Origin: an uncultured Bacteroidales bacterium
GTDB lineage: Bacteria; Bacteroidota; Bacteroidia; Bacteroidales; Paludibacteraceae
Length of the DNA: 64,000 bases
Direction: 5' to 3'
NCBI GenBank assembly: GCA_946403315.1
Contig: CAMIZK010000002.1
Coordinates: forward strand, 1-64,000
A program made the translations under genes and the position numbers. The first letter of the stretch is position 1. Every line of letters begins with the position of its first letter. Shown here one piece after another: positions 1-64,000 of the stretch. The notes beneath the pieces were generated by a model. That model did no database searches and had not been told where the DNA came from. It saw only the letters and a program-made list of their open reading frames with translations.

Positions 1-91
1 GAACTGCCGGCAGAAGTGAAGAACGGGATTAGTCATAGAAGTAGAGCGCTTGCAGGCATTAGTGAATACATTGAAAAATGAAAAATGAAAA

Positions 92-3000
92 ATGAAAGGA
101 AGAAGGGCGAGGGGCGAAAGGTTAGGGGCTAAAATGAAAGGACATAACGATATAACGACATTTCGAATAAACGTGATAACAAAGAAACAACTCATAGGAA
201 TTTTAGCGCTTTGCGCTTTGCTCTGTGCTCCAGTCCGGGCACAAAAGAAATGGACGACACATTTTGCGTACAACAATGTGACGCAGATAGCGATGTCGTC
301 GGATAAAGTGTATGCGATCTCAGACGGCAGTCTGTTCAGCGTAGAGAAACAGAGCGAGAAGATAGCGGTGTATAACCGTCAGTCGGGTCTAAGCGGAACG
401 GGTATCACGTGTATCCATTACGACGCGACGGGCAAGCAGTTGATTATCGGTTACGGAACCGGTAAGATCGATATTCTGACGGCGCAGGGCGTGCGGTATA
501 TCGGGGAGATGTATGACAAAGATATGACGCAGCGCAAGACGATCCATAACGTGACAATATCCGGTAGAACGGCATATCTGAGCACCGCTTTCGGTGTGCA
601 GACGATGGATTTGCGGGAGAATAAATTGGTGGACAGTTACTGGTTAAGACCGGGTGGTCAGGAAACGGACGTGCAGGATGTGCTGCTGGCTAATGATAGT
701 ATCTATGCCTTCACGACGGACAGTCTGTTTGCGGCATCGATGCGCGATAACATAGTGGATTATACCGTTTGGAAACGGGAGAAGCGTTCGGAACGGATCC
801 AGCCGGACAGCGAGAAAGGCAAGCATTACCAGGACGAGACGAGTCATTGGTACGCCAGCAACGCAGAGGGTATCGTGCGTTTTACGCAGACGGCGCGGTT
901 GAGTTACAAGCCGGACGGACCGATGGTGAACAGTCCGTATCGGATCTTTACGCAAGGCGGCAATGTGTATGTGGTGCAAGGCGGACGATGGGACGCACAA
1001 TATAACAAAGCGGGTTGCGTGATGCGGTATGACGGAACGCGATGGAACAACATATCGTCGGAAGCGATCCGTTCCGTCACCAACCGATCGGCATTGGATT
1101 TCATGCAAGTGGCTATCGATCCGCAGAATCCAAACCATTTCTATGTAGCCAGTTACGGAACGGGTCTGTATGAGTTTATGGGCGATTCGCTGGTTCGTGC
1201 CGACATCGCCGGAGGAGAGAACAGTCTGACAGCTATTGTTCCCAATCAACCGACTATCTATACCCGTTTGGATTATGTTCAGTATGACGAAAGGGGTAAC
1301 TTATGGATGTTAGATGCCGCGTTGGAGGGTCAGCTGCAATGCAAGGCGGCAGACGGCACGTGGCATGGGTTAACGGTTGTGGCAGATAACCAGAACTTAG
1401 CGTTACACACACCGGGCGGATTGGTGATAGACCGCATTCGCCCGAATTACAAATGGCTTTGCACGGCACGGTATAACCAGTTTGTATGCCTAATGGACGA
1501 TCAAGGGACGGCGTTTGACACATCCGATGACCGCACGATCACTCGCAGCGAATGGACGGACCAGCACGGTCATACTTTCCGTCCGACGACGATATATGGA
1601 TTGATGCAAGACCGAACGGGTCGGCTGTGGATAGCGACGGAGATCGGCATGGGTGCGATAGAGGTTAACACGGATTTCTTTGCAGAGGATGCAATCCGGT
1701 TACCGGAAGTGACGGATATCAACGGCGAGAATCCGCTAACGACCCAACGCATCAATGCGATTTGTCAGTCGCCGGACGGTCATCTATGGATCGGTACGGA
1801 GTTAGGTGTGTACGAGATGAATGAGGAGATGACGGAGATCCTGGCGCACTTCACGACGGATAACTCGGCGATGCCGGATAACGCGATCATGGCATTGGCA
1901 GCAGGAGAAGACGGACATATCTGGTTCGGCACGTCGGAGGGATTGGTGGAATACAATCCGCAGGGGACTGATGAAGGGGTGAAAAATGATGAATTGATGA
2001 ATGATGACGCTTCGCTTAATGATGGAAGCATGCTTCGTTGGCGGTTGCATCTTTCCTACTCCAACCCGGAAGAGATAGCAGCAACGCCGAACGCTGTTTT
2101 TGCAGCGGCTAACGGTGCGTTGTTCAGTGTGGACAAGGCGGATGATCAGTTGAGCTATTGGAGCAAAGCGACAGGCTTGAACGGCAGTTCGGTGGCACAT
2201 ATCGCGTATGACGAAGGTGCCGAGCGGTTGATCATCGCGTACGAGAACGGTCAGATCGACTTGCTGGACCAGGAAGGCCATGTGACGCAGATGCCGGATA
2301 TCTCGATGAAGGCGGGTTCGATCGCCGTGACGATCAACGCTATCTGTGTGGGCACCAAGTACAGTTACTTAGCGATGCCGTTTGGTATCATCGCTATTCA
2401 GGTACGCAAAGGCGAGGTGACCGACACCTATTATATCGGCAATGAGGCGGCGTCGATCGAGGTGCAAGAAGTGGTGGAAATGAACGATTCGCTGTTCGCC
2501 TTCTCGTTTGACCGGATGTATAAGGCGTCGCTGGCGAATAACTTAGTGGATTACAACTATTGGGCGAGTGAGGCCATCCCGTTTGAGCAGGTTCAACAGG
2601 CCGAGACGCATCAGGGACAGTTGTATGTGTTGGCGCATGACTCGTTATACCGGCGTGCCGGCACGAGTTGGCAGTTGGTAAGCGGTCAACCGCTGAAATG
2701 GATGCATGTGAGCGACGGACAAATGTTAGTTTATGTGAAGAATCAGGGTCTGTTCCGACTGCAGGACGATGACACCTTATCGGGTCTGACGAGCACCTAT
2801 GTAGCGACGGACGCCGTGTACACGAACGGCGTGTACTGGATCGCAGAAGAGAGCAAAGGATTGGTGCGTCTGGGTGCGAACGGCGATGACCGTTTTCAAC
2901 CGGAAGGACCGCTGAGTAACTTCGGTTATCACTTGGATGTCGCCCATGACCGGCTGTATGTATCGCCGGGTGGACGCTGGTCGGAACAGTACGGCCGGCA

Positions 3001-4252
3001 GAGCAGTCTGAGTATCTACGACGGGCAACAATGGACCGGTATTCCTTGGCCGGACACGTGGTATTTTACGAACCATGACATACGCGATGCGGTGCAGTTC
3101 GCTGTGGATGCGACGGATCCGGAACATTTCTTTGTAGCTACCTACGGAACCGGTGTGTTTGAGTTTAAGAACAACCGCGCCGTGACGCATTATGACAGCA
3201 GTAACAGTACCCTGCGCAAGGTAACGAATAGCACGAGTGACTATTATTTCACGCGAACGGACGGTGCGATGACCGATGAGCAGGGCAACCTTTGGGTAAT
3301 GAACGCGACGGAGATCGGTCAACCGCTGCATATCCGGACAGCAGCCGGTCAATGGATCGGACTGCGTCTGAGAAGCGGAGGAACGGATCTGGAGTTCACC
3401 ACACCGACCGGCATATGGGTGGATCAGCGGAACAGTAACCGGAAATGGATGATGGATCAACGGGCGACACCGCGTCTGATTTTATTGGATGATAACGGCA
3501 CACCGACGATGAGCGGCGATGACCGCTGCATGGCACGCAGTTCGTTTACCGATCAGAACGGCAATGTGCTGACACCGAATCATTTCCGCTGCTTTGCGCA
3601 AGATCATACCAACCGCATCTGGATCGGTACGGACAAGGGTCTGCTGCTGATCCCGAAGGAGGTGGACTTTTTCAGTTCGAGTGCCTGCAAACGGATTATT
3701 ATTCCTCGAAATGACGGAACGGGTCTGGGAGACTATCTGTTAGGCGACGAGCAGATCAACTGCCTGGCAGTGGACGGGGGAAACCGCATGTGGATCGGAA
3801 CCGCCAACTCGGGTTTGTATCTGATCGAAGACGACACGATCACCATCGCGCATTTCACGGAGACGAACAGTCTGCTGCCGTCGAACGGTGTGCAGTCTAT
3901 CGCCATTATGCCGAAGACGGGTGAGGTGTTTGTCGGTACGGATAAGGGTATCGCATCCTATCGCAGTGATGCCAGTGAGGCGCAAGAGACGATGAGTAAC
4001 GCTTATGCGTTCCCGAATCCGGTGAGACCGGATTATGGCGGTATGATCAGCATCACGGGATTGATGGATAATACGGTGGTAAACATCGTGGATGCAGGTG
4101 GAAACCTGGTGTGCAAGACGCGCAGTCACGGCGGAACGGCTGTCTGGGACGGAAAACTCCCGGATGGTAGGCGTGCTACCCCGGGAGTCTATACGGCGCT
4201 CTGCAATGCAGAGGGCGGTCATACGATCGTGAAGATCTTAGTGGCCTATTAG
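92..4252 (+). CDS. PorZ-like two-module beta-propeller protein with C-terminal domain (type IX secretion-associated family); true start probably 134 (ATG) or 173 (GTG)
   Basis: Signal peptide [24 protein letters not shown]-terminal PorZ-like motif repeated twice ([12 protein letters not shown]...SGLSGTGI / [12 protein letters not shown]...TGLNGSSV); propeller motifs [13 protein letters not shown]-term [15 protein letters not shown]...[11 protein letters not shown]. Confidence 0.65.
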
Positions 4253-4822
4253 TTTCAAGAACTCTTCTCTGGTTTCCTGGCGATTGAAGGCGCCGGTGAA
4301 ATCAGAAGTGACGGTCATGGCGTGTTGTTTCTGCACGCCACGCATCTGCATGCACAGATGTTCGGCTTCGATGACCACCATGACACCGAGGGGATCCAGG
4401 GTGTTCTGGATACAGTCTTTGATCTGGGTCGTAAGGCGTTCCTGTACCTGAAGACGACGCGCATAGACATCGACGACGCGTGCGATCTTACTCAGGCCGG
4501 TGATACGACCGTTAGGGATATAGGCCACGTGCACCTTTCCGAAGAAGGGTAACATATGGTGTTCGCAAAGGGAATAGAAATCAATATCTTTGACCACTAC
4601 CATCTGGCGGTAATCCTCTTCAAAGAGGGCAGAACGAAGGATAGCTTCCGCATCTTCGTTATAGCCTTTGCAAAGGAATTGCAAGGCCTCACCGACGCGG
4701 TGGGGTGTTTTTTTAAGACCTTCGCGTTGGGGATCTTCGCCTATTTGCGTCAAGGTGCTCTCTACCGCCTTTGCGATCGCTGCAGACACCTCGGGGTTGG
4801 AATGAAAATCTTGCAGGTTCAT
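4238..4822 (-). CDS. folE: GTP cyclohydrolase I
   Basis: [55 protein letters not shown] is the classic FolE signature. Confidence 0.97.
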
Positions 4823-5211
4823 TCTTGTTTCACTAAAATTTTATCTCGCACGATATAGGTGTTTCCCTGCAAATCCGGGAACTGTTGTACGAGTTTTTTC
4901 TTGTACTCTTTGGCCTCGTCATAGGTGCGGAAATCCCCGATACGCACTTTCCAGAACGGGGATTGGTACTGCACATACATAGTCTGATTGATTTGGTCCT
5001 TCATCTGCTCCTCCATCTCCAAAGCAGCGGCTTTCGCTGTCTGCTGCTTGTTGGAAGAGAAGATCTGGACACGGTAACCGTCTATCTCGACGAGGTCTTT
5101 CTTTCCGTTGACGGCTTCATCCAGCAGCACGGAGACCGTGGAATCCTGCACCACCTGCACACCGGGGAACAGGTTGGACACCGCCATGACTATCGCTAAT
5201 AAAAACTTCAT
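4819..5211 (-). CDS. SPOR domain-containing protein
   Basis: Signal peptide; [25 protein letters not shown]...[28 protein letters not shown] matches SPOR domain pattern. Confidence 0.85.
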
Positions 5212-5223
5212 ATCTATTCGGTA

Positions 5224-6918
5224 TTAATAATGGAACGACGAGCCGCCGACGAACTCACGCAAGAAGGAAGTAGGCGGAATCTCTTTCTCCGGAATGGGTA
5301 CGAAGTACTGGAGGAACTTAAGCAGCCTATGCGCTTCGGTATATTCCTCGCAGAACTTAGGCACTTCCGCCAAGATCGGTTCCGCATGCCGTTTGAGCAC
5401 CGCAAACTCAAAGATGAGGGCGGAGTTAAACATGACATCTGCTTCTTCCTGGAAGGGGTACACCCATTTCTGCTCACCGCGAATGACGGACGGACAACGG
5501 GCGATCGTCTCCTTAGCGGAGAAACCGCGGTATTTATAGTCACGCACGATCCGGCGAAGCAGACGAATGTCGGTGGTCGGAATCCAGTTATGGTTATCGA
5601 TATTGATGGTAGTCAGCGCCGAGACGAAGATCTTGAATGTCAGGTCTTTATCCACATCCGGCAGAATACAGGGGTTAAGGGCATGCAGACCTTCGATGAC
5701 CAGCACGGAGTCTTTCTGCAGCTTGAGTTTCTTTCCTTTGAAGACGCGCTCACCGATGGTGAAGTCATAGGTCGGGAGATCCACTTCTTTTCCGTCCAAA
5801 AGCTCATGCATCTGCTGGCGGAAGAAAGGCAGATCGACAGCGTTGACATTCTCGAAATCCCATTCGCCGTTCTCATCACGCGGTGTATCTACACGGTTGA
5901 CGAAATAGTCATCCATGGAGAGCACTTCCGGCTTGATACCATCGACCAGCAACTGGATCTGCAGACGCTTGGAGAACGTGGTTTTACCGGAAGAGGAAGG
6001 ACCGGAGATAAAGACGATCTTAGGCCGTCTTGCAGCAATCATATCCGCCGTCTGGGCGATCTTCTTCTCGTGTAACGCCTCAGCGAGTTTGATTAGTTCG
6101 AAGGATTTCTTGGCGTTGCATGCGACGTTGAAATCGCTTACATTATTGATATGCAGCAGTTTGTTCCAACGGTTATATTCCTGGAAGATGGAGAACATCT
6201 TCTCCTGCTGAATCGAGTCTTCGAGGATCAGCGGATTGCTGCGGTTCGGGATACGAACGAGCATGCCGTCTTTGAACGGTTCGATATCGAAGAGGGTGAT
6301 ATAGCCGGAACTGGGTAAGAGCACATTGGTGTAATAATCAATGAAATCACCCATGCGGAAATAGCGGCAGTAGGGGTTTCCAAGCGTCTCGAAGATAGAG
6401 GACTCGTTGTTATACCGGGCAGCAAACATACGGATCACCTCTTTGGTCTGCTTCTCCTCCTCATAGATCGGCCGGTTCTCCGCAATGATCAGCTGCATAC
6501 GTTTCTTAATGGCATCAATCATCTCCGGAGACACTACCGGCGCTTCTCTCTGGGCTTCCAGATCTTCATCCTTATCCACATGCCATTGTAGGGTGCAGTA
6601 ATAACCTTTGCTGATCGGATGCTCGACACGAAGGTCCATACGAGGATAGAGTTCATTCACCGCACAGGCCAGCACCATACCTAAAGTACGCACATACGCA
6701 CGCATGCCGGAAGGCGTGCTGGCATCCAGGAACTCGACATCTTTGGGTTTATACAGCCGGAAATCGAGATTCTCCACCTTGTAGTTGACATGCGCAGCGA
6801 TGATCGGGTACTTCAACTGCACATTCAACAACTCCTTCAACTCAATCAACGAGATTCCTCGTGGCACCTCATGGTAGGTGTGCGTGTTCTTGCAATAAAC
6901 GGTAATGGTCGGTTCCAT
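5224..6918 (-). CDS. Uridine kinase-like nucleoside kinase with N-terminal TGS-like domain
   Basis: P-loop KIVFISGPSSSGKTTFSKRLQIQL; VLVIEGLHALNP; MDDYFVNR. Confidence 0.88.
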   Translation of the reverse strand: MEPTITVYCKNTHTYHEVPRGISLIELKELLNVQLKYPIIAAHVNYKVENLDFRLYKPKDVEFLDASTPSGMRAYVRTLGMVLACAVNELYPRMDLRVEHPISKGYYCTLQWHVDKDEDLEAQREAPVVSPEMIDAIKKRMQLIIAENRPIYEEEKQTKEVIRMFAARYNNESSIFETLGNPYCRYFRMGDFIDYYTNVLLPSSGYITLFDIEPFKDGMLVRIPNRSNPLILEDSIQQEKMFSIFQEYNRWNKLLHINNVSDFNVACNAKKSFELIKLAEALHEKKIAQTADMIAARRPKIVFISGPSSSGKTTFSKRLQIQLLVDGIKPEVLSMDDYFVNRVDTPRDENGEWDFENVNAVDLPFFRQQMHELLDGKEVDLPTYDFTIGERVFKGKKLKLQKDSVLVIEGLHALNPCILPDVDKDLTFKIFVSALTTINIDNHNWIPTTDIRLLRRIVRDYKYRGFSAKETIARCPSVIRGEQKWVYPFQEEADVMFNSALIFEFAVLKRHAEPILAEVPKFCEEYTEAHRLLKFLQYFVPIPEKEIPPTSFLREFVGGSSFHY

Positions 6919-6919
6919 A

Positions 6920-7696
6920 CTATTTCAGTTTATCTATTTCTATTGCTTGCTCTAAGAGCGCCTTCATGTCGGACAGCCGCACTTGATTGGCTGCATCGGA
7001 GATCGCTTTATCGGGATCAGGATGGGTCTCGATGAACAGTCCGTCAATACCTACGGCCACTGCGGCACGCATGAGATACGGCACCATCTCCCTGTTTCCT
7101 CCGGTGACACCTGCCTGCGAAGAGGGTTGCTGCACCGAGTGGGTAGCGTCAAAGATGACAGGACAGCCGAAACGCCGCATCTCCACGAGCGAAGGCATAT
7201 CCACCACAAGCCGTCCGTAACCGAAAGACGAACCGCGTTCGGTTAACCATATATGTCCTTCTTTGGCTGCGTGGGGTGCCACCTGTTCAATCTTCGAGAT
7301 AGCACCGCCCAAGTCCCATGGGGCCATGAACTGACCTTTCTTGACGTTGACGATGCGACCGGTGACAGCTGCTGCTTGCAGCAGGTCCGTCTGTCGACTC
7401 AGGAAAGCAGGTATCTGCAGCACGTCTGCCACTTCAGCGACAGGCGCACACTGCCAGGTCTCATGCACATCCGTGAGAATCGGCAAGCCGAACTGGGTCT
7501 TCACTTCCTGCAGGATCTTCAGACCTTCCTCCATCCCCACTCCACGAGCCGAAGCCGAGGTGCGGTTGGCTTTATCGAAAGAGGACTTGAAATAGAGGGT
7601 GATACCCAGGTCATAACAGAGACGGTTGAGCGTCTCTGCCGTCTGGAGCACGATATCTCTATTTTCAATGGCACACGGCCCGGCTATGAGGAACAT
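6920..7696 (-). CDS. kdsA: 3-deoxy-8-phosphooctulonate synthase (KDO-8-P synthase)
   Basis: IAGPCAIENRDI, KSSFDKANRTS, ILTDVHE, DATHSVQQPSSQAGVTGGNREMVP. Confidence 0.95.
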   Translation of the reverse strand: MFLIAGPCAIENRDIVLQTAETLNRLCYDLGITLYFKSSFDKANRTSASARGVGMEEGLKILQEVKTQFGLPILTDVHETWQCAPVAEVADVLQIPAFLSRQTDLLQAAAVTGRIVNVKKGQFMAPWDLGGAISKIEQVAPHAAKEGHIWLTERGSSFGYGRLVVDMPSLVEMRRFGCPVIFDATHSVQQPSSQAGVTGGNREMVPYLMRAAVAVGIDGLFIETHPDPDKAISDAANQVRLSDMKALLEQAIEIDKLK

Positions 7697-7707
7697 AAAA
7701 CAGGAGG

Positions 7708-9063
7708 TTATTTCTTCTTTTCTGCCTCGTTACGCTGTGCAAGCGGCGAGTCATCCACCGAACGGAAGACACGTGCCCACTGCACTTTCAGCTTACCTTC
7801 CCCACCCTTCTCTGCCTTCGGCAGCCAGCTTTGCGCCAAGAAGAACATTGCTTCTTTCGGCAGGCGGTTCGGGATACGCAGCAGTTCCAGATCGTTCACA
7901 TACCAGATCAGTTCATGCTTGGTCCAACGGAAGGCATAGACGTGGTACATCGAACGCAGTACACCGGTGAGGTCCACCATCTTGGTGTTCTGTCCGTCCA
8001 CGTAACCCACCTGATGACGTTTCCCGTTGAAATGATAGAGCGCGATCATCGGCGTATTCTGCTTACCGGTTGTCAGTCCGAAGAAATGATGGCCGACACC
8101 CTGTGTACGAACCTTCGCCATGAACAAACCGGACTCCTGGGCAAACGCTTCTTTGGTGTTCATCGCATCGGAGGTGAAATCAAACACCTCTTCCACAAAG
8201 CCTTTTTTCTCATCCCATGCGATCGCTTTCTTACTCTCTGCACGGGTCTCGACATCCATACGGCCTTCCGCGAAGAACGTGTTCTTACCATCGTTGTACG
8301 CCTGACGCTCGGAGGTTCGGGAATGACCGTCTTTCATTGCCGGGTTCGCATAACCGAAACCGGGTTTCCAGTTCTTACCAGTGGACATATCGTCATCAAA
8401 AGCCGGACGGAACAATTCCGCCCAGTCGATACGCTCTTCCCGTTGGGCGAAATAGAACTTGATATCATCCGATTTCGCCAGTTGGTTAAAGCGTTGCTCG
8501 ATGCGGTACTCATCCGAATGCTCCCAGCGTTTGTTATCCTCCCAAAACGCATGACGGACCTTGAAATCCTCCGTGTTCACCTCTTCCTCCAAGGCCGTCA
8601 GCTGCTTCAACTCAGACGAGTTAAGCACCTTCATGTAGTTCTTGTAAAGGGAGGAGTTATAGAGGTCATAGTACTTCTTAAGCAGACTATCGGCCTTACG
8701 CTCTTCAGCGCTGTGCACTTTCTGGAAGTCCGGTGTCTCACGGAACTGCAGAAAATCGCGGAAGAGGGGATCTGCCAGAGCCTCCCGGTAACGTCTGATT
8801 TCCTTGGAAGCTGTCAAACGCTTGTAATCCAACATCTTACGACCTTCGGCCGTGTCTTTGTATTTGCGGGATACAAGTTCCTGTTTACGCTCCTTAAAAT
8901 CGCTACTCTCGATGCGTTTTTTTAATTCCTGATACTCTGCCAGTTCAGGTGATTTCTCAATCTGGCGATAGCGTTTTACTCGTTCTTGCATGTCGTAAAC
9001 GGTCTTCTCGAACGCTTCGGTCGAGAGCATTTTACGGGTTAATCTGGCTGCAAATAGGTTCAT
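7708..9063 (-). CDS. Helical-repeat protein with C-terminal GH16/concanavalin-like domain, no signal peptide, probably non-catalytic
   Basis: N-terminal charged helical repeats with recurring S/T-x-DF units; C-term WKPGFGYANPAM...GLFMAKVRTQG...ALYHFNGKRHQVGYVDG...YHVYAFRWTKHELIWYVNDLELLRIP resembles GH16 fold. Confidence 0.6.
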   Translation of the reverse strand: MNLFAARLTRKMLSTEAFEKTVYDMQERVKRYRQIEKSPELAEYQELKKRIESSDFKERKQELVSRKYKDTAEGRKMLDYKRLTASKEIRRYREALADPLFRDFLQFRETPDFQKVHSAEERKADSLLKKYYDLYNSSLYKNYMKVLNSSELKQLTALEEEVNTEDFKVRHAFWEDNKRWEHSDEYRIEQRFNQLAKSDDIKFYFAQREERIDWAELFRPAFDDDMSTGKNWKPGFGYANPAMKDGHSRTSERQAYNDGKNTFFAEGRMDVETRAESKKAIAWDEKKGFVEEVFDFTSDAMNTKEAFAQESGLFMAKVRTQGVGHHFFGLTTGKQNTPMIALYHFNGKRHQVGYVDGQNTKMVDLTGVLRSMYHVYAFRWTKHELIWYVNDLELLRIPNRLPKEAMFFLAQSWLPKAEKGGEGKLKVQWARVFRSVDDSPLAQRNEAEKKK

Positions 9064-9087
9064 AAAAAACTTTGTTTTATGTATGAT

Positions 9088-9629
9088 TTATAATTTTTGA
9101 TTTTTGATTTCGTCGTACAACTCATCGAGTGTATCGACGAAGATGGGTTGGTAACTCTGCTGTTCGGGGATGAAATGCAGGTCCTGCATGACGCGTATCT
9201 GCTGCTTGAGGGGCTCGTAAAAACCCTTGTGGTTCAGCACGAAAGTCGGTTTATGGTGTTCCCCAACAATCGCAGACGAAGTAGCATCCATCATCTCGTC
9301 CAGCGTGCCGTAACTGCCGGGCAGACATACGATGGTATCGGCTTCATCCCGCATGCGCTGCTTGCGTTCGGACATATTCTGCACTTCGATGAGATAATCG
9401 CAGTTCGTTGCCAGGCGACCGGCAGCTTTGATACGCGGCGGTATGACACCTATGACGTGTGCCCCTGCTTGGTGCGCCGCGTCACTGGTACGACTCATCA
9501 ACCCGCCTGTTGCACCACCGTAGATAAGCGTGTGACCGTTTTCTCCGATCCACTTACCCAATGCGTCACCGAGTTGCAAGAACTCTTCCGGTATCGCATT
9601 TTTCGCCGAACAATAGACTGCAATTCGCA

Positions 9630-9630
<1 letters not shown>
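9088..9630 (-). CDS. TIGR00730/LOG family Rossmann-fold protein (cytokinin riboside phosphoribohydrolase-like)
   Basis: LIYGGATGGLMSRTSDAAHQAGAHVIGVIP; MRDEADTIVCLPGSYGTLDEMMD (PGGxGTxxE-like). Confidence 0.92.
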
Positions 9631-11636
<2,006 letters not shown>

Positions 11637-11768
11637 TTATTCCTTTATTATATGTATGCATAATGCGCATAAGCGCACGCGCACGAAAATCGGCTGCAAA
11701 GTTACAAAAAAAAATTGACATACACAAGAGTGCATGCCATTTTTTTGCGATTTTTTCTTGATTTTTAG

Positions 11769-12194
11769 TTATTTTGCTTGAGTTTGCTTGAGTTCGTTGC
11801 GAATGATGGCGCGTACGAAGGCATCGAAGCGTGCATAGCGTTTGCGGCACTTGGTCTTGGGATCGAGTGAGGCAAAGGGATCGGGTTTGGAGCCTCGTGT
11901 GGCGTAGAGTTGGGCTTCGAAACGCTGCTGCCAGTATTTATAGCCCTCTTCCGTTTCGAGGGCTTTTGCGGTGAGATAGCAGGCTTTGCCCCATAGTTTC
12001 TGGTTGGCGAGTTCATCGCCGACCGCAGGTTTGCGTTTCCAGTTACGCGGTTTGGTAACCTTGTATATTTCCGGTGCAGCAGCGCCAATAATGCGACCGC
12101 GTGCGTCACGGTAGTGTTTCTGACGGTGAATGGAGTCCGGAGAGGTTGCTCCTTGGAGTCCGGTAATAATTGCGGCGTATTTTGCTCTTGCCAT
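11769..12194 (-). CDS. Hypothetical basic protein, possibly element-associated
   Basis: Coherent 141-aa ORF (GLQGATSPDSIHRQKHYRDARGRIIGAAAPEIYKVTKPRNWKRKP...) with an upstream TTTGcatat...TACCTTTG promoter-like sequence at about 12365-12400 (minus). Confidence 0.6.
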   Translation of the reverse strand: MARAKYAAIITGLQGATSPDSIHRQKHYRDARGRIIGAAAPEIYKVTKPRNWKRKPAVGDELANQKLWGKACYLTAKALETEEGYKYWQQRFEAQLYATRGSKPDPFASLDPKTKCRKRYARFDAFVRAIIRNELKQTQAK

Positions 12195-12292
12195 AAATAG
12201 TTGGTTTTTAAGCTATTAGTTACCATCGGAGATAGCAATGTTTATCTAATCGCGTATTAATCACATGTTAATCACGTGTTAACAGCCTAATG

Positions 12293-12708
12293 TTACCCCG
12301 ATGCAGGCCCGTATTTTCCTGTGCGTACGAGGGTACAGACGGCGGATTTTTCAAATCGGATGCAAAGGTACGCATTTTTTTTGAGATATGCAAATATTGG
12401 ACGATGGAAATGTAAGAAAAATGAGATTTCTGACAAAAAATGATCATTCGTCCTTGTTTGAGGGGGCCAATACTGAAACCTCCGTTCAACAGGATAGTCT
12501 GCGGGCATACGTAAGCGTACCGGCAAATAGCGATAATCTTGCACAAGCTGCTCGAAGTTCTCAGCGATAAACTCATCAGAAGCATAGTGTGTAAGCAAAT
12601 TCGCGGCTTCAAAATCGTTCATCTGCGCCATGCTCTGCAAGATACATTACTTGATCTTTCCTTCTCATAGCCAATAGGCTATCTTCAGTAATTAGTTCGT
12701 TGTTCATA
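12293..12708 (-). pseudogene. Frameshifted/truncated small gene remnant
   Basis: Minus-strand ATG near 12708 gives MNNELITEDSLLAMRRKDQVMYLAEH... then stops; the coding-like sequence resumes in another frame as MAQMNDFEAANLLTHYASDEFIAENFEQLVQDYRYLP and runs into the next promoter. Confidence 0.4.
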
Positions 12709-12874
12709 ATAGGTACAAATTAAAAGTTCAGCGTGATCATTTTCGAATCACGCTGCAAAGGTACTACATTTATTTCATATACTGAAATCGTCCAGAACTT
12801 TGTTAAAATTGCAAAGTGTAGTTTGCAAAATCAAATAAGTCAAAGACTTAGTGCCCGCGTAGGGATTGGAAGGG

Positions 12875-13522
12875 CTATAGTGTGGGGTAGCAATGCGTAA
12901 CTTGTGAACCCCTGCAAAGCCGACGCTCGCAGGGTGTAGATGTCTGCCGGTACAGCAAAGGAATGTGCTCCACATCGGAAGGAGCGGTAGAGTGCTCCCA
13001 GTTGGCAAAGAGTATTTCTTTGCTTGTGCCATCGGCAGTAGCAGACGTGAAACGGCAGTTGCAGGCTTCCTTGCGGAGCATGGTGGTGATGCGTGTGCCA
13101 TCCTTGGAAAGAATGATGAGCGTGACACAGAAGCCGAAGTGTTTGAAATCGAGGCAAGCGCCGAGGAAATAATCCGCCATGTTGTTCTCAAAGAAGAAAT
13201 CGGTGATTTGCTTCTTGACATCGGCGGTACACTCGCAGGTATCGTACTGGAGACCTTGACCGTAGCACACTTCGGCGTTCCACTGTTGGCAGGTGGTCAG
13301 GGTCTCGTCGGCTTCAATCTTCTTGAGGACGTTGTAGGGCATGAGGCTGTCCGCTCCCCAAGGGATGTACTGGGTATGGTCATCCAGCTGGATAGGCGAA
13401 ATCTCGCCATCCTCTTTGAAGAGTGTGGTGGTGTCGGTGACAAAGATTGCCCGGGCTTTGAGTTGTGGTATATCTACCACGGAGTCAAAAATAAAATCCA
13501 TATCTTGCAAATTTTGCTGCAA
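12875..13522 (-). pseudogene. Truncated prophage portal-like protein remnant
   Basis: QYIPWGADSLMPYNVLKKIEADETLTTCQQWNAEVCYGQGLQY resembles portal N-termini of Bacteroidales prophages; ORF is short and ends abruptly, possible frameshift continuation in ORF 12775..13221. Confidence 0.5.
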
Positions 13523-13636
13523 AGATATGAATTTATGCGCGGGCGTGAAAAGACACAGTCAGACACAGGAACAGCAGAGGACTAGGTAGTCTGGTGCAGC
13601 GCGGTAATCTTTCACGTGACGTCCCACATAGTTCAA

Positions 13637-14512
13637 TCAAACATATATCACATATACATTCTCTTTATCTAATTCTGCAGGAGAGGTGTAGAGTTTGACG
13701 TCCTCCCTTTTCTTGATGATTTTCTCCATACTTTCTTGTGCATGCTCACAATCGAGAATAACCATAAATTTATAATAATCAGCAATATCTTTGATAGGCT
13801 GCTTTTTTTTCTTCCCATCTAACAGATGCTCAATATCTTTAATGATTCCTCTTTCCTGTGCCGCACCAAATGACGTTTCGTTAACGGGGATATTGCATTT
13901 TACTTCAGCAATGATTTTCTTGTCTCCAACGTACTTCACATCATATCCATTAGCATTGGCATGTTGCTTGTCTACTATTTTTCCTATACCAACTTTTTCT
14001 TTACTATCGATGAATCCGTCTTGATAGAGTTTTAGCACAAACGAATCCGTTGCACGCAATGTAATCATATTATTGATGCAACTGAGCAGTTTCTTAAGGT
14101 CAATCAATTGTTCATTAGATAGTTTAGAATATAGGTCTTCTATTCCTAATTGCGCAAAGAATTGATTGAACTGCTCTTTCAAGTCCTTTTCTCTATTATA
14201 TTCCAGAGATGCCAGAATGGATTGACGCACAATAGGTGTAGCAAACGAGATGAAGGGAGTATCCTCTGTCGGCTCATATTTCTCTGCCGCATTAGCAAGT
14301 CCTACTCTTCCGGCATTTATTAGTTCATCTAGAGAAAGTCCTTTATCCTGGTATTGTGCAGCCAACGAAACTACAAAACGCATATTGGCACGCACGAGTT
14401 GTTCTAATGCGGTTCCATCGTTATTATGGACACGATTGATGAGTTCTTTCTCTTCCTGCTTAGACAAAAGAGGTTCATTCCCTATCTCTTGAAGGATATT
14501 ATCTATATTCAT
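13637..14512 (-). CDS. Sigma-70 region 1.2-2 domain fused to a PD-(D/E)XK nuclease-like domain
   Basis: N-term ILQEIGNEPLLSKQEEKELINRVHNNDGTALEQLVRANMRFVVSLAAQYQDKGLSLDELINAGRVGLANAAEKYEP...FISFATPIVRQSILASL; C-term NGYDVKYVGDKKIIAEVKCNIPV...FGAAQERGIIKDIEHLL. Confidence 0.8.
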   Translation of the reverse strand: MNIDNILQEIGNEPLLSKQEEKELINRVHNNDGTALEQLVRANMRFVVSLAAQYQDKGLSLDELINAGRVGLANAAEKYEPTEDTPFISFATPIVRQSILASLEYNREKDLKEQFNQFFAQLGIEDLYSKLSNEQLIDLKKLLSCINNMITLRATDSFVLKLYQDGFIDSKEKVGIGKIVDKQHANANGYDVKYVGDKKIIAEVKCNIPVNETSFGAAQERGIIKDIEHLLDGKKKKQPIKDIADYYKFMVILDCEHAQESMEKIIKKREDVKLYTSPAELDKENVYVIYV

Positions 14513-15102
14513 AATTTAATGCCAAATTCGTTTTCTAATTCTTTCCACGAACGATCCATGTGCTCACCGAGGAATTGTTTGTATTGTTCATCCAAATTGC
14601 CTACCCAAGTGAAGTTGTCTGCTGGATTGTAGATTGCTTTCATCTTCTCAACATTCTTCGAAGTCCATGTGATAAATACTGAGCAATCTTCCTGCGTGTC
14701 CTTTAAGGTATTAAACAACAAGTTGCGCACATATAGCGGGTTGTCGTGGATCGAATCTTCCATGGGAATTTCGGTAATGTTTTCAACCACAATAATAGGT
14801 CTTGGAGCTAATGGCGATATCTCAATGGAATCGAGCCATCCTTTAGCGTCTCCTTTGCAGAGTTTAGCGCAATCAATGTGGTAGATAGGTCTGTTTAGAT
14901 GCTCCTGAAGCGAGTTGGTAAAGCACTCTTTCTTCTTCGTCATCTCACGCAGTTTCTTTGTTAAATGTGCCGCTTCAACGACCATTAGATGTCCCCGAAG
15001 TCCCATCGCATAAAATAGCTCTTCCAATACTTGCTCTTTCACATATGCGTCCATTTCTTTGAAACGGTCCCGAGCAATTGTTGTGTCATTGTCTTGTATC
15101 AT
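14509..15102 (-). CDS. Degenerate AAA+-like protein, operon partner of the sigma/nuclease fusion
   Basis: 4-bp start/stop overlap with the downstream gene; GHLMVVEAAHLTKKLREM...LNRPIYHIDCAKL, RPIIVVENITEIP, DCSVFITWTSKNVEKM follow the order Walker A position/strand 2/Walker B/sensor 1 but lack canonical GxxxxGKT and DE. Confidence 0.55.
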   Translation of the reverse strand: MIQDNDTTIARDRFKEMDAYVKEQVLEELFYAMGLRGHLMVVEAAHLTKKLREMTKKKECFTNSLQEHLNRPIYHIDCAKLCKGDAKGWLDSIEISPLAPRPIIVVENITEIPMEDSIHDNPLYVRNLLFNTLKDTQEDCSVFITWTSKNVEKMKAIYNPADNFTWVGNLDEQYKQFLGEHMDRSWKELENEFGIKL

Positions 15103-15243
15103 AACCCTATATGTTTATAATTACAACTCTATATAGAAAGTTTTTCAAAATCTTTAGTGTTTTTCATGTCTTTTTGTAGAGTATAGCGGACTCGAAAGTA
15201 AAAAAATCAATGAACTAATACTCCAAACTAATACTTTGCGCTG

Positions 15244-15275
15244 CAAAATTACTCAAAAAATTTGGATTACGCAAA
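15244..15275 (-). promoter_or_regulatory. Bacteroidetes housekeeping promoter for the 15102-13637 operon
   Basis: Minus strand TTTG-N20-TAATTTTG (plus caaaatta 15244-15251, caaa 15272-15275). Confidence 0.7.
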
Positions 15276-15353
15276 TTTTTTTGGCATGAAATGCAAATGA
15301 AATGAATTTTGCAAGCGAAAATGAAACGGAAAAGCAAGGCAAAATAAAAAAAA

Positions 15354-15379
15354 CCTCCCAAGTTTTGAGGCTTGGGAGG
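15354..15379 (-). terminator. Rho-independent terminator-like hairpin
   Basis: CCTCCCAAG/CTTGGGAGG perfect 9-bp stem with 8-nt loop, followed on the minus strand by a T-rich tract (plus aaaataaaaaaaa to its left). Confidence 0.65.
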
Positions 15380-15799
15380 GGGCATGTGGGACCTTGCTGA
15401 AAGTTTGCCAACTTCATTATATCACATACAAAAAGTTTGCCGAGGTGCTATAAGAATACCTCCAGACCGTTGATTTTCGAGATGCAGACATCGCGGACAG
15501 TGCAGATTTCTTTAATCGGGTGCAAAGGTACGAAAAATATTTGATATATGCAAATATTGGTGGGATTTTTTGCAGAAATCATCGGATAACATCCGATACA
15601 ATGAACGACGAAGAAAGCCCGATTCAATCGGGCACAAAAGAAGAAAGACATTATTGCCGATACAAAGCGAATTGTGCCGATTGTTATGGGAGTTTGAAAT
15701 TAACAGGCAAGGCGTATCTCACATCTAAGTAGCACGATTTCGCTTTGCATTCCCATTTCGGCATAGAGCGAATTACGCGGATTGAATTTTTGTGAAGAT

Positions 15800-16489
15800 C
15801 TATGGCTCTCTTTTCGTATAGGTAAAATGGAAGGGCTTTTTGTCGGATGAGAACATGCGGTTGTTGAGGGCGAGGACAAGCTGAACGTCAAAATAGACCG
15901 GCAGTCTGGTGCCGTTTTTAGTGACAATATCTATTTTGTCACAGAGAGACGAAGTTAATGTCTGTCCTTCCGGATCCACTTGCATCACATACCACATAAT
16001 CGTGTACTCGTCATCTACACACACCACATGTAACGCAGTCTTTTCACTCCGGGCATCGCCCGTAGCGTAGATAGCATCAACGAGTCGGGCATACTGCCAG
16101 TAACAGGCATGGGTAGTTATGGTGTCATGCGCGTGATATGCCAAGGTAAAACGCGTAAGTAACGTCCCCAGATTTAAAGGCGAAGTAGCCAAAACTGAGT
16201 CCACGTATAAAATTGCATCCTCATTCCCTTTCGTTTCGGTAATAGCGTTCAACCGCCTGTTGTCTAATCCATTGGACGGATTTCCATAAAACGCCGATCC
16301 GTAATAGACGGCCTGCAGGTCAACGATAGATAGCGTGGTGTCCTGCGCTTGGAAACGGCTGAGCAAGGAATCATACTGTGCTTGCCCCATGTTTTGGATC
16401 CCTTCATAATCCGGAAGGAGAAACGCTTCTTGAGCGAATCCCGCGCTGCTTAACACGCAAGCGAGGAGAATAGATAATACGTGTTTCAT
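15800..16489 (-). CDS. DUF4919-like secreted protein
   Basis: Signal peptide MKHVLSILLACVLSSAGFAQE; YDSLLSRFQAQDTTLSIVDLQAVYYGSAFYG. Confidence 0.7.
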   Translation of the reverse strand: MKHVLSILLACVLSSAGFAQEAFLLPDYEGIQNMGQAQYDSLLSRFQAQDTTLSIVDLQAVYYGSAFYGNPSNGLDNRRLNAITETKGNEDAILYVDSVLATSPLNLGTLLTRFTLAYHAHDTITTHACYWQYARLVDAIYATGDARSEKTALHVVCVDDEYTIMWYVMQVDPEGQTLTSSLCDKIDIVTKNGTRLPVYFDVQLVLALNNRMFSSDKKPFHFTYTKREP

Positions 16490-16591
16490 AAGGATGACTT
16501 TTAATTTTCGGGTACAAAGGTACAAAAAAGTTGGCAAATATGCAAATTCTGTTGACAAAAATCATAAAATATTCACTTTTATTCGGAAAAA

Positions 16592-16623
16592 TTTGTATAT
16601 ATACAAAAAAAGTTGTAACTTTG
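16592..16623 (+). promoter_or_regulatory. Promoter upstream of mdh
   Basis: TTTG (16592-16595)-N20-TAACTTTG (16616-16623). Confidence 0.7.
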
Positions 16624-16699
16624 TCCGCTTTTTTAGTCCGAGGGACGTTAAGTTGTTAAATTGTTAAATCGTTAAAACATTAAAAATATATTTACAATC

Positions 16700-17641
16700 A
16701 TGAGTAAAGTAACTGTTGTTGGCGCAGGTAACGTAGGTGCTACGTGCGCAAATGTATTGGCCGTAAATGAGGTGGCTAATGAAGTATGTCTGATTGATAT
16801 CAAGGAGGGTTTTGCAGAGGGCAAGGCCATGGATATCATGCAAACCGCTCAGTTGATGGGTTTTGATACGGTAGTAGAGGGTGTGACGAATGACTACTCG
16901 AAGACCAGCGGTTCGGACGTTGTTATTATTACTTCGGGTCTGCCGCGTAAGCCGGGTATGACGCGTGAGGAGCTGATCGGTGTGAACGCAGGTATCGTGA
17001 AGAGTGTTTGCGACCAGGTACTGAAATACAGCCCGAACGCTATCCTCGTTGTTGTTTCCAACCCGATGGATACGATGGCTTATCTGACGCTTCACGCTCT
17101 CGGTCTGCCGCGTAACCGCGTGATCGGTATGGGTGGTGCTCTCGACAGCGCACGTCTGAAATACTTCCTGAGCCAGGCTCTGAAGTGCAACGCCAACGAT
17201 GTGGACGGTTTCGTTATCGGTGGTCACGGCGACACGACGATGATCCCTCTGACCAGCTACACGACCTACAAAGGTATCAACGTATCCGAGTTCCTCAGCG
17301 CAGAGGAGTTGGAGAACGTCGTTAAATCGACCATGGTAGGCGGTGCTACTCTCACCGGTCTGCTTGGTACTTCCGCTTGGATGGCTCCGGGTGCAGCAGC
17401 TGCTTCGGTTGCAGAGGCTATCATCAAGGACCAGAAGAAGATGATCCCGTGTTCCGCAGCCCTCGAAGGCGAGTACGGCATGAAGGATATCACGATCGGT
17501 GTTCCGTGTATCATTGGTAAGAACGGTATTGAGAAGATCTTGGAGTTGAATATTAGTGAAGAGGAGCGTGCTAAACTGCACGAGTCGGAAGCTGCCGTTC
17601 GTAAGACAACCGCTATTTTGAAAGAATTAAACGTCCTCTAA
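16700..17641 (+). CDS. mdh: Malate dehydrogenase
   Basis: KVTVVGAGNVGATCANVLA; VIITSGLPRKPGMTREELI; VSNPMDTMAYL; GGHGDTTMIPL. Confidence 0.97.
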   Translation: MSKVTVVGAGNVGATCANVLAVNEVANEVCLIDIKEGFAEGKAMDIMQTAQLMGFDTVVEGVTNDYSKTSGSDVVIITSGLPRKPGMTREELIGVNAGIVKSVCDQVLKYSPNAILVVVSNPMDTMAYLTLHALGLPRNRVIGMGGALDSARLKYFLSQALKCNANDVDGFVIGGHGDTTMIPLTSYTTYKGINVSEFLSAEELENVVKSTMVGGATLTGLLGTSAWMAPGAAAASVAEAIIKDQKKMIPCSAALEGEYGMKDITIGVPCIIGKNGIEKILELNISEEERAKLHESEAAVRKTTAILKELNVL

Positions 17642-17642
17642 T

Positions 17643-18827
17643 ATGGATTTATTTGATAAATGCGACCATTTTGAGACCCTCAAAGTTGTTCGCAACTTAG
17701 GAATCTATCCGTATTTCCACGAGTTGGAGAGCCGTCAAGCCCCTGTGGTGAAGATGGAGAACCACCGCGTGATCATGCTCGGTTCGAATAACTACCTCGG
17801 CTTCACAGAGAACGAGGCAGTTATCAAAGCCGGTCATGAGGCACTGGATAAATACGGAACAGGTGTGAGCGGCAGTCGTTTCCTGAACGGAACGCTGGAT
17901 CTGCACCTGCAGTTGGAACGCGAGATAGCTGCCTTCACGGGATACGAGGAGTGTATGACCGTCTCGACGGGTTTTCAAACGAACCTCGCTATCATCTCCG
18001 CCATTTGCGGTAAGGACGATTATATCCTGAATGACCGTGAGAACCACGCATCGATCTATGACGCTTGCCGTCTGAGTTATGCGAAGGTGCTGCGTTACCG
18101 TCACTCCGACATGGAGGACCTGGAGCGTCAACTCAAGTCCATTCCGGAGACAGCCGGCAAACTGATCATCACCGACGGTGTGTTCTCCATGCGCGGTGAC
18201 ATCTGTAAGTTACCGGAGATCTGCGCGTTGGCGAAGAAATACAACGCACGGGTGATGGTGGATGACGCACACGGTTTCGGTGTTCTCGGCCCCGGTGGTC
18301 GCGGTACAGCGGCGCATTTCGGTCTGACCGACAAGGTGGATATCACGATGCTGACCTTCTCGAAATCCCTGGCTTCGATCGGAGGATGTATGCTGACGAG
18401 TCACCGCGTAGCCGATTGGTTACGTCATGTATCCCGTCCGTTCATCTTCTCGGCATCCATCACGCCTTGTTCGGCTGCAACAGCTTTGGAGGCACTGCAT
18501 CAACTGATCAAAGACCCTGAGCGTCCGACACGTCTGATGAACATCGCCAAGTACTTCCAGAAATCGCTGTTAGCGAACGGGGTGAAGATCATCGAGGCGC
18601 CGACGCCGATCGTACCGATCTTTACGTACAAGACGCTGGATACGCTGTACTTCGGCAAGAAGATGTTCGACGAGGGTGTTTATGTCAACCCGGTGATTGC
18701 GCCGGCATGCGTCGAAGGCGAGTGCCTGCTGCGTACCACTTTGATGGCTACCCACACCGAACCGGTCATCGACGAGGCCGTTCAAATCATTGCACGTGTA
18801 CTCCATGAGGGTGCACCCGAGATGTAA
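17643..18827 (+). CDS. Alpha-oxoamine synthase family PLP enzyme, probable serine palmitoyltransferase
   Basis: GSNNYLGFTENEAVIKAGHEALDKYGTGVSGSRFLNGTLDLHLQLE; DDAHGFGVLGPGGRGTAAHF; TFSKSLASIGGC lysine motif. Confidence 0.85.
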   Translation: MDLFDKCDHFETLKVVRNLGIYPYFHELESRQAPVVKMENHRVIMLGSNNYLGFTENEAVIKAGHEALDKYGTGVSGSRFLNGTLDLHLQLEREIAAFTGYEECMTVSTGFQTNLAIISAICGKDDYILNDRENHASIYDACRLSYAKVLRYRHSDMEDLERQLKSIPETAGKLIITDGVFSMRGDICKLPEICALAKKYNARVMVDDAHGFGVLGPGGRGTAAHFGLTDKVDITMLTFSKSLASIGGCMLTSHRVADWLRHVSRPFIFSASITPCSAATALEALHQLIKDPERPTRLMNIAKYFQKSLLANGVKIIEAPTPIVPIFTYKTLDTLYFGKKMFDEGVYVNPVIAPACVEGECLLRTTLMATHTEPVIDEAVQIIARVLHEGAPEM

Positions 18828-18828
18828 T

Positions 18829-19611
18829 ATGAAGACTTTAGTCATTTCCGGCGGTAGTTCGGGTATAGGAAAAGCGACAGCCATGCTCTTTGCGGAGCGT
18901 GGCTGGCGTGTCTTTGAACTCAGCCGTCACGGTCAGTCGCAGGATAACATCACCCATGTGGACTGCGACGTGTGTTCCGAAGAGAGTTGTAAGAAGGCGA
19001 TTTCAGAAGTACTCAAACAGACGGACGTCATCGACGTGGTGATCTCCAATGCCGGTTACGGTATCTCCGGAGCGGTGGAGTTCTCCGACATGAAAGCTGT
19101 AGAGCACCAGATGGATGTCAACTTCCTCGGCGCCGTTCGTTTCACGCAAGCCATCCTACCGCACTTACGTCAACAGAAACACGGACGGATCATCTACACC
19201 AGTTCGGTAGCGGCTATCTTAGCCGTTCCCTATCAGTCCTTTTATTCGGCTTCCAAAGCGGCTATCAACGCGTTCGCTCTGGCACTTGCCAACGAAGTGC
19301 GTGAGTTCAACATCAGCGTCAGCGTCATGATGCCGGGTGATGTCCGTACCGGTTTCACCGATGCACGGGATAAGTCCACTGCCGGAGAAGAAGTCTATCA
19401 GCATGCCAACAAAGCCATCAAGACGATGGAACGCGATGAACGGGGAGGGATGAAACCGATACAGATGGCGAAACTATTCTATCATATCGCTACCTGCTGC
19501 AGTCCCCGTCCTCAATACGTAGGCGGTTTCCCATACCGCATCCTCTGCTTCCTGGATCGCCGGTTACCTAAACGGCTCGTCAATTGGATCGAGCACAAAG
19601 TATATAGCTAA
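18829..19611 (+). CDS. Short-chain dehydrogenase/reductase
   Basis: LVISGGSSGIGKATAMLFAERGW; ISNAGYG; SSVAAILAVPYQSFYSASKAAI (Ser-Tyr-Lys). Confidence 0.93.
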   Translation: MKTLVISGGSSGIGKATAMLFAERGWRVFELSRHGQSQDNITHVDCDVCSEESCKKAISEVLKQTDVIDVVISNAGYGISGAVEFSDMKAVEHQMDVNFLGAVRFTQAILPHLRQQKHGRIIYTSSVAAILAVPYQSFYSASKAAINAFALALANEVREFNISVSVMMPGDVRTGFTDARDKSTAGEEVYQHANKAIKTMERDERGGMKPIQMAKLFYHIATCCSPRPQYVGGFPYRILCFLDRRLPKRLVNWIEHKVYS

Positions 19612-19633
19612 CGCTTTAACAGTTTAACGAACG

Positions 19634-20521
19634 ATGCGAAGCATCCGTATCATATCTCCTTCGGGAGCGATAGACCCTGTCTATATCGACGGGGCAACGG
19701 TCCGTTTGCAGTCCTGGGGATTCACCGTGACGGAGGGTCGTCATGCGCGTAACCGTTGGGGACGCTTTGCGGGTACGGATGAGGAACGGCTGTCGGACCT
19801 CGTGGAAGCATTGCAAGATCCGTCCGTCGATGCGATCCTTTGTGCACGTGGCGGATACGGTCTGCAACGGATCATCGACCGTGTTCCGGCAATCACCAAG
19901 CCTATCATCGGTTTCAGCGACATCACGGCATTGCATCAGTGGTCAGCCATCAGCGGTCAGACCTCCGTACACGGCATCATGTGCAAACATATCGCTACCT
20001 TACCGGAAGACAGCGAACCGATACAGGCGCTGCGCCGTCTGCTGGCAGGTGAATCGGTGCAATACACCTGGGAAACTCATCCGCTTAATAATCCCGGTCA
20101 TGCCTGTGCGCCGATCATTGGCGGAAACCTTTCCGTCTTATACGGCTTGCAAGGCACTCCTTTCAGTCTGAACAAACAGAGTTACCTCTTCCCTATCCTG
20201 CTCATCGAAGATATCTCCGAACGCCATTATCATATCGACCGCATGATGCGTAACCTGCGCATGAGCGGTGTGCTGGCGCATCTGAGTGGTCTCGTAGTCG
20301 GACAGTTCAGTGACTGCGAAGATGATCCGCTGATGCAACAAACCGTCTATGAGACAATAAAAGAGGTAGTCGCAGACTACGACTACCCCGTTCTTTTCAA
20401 TGCCCCCATCGGGCATGTGGAACATAATGTGCCTTTACTTCTTAATCGTCACGCGACCATCGACAGCGGCACGAACAGTGTCCTGCTTACGCACGGCCTC
20501 AATATAGATGTCGCGGATTAA
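19634..20521 (+). CDS. LD-carboxypeptidase (peptidase S66)
   Basis: ISPSGAIDPVYIDGA; AILCARGGYGLQRI; KPIIGFSDITALHQWSAISGQTSVHG; GGNLSVLYGLQGTP. Confidence 0.9.
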   Translation: MRSIRIISPSGAIDPVYIDGATVRLQSWGFTVTEGRHARNRWGRFAGTDEERLSDLVEALQDPSVDAILCARGGYGLQRIIDRVPAITKPIIGFSDITALHQWSAISGQTSVHGIMCKHIATLPEDSEPIQALRRLLAGESVQYTWETHPLNNPGHACAPIIGGNLSVLYGLQGTPFSLNKQSYLFPILLIEDISERHYHIDRMMRNLRMSGVLAHLSGLVVGQFSDCEDDPLMQQTVYETIKEVVADYDYPVLFNAPIGHVEHNVPLLLNRHATIDSGTNSVLLTHGLNIDVAD

Positions 20522-21187
20522 AAGGCCGCTGTCCCACAAACTGTCATTGCGTGTCAACGCAACCATCCCGTCTTTTCCTTTGGACAGATAATTGCTGGTA
20601 GCGATCGTATAGTCCGCTTCCGGATCCACATTCTTACCGCCTACCTTCAGATCGGTCAACTGCCGATGATCGATCTTGACGCGTACACCGGCTACGCCGT
20701 GCGCATGCTCTTCCGCCGCAAAACTGGTACGGAACAGATCGATCACATCGGCACCTTTCAGGCGCAGTACTACCATTCGGTTGTTAAACGGCATGGTGCT
20801 GAACACATCCTCCAAGGTAATGGGTTTCTGTCCTGTCCAAGAAGTACGTGCGCCACCGGTGTTCTGCAACGCCATATCGACCGGGAACGGACATACCTCA
20901 CGTGCTTTTTCCAACAGCACGTCTGCCGTCCAGTTTAACATAGGGCACTCGAAACTATCAATCCACATCTCATTGGCTGCATACCCCAACACGATCCCCA
21001 TCTCCGCATCCATGAACGCCTTGGTCGGTGCCAAGTACTCCTCATAGGCCTTGTCACGGGTCGCTTCCGCTGTAATCGAATCCACGGTGATATACTCGGT
21101 GGTATAATCATCCAGTTGATAATGTCTGGAAGGTTGGCAGGACATCCAAATCATACTCACTGCCACAAAGAAAATTACTTTTCGCAT
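20435..21187 (-). CDS. 5'-nucleotidase C-terminal domain lipoprotein
   Basis: Lipobox VSMIWMSC; LNWTADVLLEKARE...DMALQNTGGARTSWTGQKPITLEDVFSTMPFNNRMVVLRLKGADV. Confidence 0.88.
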   Translation of the reverse strand: MRKVIFFVAVSMIWMSCQPSRHYQLDDYTTEYITVDSITAEATRDKAYEEYLAPTKAFMDAEMGIVLGYAANEMWIDSFECPMLNWTADVLLEKAREVCPFPVDMALQNTGGARTSWTGQKPITLEDVFSTMPFNNRMVVLRLKGADVIDLFRTSFAAEEHAHGVAGVRVKIDHRQLTDLKVGGKNVDPEADYTIATSNYLSKGKDGMVALTRNDSLWDSGLLIRDIYIEAVRKQDTVRAAVDGRVTIKK

Positions 21188-22092
21188 AAGGCTACTGCTG
21201 TTTGTGCCGCTAAACGGGCGTTATTAAGAACCAGTTGTATGTTTGCTGCCAGACTATCACCGCCTGTCAGATCTTTCACTTTCGCCAAAAGGAACGGCGT
21301 ACATTGTTTGCCGTGTATTCCGGCGGCATCCATCTCCTGTAGTGCTTTCTCTATCGCTGCATCGATCACATCTTTCGGCATGGAATACTGTTCCGGAATG
21401 GGGTTGGTAACCAGCATACCGCCCTTCAGGTCACAGTCGATCTTGGCCTTGAAAGCCGCAGCCAGTTCTTGTGGCGTATCGATACGGTAATCCACTTTAA
21501 ATCCGCTGTGACGGGTATAGAAAGCCGGTAACTCTTCCGTCTGATAACCGATCACGGGCACACCCTTGGTCTCCAGATACTCCAGAGTCAAACCCAGATC
21601 CAAGATCGACTTGGCGCCTGCACAGATCACCATCACCGGTGTCTGCGCCAGTTCTTCGAGGTCTGCGGAGATATCAAAGGTCTGCTGCGCACCGCGGTGA
21701 ACACCACCGATGCCGCCGGTAGCAAAGATCTTAATCCCGGCCATGGCCGCAATGATCATCGTGGTGGTAACCGTTGTCGCACCGTCCTCTTTACGGGCCA
21801 CTAACACCGGCAGATCACGACGGGAAGCTTTGATCACCGCCTGACCTTTCTTTCCCAAATACTCAATCTCCTCCGGTGTACAACCGGCTTTGAGTTGACC
21901 ACCGATAATCGCGATCGTAGCCGGCACGGCACCGTTATCACGAATGGTCTGCTCCACTCGCAACGCCGTCTCCACGTTCTGCGGATACGGCATACCGTGA
22001 CTGATGATCGTGGACTCCAAAGCTACCACCGGTTTACCGGCGTTCAAGGCTGCCTGCACTTCAGGCGATATAGATAGGTATTTATTCATCAT
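21175..22092 (-). CDS. psuG: Pseudouridine-5'-phosphate glycosidase
   Basis: VALESTIISHGMPYPQNVE; GGVHRGAQQTFDISADLEEL; CAGAKSILDLGLTLEYLETKGVPVIGYQT. Confidence 0.95.
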   Translation of the reverse strand: MMNKYLSISPEVQAALNAGKPVVALESTIISHGMPYPQNVETALRVEQTIRDNGAVPATIAIIGGQLKAGCTPEEIEYLGKKGQAVIKASRRDLPVLVARKEDGATTVTTTMIIAAMAGIKIFATGGIGGVHRGAQQTFDISADLEELAQTPVMVICAGAKSILDLGLTLEYLETKGVPVIGYQTEELPAFYTRHSGFKVDYRIDTPQELAAAFKAKIDCDLKGGMLVTNPIPEQYSMPKDVIDAAIEKALQEMDAAGIHGKQCTPFLLAKVKDLTGGDSLAANIQLVLNNARLAAQTAVALCEK

Positions 22093-22985
22093 AATAGGAT
22101 ATTTGCAATTTCCGGATTCACCGCTTTGTTACTCATCAAGGTCGCTCTGGCGGCCATCAGACCGTATTGTGCCGTTTGCGGAAAGGCAATTCCTTTGCTA
22201 TACGCATACACCACACCTGCCAGGAAAGCATCTCCGGCGCCTGTGGTATTGACGATCTCACCGGGTAAAATAGGGAATAACCATTCTTCCGCTGCATTGC
22301 GGCAGTAAACACCTTCTCCGCTCAGCGTGATATACACATGCGCTACACCTAAGTTCAGCAATGCCTGCGCTGCTTCGGCATAGGTAGTGGTATTCGTCAC
22401 TGCCAACGCTTCTTTGAGGTTCAACTTAAGCGTATGCAGGTACGGCAGCTTCATTTTCTTCAATGCATTGATTACACGGTGCGCTTTGGTCGAACTGACG
22501 CCGTCCACAAACAACGGAGCTGTCACGTTCTCCATCAACCACCGCAATGCGTCTTCACCTATATTCGCGTCGGCCACCACAAACTCCGCCTTATTAATCT
22601 CTCCGGCACGTTTCTCCAGCCATTCCGGCGTGATGCACTTAACCGCCTCCGTATCGGCCACCGCCGCGATCATCTCTCCTCCATGGTTATTGATGCACAG
22701 ATAGATGCCGGAACGCTGACTCGAATCCCGTTCTGACAAATGAACATCAATCCCCTGCTGCTTGCAATGGTCATGCAGCAAACCACCAAAGAGATCTCCG
22801 CCAAAGACCGTCAACAACTGTGTACGAGCACCTAACAAGGAGAGGTTATGCGCAATATTACGCGCCACACCGCCGTAACCCACCTCTATATGACCGGGAT
22901 TGGAATCCGCAGCAATAAAAGCATCATTCAGCGTAGCCGACATATCGACATTTGCACCACCGATAACCGAAATAAGCGTTTCCAT
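22089..22985 (-). CDS. psuK: PfkB-family kinase, probable pseudouridine kinase
   Basis: METLISVIGGANVDMSA; GYGGVARNIAHNLSLLG; NTTGAGDAFLAG; 4-bp overlap with psuG. ORF-track start (23105) is over-extended. Confidence 0.88.
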   Translation of the reverse strand: METLISVIGGANVDMSATLNDAFIAADSNPGHIEVGYGGVARNIAHNLSLLGARTQLLTVFGGDLFGGLLHDHCKQQGIDVHLSERDSSQRSGIYLCINNHGGEMIAAVADTEAVKCITPEWLEKRAGEINKAEFVVADANIGEDALRWLMENVTAPLFVDGVSSTKAHRVINALKKMKLPYLHTLKLNLKEALAVTNTTTYAEAAQALLNLGVAHVYITLSGEGVYCRNAAEEWLFPILPGEIVNTTGAGDAFLAGVVYAYSKGIAFPQTAQYGLMAARATLMSNKAVNPEIANILL

Positions 22986-23064
22986 GATAACATTTACCAT
23001 TTTCGGGTGCAAAGGTACAAAAATTTTTTGAAATATGCAAAAGAAATTTGAATTTTTATACCTA

Positions 23065-23144
23065 AATCTACATAAAACAAAGAAGGTTGTCTCCCGACAA
23101 CCCAATCTTTTTACTTAACCTTAAATCTAATACCATGAAAAACA
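23065..23144 (-). ncRNA. Putative short transcript/leader ending in a hairpin
   Basis: Minus-strand promoter TTTG-N20-TACTTTTG (plus caaaagta 23150-23157), then ...CATGGTATTAGATTTAAGGTTAAG..., GGTTGTC-tccc-GACAACC stem (23085-23102) and T-rich tail. Confidence 0.5.
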
Positions 23145-23265
23145 CGGTGCAAAAGTACTGCTTTTTGGCGATATGACCAAATATTTTTGCGAAAAAGTGT
23201 TAAAAAACATAAAATTGTTCAATTCACTTTGCAAAATATCGCCATTTTAGCGTAAATGCAACATT

Positions 23266-23946
23266 TTATTTTTCATCCAATAAATCGGGCCTTCTTTCCC
23301 GTGTATGGGCTAAAGACTGCTCATAATTCCACTCTTCGATCTTCGCTTGGTGACCGCTCAGCAGGATCTCCGGCACTTTCCATCCTTTGTACTCCGCCGG
23401 ACGTGTATAAACCCCTGCTTCCAGCAAGCCGTCTTGAAAAGAATCGTTCAATGCACTCTCCACGTCACCTAAGGCACCGGGTAACAGACGTACGATCGCG
23501 TCCGTCATCATCGCAGCCGGCATCTCACCGCCGGTTAACACAAAATCACCGATACTGTACTCACGCGTAATCAGATGATCCCGTACACGTTGATCGACAC
23601 CCTTATAGTGACCGCACAGGATGATGATGTTCTCCTTCAACGAAAGACCGTTTGCTGCTTTCTGATCAAAACGTTCACCATCCGGCGCCGTGAAGATAAT
23701 CTCGTCATAATGCCGTTCGGAAGTCAGATGACTGATCAAACGGTCAATCGGTTCAATCTGCAGCACCATACCGGCACTGAACCCAAAGGCATAATCATCA
23801 ATCTTACGGTGCTTGTCCAAGGTCCAATCCCGTAAGTTATGCACGTAGATCTCACAAAGACCTTTGGTCTTCGCCCGTTGGATGATCGAATGGTTTAACG
23901 GAGACTCCAACAACTCCGGACAAGCAGAAATAATATCAATTCGCAT
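23266..23946 (-). CDS. trmD: tRNA (guanine37-N1) methyltransferase
   Basis: [68 protein letters not shown]. Confidence 0.96.
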
Positions 23947-23978
23947 ACAATCTCAAATATCCAATTTCCAATATCCCG

Positions 23979-24221
23979 TCAGGGAACGGGATCATACCCT
24001 GCTCCTCCCCACGGATGACAACGACAGATCCGTTTGATGCCTAACCAACCGCCTTTGAATATCCCGTGTTTCATCACCGCTTCCACCATATACTGGCTGC
24101 ATGTCGGTGTATAACGGCAGGATGGCGGTGTCAACGGCGAAATGAATACCCGGTAAAAATAGACCGGTATAAGAAAAATTTTCCTTACGCCCTTTCGGAT
24201 ATCTTCTTTAGTGATTTGCAT
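23979..24221 (-). CDS. yidD: Membrane protein insertion efficiency factor
   Basis: [59 protein letters not shown]. Confidence 0.96.
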
Positions 24222-24532
24222 ATGGCCTTCTCTACTACTGCGTAGGATTGCTCTTCTTTATCCATATAATTGAAGGCGATCAGATAATGCTTTTCGCCTA
24301 ACATATCCTGATGCAACCGATACGCTTCCCGCATCAGACGACGCAGATGATTGCGCTTGACGGCCCGTTTGAAGAGTGATTTGGGTGCCCATACCAGCAC
24401 TTGCGTCTGTTCCTCCGTTTCCTGAAAACACACCCTCAGCGGCCACGCCGTAAAGCGTTTCCCTTCTTTGTACAGTTGCGCAATACGCATCTGTCCGCAG
24501 AGTTTGTTATCTTTAGGAAAACCGTTCGCCAT
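24185..24532 (-). CDS. rnpA: Ribonuclease P protein component
   Basis: [41 protein letters not shown]. Confidence 0.93.
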
Positions 24533-24552
24533 TCGCCTTTCGCCGTTCGCCC

Positions 24553-25299
24553 TTATTGATTCTTCTCCAGATAATCCGCAATCGCCATAGGAAGCGAAGC
24601 AAATGCTTTTCCTTGACCGGCCTCAATATCTACGCGGTAACCGTTTTCTTCCAGTGCCCGAATCGTACCTTCACCAAAAGCGGCGATCAGCGTCTTACCC
24701 TGTTTCCAGGTAGGGAAGTTATCCATCAGCGAAGTGACACCTGCCGGGGTGAACAGGGCAATCATATCGTAATCAAACGGCATCTCTTTCGGCCACGGAG
24801 TAGTCACCGTACGGTACATGATCGCCGGCGTAACCTCAATACCGTTCTGCGCAAACATATTCAGCTGCTCATCGTTATGGATGTCGGAAAGCACCATCAT
24901 GTACCGCTCATTCGGACGACGGCGCATAGCCGGTAACACATCCTCAAACTTATTACCCGTCTCCGGGAAGAAGACCTTGCGCTTGCGATAGTTGATGAAC
25001 TTCTGCAAGTACAAACCTACTTGTTCCGAATTGCAATAATAATGCATGCTGTCCGGTACGTTGATACGCATCTCCTCACACATGCGGAAGAAATGTTCCG
25101 CACCCAGACGGGAATTAAGAATCACCGCCGTATAATCCAACGGATTGATATGTTGCTGCCTGAACTCACGTGCCTCCAGTCCTTCGATATGAATGAACTG
25201 ATGATAGTCGCAATGCACATCGAACTGCTCTTCCAAGCGGTCGTATGGGTTATGCGGCGTCGTAGGACGCGGTTGAGAAAAAAGAATCTTTTTAATCAT
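24553..25299 (-). CDS. hemD: Uroporphyrinogen-III synthase
   Basis: MIKKILFSQPRPTTPHNPYDRLEEQFDVHCDYHQFIHIEG; FTPAGVTSLMDNFPTW; AAFGEGTIRALEENGYRV. ORF-track start is over-extended. Confidence 0.85.
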   Translation of the reverse strand: MIKKILFSQPRPTTPHNPYDRLEEQFDVHCDYHQFIHIEGLEAREFRQQHINPLDYTAVILNSRLGAEHFFRMCEEMRINVPDSMHYYCNSEQVGLYLQKFINYRKRKVFFPETGNKFEDVLPAMRRRPNERYMMVLSDIHNDEQLNMFAQNGIEVTPAIMYRTVTTPWPKEMPFDYDMIALFTPAGVTSLMDNFPTWKQGKTLIAAFGEGTIRALEENGYRVDIEAGQGKAFASLPMAIADYLEKNQ

Positions 25300-25949
25300 A
25301 TTTGGCTTATTATTTGATTCGATAACATATATACAAACATCCAAGGCAAGATCTCTACCGTCGCTATATATACCAACAGGTACAAGATCGCCCGAGGAGA
25401 ATGAACAAACTGACGGAATGCGCAGTAGATCCAGGTGGCTATAAACAGCACACCTATTCCACCGATGATCCAACGGTTCAATACCGGTTCTCCGAAACGC
25501 ATCAGAACCAGCGCAACCGGGTACAGCAGCAAGGTGCCTAAAGTCAGGATATTGCCGTAATGCTCATAACCGTTTCCAAACTGCTTACTCAAACGGAACG
25601 TATAGTCGGTTCCTATATTCATCAGCATCTTCACAACACTCACACCCAGCACGATGCCGAAGATCACCCAGAAGCCCGTGAATGAGAAACACTCCGTTCG
25701 GTTACAGCACAGATAGACAGCCATCGTGATCACACCTAACCGAAACAAAGTGATCATCAACTGGCCAACAAATGTGTTCGGTGACTCTTTGTACAACCGG
25801 TCTCCCTGCGCTGCTAACGAACTCTTTGCCTGCGTGATCACACCGGGTTGGAACAACTCAGCCACGATGCCGAACAGCAACAAGACCAACATCGTCCAAC
25901 CGCACCATACGGCACTCGCTGAAGATACTATGTGCGCTACACTCTCCAC
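25296..25949 (-). CDS. DUF4271-like membrane protein
   Basis: Multi-TM protein directly upstream of hemD, the usual Bacteroidales arrangement. Confidence 0.7.
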   Translation of the reverse strand: MESVAHIVSSASAVWCGWTMLVLLLFGIVAELFQPGVITQAKSSLAAQGDRLYKESPNTFVGQLMITLFRLGVITMAVYLCCNRTECFSFTGFWVIFGIVLGVSVVKMLMNIGTDYTFRLSKQFGNGYEHYGNILTLGTLLLYPVALVLMRFGEPVLNRWIIGGIGVLFIATWIYCAFRQFVHSPRAILYLLVYIATVEILPWMFVYMLSNQIISQI

Positions 25950-25950
25950 T

Positions 25951-27240
25951 TTATTTTTCTTCTTCCCACAGATAGAGTTTATCGCCCCGGCGGATCAGCG
26001 TGTCCGTCTTGATGGCAAAAAACTGACCTTTCTCCACGCGTTGCGTCAACTGTCCCTTATGGTCATGCATGTCGTGCACCGTGGTCTCATACACTCCGGT
26101 TGTCTCACCGGTAATGAGGATCTCCTGACCCTCTTCCATCGCATCTACGGCTTCCACCACAAATTCCGCCACACTCAGGTTCTTGAAGAAATTGGTGCAT
26201 TTCGCGGCATACACTTTCTTCCGCGTTGCCTTGTTGCCATACGAATGGGTCCATTCGCCCAGTTTCTGTCCCTGGTAATAGCCGTCCCAAAAACCGCGAT
26301 TGAACACCCGGCTCAACCGTTCGTTCCAATCCGCAATCTTTGCCTCAATCCCTTCGCCATTCGCCCATTCGCCGTTATACCAAGCTTCAACTGCCTCACG
26401 GTAACACTTAACCACCGTACTCACATACTCCGCTCCGCGTGCCCGGCCTTCGATCTTCAGCACCCGCACTCCGGCATCCAGCATCTTGTTCAGGAAATGA
26501 ATCGTCTTCAGATCCTTCGGCGACATGATATACTGGTTATCGATATCCAGTTCCAGATCGGAACTCTTGTCCTTCACCGTGTAACCGCGGCGGCAGACTT
26601 GTACACAAGCGCCTCTATTGGCACTCATTCCGTAGTTATTCAGACTCAGATAACATTTTCCGCTGACGGCCATACACAGCGCACCGTGACAGAACATCTC
26701 AATCCGTATCGGTTGACCGCTCTTTCCACAGATATGCTGCTCCTGGATATCATGATAAATAGAAGCTACCTGCGCCATGTTCAACTCCCGTGCCAGCACC
26801 ACTACATCGGCAAACTGCGCGTAGAACTTAAGCGCCTCGGTGTTGGCGATATTGAGTTGCGTGGACAGATGGACTTCCTGACCAATCGCATTCGCATACT
26901 GCATCACCGCGATATCACTCGCAATCACCGCATCCACACCCACCGCATGCGCCTTATCGACAATCTCACGCATCAGCGGCAGATCTTCCGGATACATGAC
27001 GGTGTTCACTGTCAGGTAGGTCTTCACACCCGCTTCCCGACAGGTCTTCACAATAGTAGCCATATCGTCCGTAGTGAAGTTCACCGAACTGCGTGCACGC
27101 ATGTTCAGATGCTCGATACCGAAATAGACACTGGTAGCCCCGGCCTGTATCGCCGCAGCCAAACTCTCCCAGCATCCTACCGGAGCCATGATCTCTATCC
27201 GTTCGTCTTTCGCCATTAACCTTTCGCCGTTATAAGCCAT
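25951..27240 (-). CDS. Peptidase U32 family protein (TrhP-like)
   Basis: [54 protein letters not shown]. Confidence 0.93.
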
Positions 27241-28220
27241 TCTGCAATTTGCACGGCATTGAGTGCCGCGCCTTTACGGATCTGGTCACTTACGCACCAG
27301 AAACTTAAACCGTTTTCATCACTGAGGTCTTTACGGATTCGCCCGATAAACACCTCGTCCTTACCGCTCAAAAACAGCGGCATAGGGTATATCTTATTCT
27401 CCGGTTCGTCCATCAGCACGCATCCTTGCGCCTTCGCAAACGCTTCACGTGCCGCAGCTACACTCACCGGTTCTTCTGTTTCAATCCAAATACTCTCGCT
27501 GTGTGCGCGCAGCGACGGAACGCGGACACAAGTCGCACTCACCTTCACATCCGAGTGCATGATCTTCCGCGTCTCGTGGAACATCTTCATCTCCTCTTTC
27601 GTGTAACCGTTGGCGGTAAACACATCGATATGCGGAATGAGGTTGTACGCTAACTGATAGGCGAACTTATTCACCTCCACTTCTTCCCCGTTCAGCACCT
27701 GACGATATTGGTTCTCCAACTCCTTCATCGCCTGTGCGCCGGCACCCGAAGCGGCCTGATAGGTTGCCACATGTACCCGGCGAATATGCGAGATCTTCTC
27801 TATCGCCTGCAAGGCTACTACCATCTGTATCGTCGTGCAGTTGGGATTGGCGATGATGTTCCTCGGCCGGTTCAACGCATCAGCGGCGTTCACCTCCGGC
27901 ACTACCAACGGCACATCCTCCTCCATACGGAAAGCGGAGGAGTTATCGATCATGATCGCGCCAAAACGGGTGATATCCTCTGCGTACGCACGTGACACGC
28001 CTGCGCCTGCGGAGACAAAAGCAATATCGACGCCCTTAAAAGCGTCGTCATGTTGCAGTAACCGTACTTCGTACTCCTTGCCTGCAAATCCATATTTTCT
28101 GCCGGCACTCCGTTCCGATCCGAATAACCTCAGTTCGGAAACCGGGAATTGCCGCTGTTCGAGAACAGCCAGCAACTCCTGTCCGACGGCGCCCGAGGCG
28201 CCTACGATAGCTATTACCAT
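27216..28220 (-). CDS. asd: Aspartate-semialdehyde dehydrogenase
   Basis: [63 protein letters not shown]. Confidence 0.96.
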
Positions 28221-28222
28221 AC

Positions 28223-28417
28223 TTAAGCCAAAGCTACGATGGTGTCAGCCTCTTCTACCGTAAAGGTCAGTTTGCCTTCACGAGCCAACCAACCGAGAGC
28301 CAAGTACAGCTCCTCGTTTTTCAGTTTGGTAGCTTTCTTCAGTGCCTTGATTCCTTGTGCACCGTTCTCCAATGCACCCCATACCTGGCCTGCATTCTCT
28401 CCGATTTTCTGAATCAT
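28223..28417 (-). CDS. Winged helix-turn-helix small protein
   Basis: [45 protein letters not shown]. Confidence 0.8.
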
Positions 28418-28463
28418 AATACCTTAAACAAATTTCTAGTGACTAATGGAGTGAGTCTTAGGG

Positions 28464-29723
28464 TCACTCTTCCCATTTCTTGAACACCAGGCAGGCGTTG
28501 TGTCCGCCGAAACCGAAGGTGTTACTCAATGCATATTTGATATCGCGCTTCTGCGCTTTGTCAAATGTAAAGTTAATGCGGTAGTCTATCTCCTCATCCT
28601 TGTCCTCCGGATCATGGTTGATCGTCGGCGGGATGATACCGTCTTTCAACGCCATCACACACGTCAACGCTTCCACAGCGCCCGTCGCACCGATCAGGTG
28701 ACCGGTCATCGACTTCGTCGAATCCAGGTTCATCTCATACACATGCTCTCCGAACACACGCTGGATTGCCTTGATCTCCGTCACGTCTCCTAACGGAGTG
28801 GACGTACCGTGCGTATTGATGAAATCGACCTGTTCCGGTTGTAATCCCGCATCTTTCAATGCCAGACGCATCACACGCTCTGCCCCCTTTCCTTCCGGAT
28901 CCGGTGCCGTCATATGATACGCGTCCGACGTCATACCCTCACCGATCACCTCCGCATAGATCTTGGCACCACGAGCCTTTGCATGCTCGTATTCTTCCAG
29001 AATCAGACAAGCCGCACCTTCGCCCAACACAAATCCGTCACGGGATTTGGAGAACGGACGACTCGCATGCTCAGGATCATCGTTACGGGTAGACAAGGCA
29101 TGTAAGGAGTTAAATCCACCGATTGTCGCTTGCGTCACTACCGCTTCGGCACCACCGGTCAGCAGCACCTCCGCATGTCCCAGACGGATCTGGTCGTACG
29201 CACACGACACGGCGTGAGATGACGAAGAGCAGGCTGTGCTGACAGAAAAACTCAAACCTCCCAATCCGAAACGAATGGAGATCTGACCGGCTGCGATACT
29301 CGGAATGGACTTCGGAATCATGAACGGATTGAAACGGGGGACACCGTCGCCCTCCGCAAACTGGTACAACTCCTGCTCCATGGACTGCAAACCTCCCATG
29401 CCGCTGCCCCAAACGACACCGACACGGCTGCGGTCCTCTTTCTCCAAGTCCAGACCGCTGTCCTTCAATGCTTCGTCTGCTACGCAAACGGAGAACTGCG
29501 CATAGCGGTCCATCTTACGCGCCTCTTTCTTGTCAATCACTGCCGTCGGATCAAAACCTTTCACCTCACCGGCAAAGCGAGTCTTGAAATTCGTGGCATC
29601 AAAAGCCGTGATCGGCGCAATACCGTTCACACCGTTCACCAAGCCTTGCCACGTCTCCTGAGCGGAATTACCTAAGGGAGTAACCGCTCCCAGACCCGTT
29701 ATCACTACTCTTCTTAATTGCAT
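28464..29723 (-). CDS. fabF: 3-oxoacyl-[acyl-carrier-protein] synthase II
   Basis: RRVVITGLGAVTPLGNSAQETWQGL; STACSSSSHA; NTHGTSTPLGD; GHLIGATGAVEAL. Confidence 0.97.
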   Translation of the reverse strand: MQLRRVVITGLGAVTPLGNSAQETWQGLVNGVNGIAPITAFDATNFKTRFAGEVKGFDPTAVIDKKEARKMDRYAQFSVCVADEALKDSGLDLEKEDRSRVGVVWGSGMGGLQSMEQELYQFAEGDGVPRFNPFMIPKSIPSIAAGQISIRFGLGGLSFSVSTACSSSSHAVSCAYDQIRLGHAEVLLTGGAEAVVTQATIGGFNSLHALSTRNDDPEHASRPFSKSRDGFVLGEGAACLILEEYEHAKARGAKIYAEVIGEGMTSDAYHMTAPDPEGKGAERVMRLALKDAGLQPEQVDFINTHGTSTPLGDVTEIKAIQRVFGEHVYEMNLDSTKSMTGHLIGATGAVEALTCVMALKDGIIPPTINHDPEDKDEEIDYRINFTFDKAQKRDIKYALSNTFGFGGHNACLVFKKWEE

Positions 29724-29801
29724 CTCGTCTTACCTTGTCTATAAAAAGCAGGCGAGCTTACAGTTTTGCCCGTAAACTCGCTTACAAATGTGAAAAGAAT
29801 A

Positions 29802-30041
29802 TTACTTGCCTAATTTCTCTTCTACATAAGCGATAGCATCGCCTACGGTAGCAATCTTCTGAGCATCCTCGTCCGGAATCTGGATATCAAACTCCTTCTC
29901 GAACTCCATGATCATTTCTACGGTATCCAACGAGTCAGCACCGAGATCGGTCTGAAAGTTAGCCTCGTTTACAACTTGCGACTCTTCAACGCCCAGTTTA
30001 TCAGCAATAATTGCTTTTACTTTTGCATCAATTTCTGCCAT
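29802..30041 (-). CDS. acpP: Acyl carrier protein
   Basis: [40 protein letters not shown]. Confidence 0.97.
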
Positions 30042-30170
30042 AATACTAATTCTTTAAAAGTTAATATGTATGTGTGTTTTTATTTTTCTATTTCCGCTCT
30101 TTCATATTCGTTTTATTGAAAAAGCGTGCAAAGTTAATGCTTTTTTTTGACATGAGCAAATTTTTTTGTC

Positions 30171-31010
30171 TTATTTTTCTTTTTTGTCACTTAAATATAG
30201 CATTATTTTGCCTAAATACTCCCCTTGCTTCTTCATTTGGCGCAAAGGAATGTCTTTTCCGTCCAGGTTCTTAACCGTCGTATCCGTCACCAACTGATGG
30301 GTATGACCGCCGATCACCACGTCGATATTCCGGGTCTTGCCCACCATCTCCAGATCGTACGGTTCACCCGGTCCGTGCTGCTTCGTGCCCTGATGGCTCA
30401 AACAGATCACCACGTCGCATCCCTGTGCCCGTAAGGTATCCGCCATCTGCTGCGGAATATCATACGAAGGACCTAAATAACGGACTCCCACAAAATTCTC
30501 ATCGTCGATCACCGAGTACGGATAGCATCCCAAACCGAACACACCTACCTTCACGCCTTTGCGCTCCAGAATCACGTACGGTTGCGTCAGACCCTCCAAG
30601 GGTGTACCCGTGAAATCATAGTTCGCACACACAATCGGGAAATGGGCGCGTTTCAACACCATCGCCAAAGTGTCCAAACCGTTATCGAACTCATGGTTGC
30701 CTAACGTAGCTGCATCGTATTTCATCCAGTTCATCGCATCCATCTCCACGCGGCCGTTGAAATAATTGAAATACGGTGTACCCTGACTGAAGTCACCGGC
30801 GTCCAGCAGAATCATATCCGGATCCAGCGCACGCTCTTTGTTGATCAACCCCATGCGACGGGCGTAACCGCCTCTACCGGATTTCTTATCCGGTAATATA
30901 CGCGAATGCGTATCGTTCGTATGCAGGATCGTTAACTTAACACTCTCCGCACTCTGCTTGCCGCAGGCTACCAGCAGCACTGCTAACAAAAGGAAACCAA
31001 ATTTTTTCAT
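30171..31010 (-). CDS. 5'-nucleotidase N-terminal metallophosphatase lipoprotein
   Basis: Lipobox LLVAC; LTILHTNDTHSRI; DAGDFSQGTPYFN; TLGNHEFDNG; VIGGHTHQ. Confidence 0.92.
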   Translation of the reverse strand: MKKFGFLLLAVLLVACGKQSAESVKLTILHTNDTHSRILPDKKSGRGGYARRMGLINKERALDPDMILLDAGDFSQGTPYFNYFNGRVEMDAMNWMKYDAATLGNHEFDNGLDTLAMVLKRAHFPIVCANYDFTGTPLEGLTQPYVILERKGVKVGVFGLGCYPYSVIDDENFVGVRYLGPSYDIPQQMADTLRAQGCDVVICLSHQGTKQHGPGEPYDLEMVGKTRNIDVVIGGHTHQLVTDTTVKNLDGKDIPLRQMKKQGEYLGKIMLYLSDKKEK

Positions 31011-31046
31011 ATGTCTTATGTCTTTTGTCTTTCGACTTTTGTCTTC

Positions 31047-32849
31047 TTAAAACCGTTTGCTTATCTCATCGTCGCTCAGCACACTGAGGATGATCTTTCC
31101 GTCCGGCGTGCGGCGGTATTGCGGTAAAGCGAACAGACGCGTCGCAATATCCCGCATCTCCGCCTCCGTCAGGTTCTTTCCGTACGGTATCGCCGCACTC
31201 TCCGCTAAGGTCTGGGCGATCTGTTCCCGCCATTCCACCTGCGTGTTCGCTCCCCGTTCACGCACTTGCAGCAGGATATGTTGCAGCACCGGAATAGCCG
31301 ACTGGTTCGCTAACTGAGAAGGCACCGCCTGTATCGAGAAACTGTCGGGACTCAACTGCTCCACATCAAAACCGATCGCCCGCAAGTCGTCATGCAACTG
31401 CTGCACGATCACCAGTTCATCCTGCGTCACGTTCAGCACTTCGGGGAACAACAGTTGCTGCATCGCGCCTTGCGCATGTGCCAACTGCTCCAGAAACTGC
31501 ATGTACAGCACCGCCACATGTGCCCGATGCTGGTTAATCATCACCAGCCCCTGCTCACTCGGCATCAATATATACCGCCCCCCATACTGCCATATCGGAC
31601 ATGACTCGGTATCCGGCAACGTGTCCACGAAATCAGTCTGTACTCTGTCAGGGAAACGATCTGTCTTCTGTATTCCTGCTCCCTCATACAAACTCTCCCA
31701 GCCCTTCGGCGCCTTGTCCGGATAGATCACGCCCCGTTTATGGAACGGGTTATAGGTCGGATCAATTTGGATATCCGGTTTCATCACCGGTTGGTCATGC
31801 AGTACCGGAATATCGATACTGTTCGTCGTGTCAAAATCAATCGTCGGGGATAAAGTGAACTTACCCAGGCTCTCTCGCACCGCGGCCATCAGAATCTGGA
31901 AGATCGTCTGCTCGTCGGCAAACTTAATCTCCGTCTTGGTCGGGTGGATATTCACATCAATCGCTTCGGGATCGATGTCAAAATAGATAAAGAAAGACGG
32001 TTGATAGTCATTCGGAAGCATACCCGAATAGGCTGTCAGTACCGCTTTTTGAAAATACGGATGCCGCATGTAACGGCCATTGACGAAGAAATACTGCTCA
32101 CTCTTCCGCGTCGCATTCTCCGGTTTGATCACAAAACCGCGAATACCTACCATCTCCGTCTCCGTATGCACCTCCACAAAGGCGGAGGTATAACTATTTT
32201 TCTTCGGGTTACCGAACACCGCCTCAATGCGCTGCTTCTCCGTTCCGGCGGGTAACTCCAATAAGATCTCATCGTTGTGTACAAAGGTAAAATTTATCTT
32301 CGGGTACACCAGCACGATGTGATAAAACTCCGTAAGCAGGTTCCTTAACTCCGTCTGGTCGGTTTTCAAGAACTTCCGCCTCACCGGTACGTTAAAGAAC
32401 AGATTGCTTACTTTGATATTCGTTCCTACAGGACAGGAACATACTTCCTGCCGCACTACATCGGAACCGTGAATCTCGATCAGCGTGCCCGTCTCATCCT
32501 GTGCCCGACGGGTGGTCATCTCCACCTGCGCCACAGCACATATAGACGCTAACGCTTCTCCTCTAAAACCCATCGTGCGCAAGGAGAACAAGTCCTGCGC
32601 TTCCCGGATCTTACTTGTGGCATGGCGCTCAAACGCCAGACGGGCATCCATCTCACTCATACCACATCCGTCATCTATCACCTGGAGCAGCGTGCGACCG
32701 GCATCTCGAACAATCACCTGCACACGCTTGGCGCCTGCGTCCAGACTGTTCTCTACCAGTTCTTTCAGACACGACGCAGGGCGTTGGATCACCTCGCCTG
32801 CCGCAATCTGATTCGCTACACTGTCCGGTAATAAATGAATGACATCCAT
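31047..32849 (-). CDS. mutL: DNA mismatch repair protein MutL
   Basis: IHLLPDSVANQIAAGEVIQRPASCLKELVENSLDAGA; DDGCGMSEMDARLAFERHATSKI; RTMGFRGEALASI. Confidence 0.97.
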   Translation of the reverse strand: MDVIHLLPDSVANQIAAGEVIQRPASCLKELVENSLDAGAKRVQVIVRDAGRTLLQVIDDGCGMSEMDARLAFERHATSKIREAQDLFSLRTMGFRGEALASICAVAQVEMTTRRAQDETGTLIEIHGSDVVRQEVCSCPVGTNIKVSNLFFNVPVRRKFLKTDQTELRNLLTEFYHIVLVYPKINFTFVHNDEILLELPAGTEKQRIEAVFGNPKKNSYTSAFVEVHTETEMVGIRGFVIKPENATRKSEQYFFVNGRYMRHPYFQKAVLTAYSGMLPNDYQPSFFIYFDIDPEAIDVNIHPTKTEIKFADEQTIFQILMAAVRESLGKFTLSPTIDFDTTNSIDIPVLHDQPVMKPDIQIDPTYNPFHKRGVIYPDKAPKGWESLYEGAGIQKTDRFPDRVQTDFVDTLPDTESCPIWQYGGRYILMPSEQGLVMINQHRAHVAVLYMQFLEQLAHAQGAMQQLLFPEVLNVTQDELVIVQQLHDDLRAIGFDVEQLSPDSFSIQAVPSQLANQSAIPVLQHILLQVRERGANTQVEWREQIAQTLAESAAIPYGKNLTEAEMRDIATRLFALPQYRRTPDGKIILSVLSDDEISKRF

Positions 32850-32869
32850 GCTTTCGACTCCTTTATATA

Positions 32870-33115
32870 TTATATCGCGCGCGAAAGAATAGCGTATGCC
32901 AAAACAATAGCAGCGAGAAGACCCACCAAGAACCACATGCGTGCTTTCTGCTTCTTACGCATCTCCGCCATGTGACGCTCGTACTCCTCGCGTAAGGACC
33001 CCTGATGAAGACGCGCAAGTTCTTTATCCTTGCGCGCCTCCTTTTCCTTATCAAAGTAAATGGGGCGATAGTCCCACTCACGGGGTTTGTTTACTTTCGG
33101 AAATAATACCGACAT
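32870..33115 (-). CDS. Small single-TM hypothetical protein
   Basis: MSVLFPKVNKPREWDYRPIYFDKEKEARKDKE...MWFLVGLLAAIVLAYAIL; abuts the neighbouring gene. Confidence 0.7.
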   Translation of the reverse strand: MSVLFPKVNKPREWDYRPIYFDKEKEARKDKELARLHQGSLREEYERHMAEMRKKQKARMWFLVGLLAAIVLAYAILSRAI

Positions 33116-34803
33116 TACTTAACGATAGCTTGGAAATCAGCATCCTCTGCAAACTTGGCAAACTCGATATCCTTTGCTGCACGTGCCTTGAAGCCGGCAT
33201 CCTGAGCAATAGCGGATTTCAAGTTAGCCAATACGGCAGCACGGTCATTCGTGCGTGCACCTACGATAGCCTTCAGATAAGCGGTAGTTGCATTCGGGTT
33301 CTTAACTGCATCCAGCGTCTTTGCAGCAGCATCGTACTCCTCGTTCAGGATCTGCTGAACAGCAGCGTTGTTCGATGCGGTCTTGCCATAAGCCTTCTTG
33401 GCAGCAGCGTAGTCACCCTTCTGCGTGTACAGTGTACCCAGCGCAGCGTCCAAGTTACCGGTCGTACCGGCTGCCTTACCGAAGTACTCCTCTGCCTTTG
33501 CCAGATCACGAGTAGCCAATGCGCAGAGACCTGCGTTGAAGTTCACGTCCGGATCATTCGGCTTGATAGACAATGCCTTGCCGAAGCAACGGCCTGCCTC
33601 TGCGAAGTTACCTGCGTTGAAATACAGTTGACCCTGACCGTTGTAAGCACGGTAGTCTTTGTACAACTCAGCAGCCTTCTCGTAGATAGCCATCTTAGCA
33701 GCTGCATCGTCGGTCAGCGTAGCGGCATAAAGCAACTCCTCTACGTTCAACGCAGCCGGGTCGTTCTTTGCCAACTCGCGGATCTCGTCGTCGCTCTTGC
33801 CGATCAGGTCGGTCGTCAGGATCAGACGGCTGCGACGCAATGCCGGAAGGATCTCATCTTTGATAGTCGGGAATACCGAACTCAAGGACTTGATCTCGTT
33901 CTCACGTGCTTCCGGATCCTCAACGCGTGCCAGCACACTCAGTACCAGATCTTTGTCCTGCATGTTGCTGTTCTCCATCAACTCCTTGAAACCGGCCCAG
34001 TCCTCAGCGGTGATCTCACTCTCAATCTCTTTGTTCACTTTGTTCTTCTTCAGGTCTTTCTTGAGGAAGTTAGCAGCTGCTTTCTGACGGTCAGCGGCCA
34101 GTTTCTCGTTCAGTTTCTCGGCACCATCCGGAGATGCATAACCGGCAACCTCGATCTTATTGATCTCTTTGCGCTCTGCGTTCTGAGCATCCTTGATTGC
34201 TGCCTGCAGCGCCTTCATCTCAGCGCTCTTTGTCTCCGACGAACGGAGGTTCGATTGTTGGATCAAGAACAAGATGTCTGCCTCTGTAGCTTCCTGAATA
34301 ATGCGCTGGAACTTGTCCGGCGTGGTAGCGGTTGGGTTGTCGTTTGCTTTTGCGAACTCCGGCAAGGTCTTCAGACCGTCTGCTACTTTCAGCTCCGGAA
34401 CTTCTACTACTTTCTTGCCCTTATGAGCGTCAAAGCGGAGGAATAACTCACATGAATTCATCTCAGGAACGTAGTCAAACTCGCAGTGTTGCGAATAAGA
34501 ACCGCCCTTCTTGTAATTAACGGTTTTTCCGTTCTCTTTGGCTTTCTCGCCTACGTAGGTAACCGGTTGGCCCAGCACCTCTTTACCGGCGAATTTGAGC
34601 ACCGGAGTAACGACCAGCACACCCTTCTTCGCAAATTTCTTTACAGGGAAAGTACCGGTGATGTCTGCAGTAACCTTACCGCCCTTCAACTCCAACGGAT
34701 TCGGGGTAACGGTCAGTTTACCGGGTTGCGGAAGAGTACCGCACGATGCCAACACCACTACTGCAGCGATGAGGCTAAGTAATAAACTTTTCTTCATATG
34801 CAT
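33115..34803 (-). CDS. TPR lipoprotein with OmpA-like region
   Basis: Lipobox VVLASC; IEVAGYASPDGAEKLNEKLAADRQKAAANFL; multiple TPR-like units (AYNGQGQLYFNAGNFAEAGRCFGKALSIKPNDPDVNFNAGLCALATRDL). Confidence 0.8.
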   Translation of the reverse strand: MHMKKSLLLSLIAAVVVLASCGTLPQPGKLTVTPNPLELKGGKVTADITGTFPVKKFAKKGVLVVTPVLKFAGKEVLGQPVTYVGEKAKENGKTVNYKKGGSYSQHCEFDYVPEMNSCELFLRFDAHKGKKVVEVPELKVADGLKTLPEFAKANDNPTATTPDKFQRIIQEATEADILFLIQQSNLRSSETKSAEMKALQAAIKDAQNAERKEINKIEVAGYASPDGAEKLNEKLAADRQKAAANFLKKDLKKNKVNKEIESEITAEDWAGFKELMENSNMQDKDLVLSVLARVEDPEARENEIKSLSSVFPTIKDEILPALRRSRLILTTDLIGKSDDEIRELAKNDPAALNVEELLYAATLTDDAAAKMAIYEKAAELYKDYRAYNGQGQLYFNAGNFAEAGRCFGKALSIKPNDPDVNFNAGLCALATRDLAKAEEYFGKAAGTTGNLDAALGTLYTQKGDYAAAKKAYGKTASNNAAVQQILNEEYDAAAKTLDAVKNPNATTAYLKAIVGARTNDRAAVLANLKSAIAQDAGFKARAAKDIEFAKFAEDADFQAIVK

Positions 34804-34821
34804 ATAAATTGTTTGTTGTGG

Positions 34822-35304
34822 TTATTTCTTATCCAAACTCGTCAAGCGATGCGAGATGTTAGCGAACAGACGCATGAACGCAAACGATACCAGGGTCGGC
34901 AACAACAGCACGACGCCTAAAACGATGCAGATCAGCCCCATGTCCGGTCCGTCCAGGTACTGGGCAAGGAACGAATCCTCCGTTGCTTCCAGCACGATAC
35001 CCGTGATCAGCAGAGCTACTGAACTAATCAGACCTATTACCAAATAGATCCATGCCAGCGAATGCATCAGACGCTCGTCGGAAGTACATTTGATCTTCTT
35101 CACCTCTTTCGGCGCCTCCGGTACAAACACTTCTTGCTTTTCCTCTGCAGCCTTCAGCTTCGTCATTGCATTCTCGATCGCTACCTGCACCGCTGCCGAC
35201 AACTCCTCCTTACTCATCTGAGGCTTCGGCGCTGCTTTCGGCTTAGCCGCCTTCGGCGCCTTAGGAGCAGCCGCTTTCTTCTCTTTAATAACTTTTTCTG
35301 CCAT
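34822..35304 (-). CDS. Ala/Lys/Pro-rich membrane hypothetical protein
   Basis: AAAPKAPKAAKPKAAPKPQ N-terminus and two hydrophobic segments; promoter-like sequence at 35344-35375. Confidence 0.65.
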   Translation of the reverse strand: MAEKVIKEKKAAAPKAPKAAKPKAAPKPQMSKEELSAAVQVAIENAMTKLKAAEEKQEVFVPEAPKEVKKIKCTSDERLMHSLAWIYLVIGLISSVALLITGIVLEATEDSFLAQYLDGPDMGLICIVLGVVLLLPTLVSFAFMRLFANISHRLTSLDKK

Positions 35305-35402
35305 AATTTTTTATCTTTTGATAATACAACATTCCAATTGCGCTGCAAAGTTACAACAAAATTTTTAAATATGCAAGAATTTTTGAAAAAAGTACGCAAA
35401 AA

Positions 35403-35434
35403 TTTGCATATATGCAATAATTATTGTAATTTTG
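35403..35434 (+). promoter_or_regulatory. Promoter upstream of udk
   Basis: TTTG (35403-35406)-N20-TAATTTTG (35427-35434). Confidence 0.7.
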
Positions 35435-35463
35435 CAGTCCGAAAAGACAAACAATCTCGTTTT

Positions 35464-36084
35464 ATGTTTATCATCGGCATTGCGGGCGGTACCGGCTCGG
35501 GTAAAACAACGGTAGTAAGAAAACTGATCGAGCGTCTCCCGAAAGGAGAAGTCGTAGTCATCCCCCAGGATTCATATTACAAGGATAGCAGTCATATCCC
35601 GGTAGAAGAACGGCAAAATATCAACTTTGACCATCCCGATGCCTTCGATTGGACACTGCTCACCAAGCATATCGCGATGCTCAAAGAGGGGAAGCCCATC
35701 GAGCAACCGATCTATTCCTATATCACTTGTACGCGCTCGAAGGAAACCATTCATATCGAGCCTAAAGAGGTGATCGTTGTGGAAGGTATTATGGCGCTAC
35801 GGGAGTACAGTCTGCGCCAGCAGATGGACCTGAAAATCTTCGTTGATGCCGATGCCGATGACCGTCTGATACGCGTTATGAAACGCGACGTCATTGAGCG
35901 TGGCCGTACGGCGGAACAGGTCATTGACCGGTATCAGAAAGTGCTCAAACCGATGCACGAGCAGTTCATTGAGCCCTGTAAACGCTTCGCTGATGTCATC
36001 GTGCCGCAAGGCGGACATAACAACGCAGCCATCAACATGCTCTCCAAGTTCATCAAGCAACAACTTCGTGAGAACAAAGACTAA
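35464..36084 (+). CDS. udk: Uridine kinase
   Basis: MFIIGIAGGTGSGKTTVVRKLIERLPKGEVVVIPQDSYYKD; VVEGIMAL; VDADADDRLIRVMKRDVIERGRT. Confidence 0.95.
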   Translation: MFIIGIAGGTGSGKTTVVRKLIERLPKGEVVVIPQDSYYKDSSHIPVEERQNINFDHPDAFDWTLLTKHIAMLKEGKPIEQPIYSYITCTRSKETIHIEPKEVIVVEGIMALREYSLRQQMDLKIFVDADADDRLIRVMKRDVIERGRTAEQVIDRYQKVLKPMHEQFIEPCKRFADVIVPQGGHNNAAINMLSKFIKQQLRENKD

Positions 36085-36111
36085 AGGCGAAAGGTTATTG
36101 GCTAAAGGCTA

Positions 36112-36711
36112 ATGTTCTGGCAACTCTTCTACACTTATCTCAAGATCGGTACCTTCACCCTCGGTGGAGGTTATGCCATGTTACCGCTTATCCAACGGGA
36201 AGTAGTCGATCGCAAACACTGGATCGATGAGGAGGAGTTCCTTAACATGATCGCGTTGGCACAAGCGGCACCGGGCCTGATCGCTGTCAACTCCGCTATC
36301 TTCATCGGTTGGCGCGTCGGCGGATGGAGAGGTGTCTGCGGTGCGGTGCTGGGTGCGGTTCTACCGTCTTTTCTCATCATCCTGATGATCGCAATGGTCT
36401 TCCGGGATTGGAAAGAACAACCGGCTGTTGAAGCGATCTTCAAAGGCATCCGTCCCGCCGTCGTCGCCCTTATTGCTGCACCGCTGTTCAAATTAGCAAA
36501 AAACGCTATAAAGGCAAAAGGCGAAGGGACGAAAGGCGAACGGTCATTAGCCTATAACCTTTGGCCTTTAGCCATTAGTTTAGCCGCCGCCTTGCTCATT
36601 TGGCTGCTTCATGTTAACCCGGTTTGGATCATTCTCGCAACGATAGTACTGACGCTCAGCGTAGTTGCAATCGTCAATAAAACCAACTCGTCAATAAATC
36701 GTAAATCGTAA
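36112..36711 (+). CDS. Chromate transporter family protein, half 1
   Basis: KIGTFTLGGGYAMLPLIQREVVDRKHWIDEEEFLNMIALAQAAPG. Confidence 0.92.
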   Translation: MFWQLFYTYLKIGTFTLGGGYAMLPLIQREVVDRKHWIDEEEFLNMIALAQAAPGLIAVNSAIFIGWRVGGWRGVCGAVLGAVLPSFLIILMIAMVFRDWKEQPAVEAIFKGIRPAVVALIAAPLFKLAKNAIKAKGEGTKGERSLAYNLWPLAISLAAALLIWLLHVNPVWIILATIVLTLSVVAIVNKTNSSINRKS

Positions 36712-37305
36712 ATGCTCCTGGCTTTATTCACATCGTTCTTCAAGATAGGTCTCTTCGGTTTTGGTGGAGGCTTGGCGATTTTGTCGCTCATCCAGATGGA
36801 GGTGGAAACCAACGGCTGGATGGGTCAGCAGGAGTTTGTCGATATTGTGGCTGTCAGCCAAGTTACGCCGGGTCCGATCGGCATCAACTGTGCGACCTAC
36901 GTCGGTTATACGGTTGGCGGTATCTGGGGAAGCATCTTAGCAACGTTGGCGATCGTGCTGCCGAGCCTGATCATCATGTTAAGCATCTGTAAGGCCTATT
37001 TCTGGCTGTCCAAACGGTTCAAAGGCAATCCCTATTTCGAGCAGACGCTGCGTATGCTCCGTTTTGCCGTCATCGGTCTCATCGCTTCCGCAGCTTTACT
37101 GCTCATCAAACCGACGAACTTCATCGACTCCACTTCCTGGATTATCTTTTCCGTCGTCGCCTTCTTAACCATCCTGCCGAATTTTGTCAAAAAGAAAGAA
37201 GGAAATAAAATCTCCAATATCCAATATCAAATATCCAATATATTCTCCCACCCCATCCTCCTCATCGTTCTCTCCGGCCTCGCCGGCTACCTCATCTACG
37301 GGTAA
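36712..37305 (+). CDS. Chromate transporter family protein, half 2
   Basis: KIGLFGFGGGLAILSLIQMEVETNGWMGQQEFVDIVAVSQVTPGPIGIN. Confidence 0.92.
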   Translation: MLLALFTSFFKIGLFGFGGGLAILSLIQMEVETNGWMGQQEFVDIVAVSQVTPGPIGINCATYVGYTVGGIWGSILATLAIVLPSLIIMLSICKAYFWLSKRFKGNPYFEQTLRMLRFAVIGLIASAALLLIKPTNFIDSTSWIIFSVVAFLTILPNFVKKKEGNKISNIQYQISNIFSHPILLIVLSGLAGYLIYG

Positions 37306-37339
37306 AATATCTTTTTTTGATCTTTTTTTTGCCCAAATA

Positions 37340-37371
37340 TTTGCGTATTTCATTTTTTTATTGTACCTTTG
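37340..37371 (+). promoter_or_regulatory. Promoter upstream of hipBA
   Basis: TTTG (37340-37343)-N20-TACCTTTG (37364-37371). Confidence 0.7.
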
Positions 37372-37442
37372 CAGCCGATTTAAGATATCATAAAATAAAG
37401 TATACCGATTTTATTGCTATATTATAAGATAGATTACAGGAT

Positions 37443-37760
37443 ATGTCAAAGAGTACTATTGCTACCCGTTTACCTCGCAGAGCAGAGAAAAACCTGCAGA
37501 TTGTAGGGGAACAAATTCGTCTGGCGCGATTGCGCCGGGACTTGAGCATTGCGCAGATTGCAGAAAGAGCGTCTTGCAGTGAGTTAACGGTGATGCGTGT
37601 GGAACGCGGTGTCTCAACAGTAGCGATCGGCATCTATCTGCGTATCCTGTTTGCGCTGGGTTTGGACGAGAGTATTCTGTATTTGGCCAAAGATGATGAG
37701 ATGGGTCGCACCTTACAAGATTTAGACCTTAAACACCGCCAAAGAGCATCAAAGAAATGA
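37443..37760 (+). CDS. HipB-like HTH antitoxin
   Basis: GEQIRLARLRRDLSIAQIAERASCSELTVMRVERGVSTVAIGIYLRILFALGL; 4-bp overlap with hipA-like gene. Confidence 0.85.
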   Translation: MSKSTIATRLPRRAEKNLQIVGEQIRLARLRRDLSIAQIAERASCSELTVMRVERGVSTVAIGIYLRILFALGLDESILYLAKDDEMGRTLQDLDLKHRQRASKK

Positions 37761-38986
37761 AGTTGATACAAATAGATATGGACGCTACGTGTTTCCCGCA
37801 GGCTGAGCCGGTGGGGACATTGGGCTATGATATGATTCGCGGCAATGCCGCGTACCAATGGACGTTTGATCCGCAGTGGTTGCAAAAGCACAAACATATC
37901 AAACTGAGTGGAGACCTGCAAAACGCCGGAGGACCGCAATACGGTTCAGATCGGCTATTCGGTTTTCTGCAAGATGCCATGCCGGATCGGTGGGGAAGGC
38001 GGTTAATCGATAAACGGGAACGTTTATTGGCAGCGCAAGAAGGACGAGCGGTTCGGCATCTGACGGACATCGATTATCTGACGCAGATTGATGACACCAC
38101 GCGTATGGGCGCATTTCGCTTGCGTGCAGGTGAAAATAGATTAGGTGTCGATTATGCAGACACGCCCGTTCCGCCGTTAACGCATCTGCGTCAGTTTGTG
38201 GATATGGCGCAAGACTATGAACGGCAAGACGAGCAAGGAGGTGCCATTCGGGAAGAATGGTTACTGAACTTATACAAACAAGGTTCATCCTTAGGCGGAG
38301 CGCGACCTAAAGCGAATGTGCGTGATACGGACGGTTCTCTTTGGATTGCCAAGATCCCATCCATCAACGACGATTATGATGTTGCTTTATGGGAATTCTG
38401 GGCGCATAAGATGGCACATCTGGCAGGCATCGAAGTGCCGGAAATGAAGTTATTAACCTTACCGGGACAGAAATACCACACTTTATTGTCCAAGCGCTTT
38501 GACAGAGACGGTCAACAACGGATCCATTTCGCGTCTGCGATGACCCTCTGCGGCCTGCAAGACGGCGCCGATGCAACGTCCGGCCACGGTTATCTGGATA
38601 TTGTAGATACGATTATCGGAAACAGCGGTTTTGTGAATCCGCAGGAAGCATTGGAGCAGTTGTACCGGCGAGTAGCTTTCTCGGTAGCCATCCATAATCA
38701 CGATGATCATTTCCGCAATCATGGTTTCTTGCTGACCGAAAAAGGATGGGTCTGGTCGCCGGCCTATGACCTTAACCCGTCAGATATCCGGACGCAGAGT
38801 CTGCTTATCTCCCGCGACACGAATGAGTCTTCCTTGGAAGCCCTATTAGCCGCAGCCGGAGATTATATGCTGAGTACTAAGCAGGCGCAACAAATCATTA
38901 ACGAGGTATCTGCGGCCATGCAGCAAGCAATCCGTCTTGCCCGCCAATGCGCCATCTCCGATCAGGAAATGAAACGCTTTTTTTGA
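37757..38986 (+). CDS. HipA-like kinase toxin
   Basis: LQDAMPDRWGRRLIDKRE; SSLGGARPKANVRDTDGSLWIAKIPS; NHDDHFRNHGFLL; WVWSPAYDLNPS. Confidence 0.9.
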   Translation: MKLIQIDMDATCFPQAEPVGTLGYDMIRGNAAYQWTFDPQWLQKHKHIKLSGDLQNAGGPQYGSDRLFGFLQDAMPDRWGRRLIDKRERLLAAQEGRAVRHLTDIDYLTQIDDTTRMGAFRLRAGENRLGVDYADTPVPPLTHLRQFVDMAQDYERQDEQGGAIREEWLLNLYKQGSSLGGARPKANVRDTDGSLWIAKIPSINDDYDVALWEFWAHKMAHLAGIEVPEMKLLTLPGQKYHTLLSKRFDRDGQQRIHFASAMTLCGLQDGADATSGHGYLDIVDTIIGNSGFVNPQEALEQLYRRVAFSVAIHNHDDHFRNHGFLLTEKGWVWSPAYDLNPSDIRTQSLLISRDTNESSLEALLAAAGDYMLSTKQAQQIINEVSAAMQQAIRLARQCAISDQEMKRFF

Positions 38987-39021
38987 TTGTTTTAGGTCAT
39001 TTTGGACCAATCAAAAAGGAA

Positions 39022-39037
39022 GTGCCGTTTGGCACTC
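39022..39037. terminator. Hairpin downstream of hipA-like gene
   Basis: AGTGCC-gttt-GGCACT, 6-bp perfect stem between convergent genes. Confidence 0.5.
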
Positions 39038-39055
39038 CCTTCCCGTAACCCGTAA

Positions 39056-39163
39056 CCGGTAACCCATTCGCCATTAGCTATTCGCCCTTTCGCCTTTAGC
39101 ACGCTTCCGCGCACGGAAAATAAGGTACGCAAGCGCGCAGAGCATCAGCGGCAGCACCGCGTC
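39056..39163. repeat. 108-bp direct repeat, copy A
   Basis: 104/108 identical by eye to 40421-40528; contains part of the stop codon of the DUF1016-type gene. Confidence 0.9.
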
Positions 39164-40334
39164 ATTTATCCAAGAACTCCACGAACTCCTCCAAACTGCG
39201 TTGAATAACGCTGCCGACCTTTAATTGCTCCTCGTATTTAGACACCATCGTTGGGCTAATGCTCCGATTTAGCGCATAGCGTACCACCTCAGGGTTTGCG
39301 TCCTTGCACATTAAGATACCAATGCTCGGATTTTCATTACTGCGTTTCTCGTTTTGATCCAATGCCTCTAAGTAGAACTCCAATTGCCCCAAATCACGTG
39401 GATCAAAGGTCGTGGTCTTCAGTTCAATAGCCACAAGGCACTGCAAGGCACGATGGTAGAACAACAAATCGCAGCGGAAGTTTTGTCCGCCAACCTCAAG
39501 CGTATGTTCCTGATCCACAAAGAGAAAATCCTTACCCATCTCCAGGATAAACTCCTTCATATGCGACACTATCTCATTACGCAACTTCGACTCCTTGTAT
39601 CTTTGAGGCAGGCCCAAGAACTCTAAGATGGATTTATCTTTGAGCAACACTTCCGCTTGCGGATAGGTCTCTTTCAGGATAGCGGACTGCATCTTCTTAT
39701 CGCTCAGCACACGCGAGTAGGCATCCGATTTGATGGCGCGCTCGAGTTCGCGTTTCTTCAAATGCTCATGTTCTGCGTAGAGAATATAGAAGATATACTG
39801 ATCTACAAGTTCACATGCATTTAAGATAATAATATGATTCGTCCAAGTCGTCCTTAATAAGAACTCGGGAATTTGTGTCACCGCTGGTGATACAATTACA
39901 TTGTATCCATTTTGTATCAATGGCGTTGATACAATTTGTCTCACCATTGGTGATACAATTTGTGCCGCTTCCGCTGGCACAATTTCATCAGCTGGATTTG
40001 GCAATAATTTTAACGACATGGCACGTTCAATAAACGGAGCTGATGAGTAGGTGTCATAGAACTTAACCATTCTATAGATATTCATCCTACTCCATCCCTT
40101 TAAAGTCGGGTTTTGCGTATGGATATATTCCGCCAGTTGTTGCACCACTTTTGCTCCCCACGCGGCATTCTTTATCTTATCGGACACATACGCACCAACT
40201 TGCCATGCCGTCAGCACAGATGCATGGTTAATTACTTGTATCGCTTGCGAACGGTTTTGCTCAATGATCTGCACAACCTTAGCAAAATCCTGCGAATATT
40301 CGCTACTTGCTATATGTGCTACTTGCTTATCCAT
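39162..40334 (-). CDS. DUF1016 / PDDEXK nuclease domain-containing protein (YhcG-type)
   Basis: VLTAWQVGAYVSDKI...WGAKVVQQLAEYI; FDLLFYHRALQCLVAIELKTTTFDPRDLGQLEFYLEALD nuclease motif (as RCDLLFYHRALQCLVAIELKT). ORF-track start 40361 precedes the predicted transcription start. Confidence 0.9.
   Translation of the reverse strand: MDKQVAHIASSEYSQDFAKVVQIIEQNRSQAIQVINHASVLTAWQVGAYVSDKIKNAAWGAKVVQQLAEYIHTQNPTLKGWSRMNIYRMVKFYDTYSSAPFIERAMSLKLLPNPADEIVPAEAAQIVSPMVRQIVSTPLIQNGYNVIVSPAVTQIPEFLLRTTWTNHIIILNACELVDQYIFYILYAEHEHLKKRELERAIKSDAYSRVLSDKKMQSAILKETYPQAEVLLKDKSILEFLGLPQRYKESKLRNEIVSHMKEFILEMGKDFLFVDQEHTLEVGGQNFRCDLLFYHRALQCLVAIELKTTTFDPRDLGQLEFYLEALDQNEKRSNENPSIGILMCKDANPEVVRYALNRSISPTMVSKYEEQLKVGSVIQRSLEEFVEFLDK
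39873..39982 (-). repeat. Palindromic 23-bp units with 24-bp period inside the DUF1016-type gene
   Basis: Units at 39873-39895, 39912-39934, 39936-39958, 39960-39982, all of form TTGTvTCAcc-n-ggTGATACAA or variants. Confidence 0.85.
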
Positions 40335-40358
40335 CATGTTGTTTATCAAAATTTGGTG

Positions 40359-40390
40359 CAAAGATACAACAAAAAATCGACATACACAAG
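40359..40390 (-). promoter_or_regulatory. Promoter for the DUF1016-type gene
   Basis: Minus CTTG-N20-TATCTTTG (plus caaagata 40359-40366, caag 40387-40390). Confidence 0.6.
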
Positions 40391-40420
40391 TGTTATGCCG
40401 ATTTTTCGCATTTTCCTATT

Positions 40421-40528
40421 CCGGTACCCCATTCGCCATTAGCCATTCGCCCTTTCGCCTTTAGCACGCTTCCGCGCACGGAAAATAAGGTACGCAAGCG
40501 CGCAGAGCATCAGCGGCAACAGCGCGTC
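40421..40528. repeat. 108-bp direct repeat, copy B
   Basis: See copy A; encodes the C-terminal TM/basic tail of the 40439..40825 gene. Confidence 0.9.
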
Positions 40529-40825
40529 TCCGATAGGGAATTGGTTCTCTTCGCTTCCCTGTCCTGGTGTGGTTGGTACGCCAGGACCGTCCATTTTAGC
40601 CCGATGAGGCCCGTAGGATGCCCCGTTATACGAAGCCGTACCATCGTCGTTCAGCATTGGATTGGACGAGTATGCGCTACCCGTTCCACGCATTGTGCTT
40701 GTCGATTGGAAGGATGCCTGCGGTGCCACTGCTCCGTTGAAGGTATTAAACTGCTGCGCCTTTGCCGGCAGTGCGAACACTGCCAGCATTACGATAACGA
40801 TTAATGTTGCAATATTGTTTTTCAT
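40439..40825 (-). CDS. Small secreted/anchored hypothetical protein with C-terminal TM and basic tail
   Basis: Signal peptide MKNNIATLIVIVMLAVFALPAKAQ; C-term IGDALLPLMLCALAYLIFRARKRAK. Confidence 0.75.
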   Translation of the reverse strand: MKNNIATLIVIVMLAVFALPAKAQQFNTFNGAVAPQASFQSTSTMRGTGSAYSSNPMLNDDGTASYNGASYGPHRAKMDGPGVPTTPGQGSEENQFPIGDALLPLMLCALAYLIFRARKRAKGERANG

Positions 40826-40864
40826 AACTTGTTTCCTTTCTTTAATCATATTCAACATTACTCA

Positions 40865-43800
40865 TTATTTAACCAAAGCACCATCCACGCTGTACATCCT
40901 TCCTCCACGGATAATGTAGATGTGGTCGTTAATAATCACTTTGCGCACCTTAGCACTTTGCTCACCGCTTGCCGGATCAATGTCCGTTATCACTTTCTGT
41001 ATCGGCGTTGTGCTGATAATGAAGCGCGCTTCGTTATCTCCAGCCTCAGCCGTGAACGTGTATGTGCGCATACTATCAATCGGAGTTGCCTCTTGCTCTT
41101 GCAGGTCATTGAGGTACAGCATCTCTTCTCCATCGTATTCGAAGCGGATCGTGTACTCGCTGTCTGTACCGGCACGGAAACCAACCACTGTTCCTTCATA
41201 TTCCGGAATAGCACTTACTGCATCGTAGCCGCCTTCCTCGTTGATGACATAGACAGAAGGTGAAGCATTACCGAAACTCATCTTCTTACCGTCCCAACCG
41301 TTATCGAATCCTTGCGAGAAGTCCTCACGAGAGAGGATGACCACGCGATCGTTATATACAGACCCCTCCGCACGGATCTTCATTACTTCCGGACGCTCTT
41401 CAATGCGCTTCGGTGCCTTCATCGGACCCGCTACAATGTCGGTGTGCTCACCGGAAGGACGAACGAGGTCGTTATAGTTCATCGTGATCGTACCTTCTGC
41501 ACCGCCGTTCGTTGTTACGAAGAATCCTTGCATCGGAGCAATTAACTCATTTCCGGTATATGGAGCAGAATTTATAGGCACCGTAACATATGTACCGGCT
41601 TCATCTCCACTTACATATTCCTCTGATCCGTTTTCTGCCATACCGGTGTTGAAGAGGTAGATGGTTGCAGGGGCAGAGGTAAAGGTCTCGGCAGTGAAGC
41701 CTCCGATATAGATCGGAGCCGTCCATGAGTTAGCCAGAACCATATCGGTGCTTGCTGCCATCGTTACGGACTTGCTCGTTGTCGGAACTAACGTACCGCC
41801 CATGACGTGCGTCGTAGCTTCGCTCTGCGTCAAACAGTAACCTGCGAACGGATCCAACTCATCACCACCTTTGACAACAGCCCAACCACCGTTATCCCAT
41901 TTATACATCCAACTGCCGTAGTAGTTATACAGAGGTATCGAACCCGTGAACGGAGTACCAACATACTGCCAGTTCCAAGTGCTACCGTCAATACCGGCTT
42001 TCGAGTACATCTGTACTGTTGCAGCACAGCCGTTGCTATTATTGAAGATCAACGATGCATTACCAGCGCTCGAGGACTCAAGCACAAGGTCTGCCTCTCC
42101 TGTCGCTGTTTTGGTGCTGCCATCCGTCGTCTTCTGTATCGTTCCATCAACCTCAAGACCTTTATTCGGTTGGATTGTCAACTTACCGGTCTTATCGCTT
42201 CTATTATTATAGATAACAATGCTCTTAGCTGTTGCATGTGCGATATCTACCGCAACCGATTTCTCGATCACTACATCATGATAGATCTCCGGCAGACTAC
42301 CGCCATCCCAGTTAGCAGGATCACTCCATAGACCGGTACTATTCGCATCTGTGAACCGTTGATCTACCAGCACACTACCGTTAACCAGTATCGGACTACC
42401 CAAACGGAAGCCTTTATCGCCGGATTGGTCATAAACAAATATCTTCACCGTTATCGTGCTGCCTGCAGCAAATACAGTCGGAGTGATGGTAAATGTGCAA
42501 GTTTTCTTAGCACCGTCCGGTATATCTGTCTCCTCAGTCGAAGTAACCGTTGTCGTTCCGTCAGATACGGTAACTATCGCACTGGCAGTATTGGTAATCG
42601 GTTGTATCGGCACTACTACACTGGTCACGCGCACTGGATAACTCGGCGTATTGAACTTGAGCGACATGTAATAGTTATCATCCTTACTCGTCGTAGAAGG
42701 AATACCGTAAATCTTACTACTCAAATCGGACTTATTGTTCGATTCATCGATGCTGTAACCCGTTGCCGAAATATTTGCATTCTTCGTCAACGTACTTGTC
42801 GGGTCGCCTGGGAAAGTCATATTAGGTACAGTTGTCCACGCACTATTCAAATTAATAGTCTGTTGCACCAAAGCCGGAACGGTGATATTGCACGTAGTCG
42901 TTGCTCCGCAATAATCGTCAACAGCAGCAATAGTCGCGGTAATCGTTGCTGTTCCGGAACCTACAGCCGTAATTACACCCGTGGATGCATTTACCGTCAC
43001 AACGTCCGTATTGCTCGAACTATACGTTACTGCACCGCCGCTGGTGTTATCCGTCAATGTCGGACGCGCCTCTCTCGGTTTTCCTCCATAAGCATAGATG
43101 GTGGTAGCACTATAGCTCAGCGAAGGATCAATGCTTGTGCATACAGTAACTGTTACTACATTAGACTCTACATCATCGCCATAATCTCCACTAACCACAC
43201 ATATATAATAATAGGTCCCCGCAGAAGTTTTAGTCTCTGATTTAGTCTTCGTACTCGATGCATCAGCTAATGAACTACGATTAGTTCCATCTTCATCACA
43301 ACTATACCAATGATATGTCAGATTCTCACCAGCAGCAACCATATCACTACCCAAGGTAAACTCTTCATCAATTTCAGCTTGGATTGTGATTTCCGGCTGA
43401 GTGGTAATAGCAGTATGAGTATGCCATTTTGCATAAATAGTCTTTGCCGAAGTAATAGTTGTGGCGGCAAAGTCAAATTCTGTTGAACCACCGGAAGCCG
43501 TTACCCAAGTATCAAACGTATAACCGCTTGCTGTAGGTATCTCACTCGGCGCTAAGATTAACTTACCACTTGGTACACCTACAACTGTAGACGGCATGTC
43601 ATCCGAAGGTTTGCCATCTGCATCAAAGGCTACATCGTAATGAACATCTGTTCCCGGAGTAGTGATAGTGATAGAAGTAATAGTCGTTAATCCCGAGCCT
43701 TGACGACCTAAATAAACCACATAGTCGGATTTATTGAGATTAGAAATAGTCACGGTAGCGGGATCTGATGCAGAATTGGAGTTTTCAGTACCACTTCCGC

Positions 43801-46800
43801 CTGAACCGGATATAGATGTCTCTTGTTTTACCACATATTTGAATCTCGTAGCAGTACTACCATTATCCACCGTGATTGTAATACTACCATTCACTCCGGT
43901 TACAGGAATTGCAATCCAGAAGTTACTACTCATATTGTTATTGCACCAAGTCATGGTTCCTGCCGACTGATCTACCACAAATGGTAGTCCACCATCACTA
44001 TTCTTATATGAATGGAAAGTGATACCATTATATTCTTCATCAACAGCATTTTTCTCTGCACAGATATTTGTTATTCCGCTCCAAACAGCATTACTAAAGT
44101 CCGTTGAGAACAAAGTAACCGGTGCAAGACTCTTCGGCTCCCAAACTGCCGTCAGCGTCACATCGCTTGCAGGCATAGTGAACTCTTGTCCTTCGAGGAA
44201 GAAAGTCGTGCCATCGTGCCAGCCACGGAAATCATAACCCGTCAATGTCATCGAGTTATCACCTTCAACCGTTACGGTTTCCGAACCATCACCGCTATAC
44301 TCCGTGTCATCCACCGGCAACGAACCCGTCGTTGGGGTCGTACCAGTATAGATTACACTATAGGTGGTTACGTCCTCAACAGCCGTTACGGTAATGGTAA
44401 TATCATCTAAGATATAATCACCATCAATCGTCAACGTACCAACACCGGCACTAACCGACCACGAATATTCCGTGCCATTACTAGCTTGGTCTTCACCAAT
44501 ATATACGGTCACATCGCTCGGCAATGTATATCCGCTCACAGCCGCAAACGTAAGAGTATGGTTCGTTCCGTACGTAGCAGCATTGGTTCCTGTAGTACCG
44601 GATTCTTTCGTCGCCTTGCTACCCGTCAACGTTAAATCTACGTCATACGTATTCGCCGTCCACGTAGCCGTATAGGTTGTATTAGCAGCAGGCATCGTTG
44701 CTGCCGGTGTCGGTGACCAAGCGTCAAAAGTATAACCCGTCTTCGTCGGTGTATTTGGAGCAGTAATAGGCGTTCCATATGCGACAGTACCGCTTGTGTA
44801 ATCGCCCGTCAAGACATCGCCATCCGTCGACCAGGTCAATGTGTACGATGCCGGCTCATAGTAGATACAGATATTGGAAATGGTTAGGGTTGTTCCATTA
44901 GTCTTGAATGCAAAATCATTATTCTCTCCAGAAGTTGGACGCAAAGATAGAGTGCCGGTTGAAAGGCTTCTTTCTGCAGTTACATCTTCAGTATGATCTC
45001 CGAAATCATAATAAGCATATTCATTGCTTTCCAAAAAATCATAATCTATACCTGTACTAGCAGAACTTGTTCCTACTGCTGTAATTGTGAGTTTAATTTC
45101 TTTAATAGTTCCTAAATCTCCTATAAATAAATGGAAATAATGACCATCACCCATTTCGAACTGGTCTCCATCAGTTCCTTCAATGTCATATCTTATTCCA
45201 TTAACATACTTGTCAATCCAAACTGCATCAGCAAACGTACTATTCGTTGTTTCGCACTTCTCTGCCAATTCATACCATTTTGCATAGAAAGTCTTATTGC
45301 CTGTTGCGCTTGAAGATATTGTAGTAACTGCATCACCACTGAAGCCACTGTTATCATACCAGCCTTGGAACAAGTAACCGCTCTTTGTTACATCCGTAGG
45401 CAGCGTTGCGCCTACACCGTAGGTATAACTCGTCACGTTGTTGCCTGGATTAATCGTACCGCCATTGGCATTCAGCGTCACATCATAAGTCGGCATTGTA
45501 ACCGTTATTGTAGCCGTTTCGTCTGCATCACAATAAGCGCCTGTAGAAGTTTGCACCGCACGAATGGTTGCGCTTCCAGCCGCAGAGGCAGAGAAACTAT
45601 ATCCATCCCCTGCAATTGTTCCGCTTGTTCCACCTGCGTTTGTAACTGTAAATGTAACACCATCCGTTGTGTTACTCGACGACCACAACGTCCGCAAATC
45701 CAATGCTGTTCCAAGCACCTCGTATGCACCATCACTCAGCGATGCAGATGGATTGGTACACGCCGCTGTCTCTGAGATTGCGATACGCTTAAGGGTAACT
45801 GATTTTTTGTTTCCTTCGTCTACTGTAAAGGTTATAGTTACCATTGTTCCCGCCTTAACTTCATAAGACGGATTATTTCCTGCACTAATAGATGTGTTGC
45901 TGTGATCAACCGAGCTTTGATCCGTGTAACTAATCTTACATGAAGAACTAGAACCTATTCCACCGATAGACACTTCCACATCCGAATCATATTCTACAAA
46001 GAATTTAATGGTACTATTGTTTGTCTTCATCTTCCATCCCTTGTAATCATCTCCATCGCCTTGAGGAGTACCATCCGTTCCCTCAAATTGAATCTTACTA
46101 CCGCTGAAGAACAAGTTATCTATGCGGAAAGCATCATAAGAAACTTCGCTGGTTGTCACCGTCATACCTGGAGATGTACCCACCGTTAAGTGTCCATCGA
46201 ATTGGTACGTTCCGCTGGCATACAACTTAGTCCACTGCGCATAGTATGTTACATCCGCAGCCGGCATGTAGCCTGTATAATCATCGCCAGAACCATTTGA
46301 GGCTGACTTCCAACCAGTAAATGTGTATCCGTCACGAGTAGGATCATTCGGCGCCATGATGGCTGTTCCATAACCCGTCGAACCGCTCGTGTAGGTTCCA
46401 CTCATTGCATCACCACCGTTTGCATTCCATGCCAATGTATAGTTAACCGGCGTCTGTGTGAAGTTGGCACGGACGGTAATTGCACCGGTTACTGTGCCAG
46501 GCAACGATGTTCCATCGCTCTTGGTCCAGTTATTGAAGGCATAGCTATACTGAGCGGTTGAGCTGTTTTCTGTAGCCGTTACCGTCGTACCACCTACCGT
46601 CAGTGTATTACTGCTCGTATAAATCGTGGAACCCGAACGCACATTGCTGATACTTGTTACATCAACCGAACCGTAACCATCCGTATTCGTTGCACTTACT
46701 GTATAACGGGTCACATCCGGCAAACGGAGCGAGAAACCACGGAATTTGTGGCCGTGGCTACCTTTTGTTATACCTGATACCTCAATAAAATACTCTTTAT

Positions 46801-49800
46801 CGTCATCTAATTCAAAACGAAATACATGTATAGATTGATCCGTGTAGCTATCTAATGTCTGCGAAGCACCATTAATCTTAACTGTAAAAATCTCGTCAGG
46901 ATATTTATCAGGATTATATAGACTACCGCAGAAAGCGAACTCGTCGTATCCCTTAACGCGTAAGCGAACATATGAGGCATCGTTAATGTACGCGTAGTGT
47001 GAATTTTTTATACGCTTTGTACTTCCAGAAAACTCATCATTATTCAAACTTCCAACACTTCCTTCAAATGACTTAGCATAGAACGAAACCCATCCATCAC
47101 CCTTAATTTCCGTAGTAGCGGCACCTGTTGTAAACATCGCATAACCATCTGGAATAGTATCTTTCGATCCTGCATACAAGGCTCCCTTACTATCTTGCAG
47201 GGTTACCATGTAGACCTCATAGTCATGAGCAGATCCACTGACTGTCTTATTCTTCAGCGGTCTTCCATAACCATCATTTGCTTCTGGTTTCTCATAGGTT
47301 CCCGGTTGATGCAAATCCAGTTCCACCCAACGGGCATACAAAATAATGTCATCGTCGTAATCTGTCGCACCCAAACTGGTCACGGCATCACCCGTACAAC
47401 TTGAACTCGTGTACCATCCAGCAAAAGCATAGCCTGTTTTAGTCGCCTTTTTTAATGCCGTTGCCGAACCATATGTATGACTCGTCGGATGACCGTCTGC
47501 ATGTGTTCCACTGAATTCCGTATTCCCGCCATCCTTATAAGTAATTGAATAGCTCTGCTCCGTCCAATGAGCCGTCAGCGTACAATTCGATGCTTTGGTC
47601 CATTTGCCACTTGTGATATATCCTGTCACATTATCTGCTGCAAACGATCCATCTGCGTTCAGCACTTGAGTCTCACCGTCATAATATCCAGTACAACGAT
47701 ATCCCGTGTTACCCGACACAGCCGTAAACGATGCATATGTAGTTGCATCATAATTAATCGTTGCCGACCGATTTGCCGTGCCGTTAGTACCCTTTGCCAA
47801 TGTCACACTTATCGGATTGGCCGTCCATGTAGGATAAAGCGTAACATCTGCATTACCGGTGTAAGATCCGCTCAAGGAATAACTCGTACCACCTGTACCG
47901 GATGGGTCTGTATTCCATGCTGTCTGCGTATATCCCGTACGGGTGAAGGTAACTCCGAGTAAGGTCTTGCTAATACCATAAATCTTTTCATCTGTGGTAT
48001 TATCTCCAGTACCATTACTTCCCTTGTTGTATGAAATAGTATATACATCCAATGCTTTATAATACAATGCCGTCGGAGTGTGCTTCGTACTATTCTTTGA
48101 ATCATCCAGATTATAGACCGTGTAGGCATCTACCGACATCGTGTATGTCGTGTTGTTGCTCAATGATCCTTTCGAATACGTATTTCCTTCTCCTGCTTGT
48201 TCGCTTGAATCATCTACTTTAAAATCATAGTTGATGGTCATATTGCCATCTGCGACAGCCTTTAAAGCAGATGCTTGTACATTAATAGTTCCCGTTGTCG
48301 GTACCAAGTACGGATTTTCCGAAGTACCATCACCGCTTGTTCCTGCAATCACAGAAGTACTATTATCCGTAAACGTCTCAGAAGTAGTAGGCGGACAATA
48401 AGTGGTCCAACCTGGTGTCCACGGACTACATGCGCTTTCATTCCCCACTTCTTCCGTTAAGCAGTTTTGGAGAGAAGAGGATCTAGTATTTACATGAACT
48501 AAATTATTGTAACACCATTGTTCTCCATGATTGCTTGGGTTCATTCGCATTAATTGTACCTTACCCACCTTGTCATTGTTAGGCACTGTTACATAATACA
48601 CCCACGATTCAACAGGATTCTCACTAAATAGATAGGAGATTTCTGTATCACTATCATATTTCTTGAAATAGAATTTTGTATGATATGGAGCAGCTTGCCA
48701 GTTCGTTTCTCTTCGTCCATCAAAATACAAGATGGTATTCTTGGTTAAACGCTCATCAGGATAGTACAATGCCTTGAATTTATGGGACGATTTATCATAC
48801 TTCATCGCATATTCACCCACCTCGGTGGTAGATGTAATATTGCTGTTTCCATTATTGTCATATAATTGCTGTTCTGAAGTTCTAGTCGCTGTAAGCGTCC
48901 AACCGCCTCCCATATTATCAAAACTATAATATGTCTCTCCTTGCAAAATCTTAAACCCATATGTATGAGAAGTCTCGCCTAAGGTAAAATATGTCACACC
49001 CACATTGCCGTCATAATCACCAAACACATTAGCATCCGGATCCCAATTATTGAAGTCACCTATCAGCGCAGGATCTGGCGCGTATTTTGCCCAACTACCA
49101 TTGTATCTACTACTAACAGCTGCACTTGTATTCTGGATATACATGTTCTTTCCGACTTCAGGAGTCTGGTCTGCCGTTTGTTGACCATACCATCCAGACC
49201 CCGTCTCAAGAGTTGCAGCCGTGCCTCGGGTAAATTTAACTTTCGTATATTCTTTGCCGATACCAGGTACTGTAAATTTATATATAGCACTAGCCTCGTT
49301 CCAATTTCCAGAAACTTTATCGCCATAAGTTGACCATGCTCCTTCTGTATCATTCCAGAAATAGGCATAAATGTTACCCTTACCACTATCGCTCACTTTC
49401 CATAAACAACTCAATCCACTAATATTTCCGCTTGCATCCTTAAAGAATATCGTCTGTCCGGACTTGAACGTTCGAGCTGAAGAAGCAGCTGTTACAACTA
49501 TACTTGTTATATAGTTTCCATCTCCACTATGAGTTGAATTATAGAATCCATAACATCCGGCTGGTAGAGTTGCACTTACAGAGGTCGAACCTGTAGAGTT
49601 TTTTTCTAGTTCTCCAGTTATCGAAGAAACAGTAGATGCCTCATTGGAATAGTATGTCGCGCTAGTTCCACTATTATCATATTGAGAAACTATAGCGACA
49701 AAGTCTGCATTAGAAATGGGTTTTATGTCCCAAGTGTCAGTACGAGTAGAACCCGATGTGTTTTTTAGAGAAAATGAAATAGTTGATGAGGAAGATATTT

Positions 49801-50143
49801 TAAAAGCTACAAAAACATTTTTACAATTGATTCCTCCATTCACTGTTACCCCAGATCCATTGCGCCCATAGTATATATTGTTGCACATTCCAAATGTTTT
49901 GGAAGATCCACTAGCTGTTGCAGATGTCATATTGTATGTTCCAGCATCCAAAGCTACCACAGACGTTCCCCATGCCATGCCGATATTGGCGATACTCATC
50001 ACGAGTACGGCAAAAAGTAGCATAAGAGTTCGACGAAGATAGGACATAAGTCCAATCCGATTCTCTCTCGTTAGTGTCTCGCTAGTCTGATTTGGACTAG
50101 CTTCCGTCCCAAATGACTGATTAAAAAGTAAATGTTTTTTCAT
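40865..50143 (-). CDS. Giant (3092 aa) secreted repeat protein with Listeria-Bacteroides (InlB B-type) repeats and BIG2-like domain
   Basis: Signal-like LRRTLMLLFAVLVMSIANIGMAWG; about nine units such as TLNANGGTINPGNN...GYLFQGWYDNSGFSG...KTFYAKW; SSSNTDVVTVNASTGVITAVGSGTATITATIA; C-term HIYIIRGGRMYSVDGALVK. Confidence 0.93.
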   Translation of the reverse strand: MKKHLLFNQSFGTEASPNQTSETLTRENRIGLMSYLRRTLMLLFAVLVMSIANIGMAWGTSVVALDAGTYNMTSATASGSSKTFGMCNNIYYGRNGSGVTVNGGINCKNVFVAFKISSSSTISFSLKNTSGSTRTDTWDIKPISNADFVAIVSQYDNSGTSATYYSNEASTVSSITGELEKNSTGSTSVSATLPAGCYGFYNSTHSGDGNYITSIVVTAASSARTFKSGQTIFFKDASGNISGLSCLWKVSDSGKGNIYAYFWNDTEGAWSTYGDKVSGNWNEASAIYKFTVPGIGKEYTKVKFTRGTAATLETGSGWYGQQTADQTPEVGKNMYIQNTSAAVSSRYNGSWAKYAPDPALIGDFNNWDPDANVFGDYDGNVGVTYFTLGETSHTYGFKILQGETYYSFDNMGGGWTLTATRTSEQQLYDNNGNSNITSTTEVGEYAMKYDKSSHKFKALYYPDERLTKNTILYFDGRRETNWQAAPYHTKFYFKKYDSDTEISYLFSENPVESWVYYVTVPNNDKVGKVQLMRMNPSNHGEQWCYNNLVHVNTRSSSLQNCLTEEVGNESACSPWTPGWTTYCPPTTSETFTDNSTSVIAGTSGDGTSENPYLVPTTGTINVQASALKAVADGNMTINYDFKVDDSSEQAGEGNTYSKGSLSNNTTYTMSVDAYTVYNLDDSKNSTKHTPTALYYKALDVYTISYNKGSNGTGDNTTDEKIYGISKTLLGVTFTRTGYTQTAWNTDPSGTGGTSYSLSGSYTGNADVTLYPTWTANPISVTLAKGTNGTANRSATINYDATTYASFTAVSGNTGYRCTGYYDGETQVLNADGSFAADNVTGYITSGKWTKASNCTLTAHWTEQSYSITYKDGGNTEFSGTHADGHPTSHTYGSATALKKATKTGYAFAGWYTSSSCTGDAVTSLGATDYDDDIILYARWVELDLHQPGTYEKPEANDGYGRPLKNKTVSGSAHDYEVYMVTLQDSKGALYAGSKDTIPDGYAMFTTGAATTEIKGDGWVSFYAKSFEGSVGSLNNDEFSGSTKRIKNSHYAYINDASYVRLRVKGYDEFAFCGSLYNPDKYPDEIFTVKINGASQTLDSYTDQSIHVFRFELDDDKEYFIEVSGITKGSHGHKFRGFSLRLPDVTRYTVSATNTDGYGSVDVTSISNVRSGSTIYTSSNTLTVGGTTVTATENSSTAQYSYAFNNWTKSDGTSLPGTVTGAITVRANFTQTPVNYTLAWNANGGDAMSGTYTSGSTGYGTAIMAPNDPTRDGYTFTGWKSASNGSGDDYTGYMPAADVTYYAQWTKLYASGTYQFDGHLTVGTSPGMTVTTSEVSYDAFRIDNLFFSGSKIQFEGTDGTPQGDGDDYKGWKMKTNNSTIKFFVEYDSDVEVSIGGIGSSSSCKISYTDQSSVDHSNTSISAGNNPSYEVKAGTMVTITFTVDEGNKKSVTLKRIAISETAACTNPSASLSDGAYEVLGTALDLRTLWSSSNTTDGVTFTVTNAGGTSGTIAGDGYSFSASAAGSATIRAVQTSTGAYCDADETATITVTMPTYDVTLNANGGTINPGNNVTSYTYGVGATLPTDVTKSGYLFQGWYDNSGFSGDAVTTISSSATGNKTFYAKWYELAEKCETTNSTFADAVWIDKYVNGIRYDIEGTDGDQFEMGDGHYFHLFIGDLGTIKEIKLTITAVGTSSASTGIDYDFLESNEYAYYDFGDHTEDVTAERSLSTGTLSLRPTSGENNDFAFKTNGTTLTISNICIYYEPASYTLTWSTDGDVLTGDYTSGTVAYGTPITAPNTPTKTGYTFDAWSPTPAATMPAANTTYTATWTANTYDVDLTLTGSKATKESGTTGTNAATYGTNHTLTFAAVSGYTLPSDVTVYIGEDQASNGTEYSWSVSAGVGTLTIDGDYILDDITITVTAVEDVTTYSVIYTGTTPTTGSLPVDDTEYSGDGSETVTVEGDNSMTLTGYDFRGWHDGTTFFLEGQEFTMPASDVTLTAVWEPKSLAPVTLFSTDFSNAVWSGITNICAEKNAVDEEYNGITFHSYKNSDGGLPFVVDQSAGTMTWCNNNMSSNFWIAIPVTGVNGSITITVDNGSTATRFKYVVKQETSISGSGGSGTENSNSASDPATVTISNLNKSDYVVYLGRQGSGLTTITSITITTPGTDVHYDVAFDADGKPSDDMPSTVVGVPSGKLILAPSEIPTASGYTFDTWVTASGGSTEFDFAATTITSAKTIYAKWHTHTAITTQPEITIQAEIDEEFTLGSDMVAAGENLTYHWYSCDEDGTNRSSLADASSTKTKSETKTSAGTYYYICVVSGDYGDDVESNVVTVTVCTSIDPSLSYSATTIYAYGGKPREARPTLTDNTSGGAVTYSSSNTDVVTVNASTGVITAVGSGTATITATIAAVDDYCGATTTCNITVPALVQQTINLNSAWTTVPNMTFPGDPTSTLTKNANISATGYSIDESNNKSDLSSKIYGIPSTTSKDDNYYMSLKFNTPSYPVRVTSVVVPIQPITNTASAIVTVSDGTTTVTSTEETDIPDGAKKTCTFTITPTVFAAGSTITVKIFVYDQSGDKGFRLGSPILVNGSVLVDQRFTDANSTGLWSDPANWDGGSLPEIYHDVVIEKSVAVDIAHATAKSIVIYNNRSDKTGKLTIQPNKGLEVDGTIQKTTDGSTKTATGEADLVLESSSAGNASLIFNNSNGCAATVQMYSKAGIDGSTWNWQYVGTPFTGSIPLYNYYGSWMYKWDNGGWAVVKGGDELDPFAGYCLTQSEATTHVMGGTLVPTTSKSVTMAASTDMVLANSWTAPIYIGGFTAETFTSAPATIYLFNTGMAENGSEEYVSGDEAGTYVTVPINSAPYTGNELIAPMQGFFVTTNGGAEGTITMNYNDLVRPSGEHTDIVAGPMKAPKRIEERPEVMKIRAEGSVYNDRVVILSREDFSQGFDNGWDGKKMSFGNASPSVYVINEEGGYDAVSAIPEYEGTVVGFRAGTDSEYTIRFEYDGEEMLYLNDLQEQEATPIDSMRTYTFTAEAGDNEARFIISTTPIQKVITDIDPASGEQSAKVRKVIINDHIYIIRGGRMYSVDGALVK

Positions 50144-50180
50144 TGTATTTAAGTGTTTTTTATGTTATTCTATTTTGGGT

Positions 50181-50346
50181 TCTCGCAAGGATGCGAGAAA
50201 AATGCGCGGTGTTTTTGGGTGTCGGATGGGATCCGACCTAAGGGACAAACGCTTTTTTATTGTCGGATGGCATCCGACGTAATAAACGAAGGCCTTATAT
50301 TGTTCTTATTGTACTGTTCTTAGATTGTTGTCGGGACATGGTCCCG
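50181..50346. repeat. Cluster of four short hairpins upstream of the giant gene
   Basis: TCTCGCA-agga-TGCGAGA (50181-50198), GTCGGAT-ggg-ATCCGAC (50221-50237), GTCGGAT-ggc-ATCCGAC (50262-50278), CGGGAC-atg-GTCCCG (50332-50346). Confidence 0.85.
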
Positions 50347-50510
50347 TGATGGTCCTGTTCTTAACTTCACTTTCGTTGCGTACGATTATTACTTATCCTC
50401 ACATTTGTTCGGAACGATTATTGCTTAACGAAAAAGACTATAAACAAATCTGACACAAAACTTTCGTTTCATGTCAGACTGAATTGTATAAATAATGTAG
50501 GGAATTATGC

Positions 50511-50927
50511 TTAGTATCTAATTCCGGATAATAGAACCAAGAACTCTTGATACGTCATAATTACGGTGTCACGATGTTGCTTTAGCACTAATAAATCCTT
50601 ATCTCCTGTTACAATCATACTTGCCTGTATAGCTTCGGCCATTGCCAATAGATATGCGTCTTTCGCATCGCGGATAGAGGATTCGACCGCAGGATAGTCC
50701 TCAATCGGATAGCATCTCGTTCTCATCAACTCCCACATTGCTTCTATCGCCTCATGGGATATATGTTCGCGAATCTTCGGACGAGACAATACTGATTGTA
50801 TCTCCGCTACTTGCTCCGGAGAAACAAAAACCTTAACGTCCGCATTGTCAAACACGGATGCAACACTCTGCAACTGCTTCCCGAATAAGAAGGAAATCCA
50901 AATATTAGTATCCAATATGACGTTCAT
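50511..50927 (-). CDS. PIN domain toxin
   Basis: MNVILDTNIWISFLFGKQL; RDAKDAYLLAMAEAIQASMIVTGDKDLL. Confidence 0.9.
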   Translation of the reverse strand: MNVILDTNIWISFLFGKQLQSVASVFDNADVKVFVSPEQVAEIQSVLSRPKIREHISHEAIEAMWELMRTRCYPIEDYPAVESSIRDAKDAYLLAMAEAIQASMIVTGDKDLLVLKQHRDTVIMTYQEFLVLLSGIRY

Positions 50928-50928
50928 C

Positions 50929-51123
50929 TTACTTTCTATATCGAACGGCATCTACTTCTGCTTGGATCTCTTCATCTGTCAGCGCAGCATCGTTTCTTGA
51001 GCACGCCTCAATGAAACGTGCAACAGGATTGCGACGACTCTCAATAGTCCATCCCATACGACTAGCAAACTGCATTATCAGCGCAACGTCTGTTGTCGGC
51101 ATTTTTAATACTACATCTTCCAT
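50929..51123 (-). CDS. Putative antitoxin of the PIN module
   Basis: 64-aa ORF directly upstream of and co-directional with the PIN gene; TACCTTTG promoter at 51154-51161 (minus). Confidence 0.7.
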   Translation of the reverse strand: MEDVVLKMPTTDVALIMQFASRMGWTIESRRNPVARFIEACSRNDAALTDEEIQAEVDAVRYRK

Positions 51124-51597
51124 ATATCGTTGTTTTTTTTACCTTTGGCGCTGCAAAGGTACTGCTTTTTTTTGACATATGCAAGACTTACCTACATTTT
51201 TTCAGTCTTTTTCAATAAATCAAAGATCTTTTTGCCGTCTTTTCAGTCCTCGGCCTGACTTTACCTCTACCCACACGGCAAAACAAGCGACAATGCTTCA
51301 TTGCCACTTACTCACACACTTTAAACTGCCTAATCGACTAACGAATACACCCTTATTTTGATGGGGGGGGTATTCGCAGCTTATCAGATTAAAGTTAATC
51401 ATTTGTAACATGATTTTCGTGTTTTTTATGCTATTCCGGTTTGATTTGTAAGCCCATTTTTCGCACGTACATACGTACGAAAGAGTTATGCGCATACAAA
51501 ATTGGGTGCAAAGTTACAACAAAAAAAGCAATTTTGCAAATTTTACTTTACAAAAAAATGCCATTTTTGTTAATTTTTTACAAAAAGTACAGAAAAT

Positions 51598-53859
51598 TTA
51601 CGCAAAGTCGGGAGAAATCTTCTCTAATTTCGCATGCGTCAGCAATAAGGTCTTTGTTCCCTGCGTGTCAAAACGGATCTCGATCTTATCGTTTTCGGTG
51701 ACTTCATCGCGATACACACGCACCACCGTTCCGACACCGAAAACGCGGTGGGATATTCTATCATCGGGTTTCCATTCCGATGATAGAATAGGCGAATGGT
51801 TATTGGCTAAAGGCGAATGGTTATTGGAGATTGGAGATTTGGGAGAAGTAGGCGTACTAGGAATCCTAGGAAGACTAGGGATCCTAGGGAGACTAGGAGC
51901 CGGTTCTCTTTTTTTCTCGATCTCAAAGAAGCGTTTATCGATATCGTTCAGGAAACGGGAATAGGAGTTAAAGGAGAAGGTGCCATTACGGAAGCGCTGG
52001 CGGGCAAAGGAGAGATGACATTGCTCCATGGCACGCGTAATCGCTACATAAAGTAAACGGCGCTCTTCTTCGATCTCCTGCGGTTTGATAGCAAACTGCG
52101 ACGGGAAGAGGTTTTCTTCCAGACCCACGATAAACACCACCGGAAACTCGAGACCTTTCGCCGCATGGACGGTCATCAGCGTCACCCGTTCCGTTGTATC
52201 CGCCAGGTTCTCATCCTGATCCGTTTGCAGACTGACTTCACTTAAGAAATCCGTGATCGGTGTATAATCGATGCCTTCGTTCGCCCGTTGTTCGACAAAC
52301 TCCCGAATGGCGTTTAACAACTCCTGCACGTTCTGTGCCCGGTCAATGCCTTCCTGTGTCCTGTCTATCGACAGCGCCGTCATCACACCCGACATCTTGA
52401 GCACATGTTCCGTGAACGCATAGGCATCCATCGTCTCACTCAAGTCATGGAAGCCGTCGATCATCTGTGCAAAGGTTTGCAGTTTCTTCTTTACCGCCGC
52501 ACCGACCTCCAATCCCGTCTCATCGGGGGAACGCATGACGTCCAAGTAACAACGATGATGCTCGATGGCATTTTCTGCCACTTTCCGCATCGTGGTATCC
52601 CCGATTCCTCTACCGGGAAAACCGACGATACGAAGCAAAGCTTCGTTATCCCGTGCATTGACCGCTAAACGAAGATATCCGAGAGCATCTTTGATCTCCT
52701 TGCGCTGGTAGAAAGAGGTGCCTCCGTAAATGCGATAAGGGATGTTCAGTTTTCGCAGTTCCCCTTCGATCACACGGCTTTGCGCATTCGTTCGATATAA
52801 GACAGCAAACGAGTCGTATCCTTTATGCCGCATTCGTTGGATCTTGGTCGCAACACCGAGTGCTTCGGTTCGATCGTCCATATAAGGTTGAAGCGACAAA
52901 GGCTGACCTTCTTCTTTCTCGGAAAAAACAGTCTTTTCGATCTGGTGTTGGTTCTTATGAATCAGCGCATTAGCAGCGTTAACGATATTCTGAGTAGAAC
53001 GGTAGTTTTGTTCCAGTTTGAAGAGTTTCGCCTGCGGATAGACTTGCCGGAAATTGAGGATATTCCGGATGTCGGCACCGCGGAAAGAATAGATACTCTG
53101 CGCATCGTCTCCGACGACACAGATGTTGTTCTGCGGTGCTGCCAGACGCTCTACCAGTTTGAACTGGATATAGTTCGTATCCTGGTACTCATCGACTAAG
53201 ATATACTGAAACTGCTGCTGGTATTTTTGCTTCACTTCCGGACTAATCTCCATTAATCGTAACATATTGATTAACAGATCGTCAAAGTCCATCGCGTTGG
53301 CCGCTTTCAGACGCGCTTCATAGAGGGAATAAACCGTGGATAGATCATACATCCGCATCTCCCTATCTTCTCGTAACAACTGCTGGTTCAGTCCATAATC
53401 CCGGGGACCGATTCCGCTGTTCTTGGCCATGGAGATGCGACTCAGCACCGCTGCCGGTTTATATATTTTTTCATCCAGGCCCTGCTCCTTACAGATGGCT
53501 TTGATCACCGATTTCGAATCCGTGGTGTCGTAGATCGAGAAATCCCGCGTGTATCCTAAAATATCCGCATACGGGCGTATGAGACGCGTACACGTAGAGT
53601 GGAAAGTGCCCATCATGAGATAGCGTGCTTCTTCTCCCACCAACTTCTGGATACGCTCTTTCATCTCCCGGGCAGCTTTGTTGGTGAAAGTAAGTGCCAT
53701 GATTCGATTTGCCGGAACACCCTGCTGCAACAGATAAGCGATGCGGTAGGTCAGCACCCTCGTCTTACCCGATCCGGCACCCGCTACAATGAGCGAGGCA
53801 CCTTCCGTATATGTCACCGCATCCCGTTGGGAAGCGTTCAACTGGTCCAAAAAATCCAT
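51598..53859 (-). CDS. UvrD/PcrA-type ATP-dependent DNA helicase
   Basis: LNASQRDAVTYTEGASLIVAGAGSGKTRVLTYRIAYLL; ILVDEYQDTNYIQ; VVGDDAQSIYSFRGADIRNIL; MTVHAAKGLEFPVVF. Confidence 0.96.
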   Translation of the reverse strand: MDFLDQLNASQRDAVTYTEGASLIVAGAGSGKTRVLTYRIAYLLQQGVPANRIMALTFTNKAAREMKERIQKLVGEEARYLMMGTFHSTCTRLIRPYADILGYTRDFSIYDTTDSKSVIKAICKEQGLDEKIYKPAAVLSRISMAKNSGIGPRDYGLNQQLLREDREMRMYDLSTVYSLYEARLKAANAMDFDDLLINMLRLMEISPEVKQKYQQQFQYILVDEYQDTNYIQFKLVERLAAPQNNICVVGDDAQSIYSFRGADIRNILNFRQVYPQAKLFKLEQNYRSTQNIVNAANALIHKNQHQIEKTVFSEKEEGQPLSLQPYMDDRTEALGVATKIQRMRHKGYDSFAVLYRTNAQSRVIEGELRKLNIPYRIYGGTSFYQRKEIKDALGYLRLAVNARDNEALLRIVGFPGRGIGDTTMRKVAENAIEHHRCYLDVMRSPDETGLEVGAAVKKKLQTFAQMIDGFHDLSETMDAYAFTEHVLKMSGVMTALSIDRTQEGIDRAQNVQELLNAIREFVEQRANEGIDYTPITDFLSEVSLQTDQDENLADTTERVTLMTVHAAKGLEFPVVFIVGLEENLFPSQFAIKPQEIEEERRLLYVAITRAMEQCHLSFARQRFRNGTFSFNSYSRFLNDIDKRFFEIEKKREPAPSLPRIPSLPRIPSTPTSPKSPISNNHSPLANNHSPILSSEWKPDDRISHRVFGVGTVVRVYRDEVTENDKIEIRFDTQGTKTLLLTHAKLEKISPDFA

Positions 53860-53868
53860 AATCGGGCA

Positions 53869-53916
53869 CAAAATTACAAAAAAACTTGCATATATGCAAA
53901 AAAATTTGTAATTTTG
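53869..53916. promoter_or_regulatory. Symmetric divergent promoter between the helicase and RNA methyltransferase genes
   Basis: CAAAATTAC...TTGCATATATGCAA...GTAATTTTG, both -7 boxes equidistant from the palindrome centre. Confidence 0.8.
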
Positions 53917-53933
53917 CACCAAATTTGCGAAAA

Positions 53934-55301
53934 ATGTTACCGGTTGAGTTCATAGAATCGATGCATCAGCAGATGGGTAATGAAGCCGAACTGCTGATTC
54001 GGGCACTGGAAACGGAGCCTGTTACCTCGATTCGGCTCAACACCAAACTGGATGTGCTGACTTTTGAAGGCGAGCCGGAAGAAGTGCCATGGCATATCGA
54101 CGGGTATTATCTGAGTCAACGGCCGCAATTCACCCTTGATCCCTTATTCCACGCCGGTTGTTACTATGTGCAGGAAGCGAGTTCGATGTTCATTCAGCAG
54201 ATTCTGGAACAATACGTCGATACGTCGTCTATCGTGCTGGATCTGTGTGCGGCCCCCGGAGGCAAGAGTACGCTGATCAGTGAGTTTCTCGGCGGAGACG
54301 GACTGCTGTTAAGCAACGAAGTGGTGCGTCAACGCGTGTTCATCTTATCGGAGAACATCCAGAAATGGGGCAACGGCAACACCGTCGTGACGCATAACAC
54401 GGCGGAAGAGTACGGCGAACGATGCAAGCATCTGTTTGACTGCATCTTAGTCGATGCGCCCTGTTCCGGTGAAGGTATGTTCCGTAAAGATGAACAGGCA
54501 CGGAACGAGTGGAGTCTCAAGGCTGTCAAGGCTTGTGCAGAACGGCAACGGAGTATCTTGATGGATGTCTGGGATGCGCTCAAACCCGGTGGAATACTGA
54601 TCTATTCGACCTGCACGTTTAACCAGGAAGAGAACGAGAAGAACGTGGAGTGGTTAGCCGAGACGCTGGGTGCCGAAGTGCTGCCTGTCGATTATGATCC
54701 GACGTGGGGTATCACCGAAGGAACGGTAGGTTACCATTTCTATCCGCATAAGACCAAAGGCGAAGGATTCTATGTTTGCGCGTTGCGGAAACTCGAGGCG
54801 AATGGCGAATGGACGAATGGCGAATGGGCTAATGGACGAAGGGCGAATGGACGAAAGGCGAAAGAGACGAACCTGCAGCACCCGGAATATATGCCGGTCA
54901 TGCGGAGCTGGTTACAGCATCCGGACGATTGGGCCATTCGGTATTCGGACCGTTTTGCGACGGCTTATCCGTTTAAGTTCAAAGAGATCATCGATTGGTT
55001 GAGTACGCAGTTAACCTGTATCTCGACGGGATTCGGTTTAGGCGAAGAGCGCGGAAAGGGCATCGCGCCGCAGCATAGTCTATCTATGACGAAAGACCTC
55101 CGTAAGGAAGCCTTTCCGAATGTCGCGTTGACGCGTGAACAAGCACTCAGTTATTTGCGGACCGAGGCTTTGGCTTTGAATGATGTCCCACTCGGCCTCG
55201 TCCTTTTGACCTATGAGGGTGTCCCCCTTGGTTTCGCGAAGAATGTCGGGAACCGCCTGAATAACCTTTACCCGAATGAGTGGAGGATTCGGAAGCTTTA
55301 G
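53934..55301 (+). CDS. NOL1/NOP2/Sun-family rRNA m5C methyltransferase (RsmF-like)
   Basis: VLDLCAAPGGKSTLISEFL; LVDAPCSGEGMFRKD; LKPGGILIYSTCTFNQEENE. Confidence 0.93.
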   Translation: MLPVEFIESMHQQMGNEAELLIRALETEPVTSIRLNTKLDVLTFEGEPEEVPWHIDGYYLSQRPQFTLDPLFHAGCYYVQEASSMFIQQILEQYVDTSSIVLDLCAAPGGKSTLISEFLGGDGLLLSNEVVRQRVFILSENIQKWGNGNTVVTHNTAEEYGERCKHLFDCILVDAPCSGEGMFRKDEQARNEWSLKAVKACAERQRSILMDVWDALKPGGILIYSTCTFNQEENEKNVEWLAETLGAEVLPVDYDPTWGITEGTVGYHFYPHKTKGEGFYVCALRKLEANGEWTNGEWANGRRANGRKAKETNLQHPEYMPVMRSWLQHPDDWAIRYSDRFATAYPFKFKEIIDWLSTQLTCISTGFGLGEERGKGIAPQHSLSMTKDLRKEAFPNVALTREQALSYLRTEALALNDVPLGLVLLTYEGVPLGFAKNVGNRLNNLYPNEWRIRKL

Positions 55302-56421
55302 AGGCTAAAGGCGAAGGGTTAGAGGCTAAAGATAAAAATCTCTCGATTCTTTTCCAATAACGTATATCGTCCGGTGACACGAGTGTCATCGCTTCTCCGC
55401 TGTTCTCGGCACGGGCCGTTCTACCGATACGATGGACATAATCTTCGGGATCATGCGGCACGTCGTAGTTGATGACTAACGGCACATCCGTCACGTCGAT
55501 TCCACGAGCCACAACGTCAGTGGCTACCAGCACATCGATCTTTCCGTTCCGGAAATCCAACATGACCTGATCGCGTTCGTGTTGCTCGAGATCGGAATGC
55601 ATCGCGTGCGCATCTATATGGATTGCGCGTAACGTGCGCGTGAGATCTTTTACTTTTTGCTTCTTGCCGGCAAACACGATCACTTTCTTCAGGTCCTTAC
55701 CTTCCAACATCGCCTGCACTTTTGCCGGTTTTTCTCCTTCATCCACAAACTCGTGCATCTGTTTGATCGTTTCCGGCGGACGGGAGACGGCAATCTGCAC
55801 TTCCACGGGGTCATGCATGATGGCTTTCGCCATGCGACGGATATTCTCCGGCATCGTGGCTGAGAACATAATGGTCTGACGGTTCTTGGGTAACTTCCGC
55901 ACGATGGTCATGATATCGTCATAGAATCCCATGTCTAACATGCGGTCGGCTTCATCGAGAATGAAGTACTTGACACCGGAGAAATCGATGTTATAGATAT
56001 TCATTTGCGAGAGCAACCGACCCGGTGTAGCGATGACGATATCCGCACCGCGTTGCAGACCTGTCACCTGCGTTCCCCAGGCACCGTTGTCTTTTCCGCC
56101 GTAGATAGCGACGGACGAGAAAGGTACGTAAAAACCAAATCCCTCCATCTGCTGGTCAATCTGCTGCGCCAATTCCCGAGTAGGCGCCATGATGATGGCG
56201 TTCAGTTTATCGGGATCATGGTCGTCAAAAGCGAGGTTGGTCAATAACGGCAAGATATAGGCGGCGGTCTTACCGGTTCCCGTTTGGGCACAGGCAATGA
56301 CATCGTGACCGTCCAAGATCACGGGTATCGCCTTTTCCTGCACAGGGGTACATTCATCGAAATGCATGTCCCACAGGGCGTCTAAGACTTCGTCTGATAA
56401 TGCGAGTTCGTCGAAGTACAT
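55147..56421 (-). CDS. DEAD-box RNA helicase (RhlE-type)
   Basis: IACAQTGTGKTAAYILPLL; YFILDEADRMLDMGF; MFSATMP; VLVATDVVARGIDV; YVHRIGRTARA. Confidence 0.95.
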   Translation of the reverse strand: MYFDELALSDEVLDALWDMHFDECTPVQEKAIPVILDGHDVIACAQTGTGKTAAYILPLLTNLAFDDHDPDKLNAIIMAPTRELAQQIDQQMEGFGFYVPFSSVAIYGGKDNGAWGTQVTGLQRGADIVIATPGRLLSQMNIYNIDFSGVKYFILDEADRMLDMGFYDDIMTIVRKLPKNRQTIMFSATMPENIRRMAKAIMHDPVEVQIAVSRPPETIKQMHEFVDEGEKPAKVQAMLEGKDLKKVIVFAGKKQKVKDLTRTLRAIHIDAHAMHSDLEQHERDQVMLDFRNGKIDVLVATDVVARGIDVTDVPLVINYDVPHDPEDYVHRIGRTARAENSGEAMTLVSPDDIRYWKRIERFLSLASNPSPLASKASESSTHSGKGYSGGSRHSSRNQGGHPHRSKGRGRVGHHSKPKPRSANN

Positions 56422-57966
56422 TTATTTTTCCCAGCCTTCAAAAACTTCTGATCCGTAAATATTATTCTCGTCAGCATCGTGGAGCGGTGCCCATAGTTGC
56501 GCAAAGAACGGATTCTGCTTTGCTACCTCATCCCAATGCCAAGGAATCTGTTTCTCTTTCGGTTCATGCGCATACGGGTACGGCATATCGAAGGGTGACC
56601 AGTGACCGCCTAAGAGGATGAGACGTCTGCCGGCTTTGAAGGTATTCCCGTTCGCATCTTCCCACATGTCATTGCCTAAGTACTTACCACCCCGGAATGC
56701 AGCAGCCTTGTTGAGTTCGGCATCGGTGAGCGTATCGATATCCTTGGTTTCATCCCAACCGTGGTCCAACAAGACAGGTGTCTCACTGTTATGAGACACA
56801 TCGAAATGCTTCCAATCCGGGATCTGCTTGTACGCTTCCAGCGAACCATAATACGCATGGATACGCGGTTCGATATTGTTTTTGATCCACCATTGGGTTC
56901 CATGTTCCTTACTGTTCGCCATGAAACGCATCGCTAACTTGACGCAATGCGGGAGGAGTTTGGCGATGTGGGTTTTGGACGCAAACTTAATGCCGGCAGG
57001 TAAAGACTTCGCTTTCGCCATTTGCGCGAAATACTCCTTCACGGGTACGTTGGCACGGAAATGGAGGAATTCTTCCAATTTATCCCCGTCAATGTACCAC
57101 ATGCCGTGGAAATTACGGGTAGTGAACCAGTTGGCATTGAAGATCTTCTCCGGTCTCGGACAACCGATACAGTCTAATAGCAGACGCTCAAACTCATAGT
57201 TTGACAAACGGTACTCGGCACCGGAACCGATGTTATAGTAGTTATTCCAGAAAGCTTTCGGCACTTCGGGACGGCAAACGCGTTCCAACAACCTACCGCT
57301 GTCTTCCACCGTTGCCCATTCGAGGACACCACGAATCGGCACATGGAACATGATCGGGTCGTAGTTCTTGAGAATCGCCGGGTAGAGGATTCCCGATTGA
57401 CGGAGTGACACCCAGGTCTTAATGCCGGAATCGGTGATGATCCGTTCCGCCTGCGCTTTGGTGAGTCCGTAATGATCGTACGCCGACACACAGATCGGAT
57501 CACCGGCTCTACCCCAATGGAGGGGTTCCCGGCGATCCCCCATCTGGGCCACCGAACCGATATAGACCACTTTCGGTTGTTTGTCTTCCGGCTGCGCCAA
57601 CACCGCTTTCGTCACATATTCAGCGGCTGAGATATTGGTGCGCAAGGTTGCTTTCGGACGATAATCGGCTTGCGGCGACACCATACCACCTACGTGCAGC
57701 ACGATATCGGCGCCCGTGACGCCTTTCAGGACATCGTCATATTTGGTGAGGTCACCCCAGATAATGGTTAATGGCGAATGGTTAGCGGCTAATGGGGCCA
57801 GCAGCTCTTTGTTTTTCTTACTCGGACGAGCTAAGATACGCAAGTCATAGTTCTCGGGATACTTGAGTATCTCCATCATTCCGGCATATCCCATCGTGCC
57901 GGTGGCTCCTGTTAAGAAAACTGTTGTTTTCTTAGCCCAATGGGCACGATTAACTTCGTTTTGCAT
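56422..57966 (-). CDS. NAD-dependent epimerase/dehydratase family protein
   Basis: TVFLTGATGTMGYAGMMEIL; GADIVLHVGGMVSP; VVYIGSVAQMGDR; YDHYGLTKAQAER. Confidence 0.85.
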   Translation of the reverse strand: MQNEVNRAHWAKKTTVFLTGATGTMGYAGMMEILKYPENYDLRILARPSKKNKELLAPLAANHSPLTIIWGDLTKYDDVLKGVTGADIVLHVGGMVSPQADYRPKATLRTNISAAEYVTKAVLAQPEDKQPKVVYIGSVAQMGDRREPLHWGRAGDPICVSAYDHYGLTKAQAERIITDSGIKTWVSLRQSGILYPAILKNYDPIMFHVPIRGVLEWATVEDSGRLLERVCRPEVPKAFWNNYYNIGSGAEYRLSNYEFERLLLDCIGCPRPEKIFNANWFTTRNFHGMWYIDGDKLEEFLHFRANVPVKEYFAQMAKAKSLPAGIKFASKTHIAKLLPHCVKLAMRFMANSKEHGTQWWIKNNIEPRIHAYYGSLEAYKQIPDWKHFDVSHNSETPVLLDHGWDETKDIDTLTDAELNKAAAFRGGKYLGNDMWEDANGNTFKAGRRLILLGGHWSPFDMPYPYAHEPKEKQIPWHWDEVAKQNPFFAQLWAPLHDADENNIYGSEVFEGWEK

Positions 57967-57994
57967 TTTATATTTGAGATTTTAGATTTGTGAT

Positions 57995-59608
57995 TTATTC
58001 TTTCATTTTATGCATCCAGGCTGTCATCTTGTTAAAGCGTTCCCGGGCATTGCGACGCATCTCGGCACGCCATAACGCTTCTTCTTCCGCCTCATTGGTC
58101 ATCTGTTGGTAGGTCTTTTCCGCATCTTTGTCACTGATAACGAGCAGTTGGTCACCTACCGCTAACGAACTGGCACCTGTCGGGACGAAGAAGTCTTCTC
58201 CCCGGCGCACCATGATGATGAGCGTACGCGGCGGGATCTTGATCTCTCGTAAGGTGTTTCCGTTCTCTATCATATCTGCCGTCACTTCCACTTCCCGTGC
58301 CGAGGATTGGATCTCTTCGGGTAAGTCCATGTCGAAATGTTCCAAAGACCGCTCCTCTTCACGAGGTTCATTCAGGTTCAGTTTCTTAGCCACCACCGTC
58401 AAAGTGGTACCCTGTGCCAAGAGCGAAACAATCGTGCAGAGGAAGACGATGTCAAAAATCATATCGGCACCCGGCACACCATTGGCCTTACACATGATAG
58501 CGAAGATGATGGGTACCGCACCGCGTAATCCTACCCAACTGAGCATGATCTTATCGCGTTGGCGATACTTGCGGAACGGTAACATACAGAGCCATACGGC
58601 CACCGGTCGGGAGATGCAGATCATGACAATACTGATGATGATACAAGGCAACCAAACGTGGTAATCCAACAGATGGGTCGGTTCCACCATCAGACCCAAC
58701 ATCAAGAACATCACCAACTGGCTTAACCAGGTGAGACCATTAAAGAACGAACGCGTCTGCTGTTTCCGGGTGAACTTATTGTTTCCGATAATCAAACCGC
58801 CTACATACACGGCGAGATACGTGTTTCCTTGTAAGTAATAGGTGACGGAGAAGATGAAGATACACGCCGTCAGCACCATGATCGGGTACAGCGACTCATT
58901 GCCTAACTTCACCCGTCGCATCAACTGCACCAGACCTTCACCGAACGCCAGACCTAACACCGTTCCCATCACCAACTGGATCACGATATTCTGGATGATC
59001 GGTAGCGCCGTCACCGAGCCTGTACCGCCATTCCCTTCCAGACTTACCACCACACCGATCAGGGTGCTGGTGAGCACATAGGCCATGGGGTCATTGGCAC
59101 CGGATTCCAATTCCAACAACGGCCGTAGGTTATGCTTGAGACCGATCCCGTTGGTGCGTAAGATGGAGAAGACGCTGGCACTGTCGGTACTGGACATCGT
59201 GGCGGCCATGAGGAGCGCTAACCAGATCGAGACACTATACACCGCACTGATCCAACCGAAGATGACGTAGATGATCAGACCCGTTACGACGCAGGTGATA
59301 AGTACGCCTAATGTAGCCAAGGTGACACCGGGTGCCAACACCGATTTGATGTCGCTTAACCGCGTCTCCATACCACCGGTGAACAGGATGATACACATCG
59401 CCAAGGTACTGAGGGCCTGTGCGTTTCCGGTGTCTATCTCGATCCCTTTGGTGCCTAACAACGAGGCGATACCATGGGAACCGAAGAACATACCTACTGC
59501 CAGGAAAAGCAGCAGAGCCGGTACACCGTATTTATATCCGATCTTATCGGCAAAAATACTGACGAAGAACAGCAGCGAAAGAACTAAAAGAACTAATTCT
59601 ACTTGCAT
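57995..59608 (-). CDS. K+/H+ antiporter, CPA1 family with TrkA-C-like domain
   Basis: Multi-TM CPA fold (GIGLKHNLRPLLELESGANDPMAYVLTSTLI; SWVGLRGAVPIIFAI), C-term MIENGNTLREIKIPPRTLIIMVRRGEDFFVPTGASSLAVGDQLLVI. Confidence 0.92.
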   Translation of the reverse strand: MQVELVLLVLSLLFFVSIFADKIGYKYGVPALLLFLAVGMFFGSHGIASLLGTKGIEIDTGNAQALSTLAMCIILFTGGMETRLSDIKSVLAPGVTLATLGVLITCVVTGLIIYVIFGWISAVYSVSIWLALLMAATMSSTDSASVFSILRTNGIGLKHNLRPLLELESGANDPMAYVLTSTLIGVVVSLEGNGGTGSVTALPIIQNIVIQLVMGTVLGLAFGEGLVQLMRRVKLGNESLYPIMVLTACIFIFSVTYYLQGNTYLAVYVGGLIIGNNKFTRKQQTRSFFNGLTWLSQLVMFLMLGLMVEPTHLLDYHVWLPCIIISIVMICISRPVAVWLCMLPFRKYRQRDKIMLSWVGLRGAVPIIFAIMCKANGVPGADMIFDIVFLCTIVSLLAQGTTLTVVAKKLNLNEPREEERSLEHFDMDLPEEIQSSAREVEVTADMIENGNTLREIKIPPRTLIIMVRRGEDFFVPTGASSLAVGDQLLVISDKDAEKTYQQMTNEAEEEALWRAEMRRNARERFNKMTAWMHKMKE

Positions 59609-59617
59609 CGGACGGCT

Positions 59618-60040
59618 TTATTTCAATTCAAAGAAAAACTCGTCGAAGATCTCCTTCCACGCATCTTTCTCCCGATATCCCTTTAACATCAGCGGTTTGC
59701 CGTCAGCACGGATCAGCAGAATCGTCGGGTAGGAATTGACACCTAACACATATGCCAGATCCGAGTTCTTCTCACAATCGATCTTGTAAAAATCAATCTG
59801 ACCTTTGAACTCTTTGGCTAATGCGTCAAAGATCGGTTCCTGCCGTTTGCACCAACCGCACCAACTGGTAGAAAAATCCACCAGGCAGGCACGCTCGCCT
59901 TTAAACGCCCAACCTTCGTCAGACTTATAGTCAAAAACGCGTTCACGGAAGATCTCTCCGCTAATCTCTTTCACGTTCTGCGCCATGCTCGGTACAACCA
60001 GCAGCAGGCCTAACAGAATGGTAACAAATAACCTTTTCAT
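59618..60040 (-). CDS. Thioredoxin-fold secreted protein
   Basis: Signal peptide; CLVDFSTSWCGWCKRQEPIFDALAKEF. Confidence 0.92.
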   Translation of the reverse strand: MKRLFVTILLGLLLVVPSMAQNVKEISGEIFRERVFDYKSDEGWAFKGERACLVDFSTSWCGWCKRQEPIFDALAKEFKGQIDFYKIDCEKNSDLAYVLGVNSYPTILLIRADGKPLMLKGYREKDAWKEIFDEFFFELK

Positions 60041-61068
60041 ATTGTTTTGTTTTTTATCGTATACAGTTTATGACCGTCCACGGTCTCATAATCATCGGGT
60101 AAATCGATCTTAGGTGCCGGCACACCATCGCCGATCGTTAGTTCCGGAGCCACTTCTACATGGATCTCATCCCATATACCTGTTTGCAAAATATGTGCCA
60201 AAAGGGAGGTTCCACCTTCCACTAATATCGAATGGATATTGCGTTTCGCCAAATCGGAGAGGATGAACGGCCAATCGGTGCGCTCCCGATAGACGATTGT
60301 CTCGGAGTCATCGGAGAAAATCCGGGCATCAGAAGGGATCCGGTTATGGCGGTCCAAGGTCACCCGAATGGGGTTTCGACCTTTCCAATGGGTGTTCAGC
60401 AGACGCGGATTATCCAGCAGCACCGTGTTCGTTCCCACCATAATCGCCATATTCTCGGCACGCATGCGATGAACGATCTCTTTCGTTGCAGGTGTGGAGA
60501 TAGCCAAGGCAGACTTGATTGGTAATTGGTGATTGGTAATTGGTAATTGACGTTTCTTATCGATGAATCCGTCTGCTGTCTGTGCCCATTTGAGAATCAC
60601 ATACGGACGATGTTTCTCGTGCAGGCACAAGAACCGTTTATTGAGTTCCCGGCACTGCTCTTCCAGCACACCGACTATCACTTCTATCCCGGCATCACGA
60701 AGCATCTGTACACCCTTTCCTGCTACAAGCGGATTCGGATCTAACATCCCTACCACCACTCGGCCGACACCTTTTTCGATAATCAACTTCGCGCAAGGCG
60801 GTGTCTTGCCGTAATGGGAACAGGGTTCTAATGAAACAAAAAGCGTACAATCTTTATAACTTTCGCCTTTCGCCATTCGCCTTTCGGCCTCTGCGAAGCA
60901 GTTCACTTCCGCATGTCCTTCGCCGTATCGTTCGTGATAACCTTCTGCCAAGATCGCTCCATCGGAATTACGCACCAAGACCGCCCCCACCATGGGGTTC
61001 GGTGCCACAAAATACTGCCCTTTTTGAGCGATTTTGATACAATATGCAATATAATTTGCGTATTCCAT
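60037..61068 (-). CDS. ribD: Bifunctional riboflavin deaminase/reductase
   Basis: APNPMVGAVLVRN; GHAEVNCFAEAE; LFVSLEPCSHYGKTPPCAKLIIEKGVGRVVVGMLDPNP. Confidence 0.95.
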   Translation of the reverse strand: MEYANYIAYCIKIAQKGQYFVAPNPMVGAVLVRNSDGAILAEGYHERYGEGHAEVNCFAEAERRMAKGESYKDCTLFVSLEPCSHYGKTPPCAKLIIEKGVGRVVVGMLDPNPLVAGKGVQMLRDAGIEVIVGVLEEQCRELNKRFLCLHEKHRPYVILKWAQTADGFIDKKRQLPITNHQLPIKSALAISTPATKEIVHRMRAENMAIMVGTNTVLLDNPRLLNTHWKGRNPIRVTLDRHNRIPSDARIFSDDSETIVYRERTDWPFILSDLAKRNIHSILVEGGTSLLAHILQTGIWDEIHVEVAPELTIGDGVPAPKIDLPDDYETVDGHKLYTIKNKTI

Positions 61069-61086
61069 TTTTTTTTACTATCTTTG
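61055..61086 (+). promoter_or_regulatory. Promoter of prmC, overlapping the ribD 5' end
   Basis: TTTG (61055-61058)-N20-TATCTTTG (61079-61086). Confidence 0.75.
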
Positions 61087-61090
61087 CAGC

Positions 61091-61936
61091 GTGATTCAAA
61101 AAATACGTGACATAGCCCTGCAATTACAAGCCGCTTACCCGAAGGATGAAGCGGAAGCTTTGGCATGGTGGTTGGCGGAAGAGACCACGGGTCTGAGTCG
61201 CACGCAACTTCAAATCGGGTGCAAAGATACTACAAATTTTTCAAATTTGCAAGTTTTTGTGGACAGATTATTGCATTTTGAGCCGATTCAGTACATTTTT
61301 GGTCATACTTTATGGTACGGACTCGATTTAAAAGTCACTCCGGCTACCCTTATTCCCCGTCCGGAGACGGCGGAGCTCGTCGAGGTTATAGGCGAAAGGC
61401 GAAAGGCTAAAGCCTCATTAGCCACTAACCATTCGCCATTCTCCGTTTTAGATATCGGTACCGGGAGCGGGTGTATCGCCATTGCGTTGAAGAAGAAGCA
61501 TCCGGAGTGGGACATAACAGGCATCGATATATCCGCAGAAGCGATTGAAGTAGCGAAAGAGAATGCGAAACGAAACGGTGTGGAGGTGGATTTCCTGGTA
61601 GCAGATATATTCAATCTCCCGTCTCCTATCTCCAATCTTCAATACGATATCATCGTTAGTAACCCTCCTTACATTCGTGAGAGCGAAAAAGTCTCGATGA
61701 GACCGAATGTTTTGGAATATGAACCGGAGACAGCACTCTTTGTTCCGGATGATGATCCGTTACGTTTTTACCGCCGCATTGCGAGTCTGCATGGAACATA
61801 TCTATTCTTTGAGATCAATGAAGCTTTTGCGCAAGAGATGAAAACCTTGCTGCAAGAAGAGGGATATGACGATATAATTATCACACAAGACATCTATGGA
61901 AAACCGAGAATTATCGAAGGCCGAATGGTTGGATAA
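61091..61936 (+). CDS. prmC: Peptide chain release factor N5-glutamine methyltransferase
   Basis: ILIPRPETAELVE (as TLIPRPETAELVE); VLDIGTGSGCIAIALKK; DIIVSNPPYIRESE. Confidence 0.95.
   Translation: MIQKIRDIALQLQAAYPKDEAEALAWWLAEETTGLSRTQLQIGCKDTTNFSNLQVFVDRLLHFEPIQYIFGHTLWYGLDLKVTPATLIPRPETAELVEVIGERRKAKASLATNHSPFSVLDIGTGSGCIAIALKKKHPEWDITGIDISAEAIEVAKENAKRNGVEVDFLVADIFNLPSPISNLQYDIIVSNPPYIRESEKVSMRPNVLEYEPETALFVPDDDPLRFYRRIASLHGTYLFFEINEAFAQEMKTLLQEEGYDDIIITQDIYGKPRIIEGRMVG
61222..61253 (-). promoter_or_regulatory. Putative ribD promoter inside prmC coding sequence
   Basis: Minus CTTG-N20-TATCTTTG (plus caaagata 61222-61229, caag 61250-61253). Confidence 0.6.
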
Positions 61937-62330
61937 ATGCGAAGCCTATTGCGCTAAATCGGAGCATTGTGCAGCCGACGTGAGACGCAAGTTATATGAG
62001 TGGGTTGCACCTGCAGAAATTTCCGATGAAATCGTGGAAAATCTGTATAAGAATGACTTCTTAAACGATGCCCGTTTTTGCCATGCGTACGTGCATGACA
62101 AGGTGGCATACCAGAGTTGGGGACGGATTAAGATTCAAGCGGGATTGCGGGCACTCGATTTACCGGAATCGGAAATTCGAAAAAGTCTCGATGAAATCGA
62201 CGAAAAACAATATAAATCGAATCTGCAGGCATTGTTCAAACAACGCAAGTCTGATTCGGAAGAAAAAAGGTTGCGTTTTTTGCTGCAACGGGGTTTCACT
62301 TACGACGAAATAAAAAAAATATGCAAATAG
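61896..62330 (+). CDS. recX: RecX family regulatory protein
   Basis: EAYCAKSEHCAADVRRKLYEWV; LYKNDFLNDARFCHAYVHDKVAYQSWGRIKIQAGLRALDL. Confidence 0.88.
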   Translation: MENRELSKAEWLDKCEAYCAKSEHCAADVRRKLYEWVAPAEISDEIVENLYKNDFLNDARFCHAYVHDKVAYQSWGRIKIQAGLRALDLPESEIRKSLDEIDEKQYKSNLQALFKQRKSDSEEKRLRFLLQRGFTYDEIKKICK

Positions 62331-62331
62331 T

Positions 62332-62363
62332 CTTGCATATGTGAGAAAAATTTCGTACCTTTG
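62332..62363 (+). promoter_or_regulatory. Promoter upstream of rfbC
   Basis: cTTG-N20-TACCTTTG (62356-62363). Confidence 0.65.
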
Positions 62364-62385
62364 CACGCTTTTTTGAATAACGCAT

Positions 62386-62934
62386 ATGGAAATCATCAAA
62401 ACACCGATTGAAGGACTGCTGGTTATTGAACCGAAAGTGTACACCGATGCACGCGGATATTTCGTGGAAACCTATAACGAGGAGCGATACCGTGCGGCAG
62501 GTATTGAGGCGCAGTTTGTGCAGGACAATCAGAGTTGTTCGTCTTACGGTGTCGTACGCGGTTTGCATTTTCAGCGACCACCTTATACGCAAGCTAAACT
62601 GGTGTGCTGTACGGTAGGCCGGGTGCTGGATGTAGCGGTTGATCTGCGCAAGAACAGTCCGACATACGGGAAATGGTATGGCGTAGAGTTGAGCGAAGAC
62701 AACAAACGGCAGTTCTTTATTCCACGCGGCTTTGCGCATGGTTTTTCCGTACTCAGTGAGCAAGCTATCTTCACCTACAAATGCGATAATCTCTATCATC
62801 CTGAAGCAGATGGCGGGATTCTATTGAATGACCCGGATTTAGGTATCGATTGGCAGATTCCTGAGGAACTGCGGATTATTAGCGAAAAAGACAAACGTCA
62901 TCCTTTATTAAAAGAATTGGATAATCCATTTTAG
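62386..62934 (+). CDS. rfbC: dTDP-4-dehydrorhamnose 3,5-epimerase
   Basis: YFVETYNEERY; FVQDNQSCSSYGVVRGLHFQRPPYTQAKLV; FFIPRGFAHGFSVLSE. Confidence 0.96.
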   Translation: MEIIKTPIEGLLVIEPKVYTDARGYFVETYNEERYRAAGIEAQFVQDNQSCSSYGVVRGLHFQRPPYTQAKLVCCTVGRVLDVAVDLRKNSPTYGKWYGVELSEDNKRQFFIPRGFAHGFSVLSEQAIFTYKCDNLYHPEADGGILLNDPDLGIDWQIPEELRIISEKDKRHPLLKELDNPF

Positions 62935-62959
62935 ACAAAAGTCGAAAGACAAAAGCATT

Positions 62960-63805
62960 ATGAATATTCTTATCACAGGAGCAAACGGACAGTTGGGAAA
63001 CGAGATGCGGGTACTGAGTGCGCTGCATCCCAAGCATACGCATTTCTTCACGGACATCGCAGAACTGGATATCTGCGATAAAGTGGCGGTGTCCGCTTTT
63101 GTGGAAGCAAATGCCATCGATCTGATTGTGAACTGTGCCGCCTATACGAATGTAGATAAAGCCGAAGAGGACGAAGCAACAGCGATGAAGATCAATGCCG
63201 ACGCCGTAGCCATCTTAGGCAGTCAGGGAACGAAAGTGATTCATGTATCCACCGACTATGTCTTCTCCGGTGATGAACATCTGCCGTGCAAAGAGTCGGA
63301 TCCCGTAGCACCACGCACCGCCTACGGACGCACAAAATACGAAGGAGAAAAACGACTGTTAGCCGTATGTCCTGAAGCGGTGATTTTACGGACGGCTTGG
63401 TTATACTCCGAATATGGAAATAACTTCGTGAAGACGATGATCCGTTTGGGTAAAGAAAAAGAGAAACTCGGTGTGGTTTTTGACCAGATAGGCACTCCCA
63501 CTTATGCTGCCGATCTGGCCGCAGCGATCTTCACCGTCATCGAATGTCCCATGTGGCATCCGGGTATCTATCATTTTACCAACGAAGGTGTCTGTTCCTG
63601 GTTCGATTTCACCATTGCTATCCATGAGTTAGCCGGAATTAAAAATTGCCAGGTTTCCCCGATTTTATCGGAAGAATATCAATACAAAACACCCCGTCCC
63701 CATTACAGCGTATTGGATAAGTCGAAATTCAAAAAGACGTTTGGGGTTAGTATTCCTTATTGGATGGATGGATTGAGACGGTGTGTTAAACTGTTAAATC
63801 GTTAA
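62960..63805 (+). CDS. rfbD: dTDP-4-dehydrorhamnose reductase
   Basis: MNILITGANGQLGNEMRVL; VNCAAYTNVDKAEED; VIHVSTDYVFSG; YGRTKYEGEK. Confidence 0.96.
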   Translation: MNILITGANGQLGNEMRVLSALHPKHTHFFTDIAELDICDKVAVSAFVEANAIDLIVNCAAYTNVDKAEEDEATAMKINADAVAILGSQGTKVIHVSTDYVFSGDEHLPCKESDPVAPRTAYGRTKYEGEKRLLAVCPEAVILRTAWLYSEYGNNFVKTMIRLGKEKEKLGVVFDQIGTPTYAADLAAAIFTVIECPMWHPGIYHFTNEGVCSWFDFTIAIHELAGIKNCQVSPILSEEYQYKTPRPHYSVLDKSKFKKTFGVSIPYWMDGLRRCVKLLNR

Positions 63806-63843
63806 AACGTTAAAATGGTCGCTACGCGACGTTAAATGGTTAG

Positions 63844-64000
63844 ATGAGAGAGACCTTGGAATTTTTGGCAGAGTTGGCGGAGAATAACAACAAGGATTGG
63901 TTTGACGCTAACAGAGCTCGGTACCAAGCGTGCCGAGATCGATTTGTGGCGTTTTCAACGGAATATATCGCCCGTCTGACGGAGTTCGATCCGACGCTCA
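63844..64000 (+). CDS. DUF2461-like protein, truncated by window end
   Basis: MRETLEFLAELAENNNKDWFDANRARYQACRDRFVAFSTEYIARLTEFDPTL. Confidence 0.8.
   Translation, partial: MRETLEFLAELAENNNKDWFDANRARYQACRDRFVAFSTEYIARLTEFDPTL

Follow-up and report, generated by a model that had tools for sequence, protein, structure and literature searches.

P2-like phages and P4-like satellites are known for hotspots of prophage cargo (moron) or defence genes, where related phages differ in the genes that they carry at one fixed position (PMC9122126). The locus described here shares this arrangement, and its cassette can further be likened to such cargo in having its own promoter and an upstream terminator; however, the phage concerned belongs to another group, and the defence role of the cassette is putative. 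The closest described proteins are the Group 1 sigma-70 factors (Bacteroidales RpoD), to which residues 2-105 of the protein studied here are ~50% identical from region 1.2 through 2.3. Unlike these factors, the sigma-like part of our protein ends before region 2.4, lacks regions 3 and 4 and carries other residues at the core-contact and melting positions. A further hit was MzaA of the MZA anti-phage system, through its sigma-like segment, but only ~70-80 residues match, as they would for any sigma factor. Membership of the locus in the MZA system was rejected, the partner and portal-side ORFs having no PADLOC hit. For the second, nuclease-like part, the nearest Pfam lead to the PD-(D/E)XK group was NOV_C (PF13020), whose GYD...IEVK stands in register with GYD...AEVK of our protein and against which 1 of 11 nuclease-domain homologs scored (E 0.004, below the cut-off); the profile-profile probability, however, was only 3%, and the nuclease part has a helical N-terminal part of its own. 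We found no described sigma-nuclease system in the open-access literature.

We analysed a window of 64,000 nucleotides (positions 1 to 64,000 of contig CAMIZK010000002.1, assembly GCA_946403315.1) from an uncultured Bacteroidales bacterium of the family Paludibacteraceae. The initial annotation of this window had singled out a two-gene operon, one product of which was thought to dock on RNA polymerase like a sigma factor while carrying a nuclease. Both ORFs, one of 291 aa (13637..14512, minus strand) and one of 197 aa (14509..15102, minus strand; hereafter the partner), are present exactly where they had been placed, with a 4-bp overlap (ATGA), and the single TTTG-N20-TAATTTTG promoter reported ahead of both genes was found as well. 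Three such sites were observed in a 3.9-kb piece, compared with 0.11 expected. Since a hairpin and T run stand upstream of this promoter, the gene pair is an insulated transcription unit; the G+C content of the cassette is 39%, versus 48.5% for the window.

Searching viral contigs with the C-terminal part of the 291-aa protein recovered one close relative, the 43-kb IMG/VR phage contig IMGVR_UViG_3300021318_000156 (hereafter L045), which is the only intact relative of the whole cassette that is known. By blastn, the window aligned to L045 in two blocks, 15513..14207 with 6221..7551 (94% identity) and 14205..12960 with 8002..9247 (92%); the ~450 bp at L045 7552-8001 had no counterpart in the window, and nothing aligned to the fetched L045 stretch outside 6221-9247. 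The portal gene encodes 437 aa in L045, of which 215 aa remain as an ORF in the window, and the remnant is flanked in the host chromosome by ORFs that by eye are gyrB-like (9630-11618) and malate dehydrogenase-like (16700-17641). A second copy of an L045-type phage was sought in the same genome and none was found. What survives at this locus is thus a piece of a decayed Bacteroidales prophage that has retained its cargo (moron) cassette (Table 1). We also note that the DNA at both edges of the remnant (window 12854-12961 and 15517-15700) has further copies, at 85-98% identity, in many genomes of the genus besides this one, possibly as small interspersed elements.

Table 1. Features of the prophage remnant and its cassette (window positions).
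Feature	Position	Strand	Basis
Prophage remnant, 2.55 kb	12960..15513	-	Collinear with L045 6221-9247 minus ~450 bp
Truncated phage portal gene	12960..13501	-	Alignment to L045; weak PHROG portal match
PD-(D/E)XK-like nuclease part (predicted), residues ~103-291	13637..14205	-	Invariant motif; pN/pS versus L045
Diverged recombination tract spanning the junction	13817..14240	-	Alignment and mismatch profile
Fusion junction, L045 7551 joined to 8002	14205..14207	-	Alignment
Sigma-70 region 1.2-2 part, residues 1-101 of the chimera	14210..14512	-	Pfam/PDB matches; L045 7246-7566
Partner gene, 197 aa	14509..15102	-	ORF; 99% identity with the copy in L045; 8 aligned relatives
Cassette promoter of the Bacteroidales type, TTTG-N20-TAATTTTG	15244..15275	-	Pattern match
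Terminator-like hairpin and T run, upstream of the cassette promoter	15354..15379	-	Surrounding 55 bases identical in L045
3' end of the phage gene preceding the cargo slot	15448..15513	-	Matches end of L045 gene 5981-6286

When 358 family genomes were searched at the DNA level, nine further members of the genus proved to have this phage portal region (83-94% identity). In the ten copies read out from these nine genomes (L089-L098), other genes fill the interval between the portal gene and a short conserved upstream gene ending ...RDVCIS[RK]INGLEVFL. Read by eye, the sibling cargo includes small secreted proteins or lipoproteins, a transporter-thioredoxin-permease set (L094), a radical-SAM-like protein (L097, L098) and a large repeat protein (L096), part of it being non-defence, metabolic or transport-like. 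The sigma/nuclease cassette is one alternative content of this variable slot and, as is characteristic of morons, combines variable insertion at a fixed phage site with its own transcription signals; it is horizontally acquired and insulated.

The comparison with L045 also accounts for the apparent fusion. Partner, sigma and nuclease follow one another in the same order in L045 (92-99% identity), as three genes in a row at 6656-7249 (197 aa), 7246-7566 (106 aa) and 7572-8570 (332 aa). The sigma part is there an independent 106-aa gene with its own stop, and the last ~190 aa of the 332-aa protein are the window's nuclease part. It follows from the two-block alignment that the 291-aa ORF is a chimera, with the sigma gene joined to the 3' portion of the gene after it; sigma and nuclease domain are read as one because the intervening DNA is absent from the window. 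We judge it very probable that the anatomy is as described, with two cassette genes of a decayed prophage run together into a chimera. The dedicated fusion protein originally proposed is not supported by this comparison, as L045 has adjacent but separate genes with a different domain between them, and in the 11 other relatives of the nuclease domain no sigma fusion occurs. We largely arrive at the chimera of two ordinary genes that the initial annotation had named as its own counter-reading, with the caveat that these genes share one operon and are not ordinary. The intervening domain (~140 aa), which makes up the N-terminal half of the 332-aa protein of L045, is presumably Api92-like and matches ~300-aa free-standing proteins of the genus; it is fused to the nuclease only in L045 and is absent from the window. 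Since this domain is independent elsewhere in the genus, modules are being shuffled. The ~300-aa family itself (L105-L114) often occurs as several members per locus, and it is the last ~140 aa of its members that match L045.

The junction lies inside a diverged block: 14240..13817 (~425 bp) is ~88% identical to L045 on either side of it, whereas the DNA beyond the block is nearly the same as in L045, over 15246 to 14242 with very few differences and likewise over 13816 to 13616. For this reason, loss of the DNA in one recent step from an allele of the L045 type was discarded as a complete explanation. The fusion thus either arrived with a recombination tract or is located in one, and L045 itself could be the derived form. 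This location leaves room for a fused sigma-nuclease that is a genuine functional allele circulating among phages, in which sigma-2 would tether the nuclease to RNA polymerase or serve as a built-in bait, L045 maybe having been split by the Api92-like insertion. Such an allele would fit a junction that falls exactly at the module borders (where the sigma gene ends and where, as in G007/G033, the nuclease domain begins) and in a diverged tract, as if acquired from another allele, and it would fit a 291-aa ORF that is intact although the flanking portal gene is broken. We nevertheless consider it unlikely, given that the fusion is a single occurrence, with no other in the 358 family genomes (C-domain search) or a 398-genome phylum sample and no second fused copy in viral-contig scans with sigma, nuclease and junction-side sequences. 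Core-binding and melting residues of the sigma part are moreover changed, and an in-frame join has a one-in-three chance after any rearrangement.

With regard to the sigma-like part, the earlier reading of an N-terminal sigma-70 region 1.2-2 without regions 3 and 4 was confirmed. The first ~103 residues of the 291-aa ORF matched Sigma70_r2 of Pfam (E 1.3e-10) and ~70 PDB sigma-factor chains (best E 6.6e-16), Sigma70_r1_2 was matched at the N-terminus at E 1.5e-4, just over its cut-off, and family profile searches gave no match to regions 3 and 4. The homology stops at residue ~103 in the window and L045 alike with region 2.4 missing, and the sigma part therefore lacks the regions (2.4 and 4) for recognition of -10 and -35 elements. 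Measured against 17 Bacteroidales RpoD sequences, 43 of 94 RpoD-invariant columns are changed in the window, some of the 43 lying in the nuclease part past the end of homology. In E. coli sigma70 numbering, for which we used a segment that agrees with the PDB alignments, the changes are D403E, E407A, N409R and M413A in the beta'-coiled-coil contact region and R423E, Y425T, K426P, Y430F, W433P and W434I in the melting region, so that the melting aromatics and beta' coiled-coil contacts of a transcribing sigma are not all in place. With region 2.4 gone, the two melting tryptophans lost and several of the residues for core binding lost too, ordinary promoter use is excluded and docking doubtful. 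Judged from these residues, promoter melting by the sigma part can be excluded with good confidence, and any docking on RNA polymerase would be weakened. We observed that E407A and N409R (window 14306-14314) are also carried by the reduced sigma factors of Hodgkinia endosymbionts (PMC8321222), and the mutagenesis cited in that source found binding weakened, not lost.

The significant sigma-70 region 2 homology, together with the fact that phages encode sigma factors, could also be accommodated by a mini-sigma acting as a phage transcription factor (an alternative sigma or appropriator) with the nuclease gene merely adjacent. We hold this to be highly unlikely, as regions 2.4, 3 and 4 are missing, W433/W434 are replaced by P/I, and the cassette occupies a cargo slot that has different contents in sibling phages. 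Also highly unlikely is an artefact of metagenome assembly in which two phage strains present together were merged, which the state of the genome (89 contigs, 73.6% complete, probably a MAG) and a mosaic block bordered by near-identical DNA might suggest, but which sits poorly with intact coding frames and with a junction in a ~425-bp diverged block that has no long identical L045 stretch for an assembler to switch on.

The D...ExK core attributed to the C-terminal domain proved to be a real, conserved pattern. ORF residues D191, E203-V-K205 and Q219 (alignment D95, E107, K109, Q123) are invariant across 11 aligned homologs and all four motif residues are retained in a twelfth from phage contig L104; the pattern is therefore not due to chance, and it corresponds to the active-site motif D ... 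(E/D)xK ... Q/E of the PD-(D/E)XK superfamily. Compared with L045, the nuclease part (diverged block) had pN 0.077 and pS 0.369, and the domain is thus under purifying selection. An AF2 model of the C-domain (pLDDT 61) showed the order strand (D), strand (ExK), helix (Q), strand, which fits PD-(D/E)XK; Foldseek with this model returned no hit at E <0.1 in PDB or BFVD, and both this model and that of the full chimera (pLDDT 39) are too weak for fold claims. The C-terminal part had no family above cut-off in Pfam, NCBIfam, PHROGs or PADLOC, and PDB profile searches with the nuclease or partner family gave nothing credible. CtsR_C, SieB and similar Pfam matches in the helical part were below cut-offs and were discarded. 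Going by its motif, the C-terminal domain is most likely a PD-(D/E)XK-like nuclease. As for the partner protein, it had no Pfam or PDB match above cut-off, no PADLOC family match and no homologs in the plasmid collection; an alignment of 8 relatives revealed conserved VENITE and ITW motifs and no Walker A, a pattern that by eye appears AAA+-like.

Relatives of the nuclease domain occur in 10 of the 358 family genomes, the window's own included, and none was found in the other genomes of the 398-genome phylum sample. Pattern searches of GTDB contigs with the full 291-aa protein or the C-domain gave no relative, nor was the C-domain found in plasmid and phage collections. In the nine other host genomes and in L104 (7989-8597) the homologs are free-standing or otherwise unfused to sigma. 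The L104 relative stands alone, directly downstream of type I R-M hsdS and hsdM and a short KilA-N-like ORF, a setting that suggests an accessory defence role. Genes found close to the host homologs include TerB, GIY-YIG_2, AbiEii and ion-channel genes. One genome (G139) carries a nuclease homolog and a partner homolog ~2 kb apart. The initial annotation had called for a check of gene neighbourhoods, and this yielded defence-related neighbours (R-M in L104, AbiEii, GIY-YIG_2) but nuclease relatives unfused to sigma. Separately, the host homologs at L053-L060 lie in an island that recurs and also encodes TerB, GIY-YIG_2, an ion-channel protein, kinase-like proteins and repeated small proteins of ~105-130 aa with no assigned family.

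Our best explanation, which we regard as reasonably likely, is a prophage remnant with joined cargo genes of a probable anti-phage cassette, its function being predicted. The cassette as found in L045 is a three-gene operon with its own promoter, encoding a putatively AAA-like partner, a degenerate sigma-2 and an Api92-like/nuclease protein, and in the window sigma and nuclease would have been joined by rearrangement into the 291-aa chimera. Its benefit would go to the prophage, and an attack on competing phages is the most likely way. The effector would be the nuclease, kept inactive or aimed by the sigma-2 protein; the latter, unable to act at promoters, would more likely work together with the partner, as a protein adaptor or as bait for a phage factor whose usual target is sigma. 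The cargo reading is supported by the variable slot, the low G+C, the changed sigma residues, the conserved D/ExK/Q and the defence neighbours elsewhere, and a joint action of sigma and nuclease is supported by their being adjacent genes in L045 and a single fused gene in the window. Of the first interpretation of the locus, the sigma-2-like domain, the nuclease-like core and a mobile setting that fits a defence role are supported, but the dedicated fused protein docking on RNA polymerase is not. A bait or tether defence allele, in which a non-transcribing sigma-2 fused to the PD-(D/E)XK-like nuclease would be a decoy bound by sigma- or polymerase-seizing phage factors, so unleashing the nuclease, strikes us as distinctly unlikely.

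A purpose-built, polymerase-docking sigma-nuclease fusion is thus mostly explained away, and a modestly novel phage cargo operon remains. A striking domain fusion from a single genome can be a joined cargo-gene pair in a decayed prophage. What is defined here is an undescribed phage cargo operon, with an intact copy in L045, in which the gene for a promoter-incompetent sigma-2 protein adjoins that for a conserved nuclease-like domain. Should the sigma part serve as bait for phages taking over transcription, infection would here be sensed in a new way.

Follow-up and report, generated by a model that had tools for sequence, protein, structure and literature searches.

A 291-residue open reading frame in the window (the whole 64,000-nucleotide stretch of DNA analysed here) is an in-frame union of two parts carried as phage cargo: a truncated sigma-70-like domain, here called mini-sigma, and a PD-(D/E)XK-like module. 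Our best reading, to which we give a probability of roughly 0.4, is that the protein would be no promoter-specific sigma factor but a sigma-2-like docking or bait domain on a nuclease-like effector, belonging to an accessory module of a prophage. The features concerned are as follows.

13637-14512 (-): fusion ORF, 291 aa
14204..14512 (-): mini-sigma domain, residues 1-103 of the fusion, from the Pfam r2/r1.2 matches, alignment to the host's own RpoD and the phage counterpart
14204..14254 (-): region 2.3 segment FISFATPIVRQSILASL, residues 87-103, W433W434 replaced by P I, from alignment to the host's own RpoD
13637..14206 (-): PD-(D/E)XK-like module (NxNG[YF]D...AEVKCNxP), residues ~103-291, from its motif, relatives, AlphaFold model and dN/dS
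14509..15102 (-): 197-aa gene upstream of the fusion, with an ATGA overlap at the sigma start
15244..15275 (-): Bacteroidetes-type promoter-like site, TTTG-N20-TAATTTTG, ahead of the cassette, a pattern match
15346..15379 (-): intrinsic-terminator-like hairpin, CCTCCCAAG..CTTGGGAGG-T8, between the preceding phage gene and the cassette promoter
15454..15513 (-): 60-bp stub of a phage gene (101/76 aa), the upstream flank of the cargo slot
12960..13558 (-): ~600-bp stub, the remaining 5' part of the portal gene of the phage, the downstream flank of the cargo slot

Pfam places Sigma70_r2 at residues 39-103 of the 291-aa ORF (E=1.3e-10) and Sigma70_r1_2 at residues 7-24 (E=1.5e-4), and at these E values the sigma matches are not due to chance. 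The mini-sigma spans sigma-70 regions 1.2-2.3 and the start of 2.4, and it aligns end to end with regions 1.2 and 2.1-2.3 of the group 1 housekeeping sigma (sigma-70/RpoD) of Bacteroidales type. It is 45-52% identical to the RpoD of its host (L002 1081-2016; aligned stretch FISYAVWWIRQSILQAL), with 45% over residues 2-133. Unlike RpoD, the mini-sigma has only ~103-106 residues, carries PI in place of WW and changes at D403 and N409, and ends within region 2.4 with no sigma-3 or sigma-4. The sigma-4 (-35/flap-binding) domain is absent from both known forms: the fusion runs on into the nuclease-like C-terminal domain, an addition relative to RpoD, and the phage form ends at 106 aa. A search of INPHARED with the mini-sigma also returned phage matches.

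Region 2.3 reads FISFATPIVRQSIL in the fusion ORF and FISYAVWWIRQSIL in the host's own RpoD, and in this alignment PI takes the place of the WW pair (E. coli W433/W434). The preliminary description of this DNA had reported such a replacement within 14170-14300, and the motif does lie inside that span, at 14254-14204 (-). Its further remark that the flanking residues are retained holds for some of them; the sigma consensus has G424, K426, Y430 and V432 where the mini-sigma has D, P, F and T, respectively. A set of 109 full sigmas, made up of RpoD proteins from the genus and IMG/VR phage sigmas, has 40 columns with a conservation of >=85%; the mini-sigma keeps 23 of these and has changed at 17. 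In this set W434 is invariant and W433 92% conserved. Eighty IMG/VR sigma relatives, picked as candidates by conserved region-2 patterns and biased to RpoD-like sigmas, show WW (66), YW (6), AW (4), HW (2), FW (1) or PI (1) at the site. The sole PI belongs to the phage form of the mini-sigma, which is also the only complete protein among the 80 to end after region 2. At one case in 80, loss of both tryptophans is exceptional among group-1-like sigmas, and it is a property of the mini-sigma, common to the unfused phage allele. Homologs of the fusion that retain WW, which would have spoken against the preliminary description, were not found; the only close homolog (phage L031) has PI.

Loss of the tryptophans alone is not diagnostic of lost promoter opening: sigma-F, FliA and variants of sigma-32 are functional although they lack the pair. 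Sigma-F (PDB 1l0o_C) reads FSTYAVPMIIGEI in region 2.3, with P plus an aliphatic residue at the WW positions (VPMI) like the PI of the mini-sigma, and E. coli FliA reads FTTYAVQRIRGAM (VQRI at the WW site). Both are group 3 sigmas of full length, with sigma-3/4, whereas the mini-sigma is RpoD-like in sequence. W433 has been reviewed as the wedge for -11A in sigma-70 (PMC4496690), and the wedge pairs of sigma-32 rank WW > HW > QR in opening and transcription, all of them active and HW and QR slower (PMC10216364). The WW pair is a group-1 feature and no general need for promoter opening. The earlier argument from WW loss to lost opening is weak for this reason, and a sigma decoy argued from WW loss alone was rejected on the same grounds; the case corrects the reading of WW loss as a sign that promoter opening has been lost.

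Region 2.2 of the mini-sigma is altered as well, with D403E and N409R at positions invariant in the 109 sigmas and E407A, M413A, K414N and K392A at nearly invariant ones. The positions concerned touch the beta-prime clamp helices in sigma-70. With D403, N409, E407, M413, K414 and K392 all replaced, the earlier claim that core RNA polymerase binding is kept finds no support. FliA, a working sigma, nevertheless has A407 and N414 as the mini-sigma does, so the mini-sigma may still bind core.

The same cassette is present unfused (L031) on IMG/VR contig IMGVR_UViG_3300021318_000156, a 43.5-kb temperate phage with an integrase at one end. There it consists of the 197-aa gene, a stand-alone 106-aa mini-sigma with PI and the C-terminus ...FISFATPILRQTILAAISKV, and a protein of 332 aa that has the nuclease-like module at its C-terminal end. 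The mini-sigma domain of the window is 95% identical to the 106-aa protein. The 332-aa protein has a 143-aa N-terminal part (L031:5572-6000), missing in the window and without a Pfam match, followed by a module 90% identical to that of the window. Altogether, 450 bp (150 codons) present across the two phage ORFs are absent from the window, and because this difference is in frame, the mini-sigma and the nuclease-like domain form one ORF.

Window and phage are nearly identical over the 197-aa gene, sigma codons 1-90 (no silent change) and the last 67 codons (no change); in codons 1-90 the two alleles differ too little to give a measure of selection on the mini-sigma. A diverged tract, codons 91-224, straddles the junction in frame, with a dS of 0.35 on the sigma side (12 codons only) and 0.57 on the nuclease side. 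Because this tract spans the junction between nearly identical outer parts, a simple fresh deletion in the window copy is weakened as the maker of the fusion and is probably not, alone, its origin. Recombination with a diverged, already fused donor would fit better, although the left side of the tract is short. An assembly misjoin may have made the fusion, but no long word is common to the phage sequences on the two sides of the junction, and each of them differs from the window. The fusion is a singleton: no other sigma-nuclease fusion was found in 178 genus genomes, a GTDB scan or IMG/VR, where the genome-contig and viral scans were pattern based and miss distant relatives. The junction pattern had no match in IMG/VR, and the full-length fusion protein gave no confirmed match in the scan of genome contigs and one marginal match only in the order-level scan. 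A literature search for fusions of a sigma with a nuclease, or for truncated sigmas of Bacteroides phages, returned nothing usable.

The C-terminal module occurs elsewhere alone or with other N-terminal parts, and relatives without a sigma domain are found at 19 Bacteroidales loci, in proteins of ~190-215 aa. The motifs N-x-NG-x-D and AE-x-KCN-x-P are common to 20 module sequences, with D, E and K invariant (the D...ExK pattern; D191, E203 and K205 in the numbering of the fusion). AlphaFold, applied to the nuclease-like domain only, gave a model with a pLDDT of 91 and a pTM of 0.84, in which the D lies ahead of a short strand (92-94) and ExK in strand 100-105, followed by a helix and a further strand. 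Motif and model together give the arrangement by which the PD-(D/E)XK superfamily is recognized, D-x(n)-(D/E)-x-K on adjacent strands. Foldseek of the module against the PDB found no significant relative (none below E=0.001, best E 0.17); the weak matches include FokI, HamA, Cdn1 and LmuA. The D...ExK motif and the alpha-beta order are like those of FokI and of the defence PD-(D/E)XK nucleases HamA, Cdn1 and LmuA, but the module has no significant fold or sequence match to any of these. It has no significant relative in BFVD and no match in INPHARED phages or PLSDB plasmids, and one family member matches NOV_C weakly. The label is kept at PD-(D/E)XK-like because D...ExK and the predicted topology fit, yet no significant structural relative was found; nuclease activity is putative. 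With a dN/dS of 0.15 against the phage copy, at a dS of 0.57, the module is under purifying selection.

Some surroundings of the module at other loci were also recorded. A homologue of the 197-aa protein is found near it in L014/G187. At L030:390-1448 the N-terminal part ahead of the module is another one, which looks GNAT-like by eye and has no Pfam match. In L012, L016, L021 and L024 the module lies in islands, its neighbours being TerB, protein kinase, GIY-YIG, OmpA-domain and small repeated unknown proteins.

The 197-aa protein is 99% identical in phage L031, and its family shows conserved DAxGWL, VENITE, TW and GN. It has no relative in the PDB or Pfam, and its structure model is poor (pLDDT 42); a P-loop-less AAA-like core was a mere impression and is not claimed. 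The promoter pattern ahead of the cassette has 15 matches in the 64-kb window, counting both strands, so the site is taken as supportive only.

The two stubs are what remains of the genes that border the cargo slot in the phage, where the intact portal gene matches the portal profile. The rest of the tested 16-kb phage stretch is absent from the genome assembly (a draft, 74% complete), and the cassette is a leftover at a site from which the rest of the temperate phage, one with known relatives, has disappeared. Short matches to another part of the phage contig at window positions 12723-12961 (46 bp at 96% and 70 bp at 83%) suggest an additional, scrambled remnant.

The capsid family of the L031 phage is present at 80 IMG/VR loci, nine of which also contain the portal gene, two of these from the L031 contig. 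The slot lies between the 76/101-aa ORF and the portal gene. Two loci with a 96% identical capsid, L094 and L095, have nothing in it, and compared with these the L031 slot is 2343 bp longer; other genes fill it in L096, L097 and L098. In L170 the slot carries, at 13618-15301, an AbiEii toxin (PF08843, E=1.5e-35) with a DUF6088 partner, and in L171 the region is rearranged. The mini-sigma, 197-aa and nuclease-like genes are absent from all seven other portal-reaching loci and occur, among the nine, on the L031 contig only. Because the slot is empty or otherwise filled in close relatives, the cassette is dispensable to the phage; together with the other occupants, this points to accessory cargo, possibly for defence. 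What L096-L098 carry in the slot varies: small proteins that look secreted, different from locus to locus, and, in L098 (15326-15949), a radical-SAM protein.

The end within region 2.4, the missing sigma-3/4 and the dispensable cargo slot make it plausible that the protein is no ordinary alternative sigma; the preliminary description had reached this view, for which WW loss is not the ground. Its suggestion of a "decoy or delivery module" is reasonable as a hypothesis. One allele has the mini-sigma and the nuclease-like protein as neighbours and the other has them as a single protein, which suggests a functional link between them. Under the docking or bait reading, the mini-sigma would not direct transcription and would offer a sigma-2-shaped docking or bait surface. 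Through this surface the nuclease-like effector would be placed at, or triggered by, the transcription machinery or, alternatively, a phage protein attacking sigma or RNA polymerase. The 197-aa gene might act in regulation or sensing, and the cassette would give the prophage an accessory means of defence or competition; the fusion would simply make permanent a partnership present as neighbouring phage genes. The unfused allele on a phage contig with an integrase, the dispensable slot, the cassette's own promoter-like site and terminator, the neighbouring of the two parts in one allele, the occurrence of the module elsewhere, the purifying selection on it, the diverged tract in frame across the junction, the lack of sigma-3/4, the lost wedge and the altered region 2.2 argue for this reading. 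Against it stand the singleton status of the fusion, a nuclease label drawn from motif and topology, the absence of silent changes in sigma codons 1-90, a 197-aa protein with no known relative and a poor model, and a defence search that matched the sigma part of MzaA only.

A defence system search of the cassette proteins (PADLOC) returned the sigma part of MzaA only. MzaA is an annotated anti-phage-associated protein of the MZA anti-phage system, and its sigma-70 region 2 matches the mini-sigma. The MzaA models, however, have ~700 positions, and the match is confined to the sigma part (residues 33-101) and does not extend to full-length MzaA; none of the scanned cassette proteins matched any other Mza gene.

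A more specific proposal appears unlikely: a phage-borne, sigma-guided nuclease with split and fused alleles, in which a sigma-2 domain incapable of transcription directs a nuclease to RNA polymerase or acts as bait for phage-encoded hijackers of sigma or RNA polymerase.

Many phages seize host transcription by binding to sigma or to the core polymerase. A small cargo gene copying the sigma-2 surface and tied to a nuclease-like protein would offer a direct means of sensing or punishing that takeover, and it is small enough for tests with purified proteins.

The chief rival to the docking or bait reading, which we regard as doubtful, takes the mini-sigma for a functionless captured rpoD fragment, fused incidentally when a decaying prophage suffered a deletion, with the nuclease-like (perhaps also the 197-aa) protein being what matters. 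The phage flanks reduced to stubs, the single occurrence of the fusion and the 17 of 40 conserved sigma positions lost are consistent with such a passenger. The mini-sigma is, however, an intact phage ORF with an ATGA overlap with the upstream gene, it has diverged to ~52% identity from RpoD without stop codons while keeping the other 23 conserved positions, and the fused frame is intact across the diverged tract.

Rather improbable is a gp55-like phage sigma that binds core through sigma-2 and, together with a partner, drives late transcription of the phage, the fusion being incidental. T4 gp55, a sigma-family member of very small size, is recognizably similar in domain 2 only, and it supports initiation (PMC2988020). 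The mini-sigma is likewise phage-borne with sigma similarity limited to domain 2, and sigmas without WW can open promoters. In contrast to gp55, which is a core gene and clamp-linked, the mini-sigma is dispensable cargo beside or fused to a nuclease-like module. A late sigma of this type would be expected in all relatives, whereas the mini-sigma gene occupies a cargo slot of variable content and close relatives of the phage lack it, unlike an essential late sigma. The mini-sigma also stops in region 2.4 and lacks a tail like the clamp-binding motif of gp55, and D403, N409 and E407 are changed.

The decoy first proposed, in which core RNA polymerase binding is kept and polymerase is titrated or poisoned with promoters left unopened, is very unlikely: the sigma-2 homology, the retention of most structural positions and the lost wedge pair speak for it, but core-binding positions are altered alongside that pair, WW loss by itself does not stop opening, and the nuclease-like half is left unexplained.

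Further ORFs were noted by eye. In the window, a HipA-like ORF lies at 37757-38986 and a DUF1016/YhcG-like nuclease ORF at 39162-40361. The phage contig that carries the unfused cassette encodes a restriction-modification-like protein of 920 aa (L091:5223-7985) and an AlbA/Schlafen-like protein (L091:8204-9697), which together may form a second cargo region.
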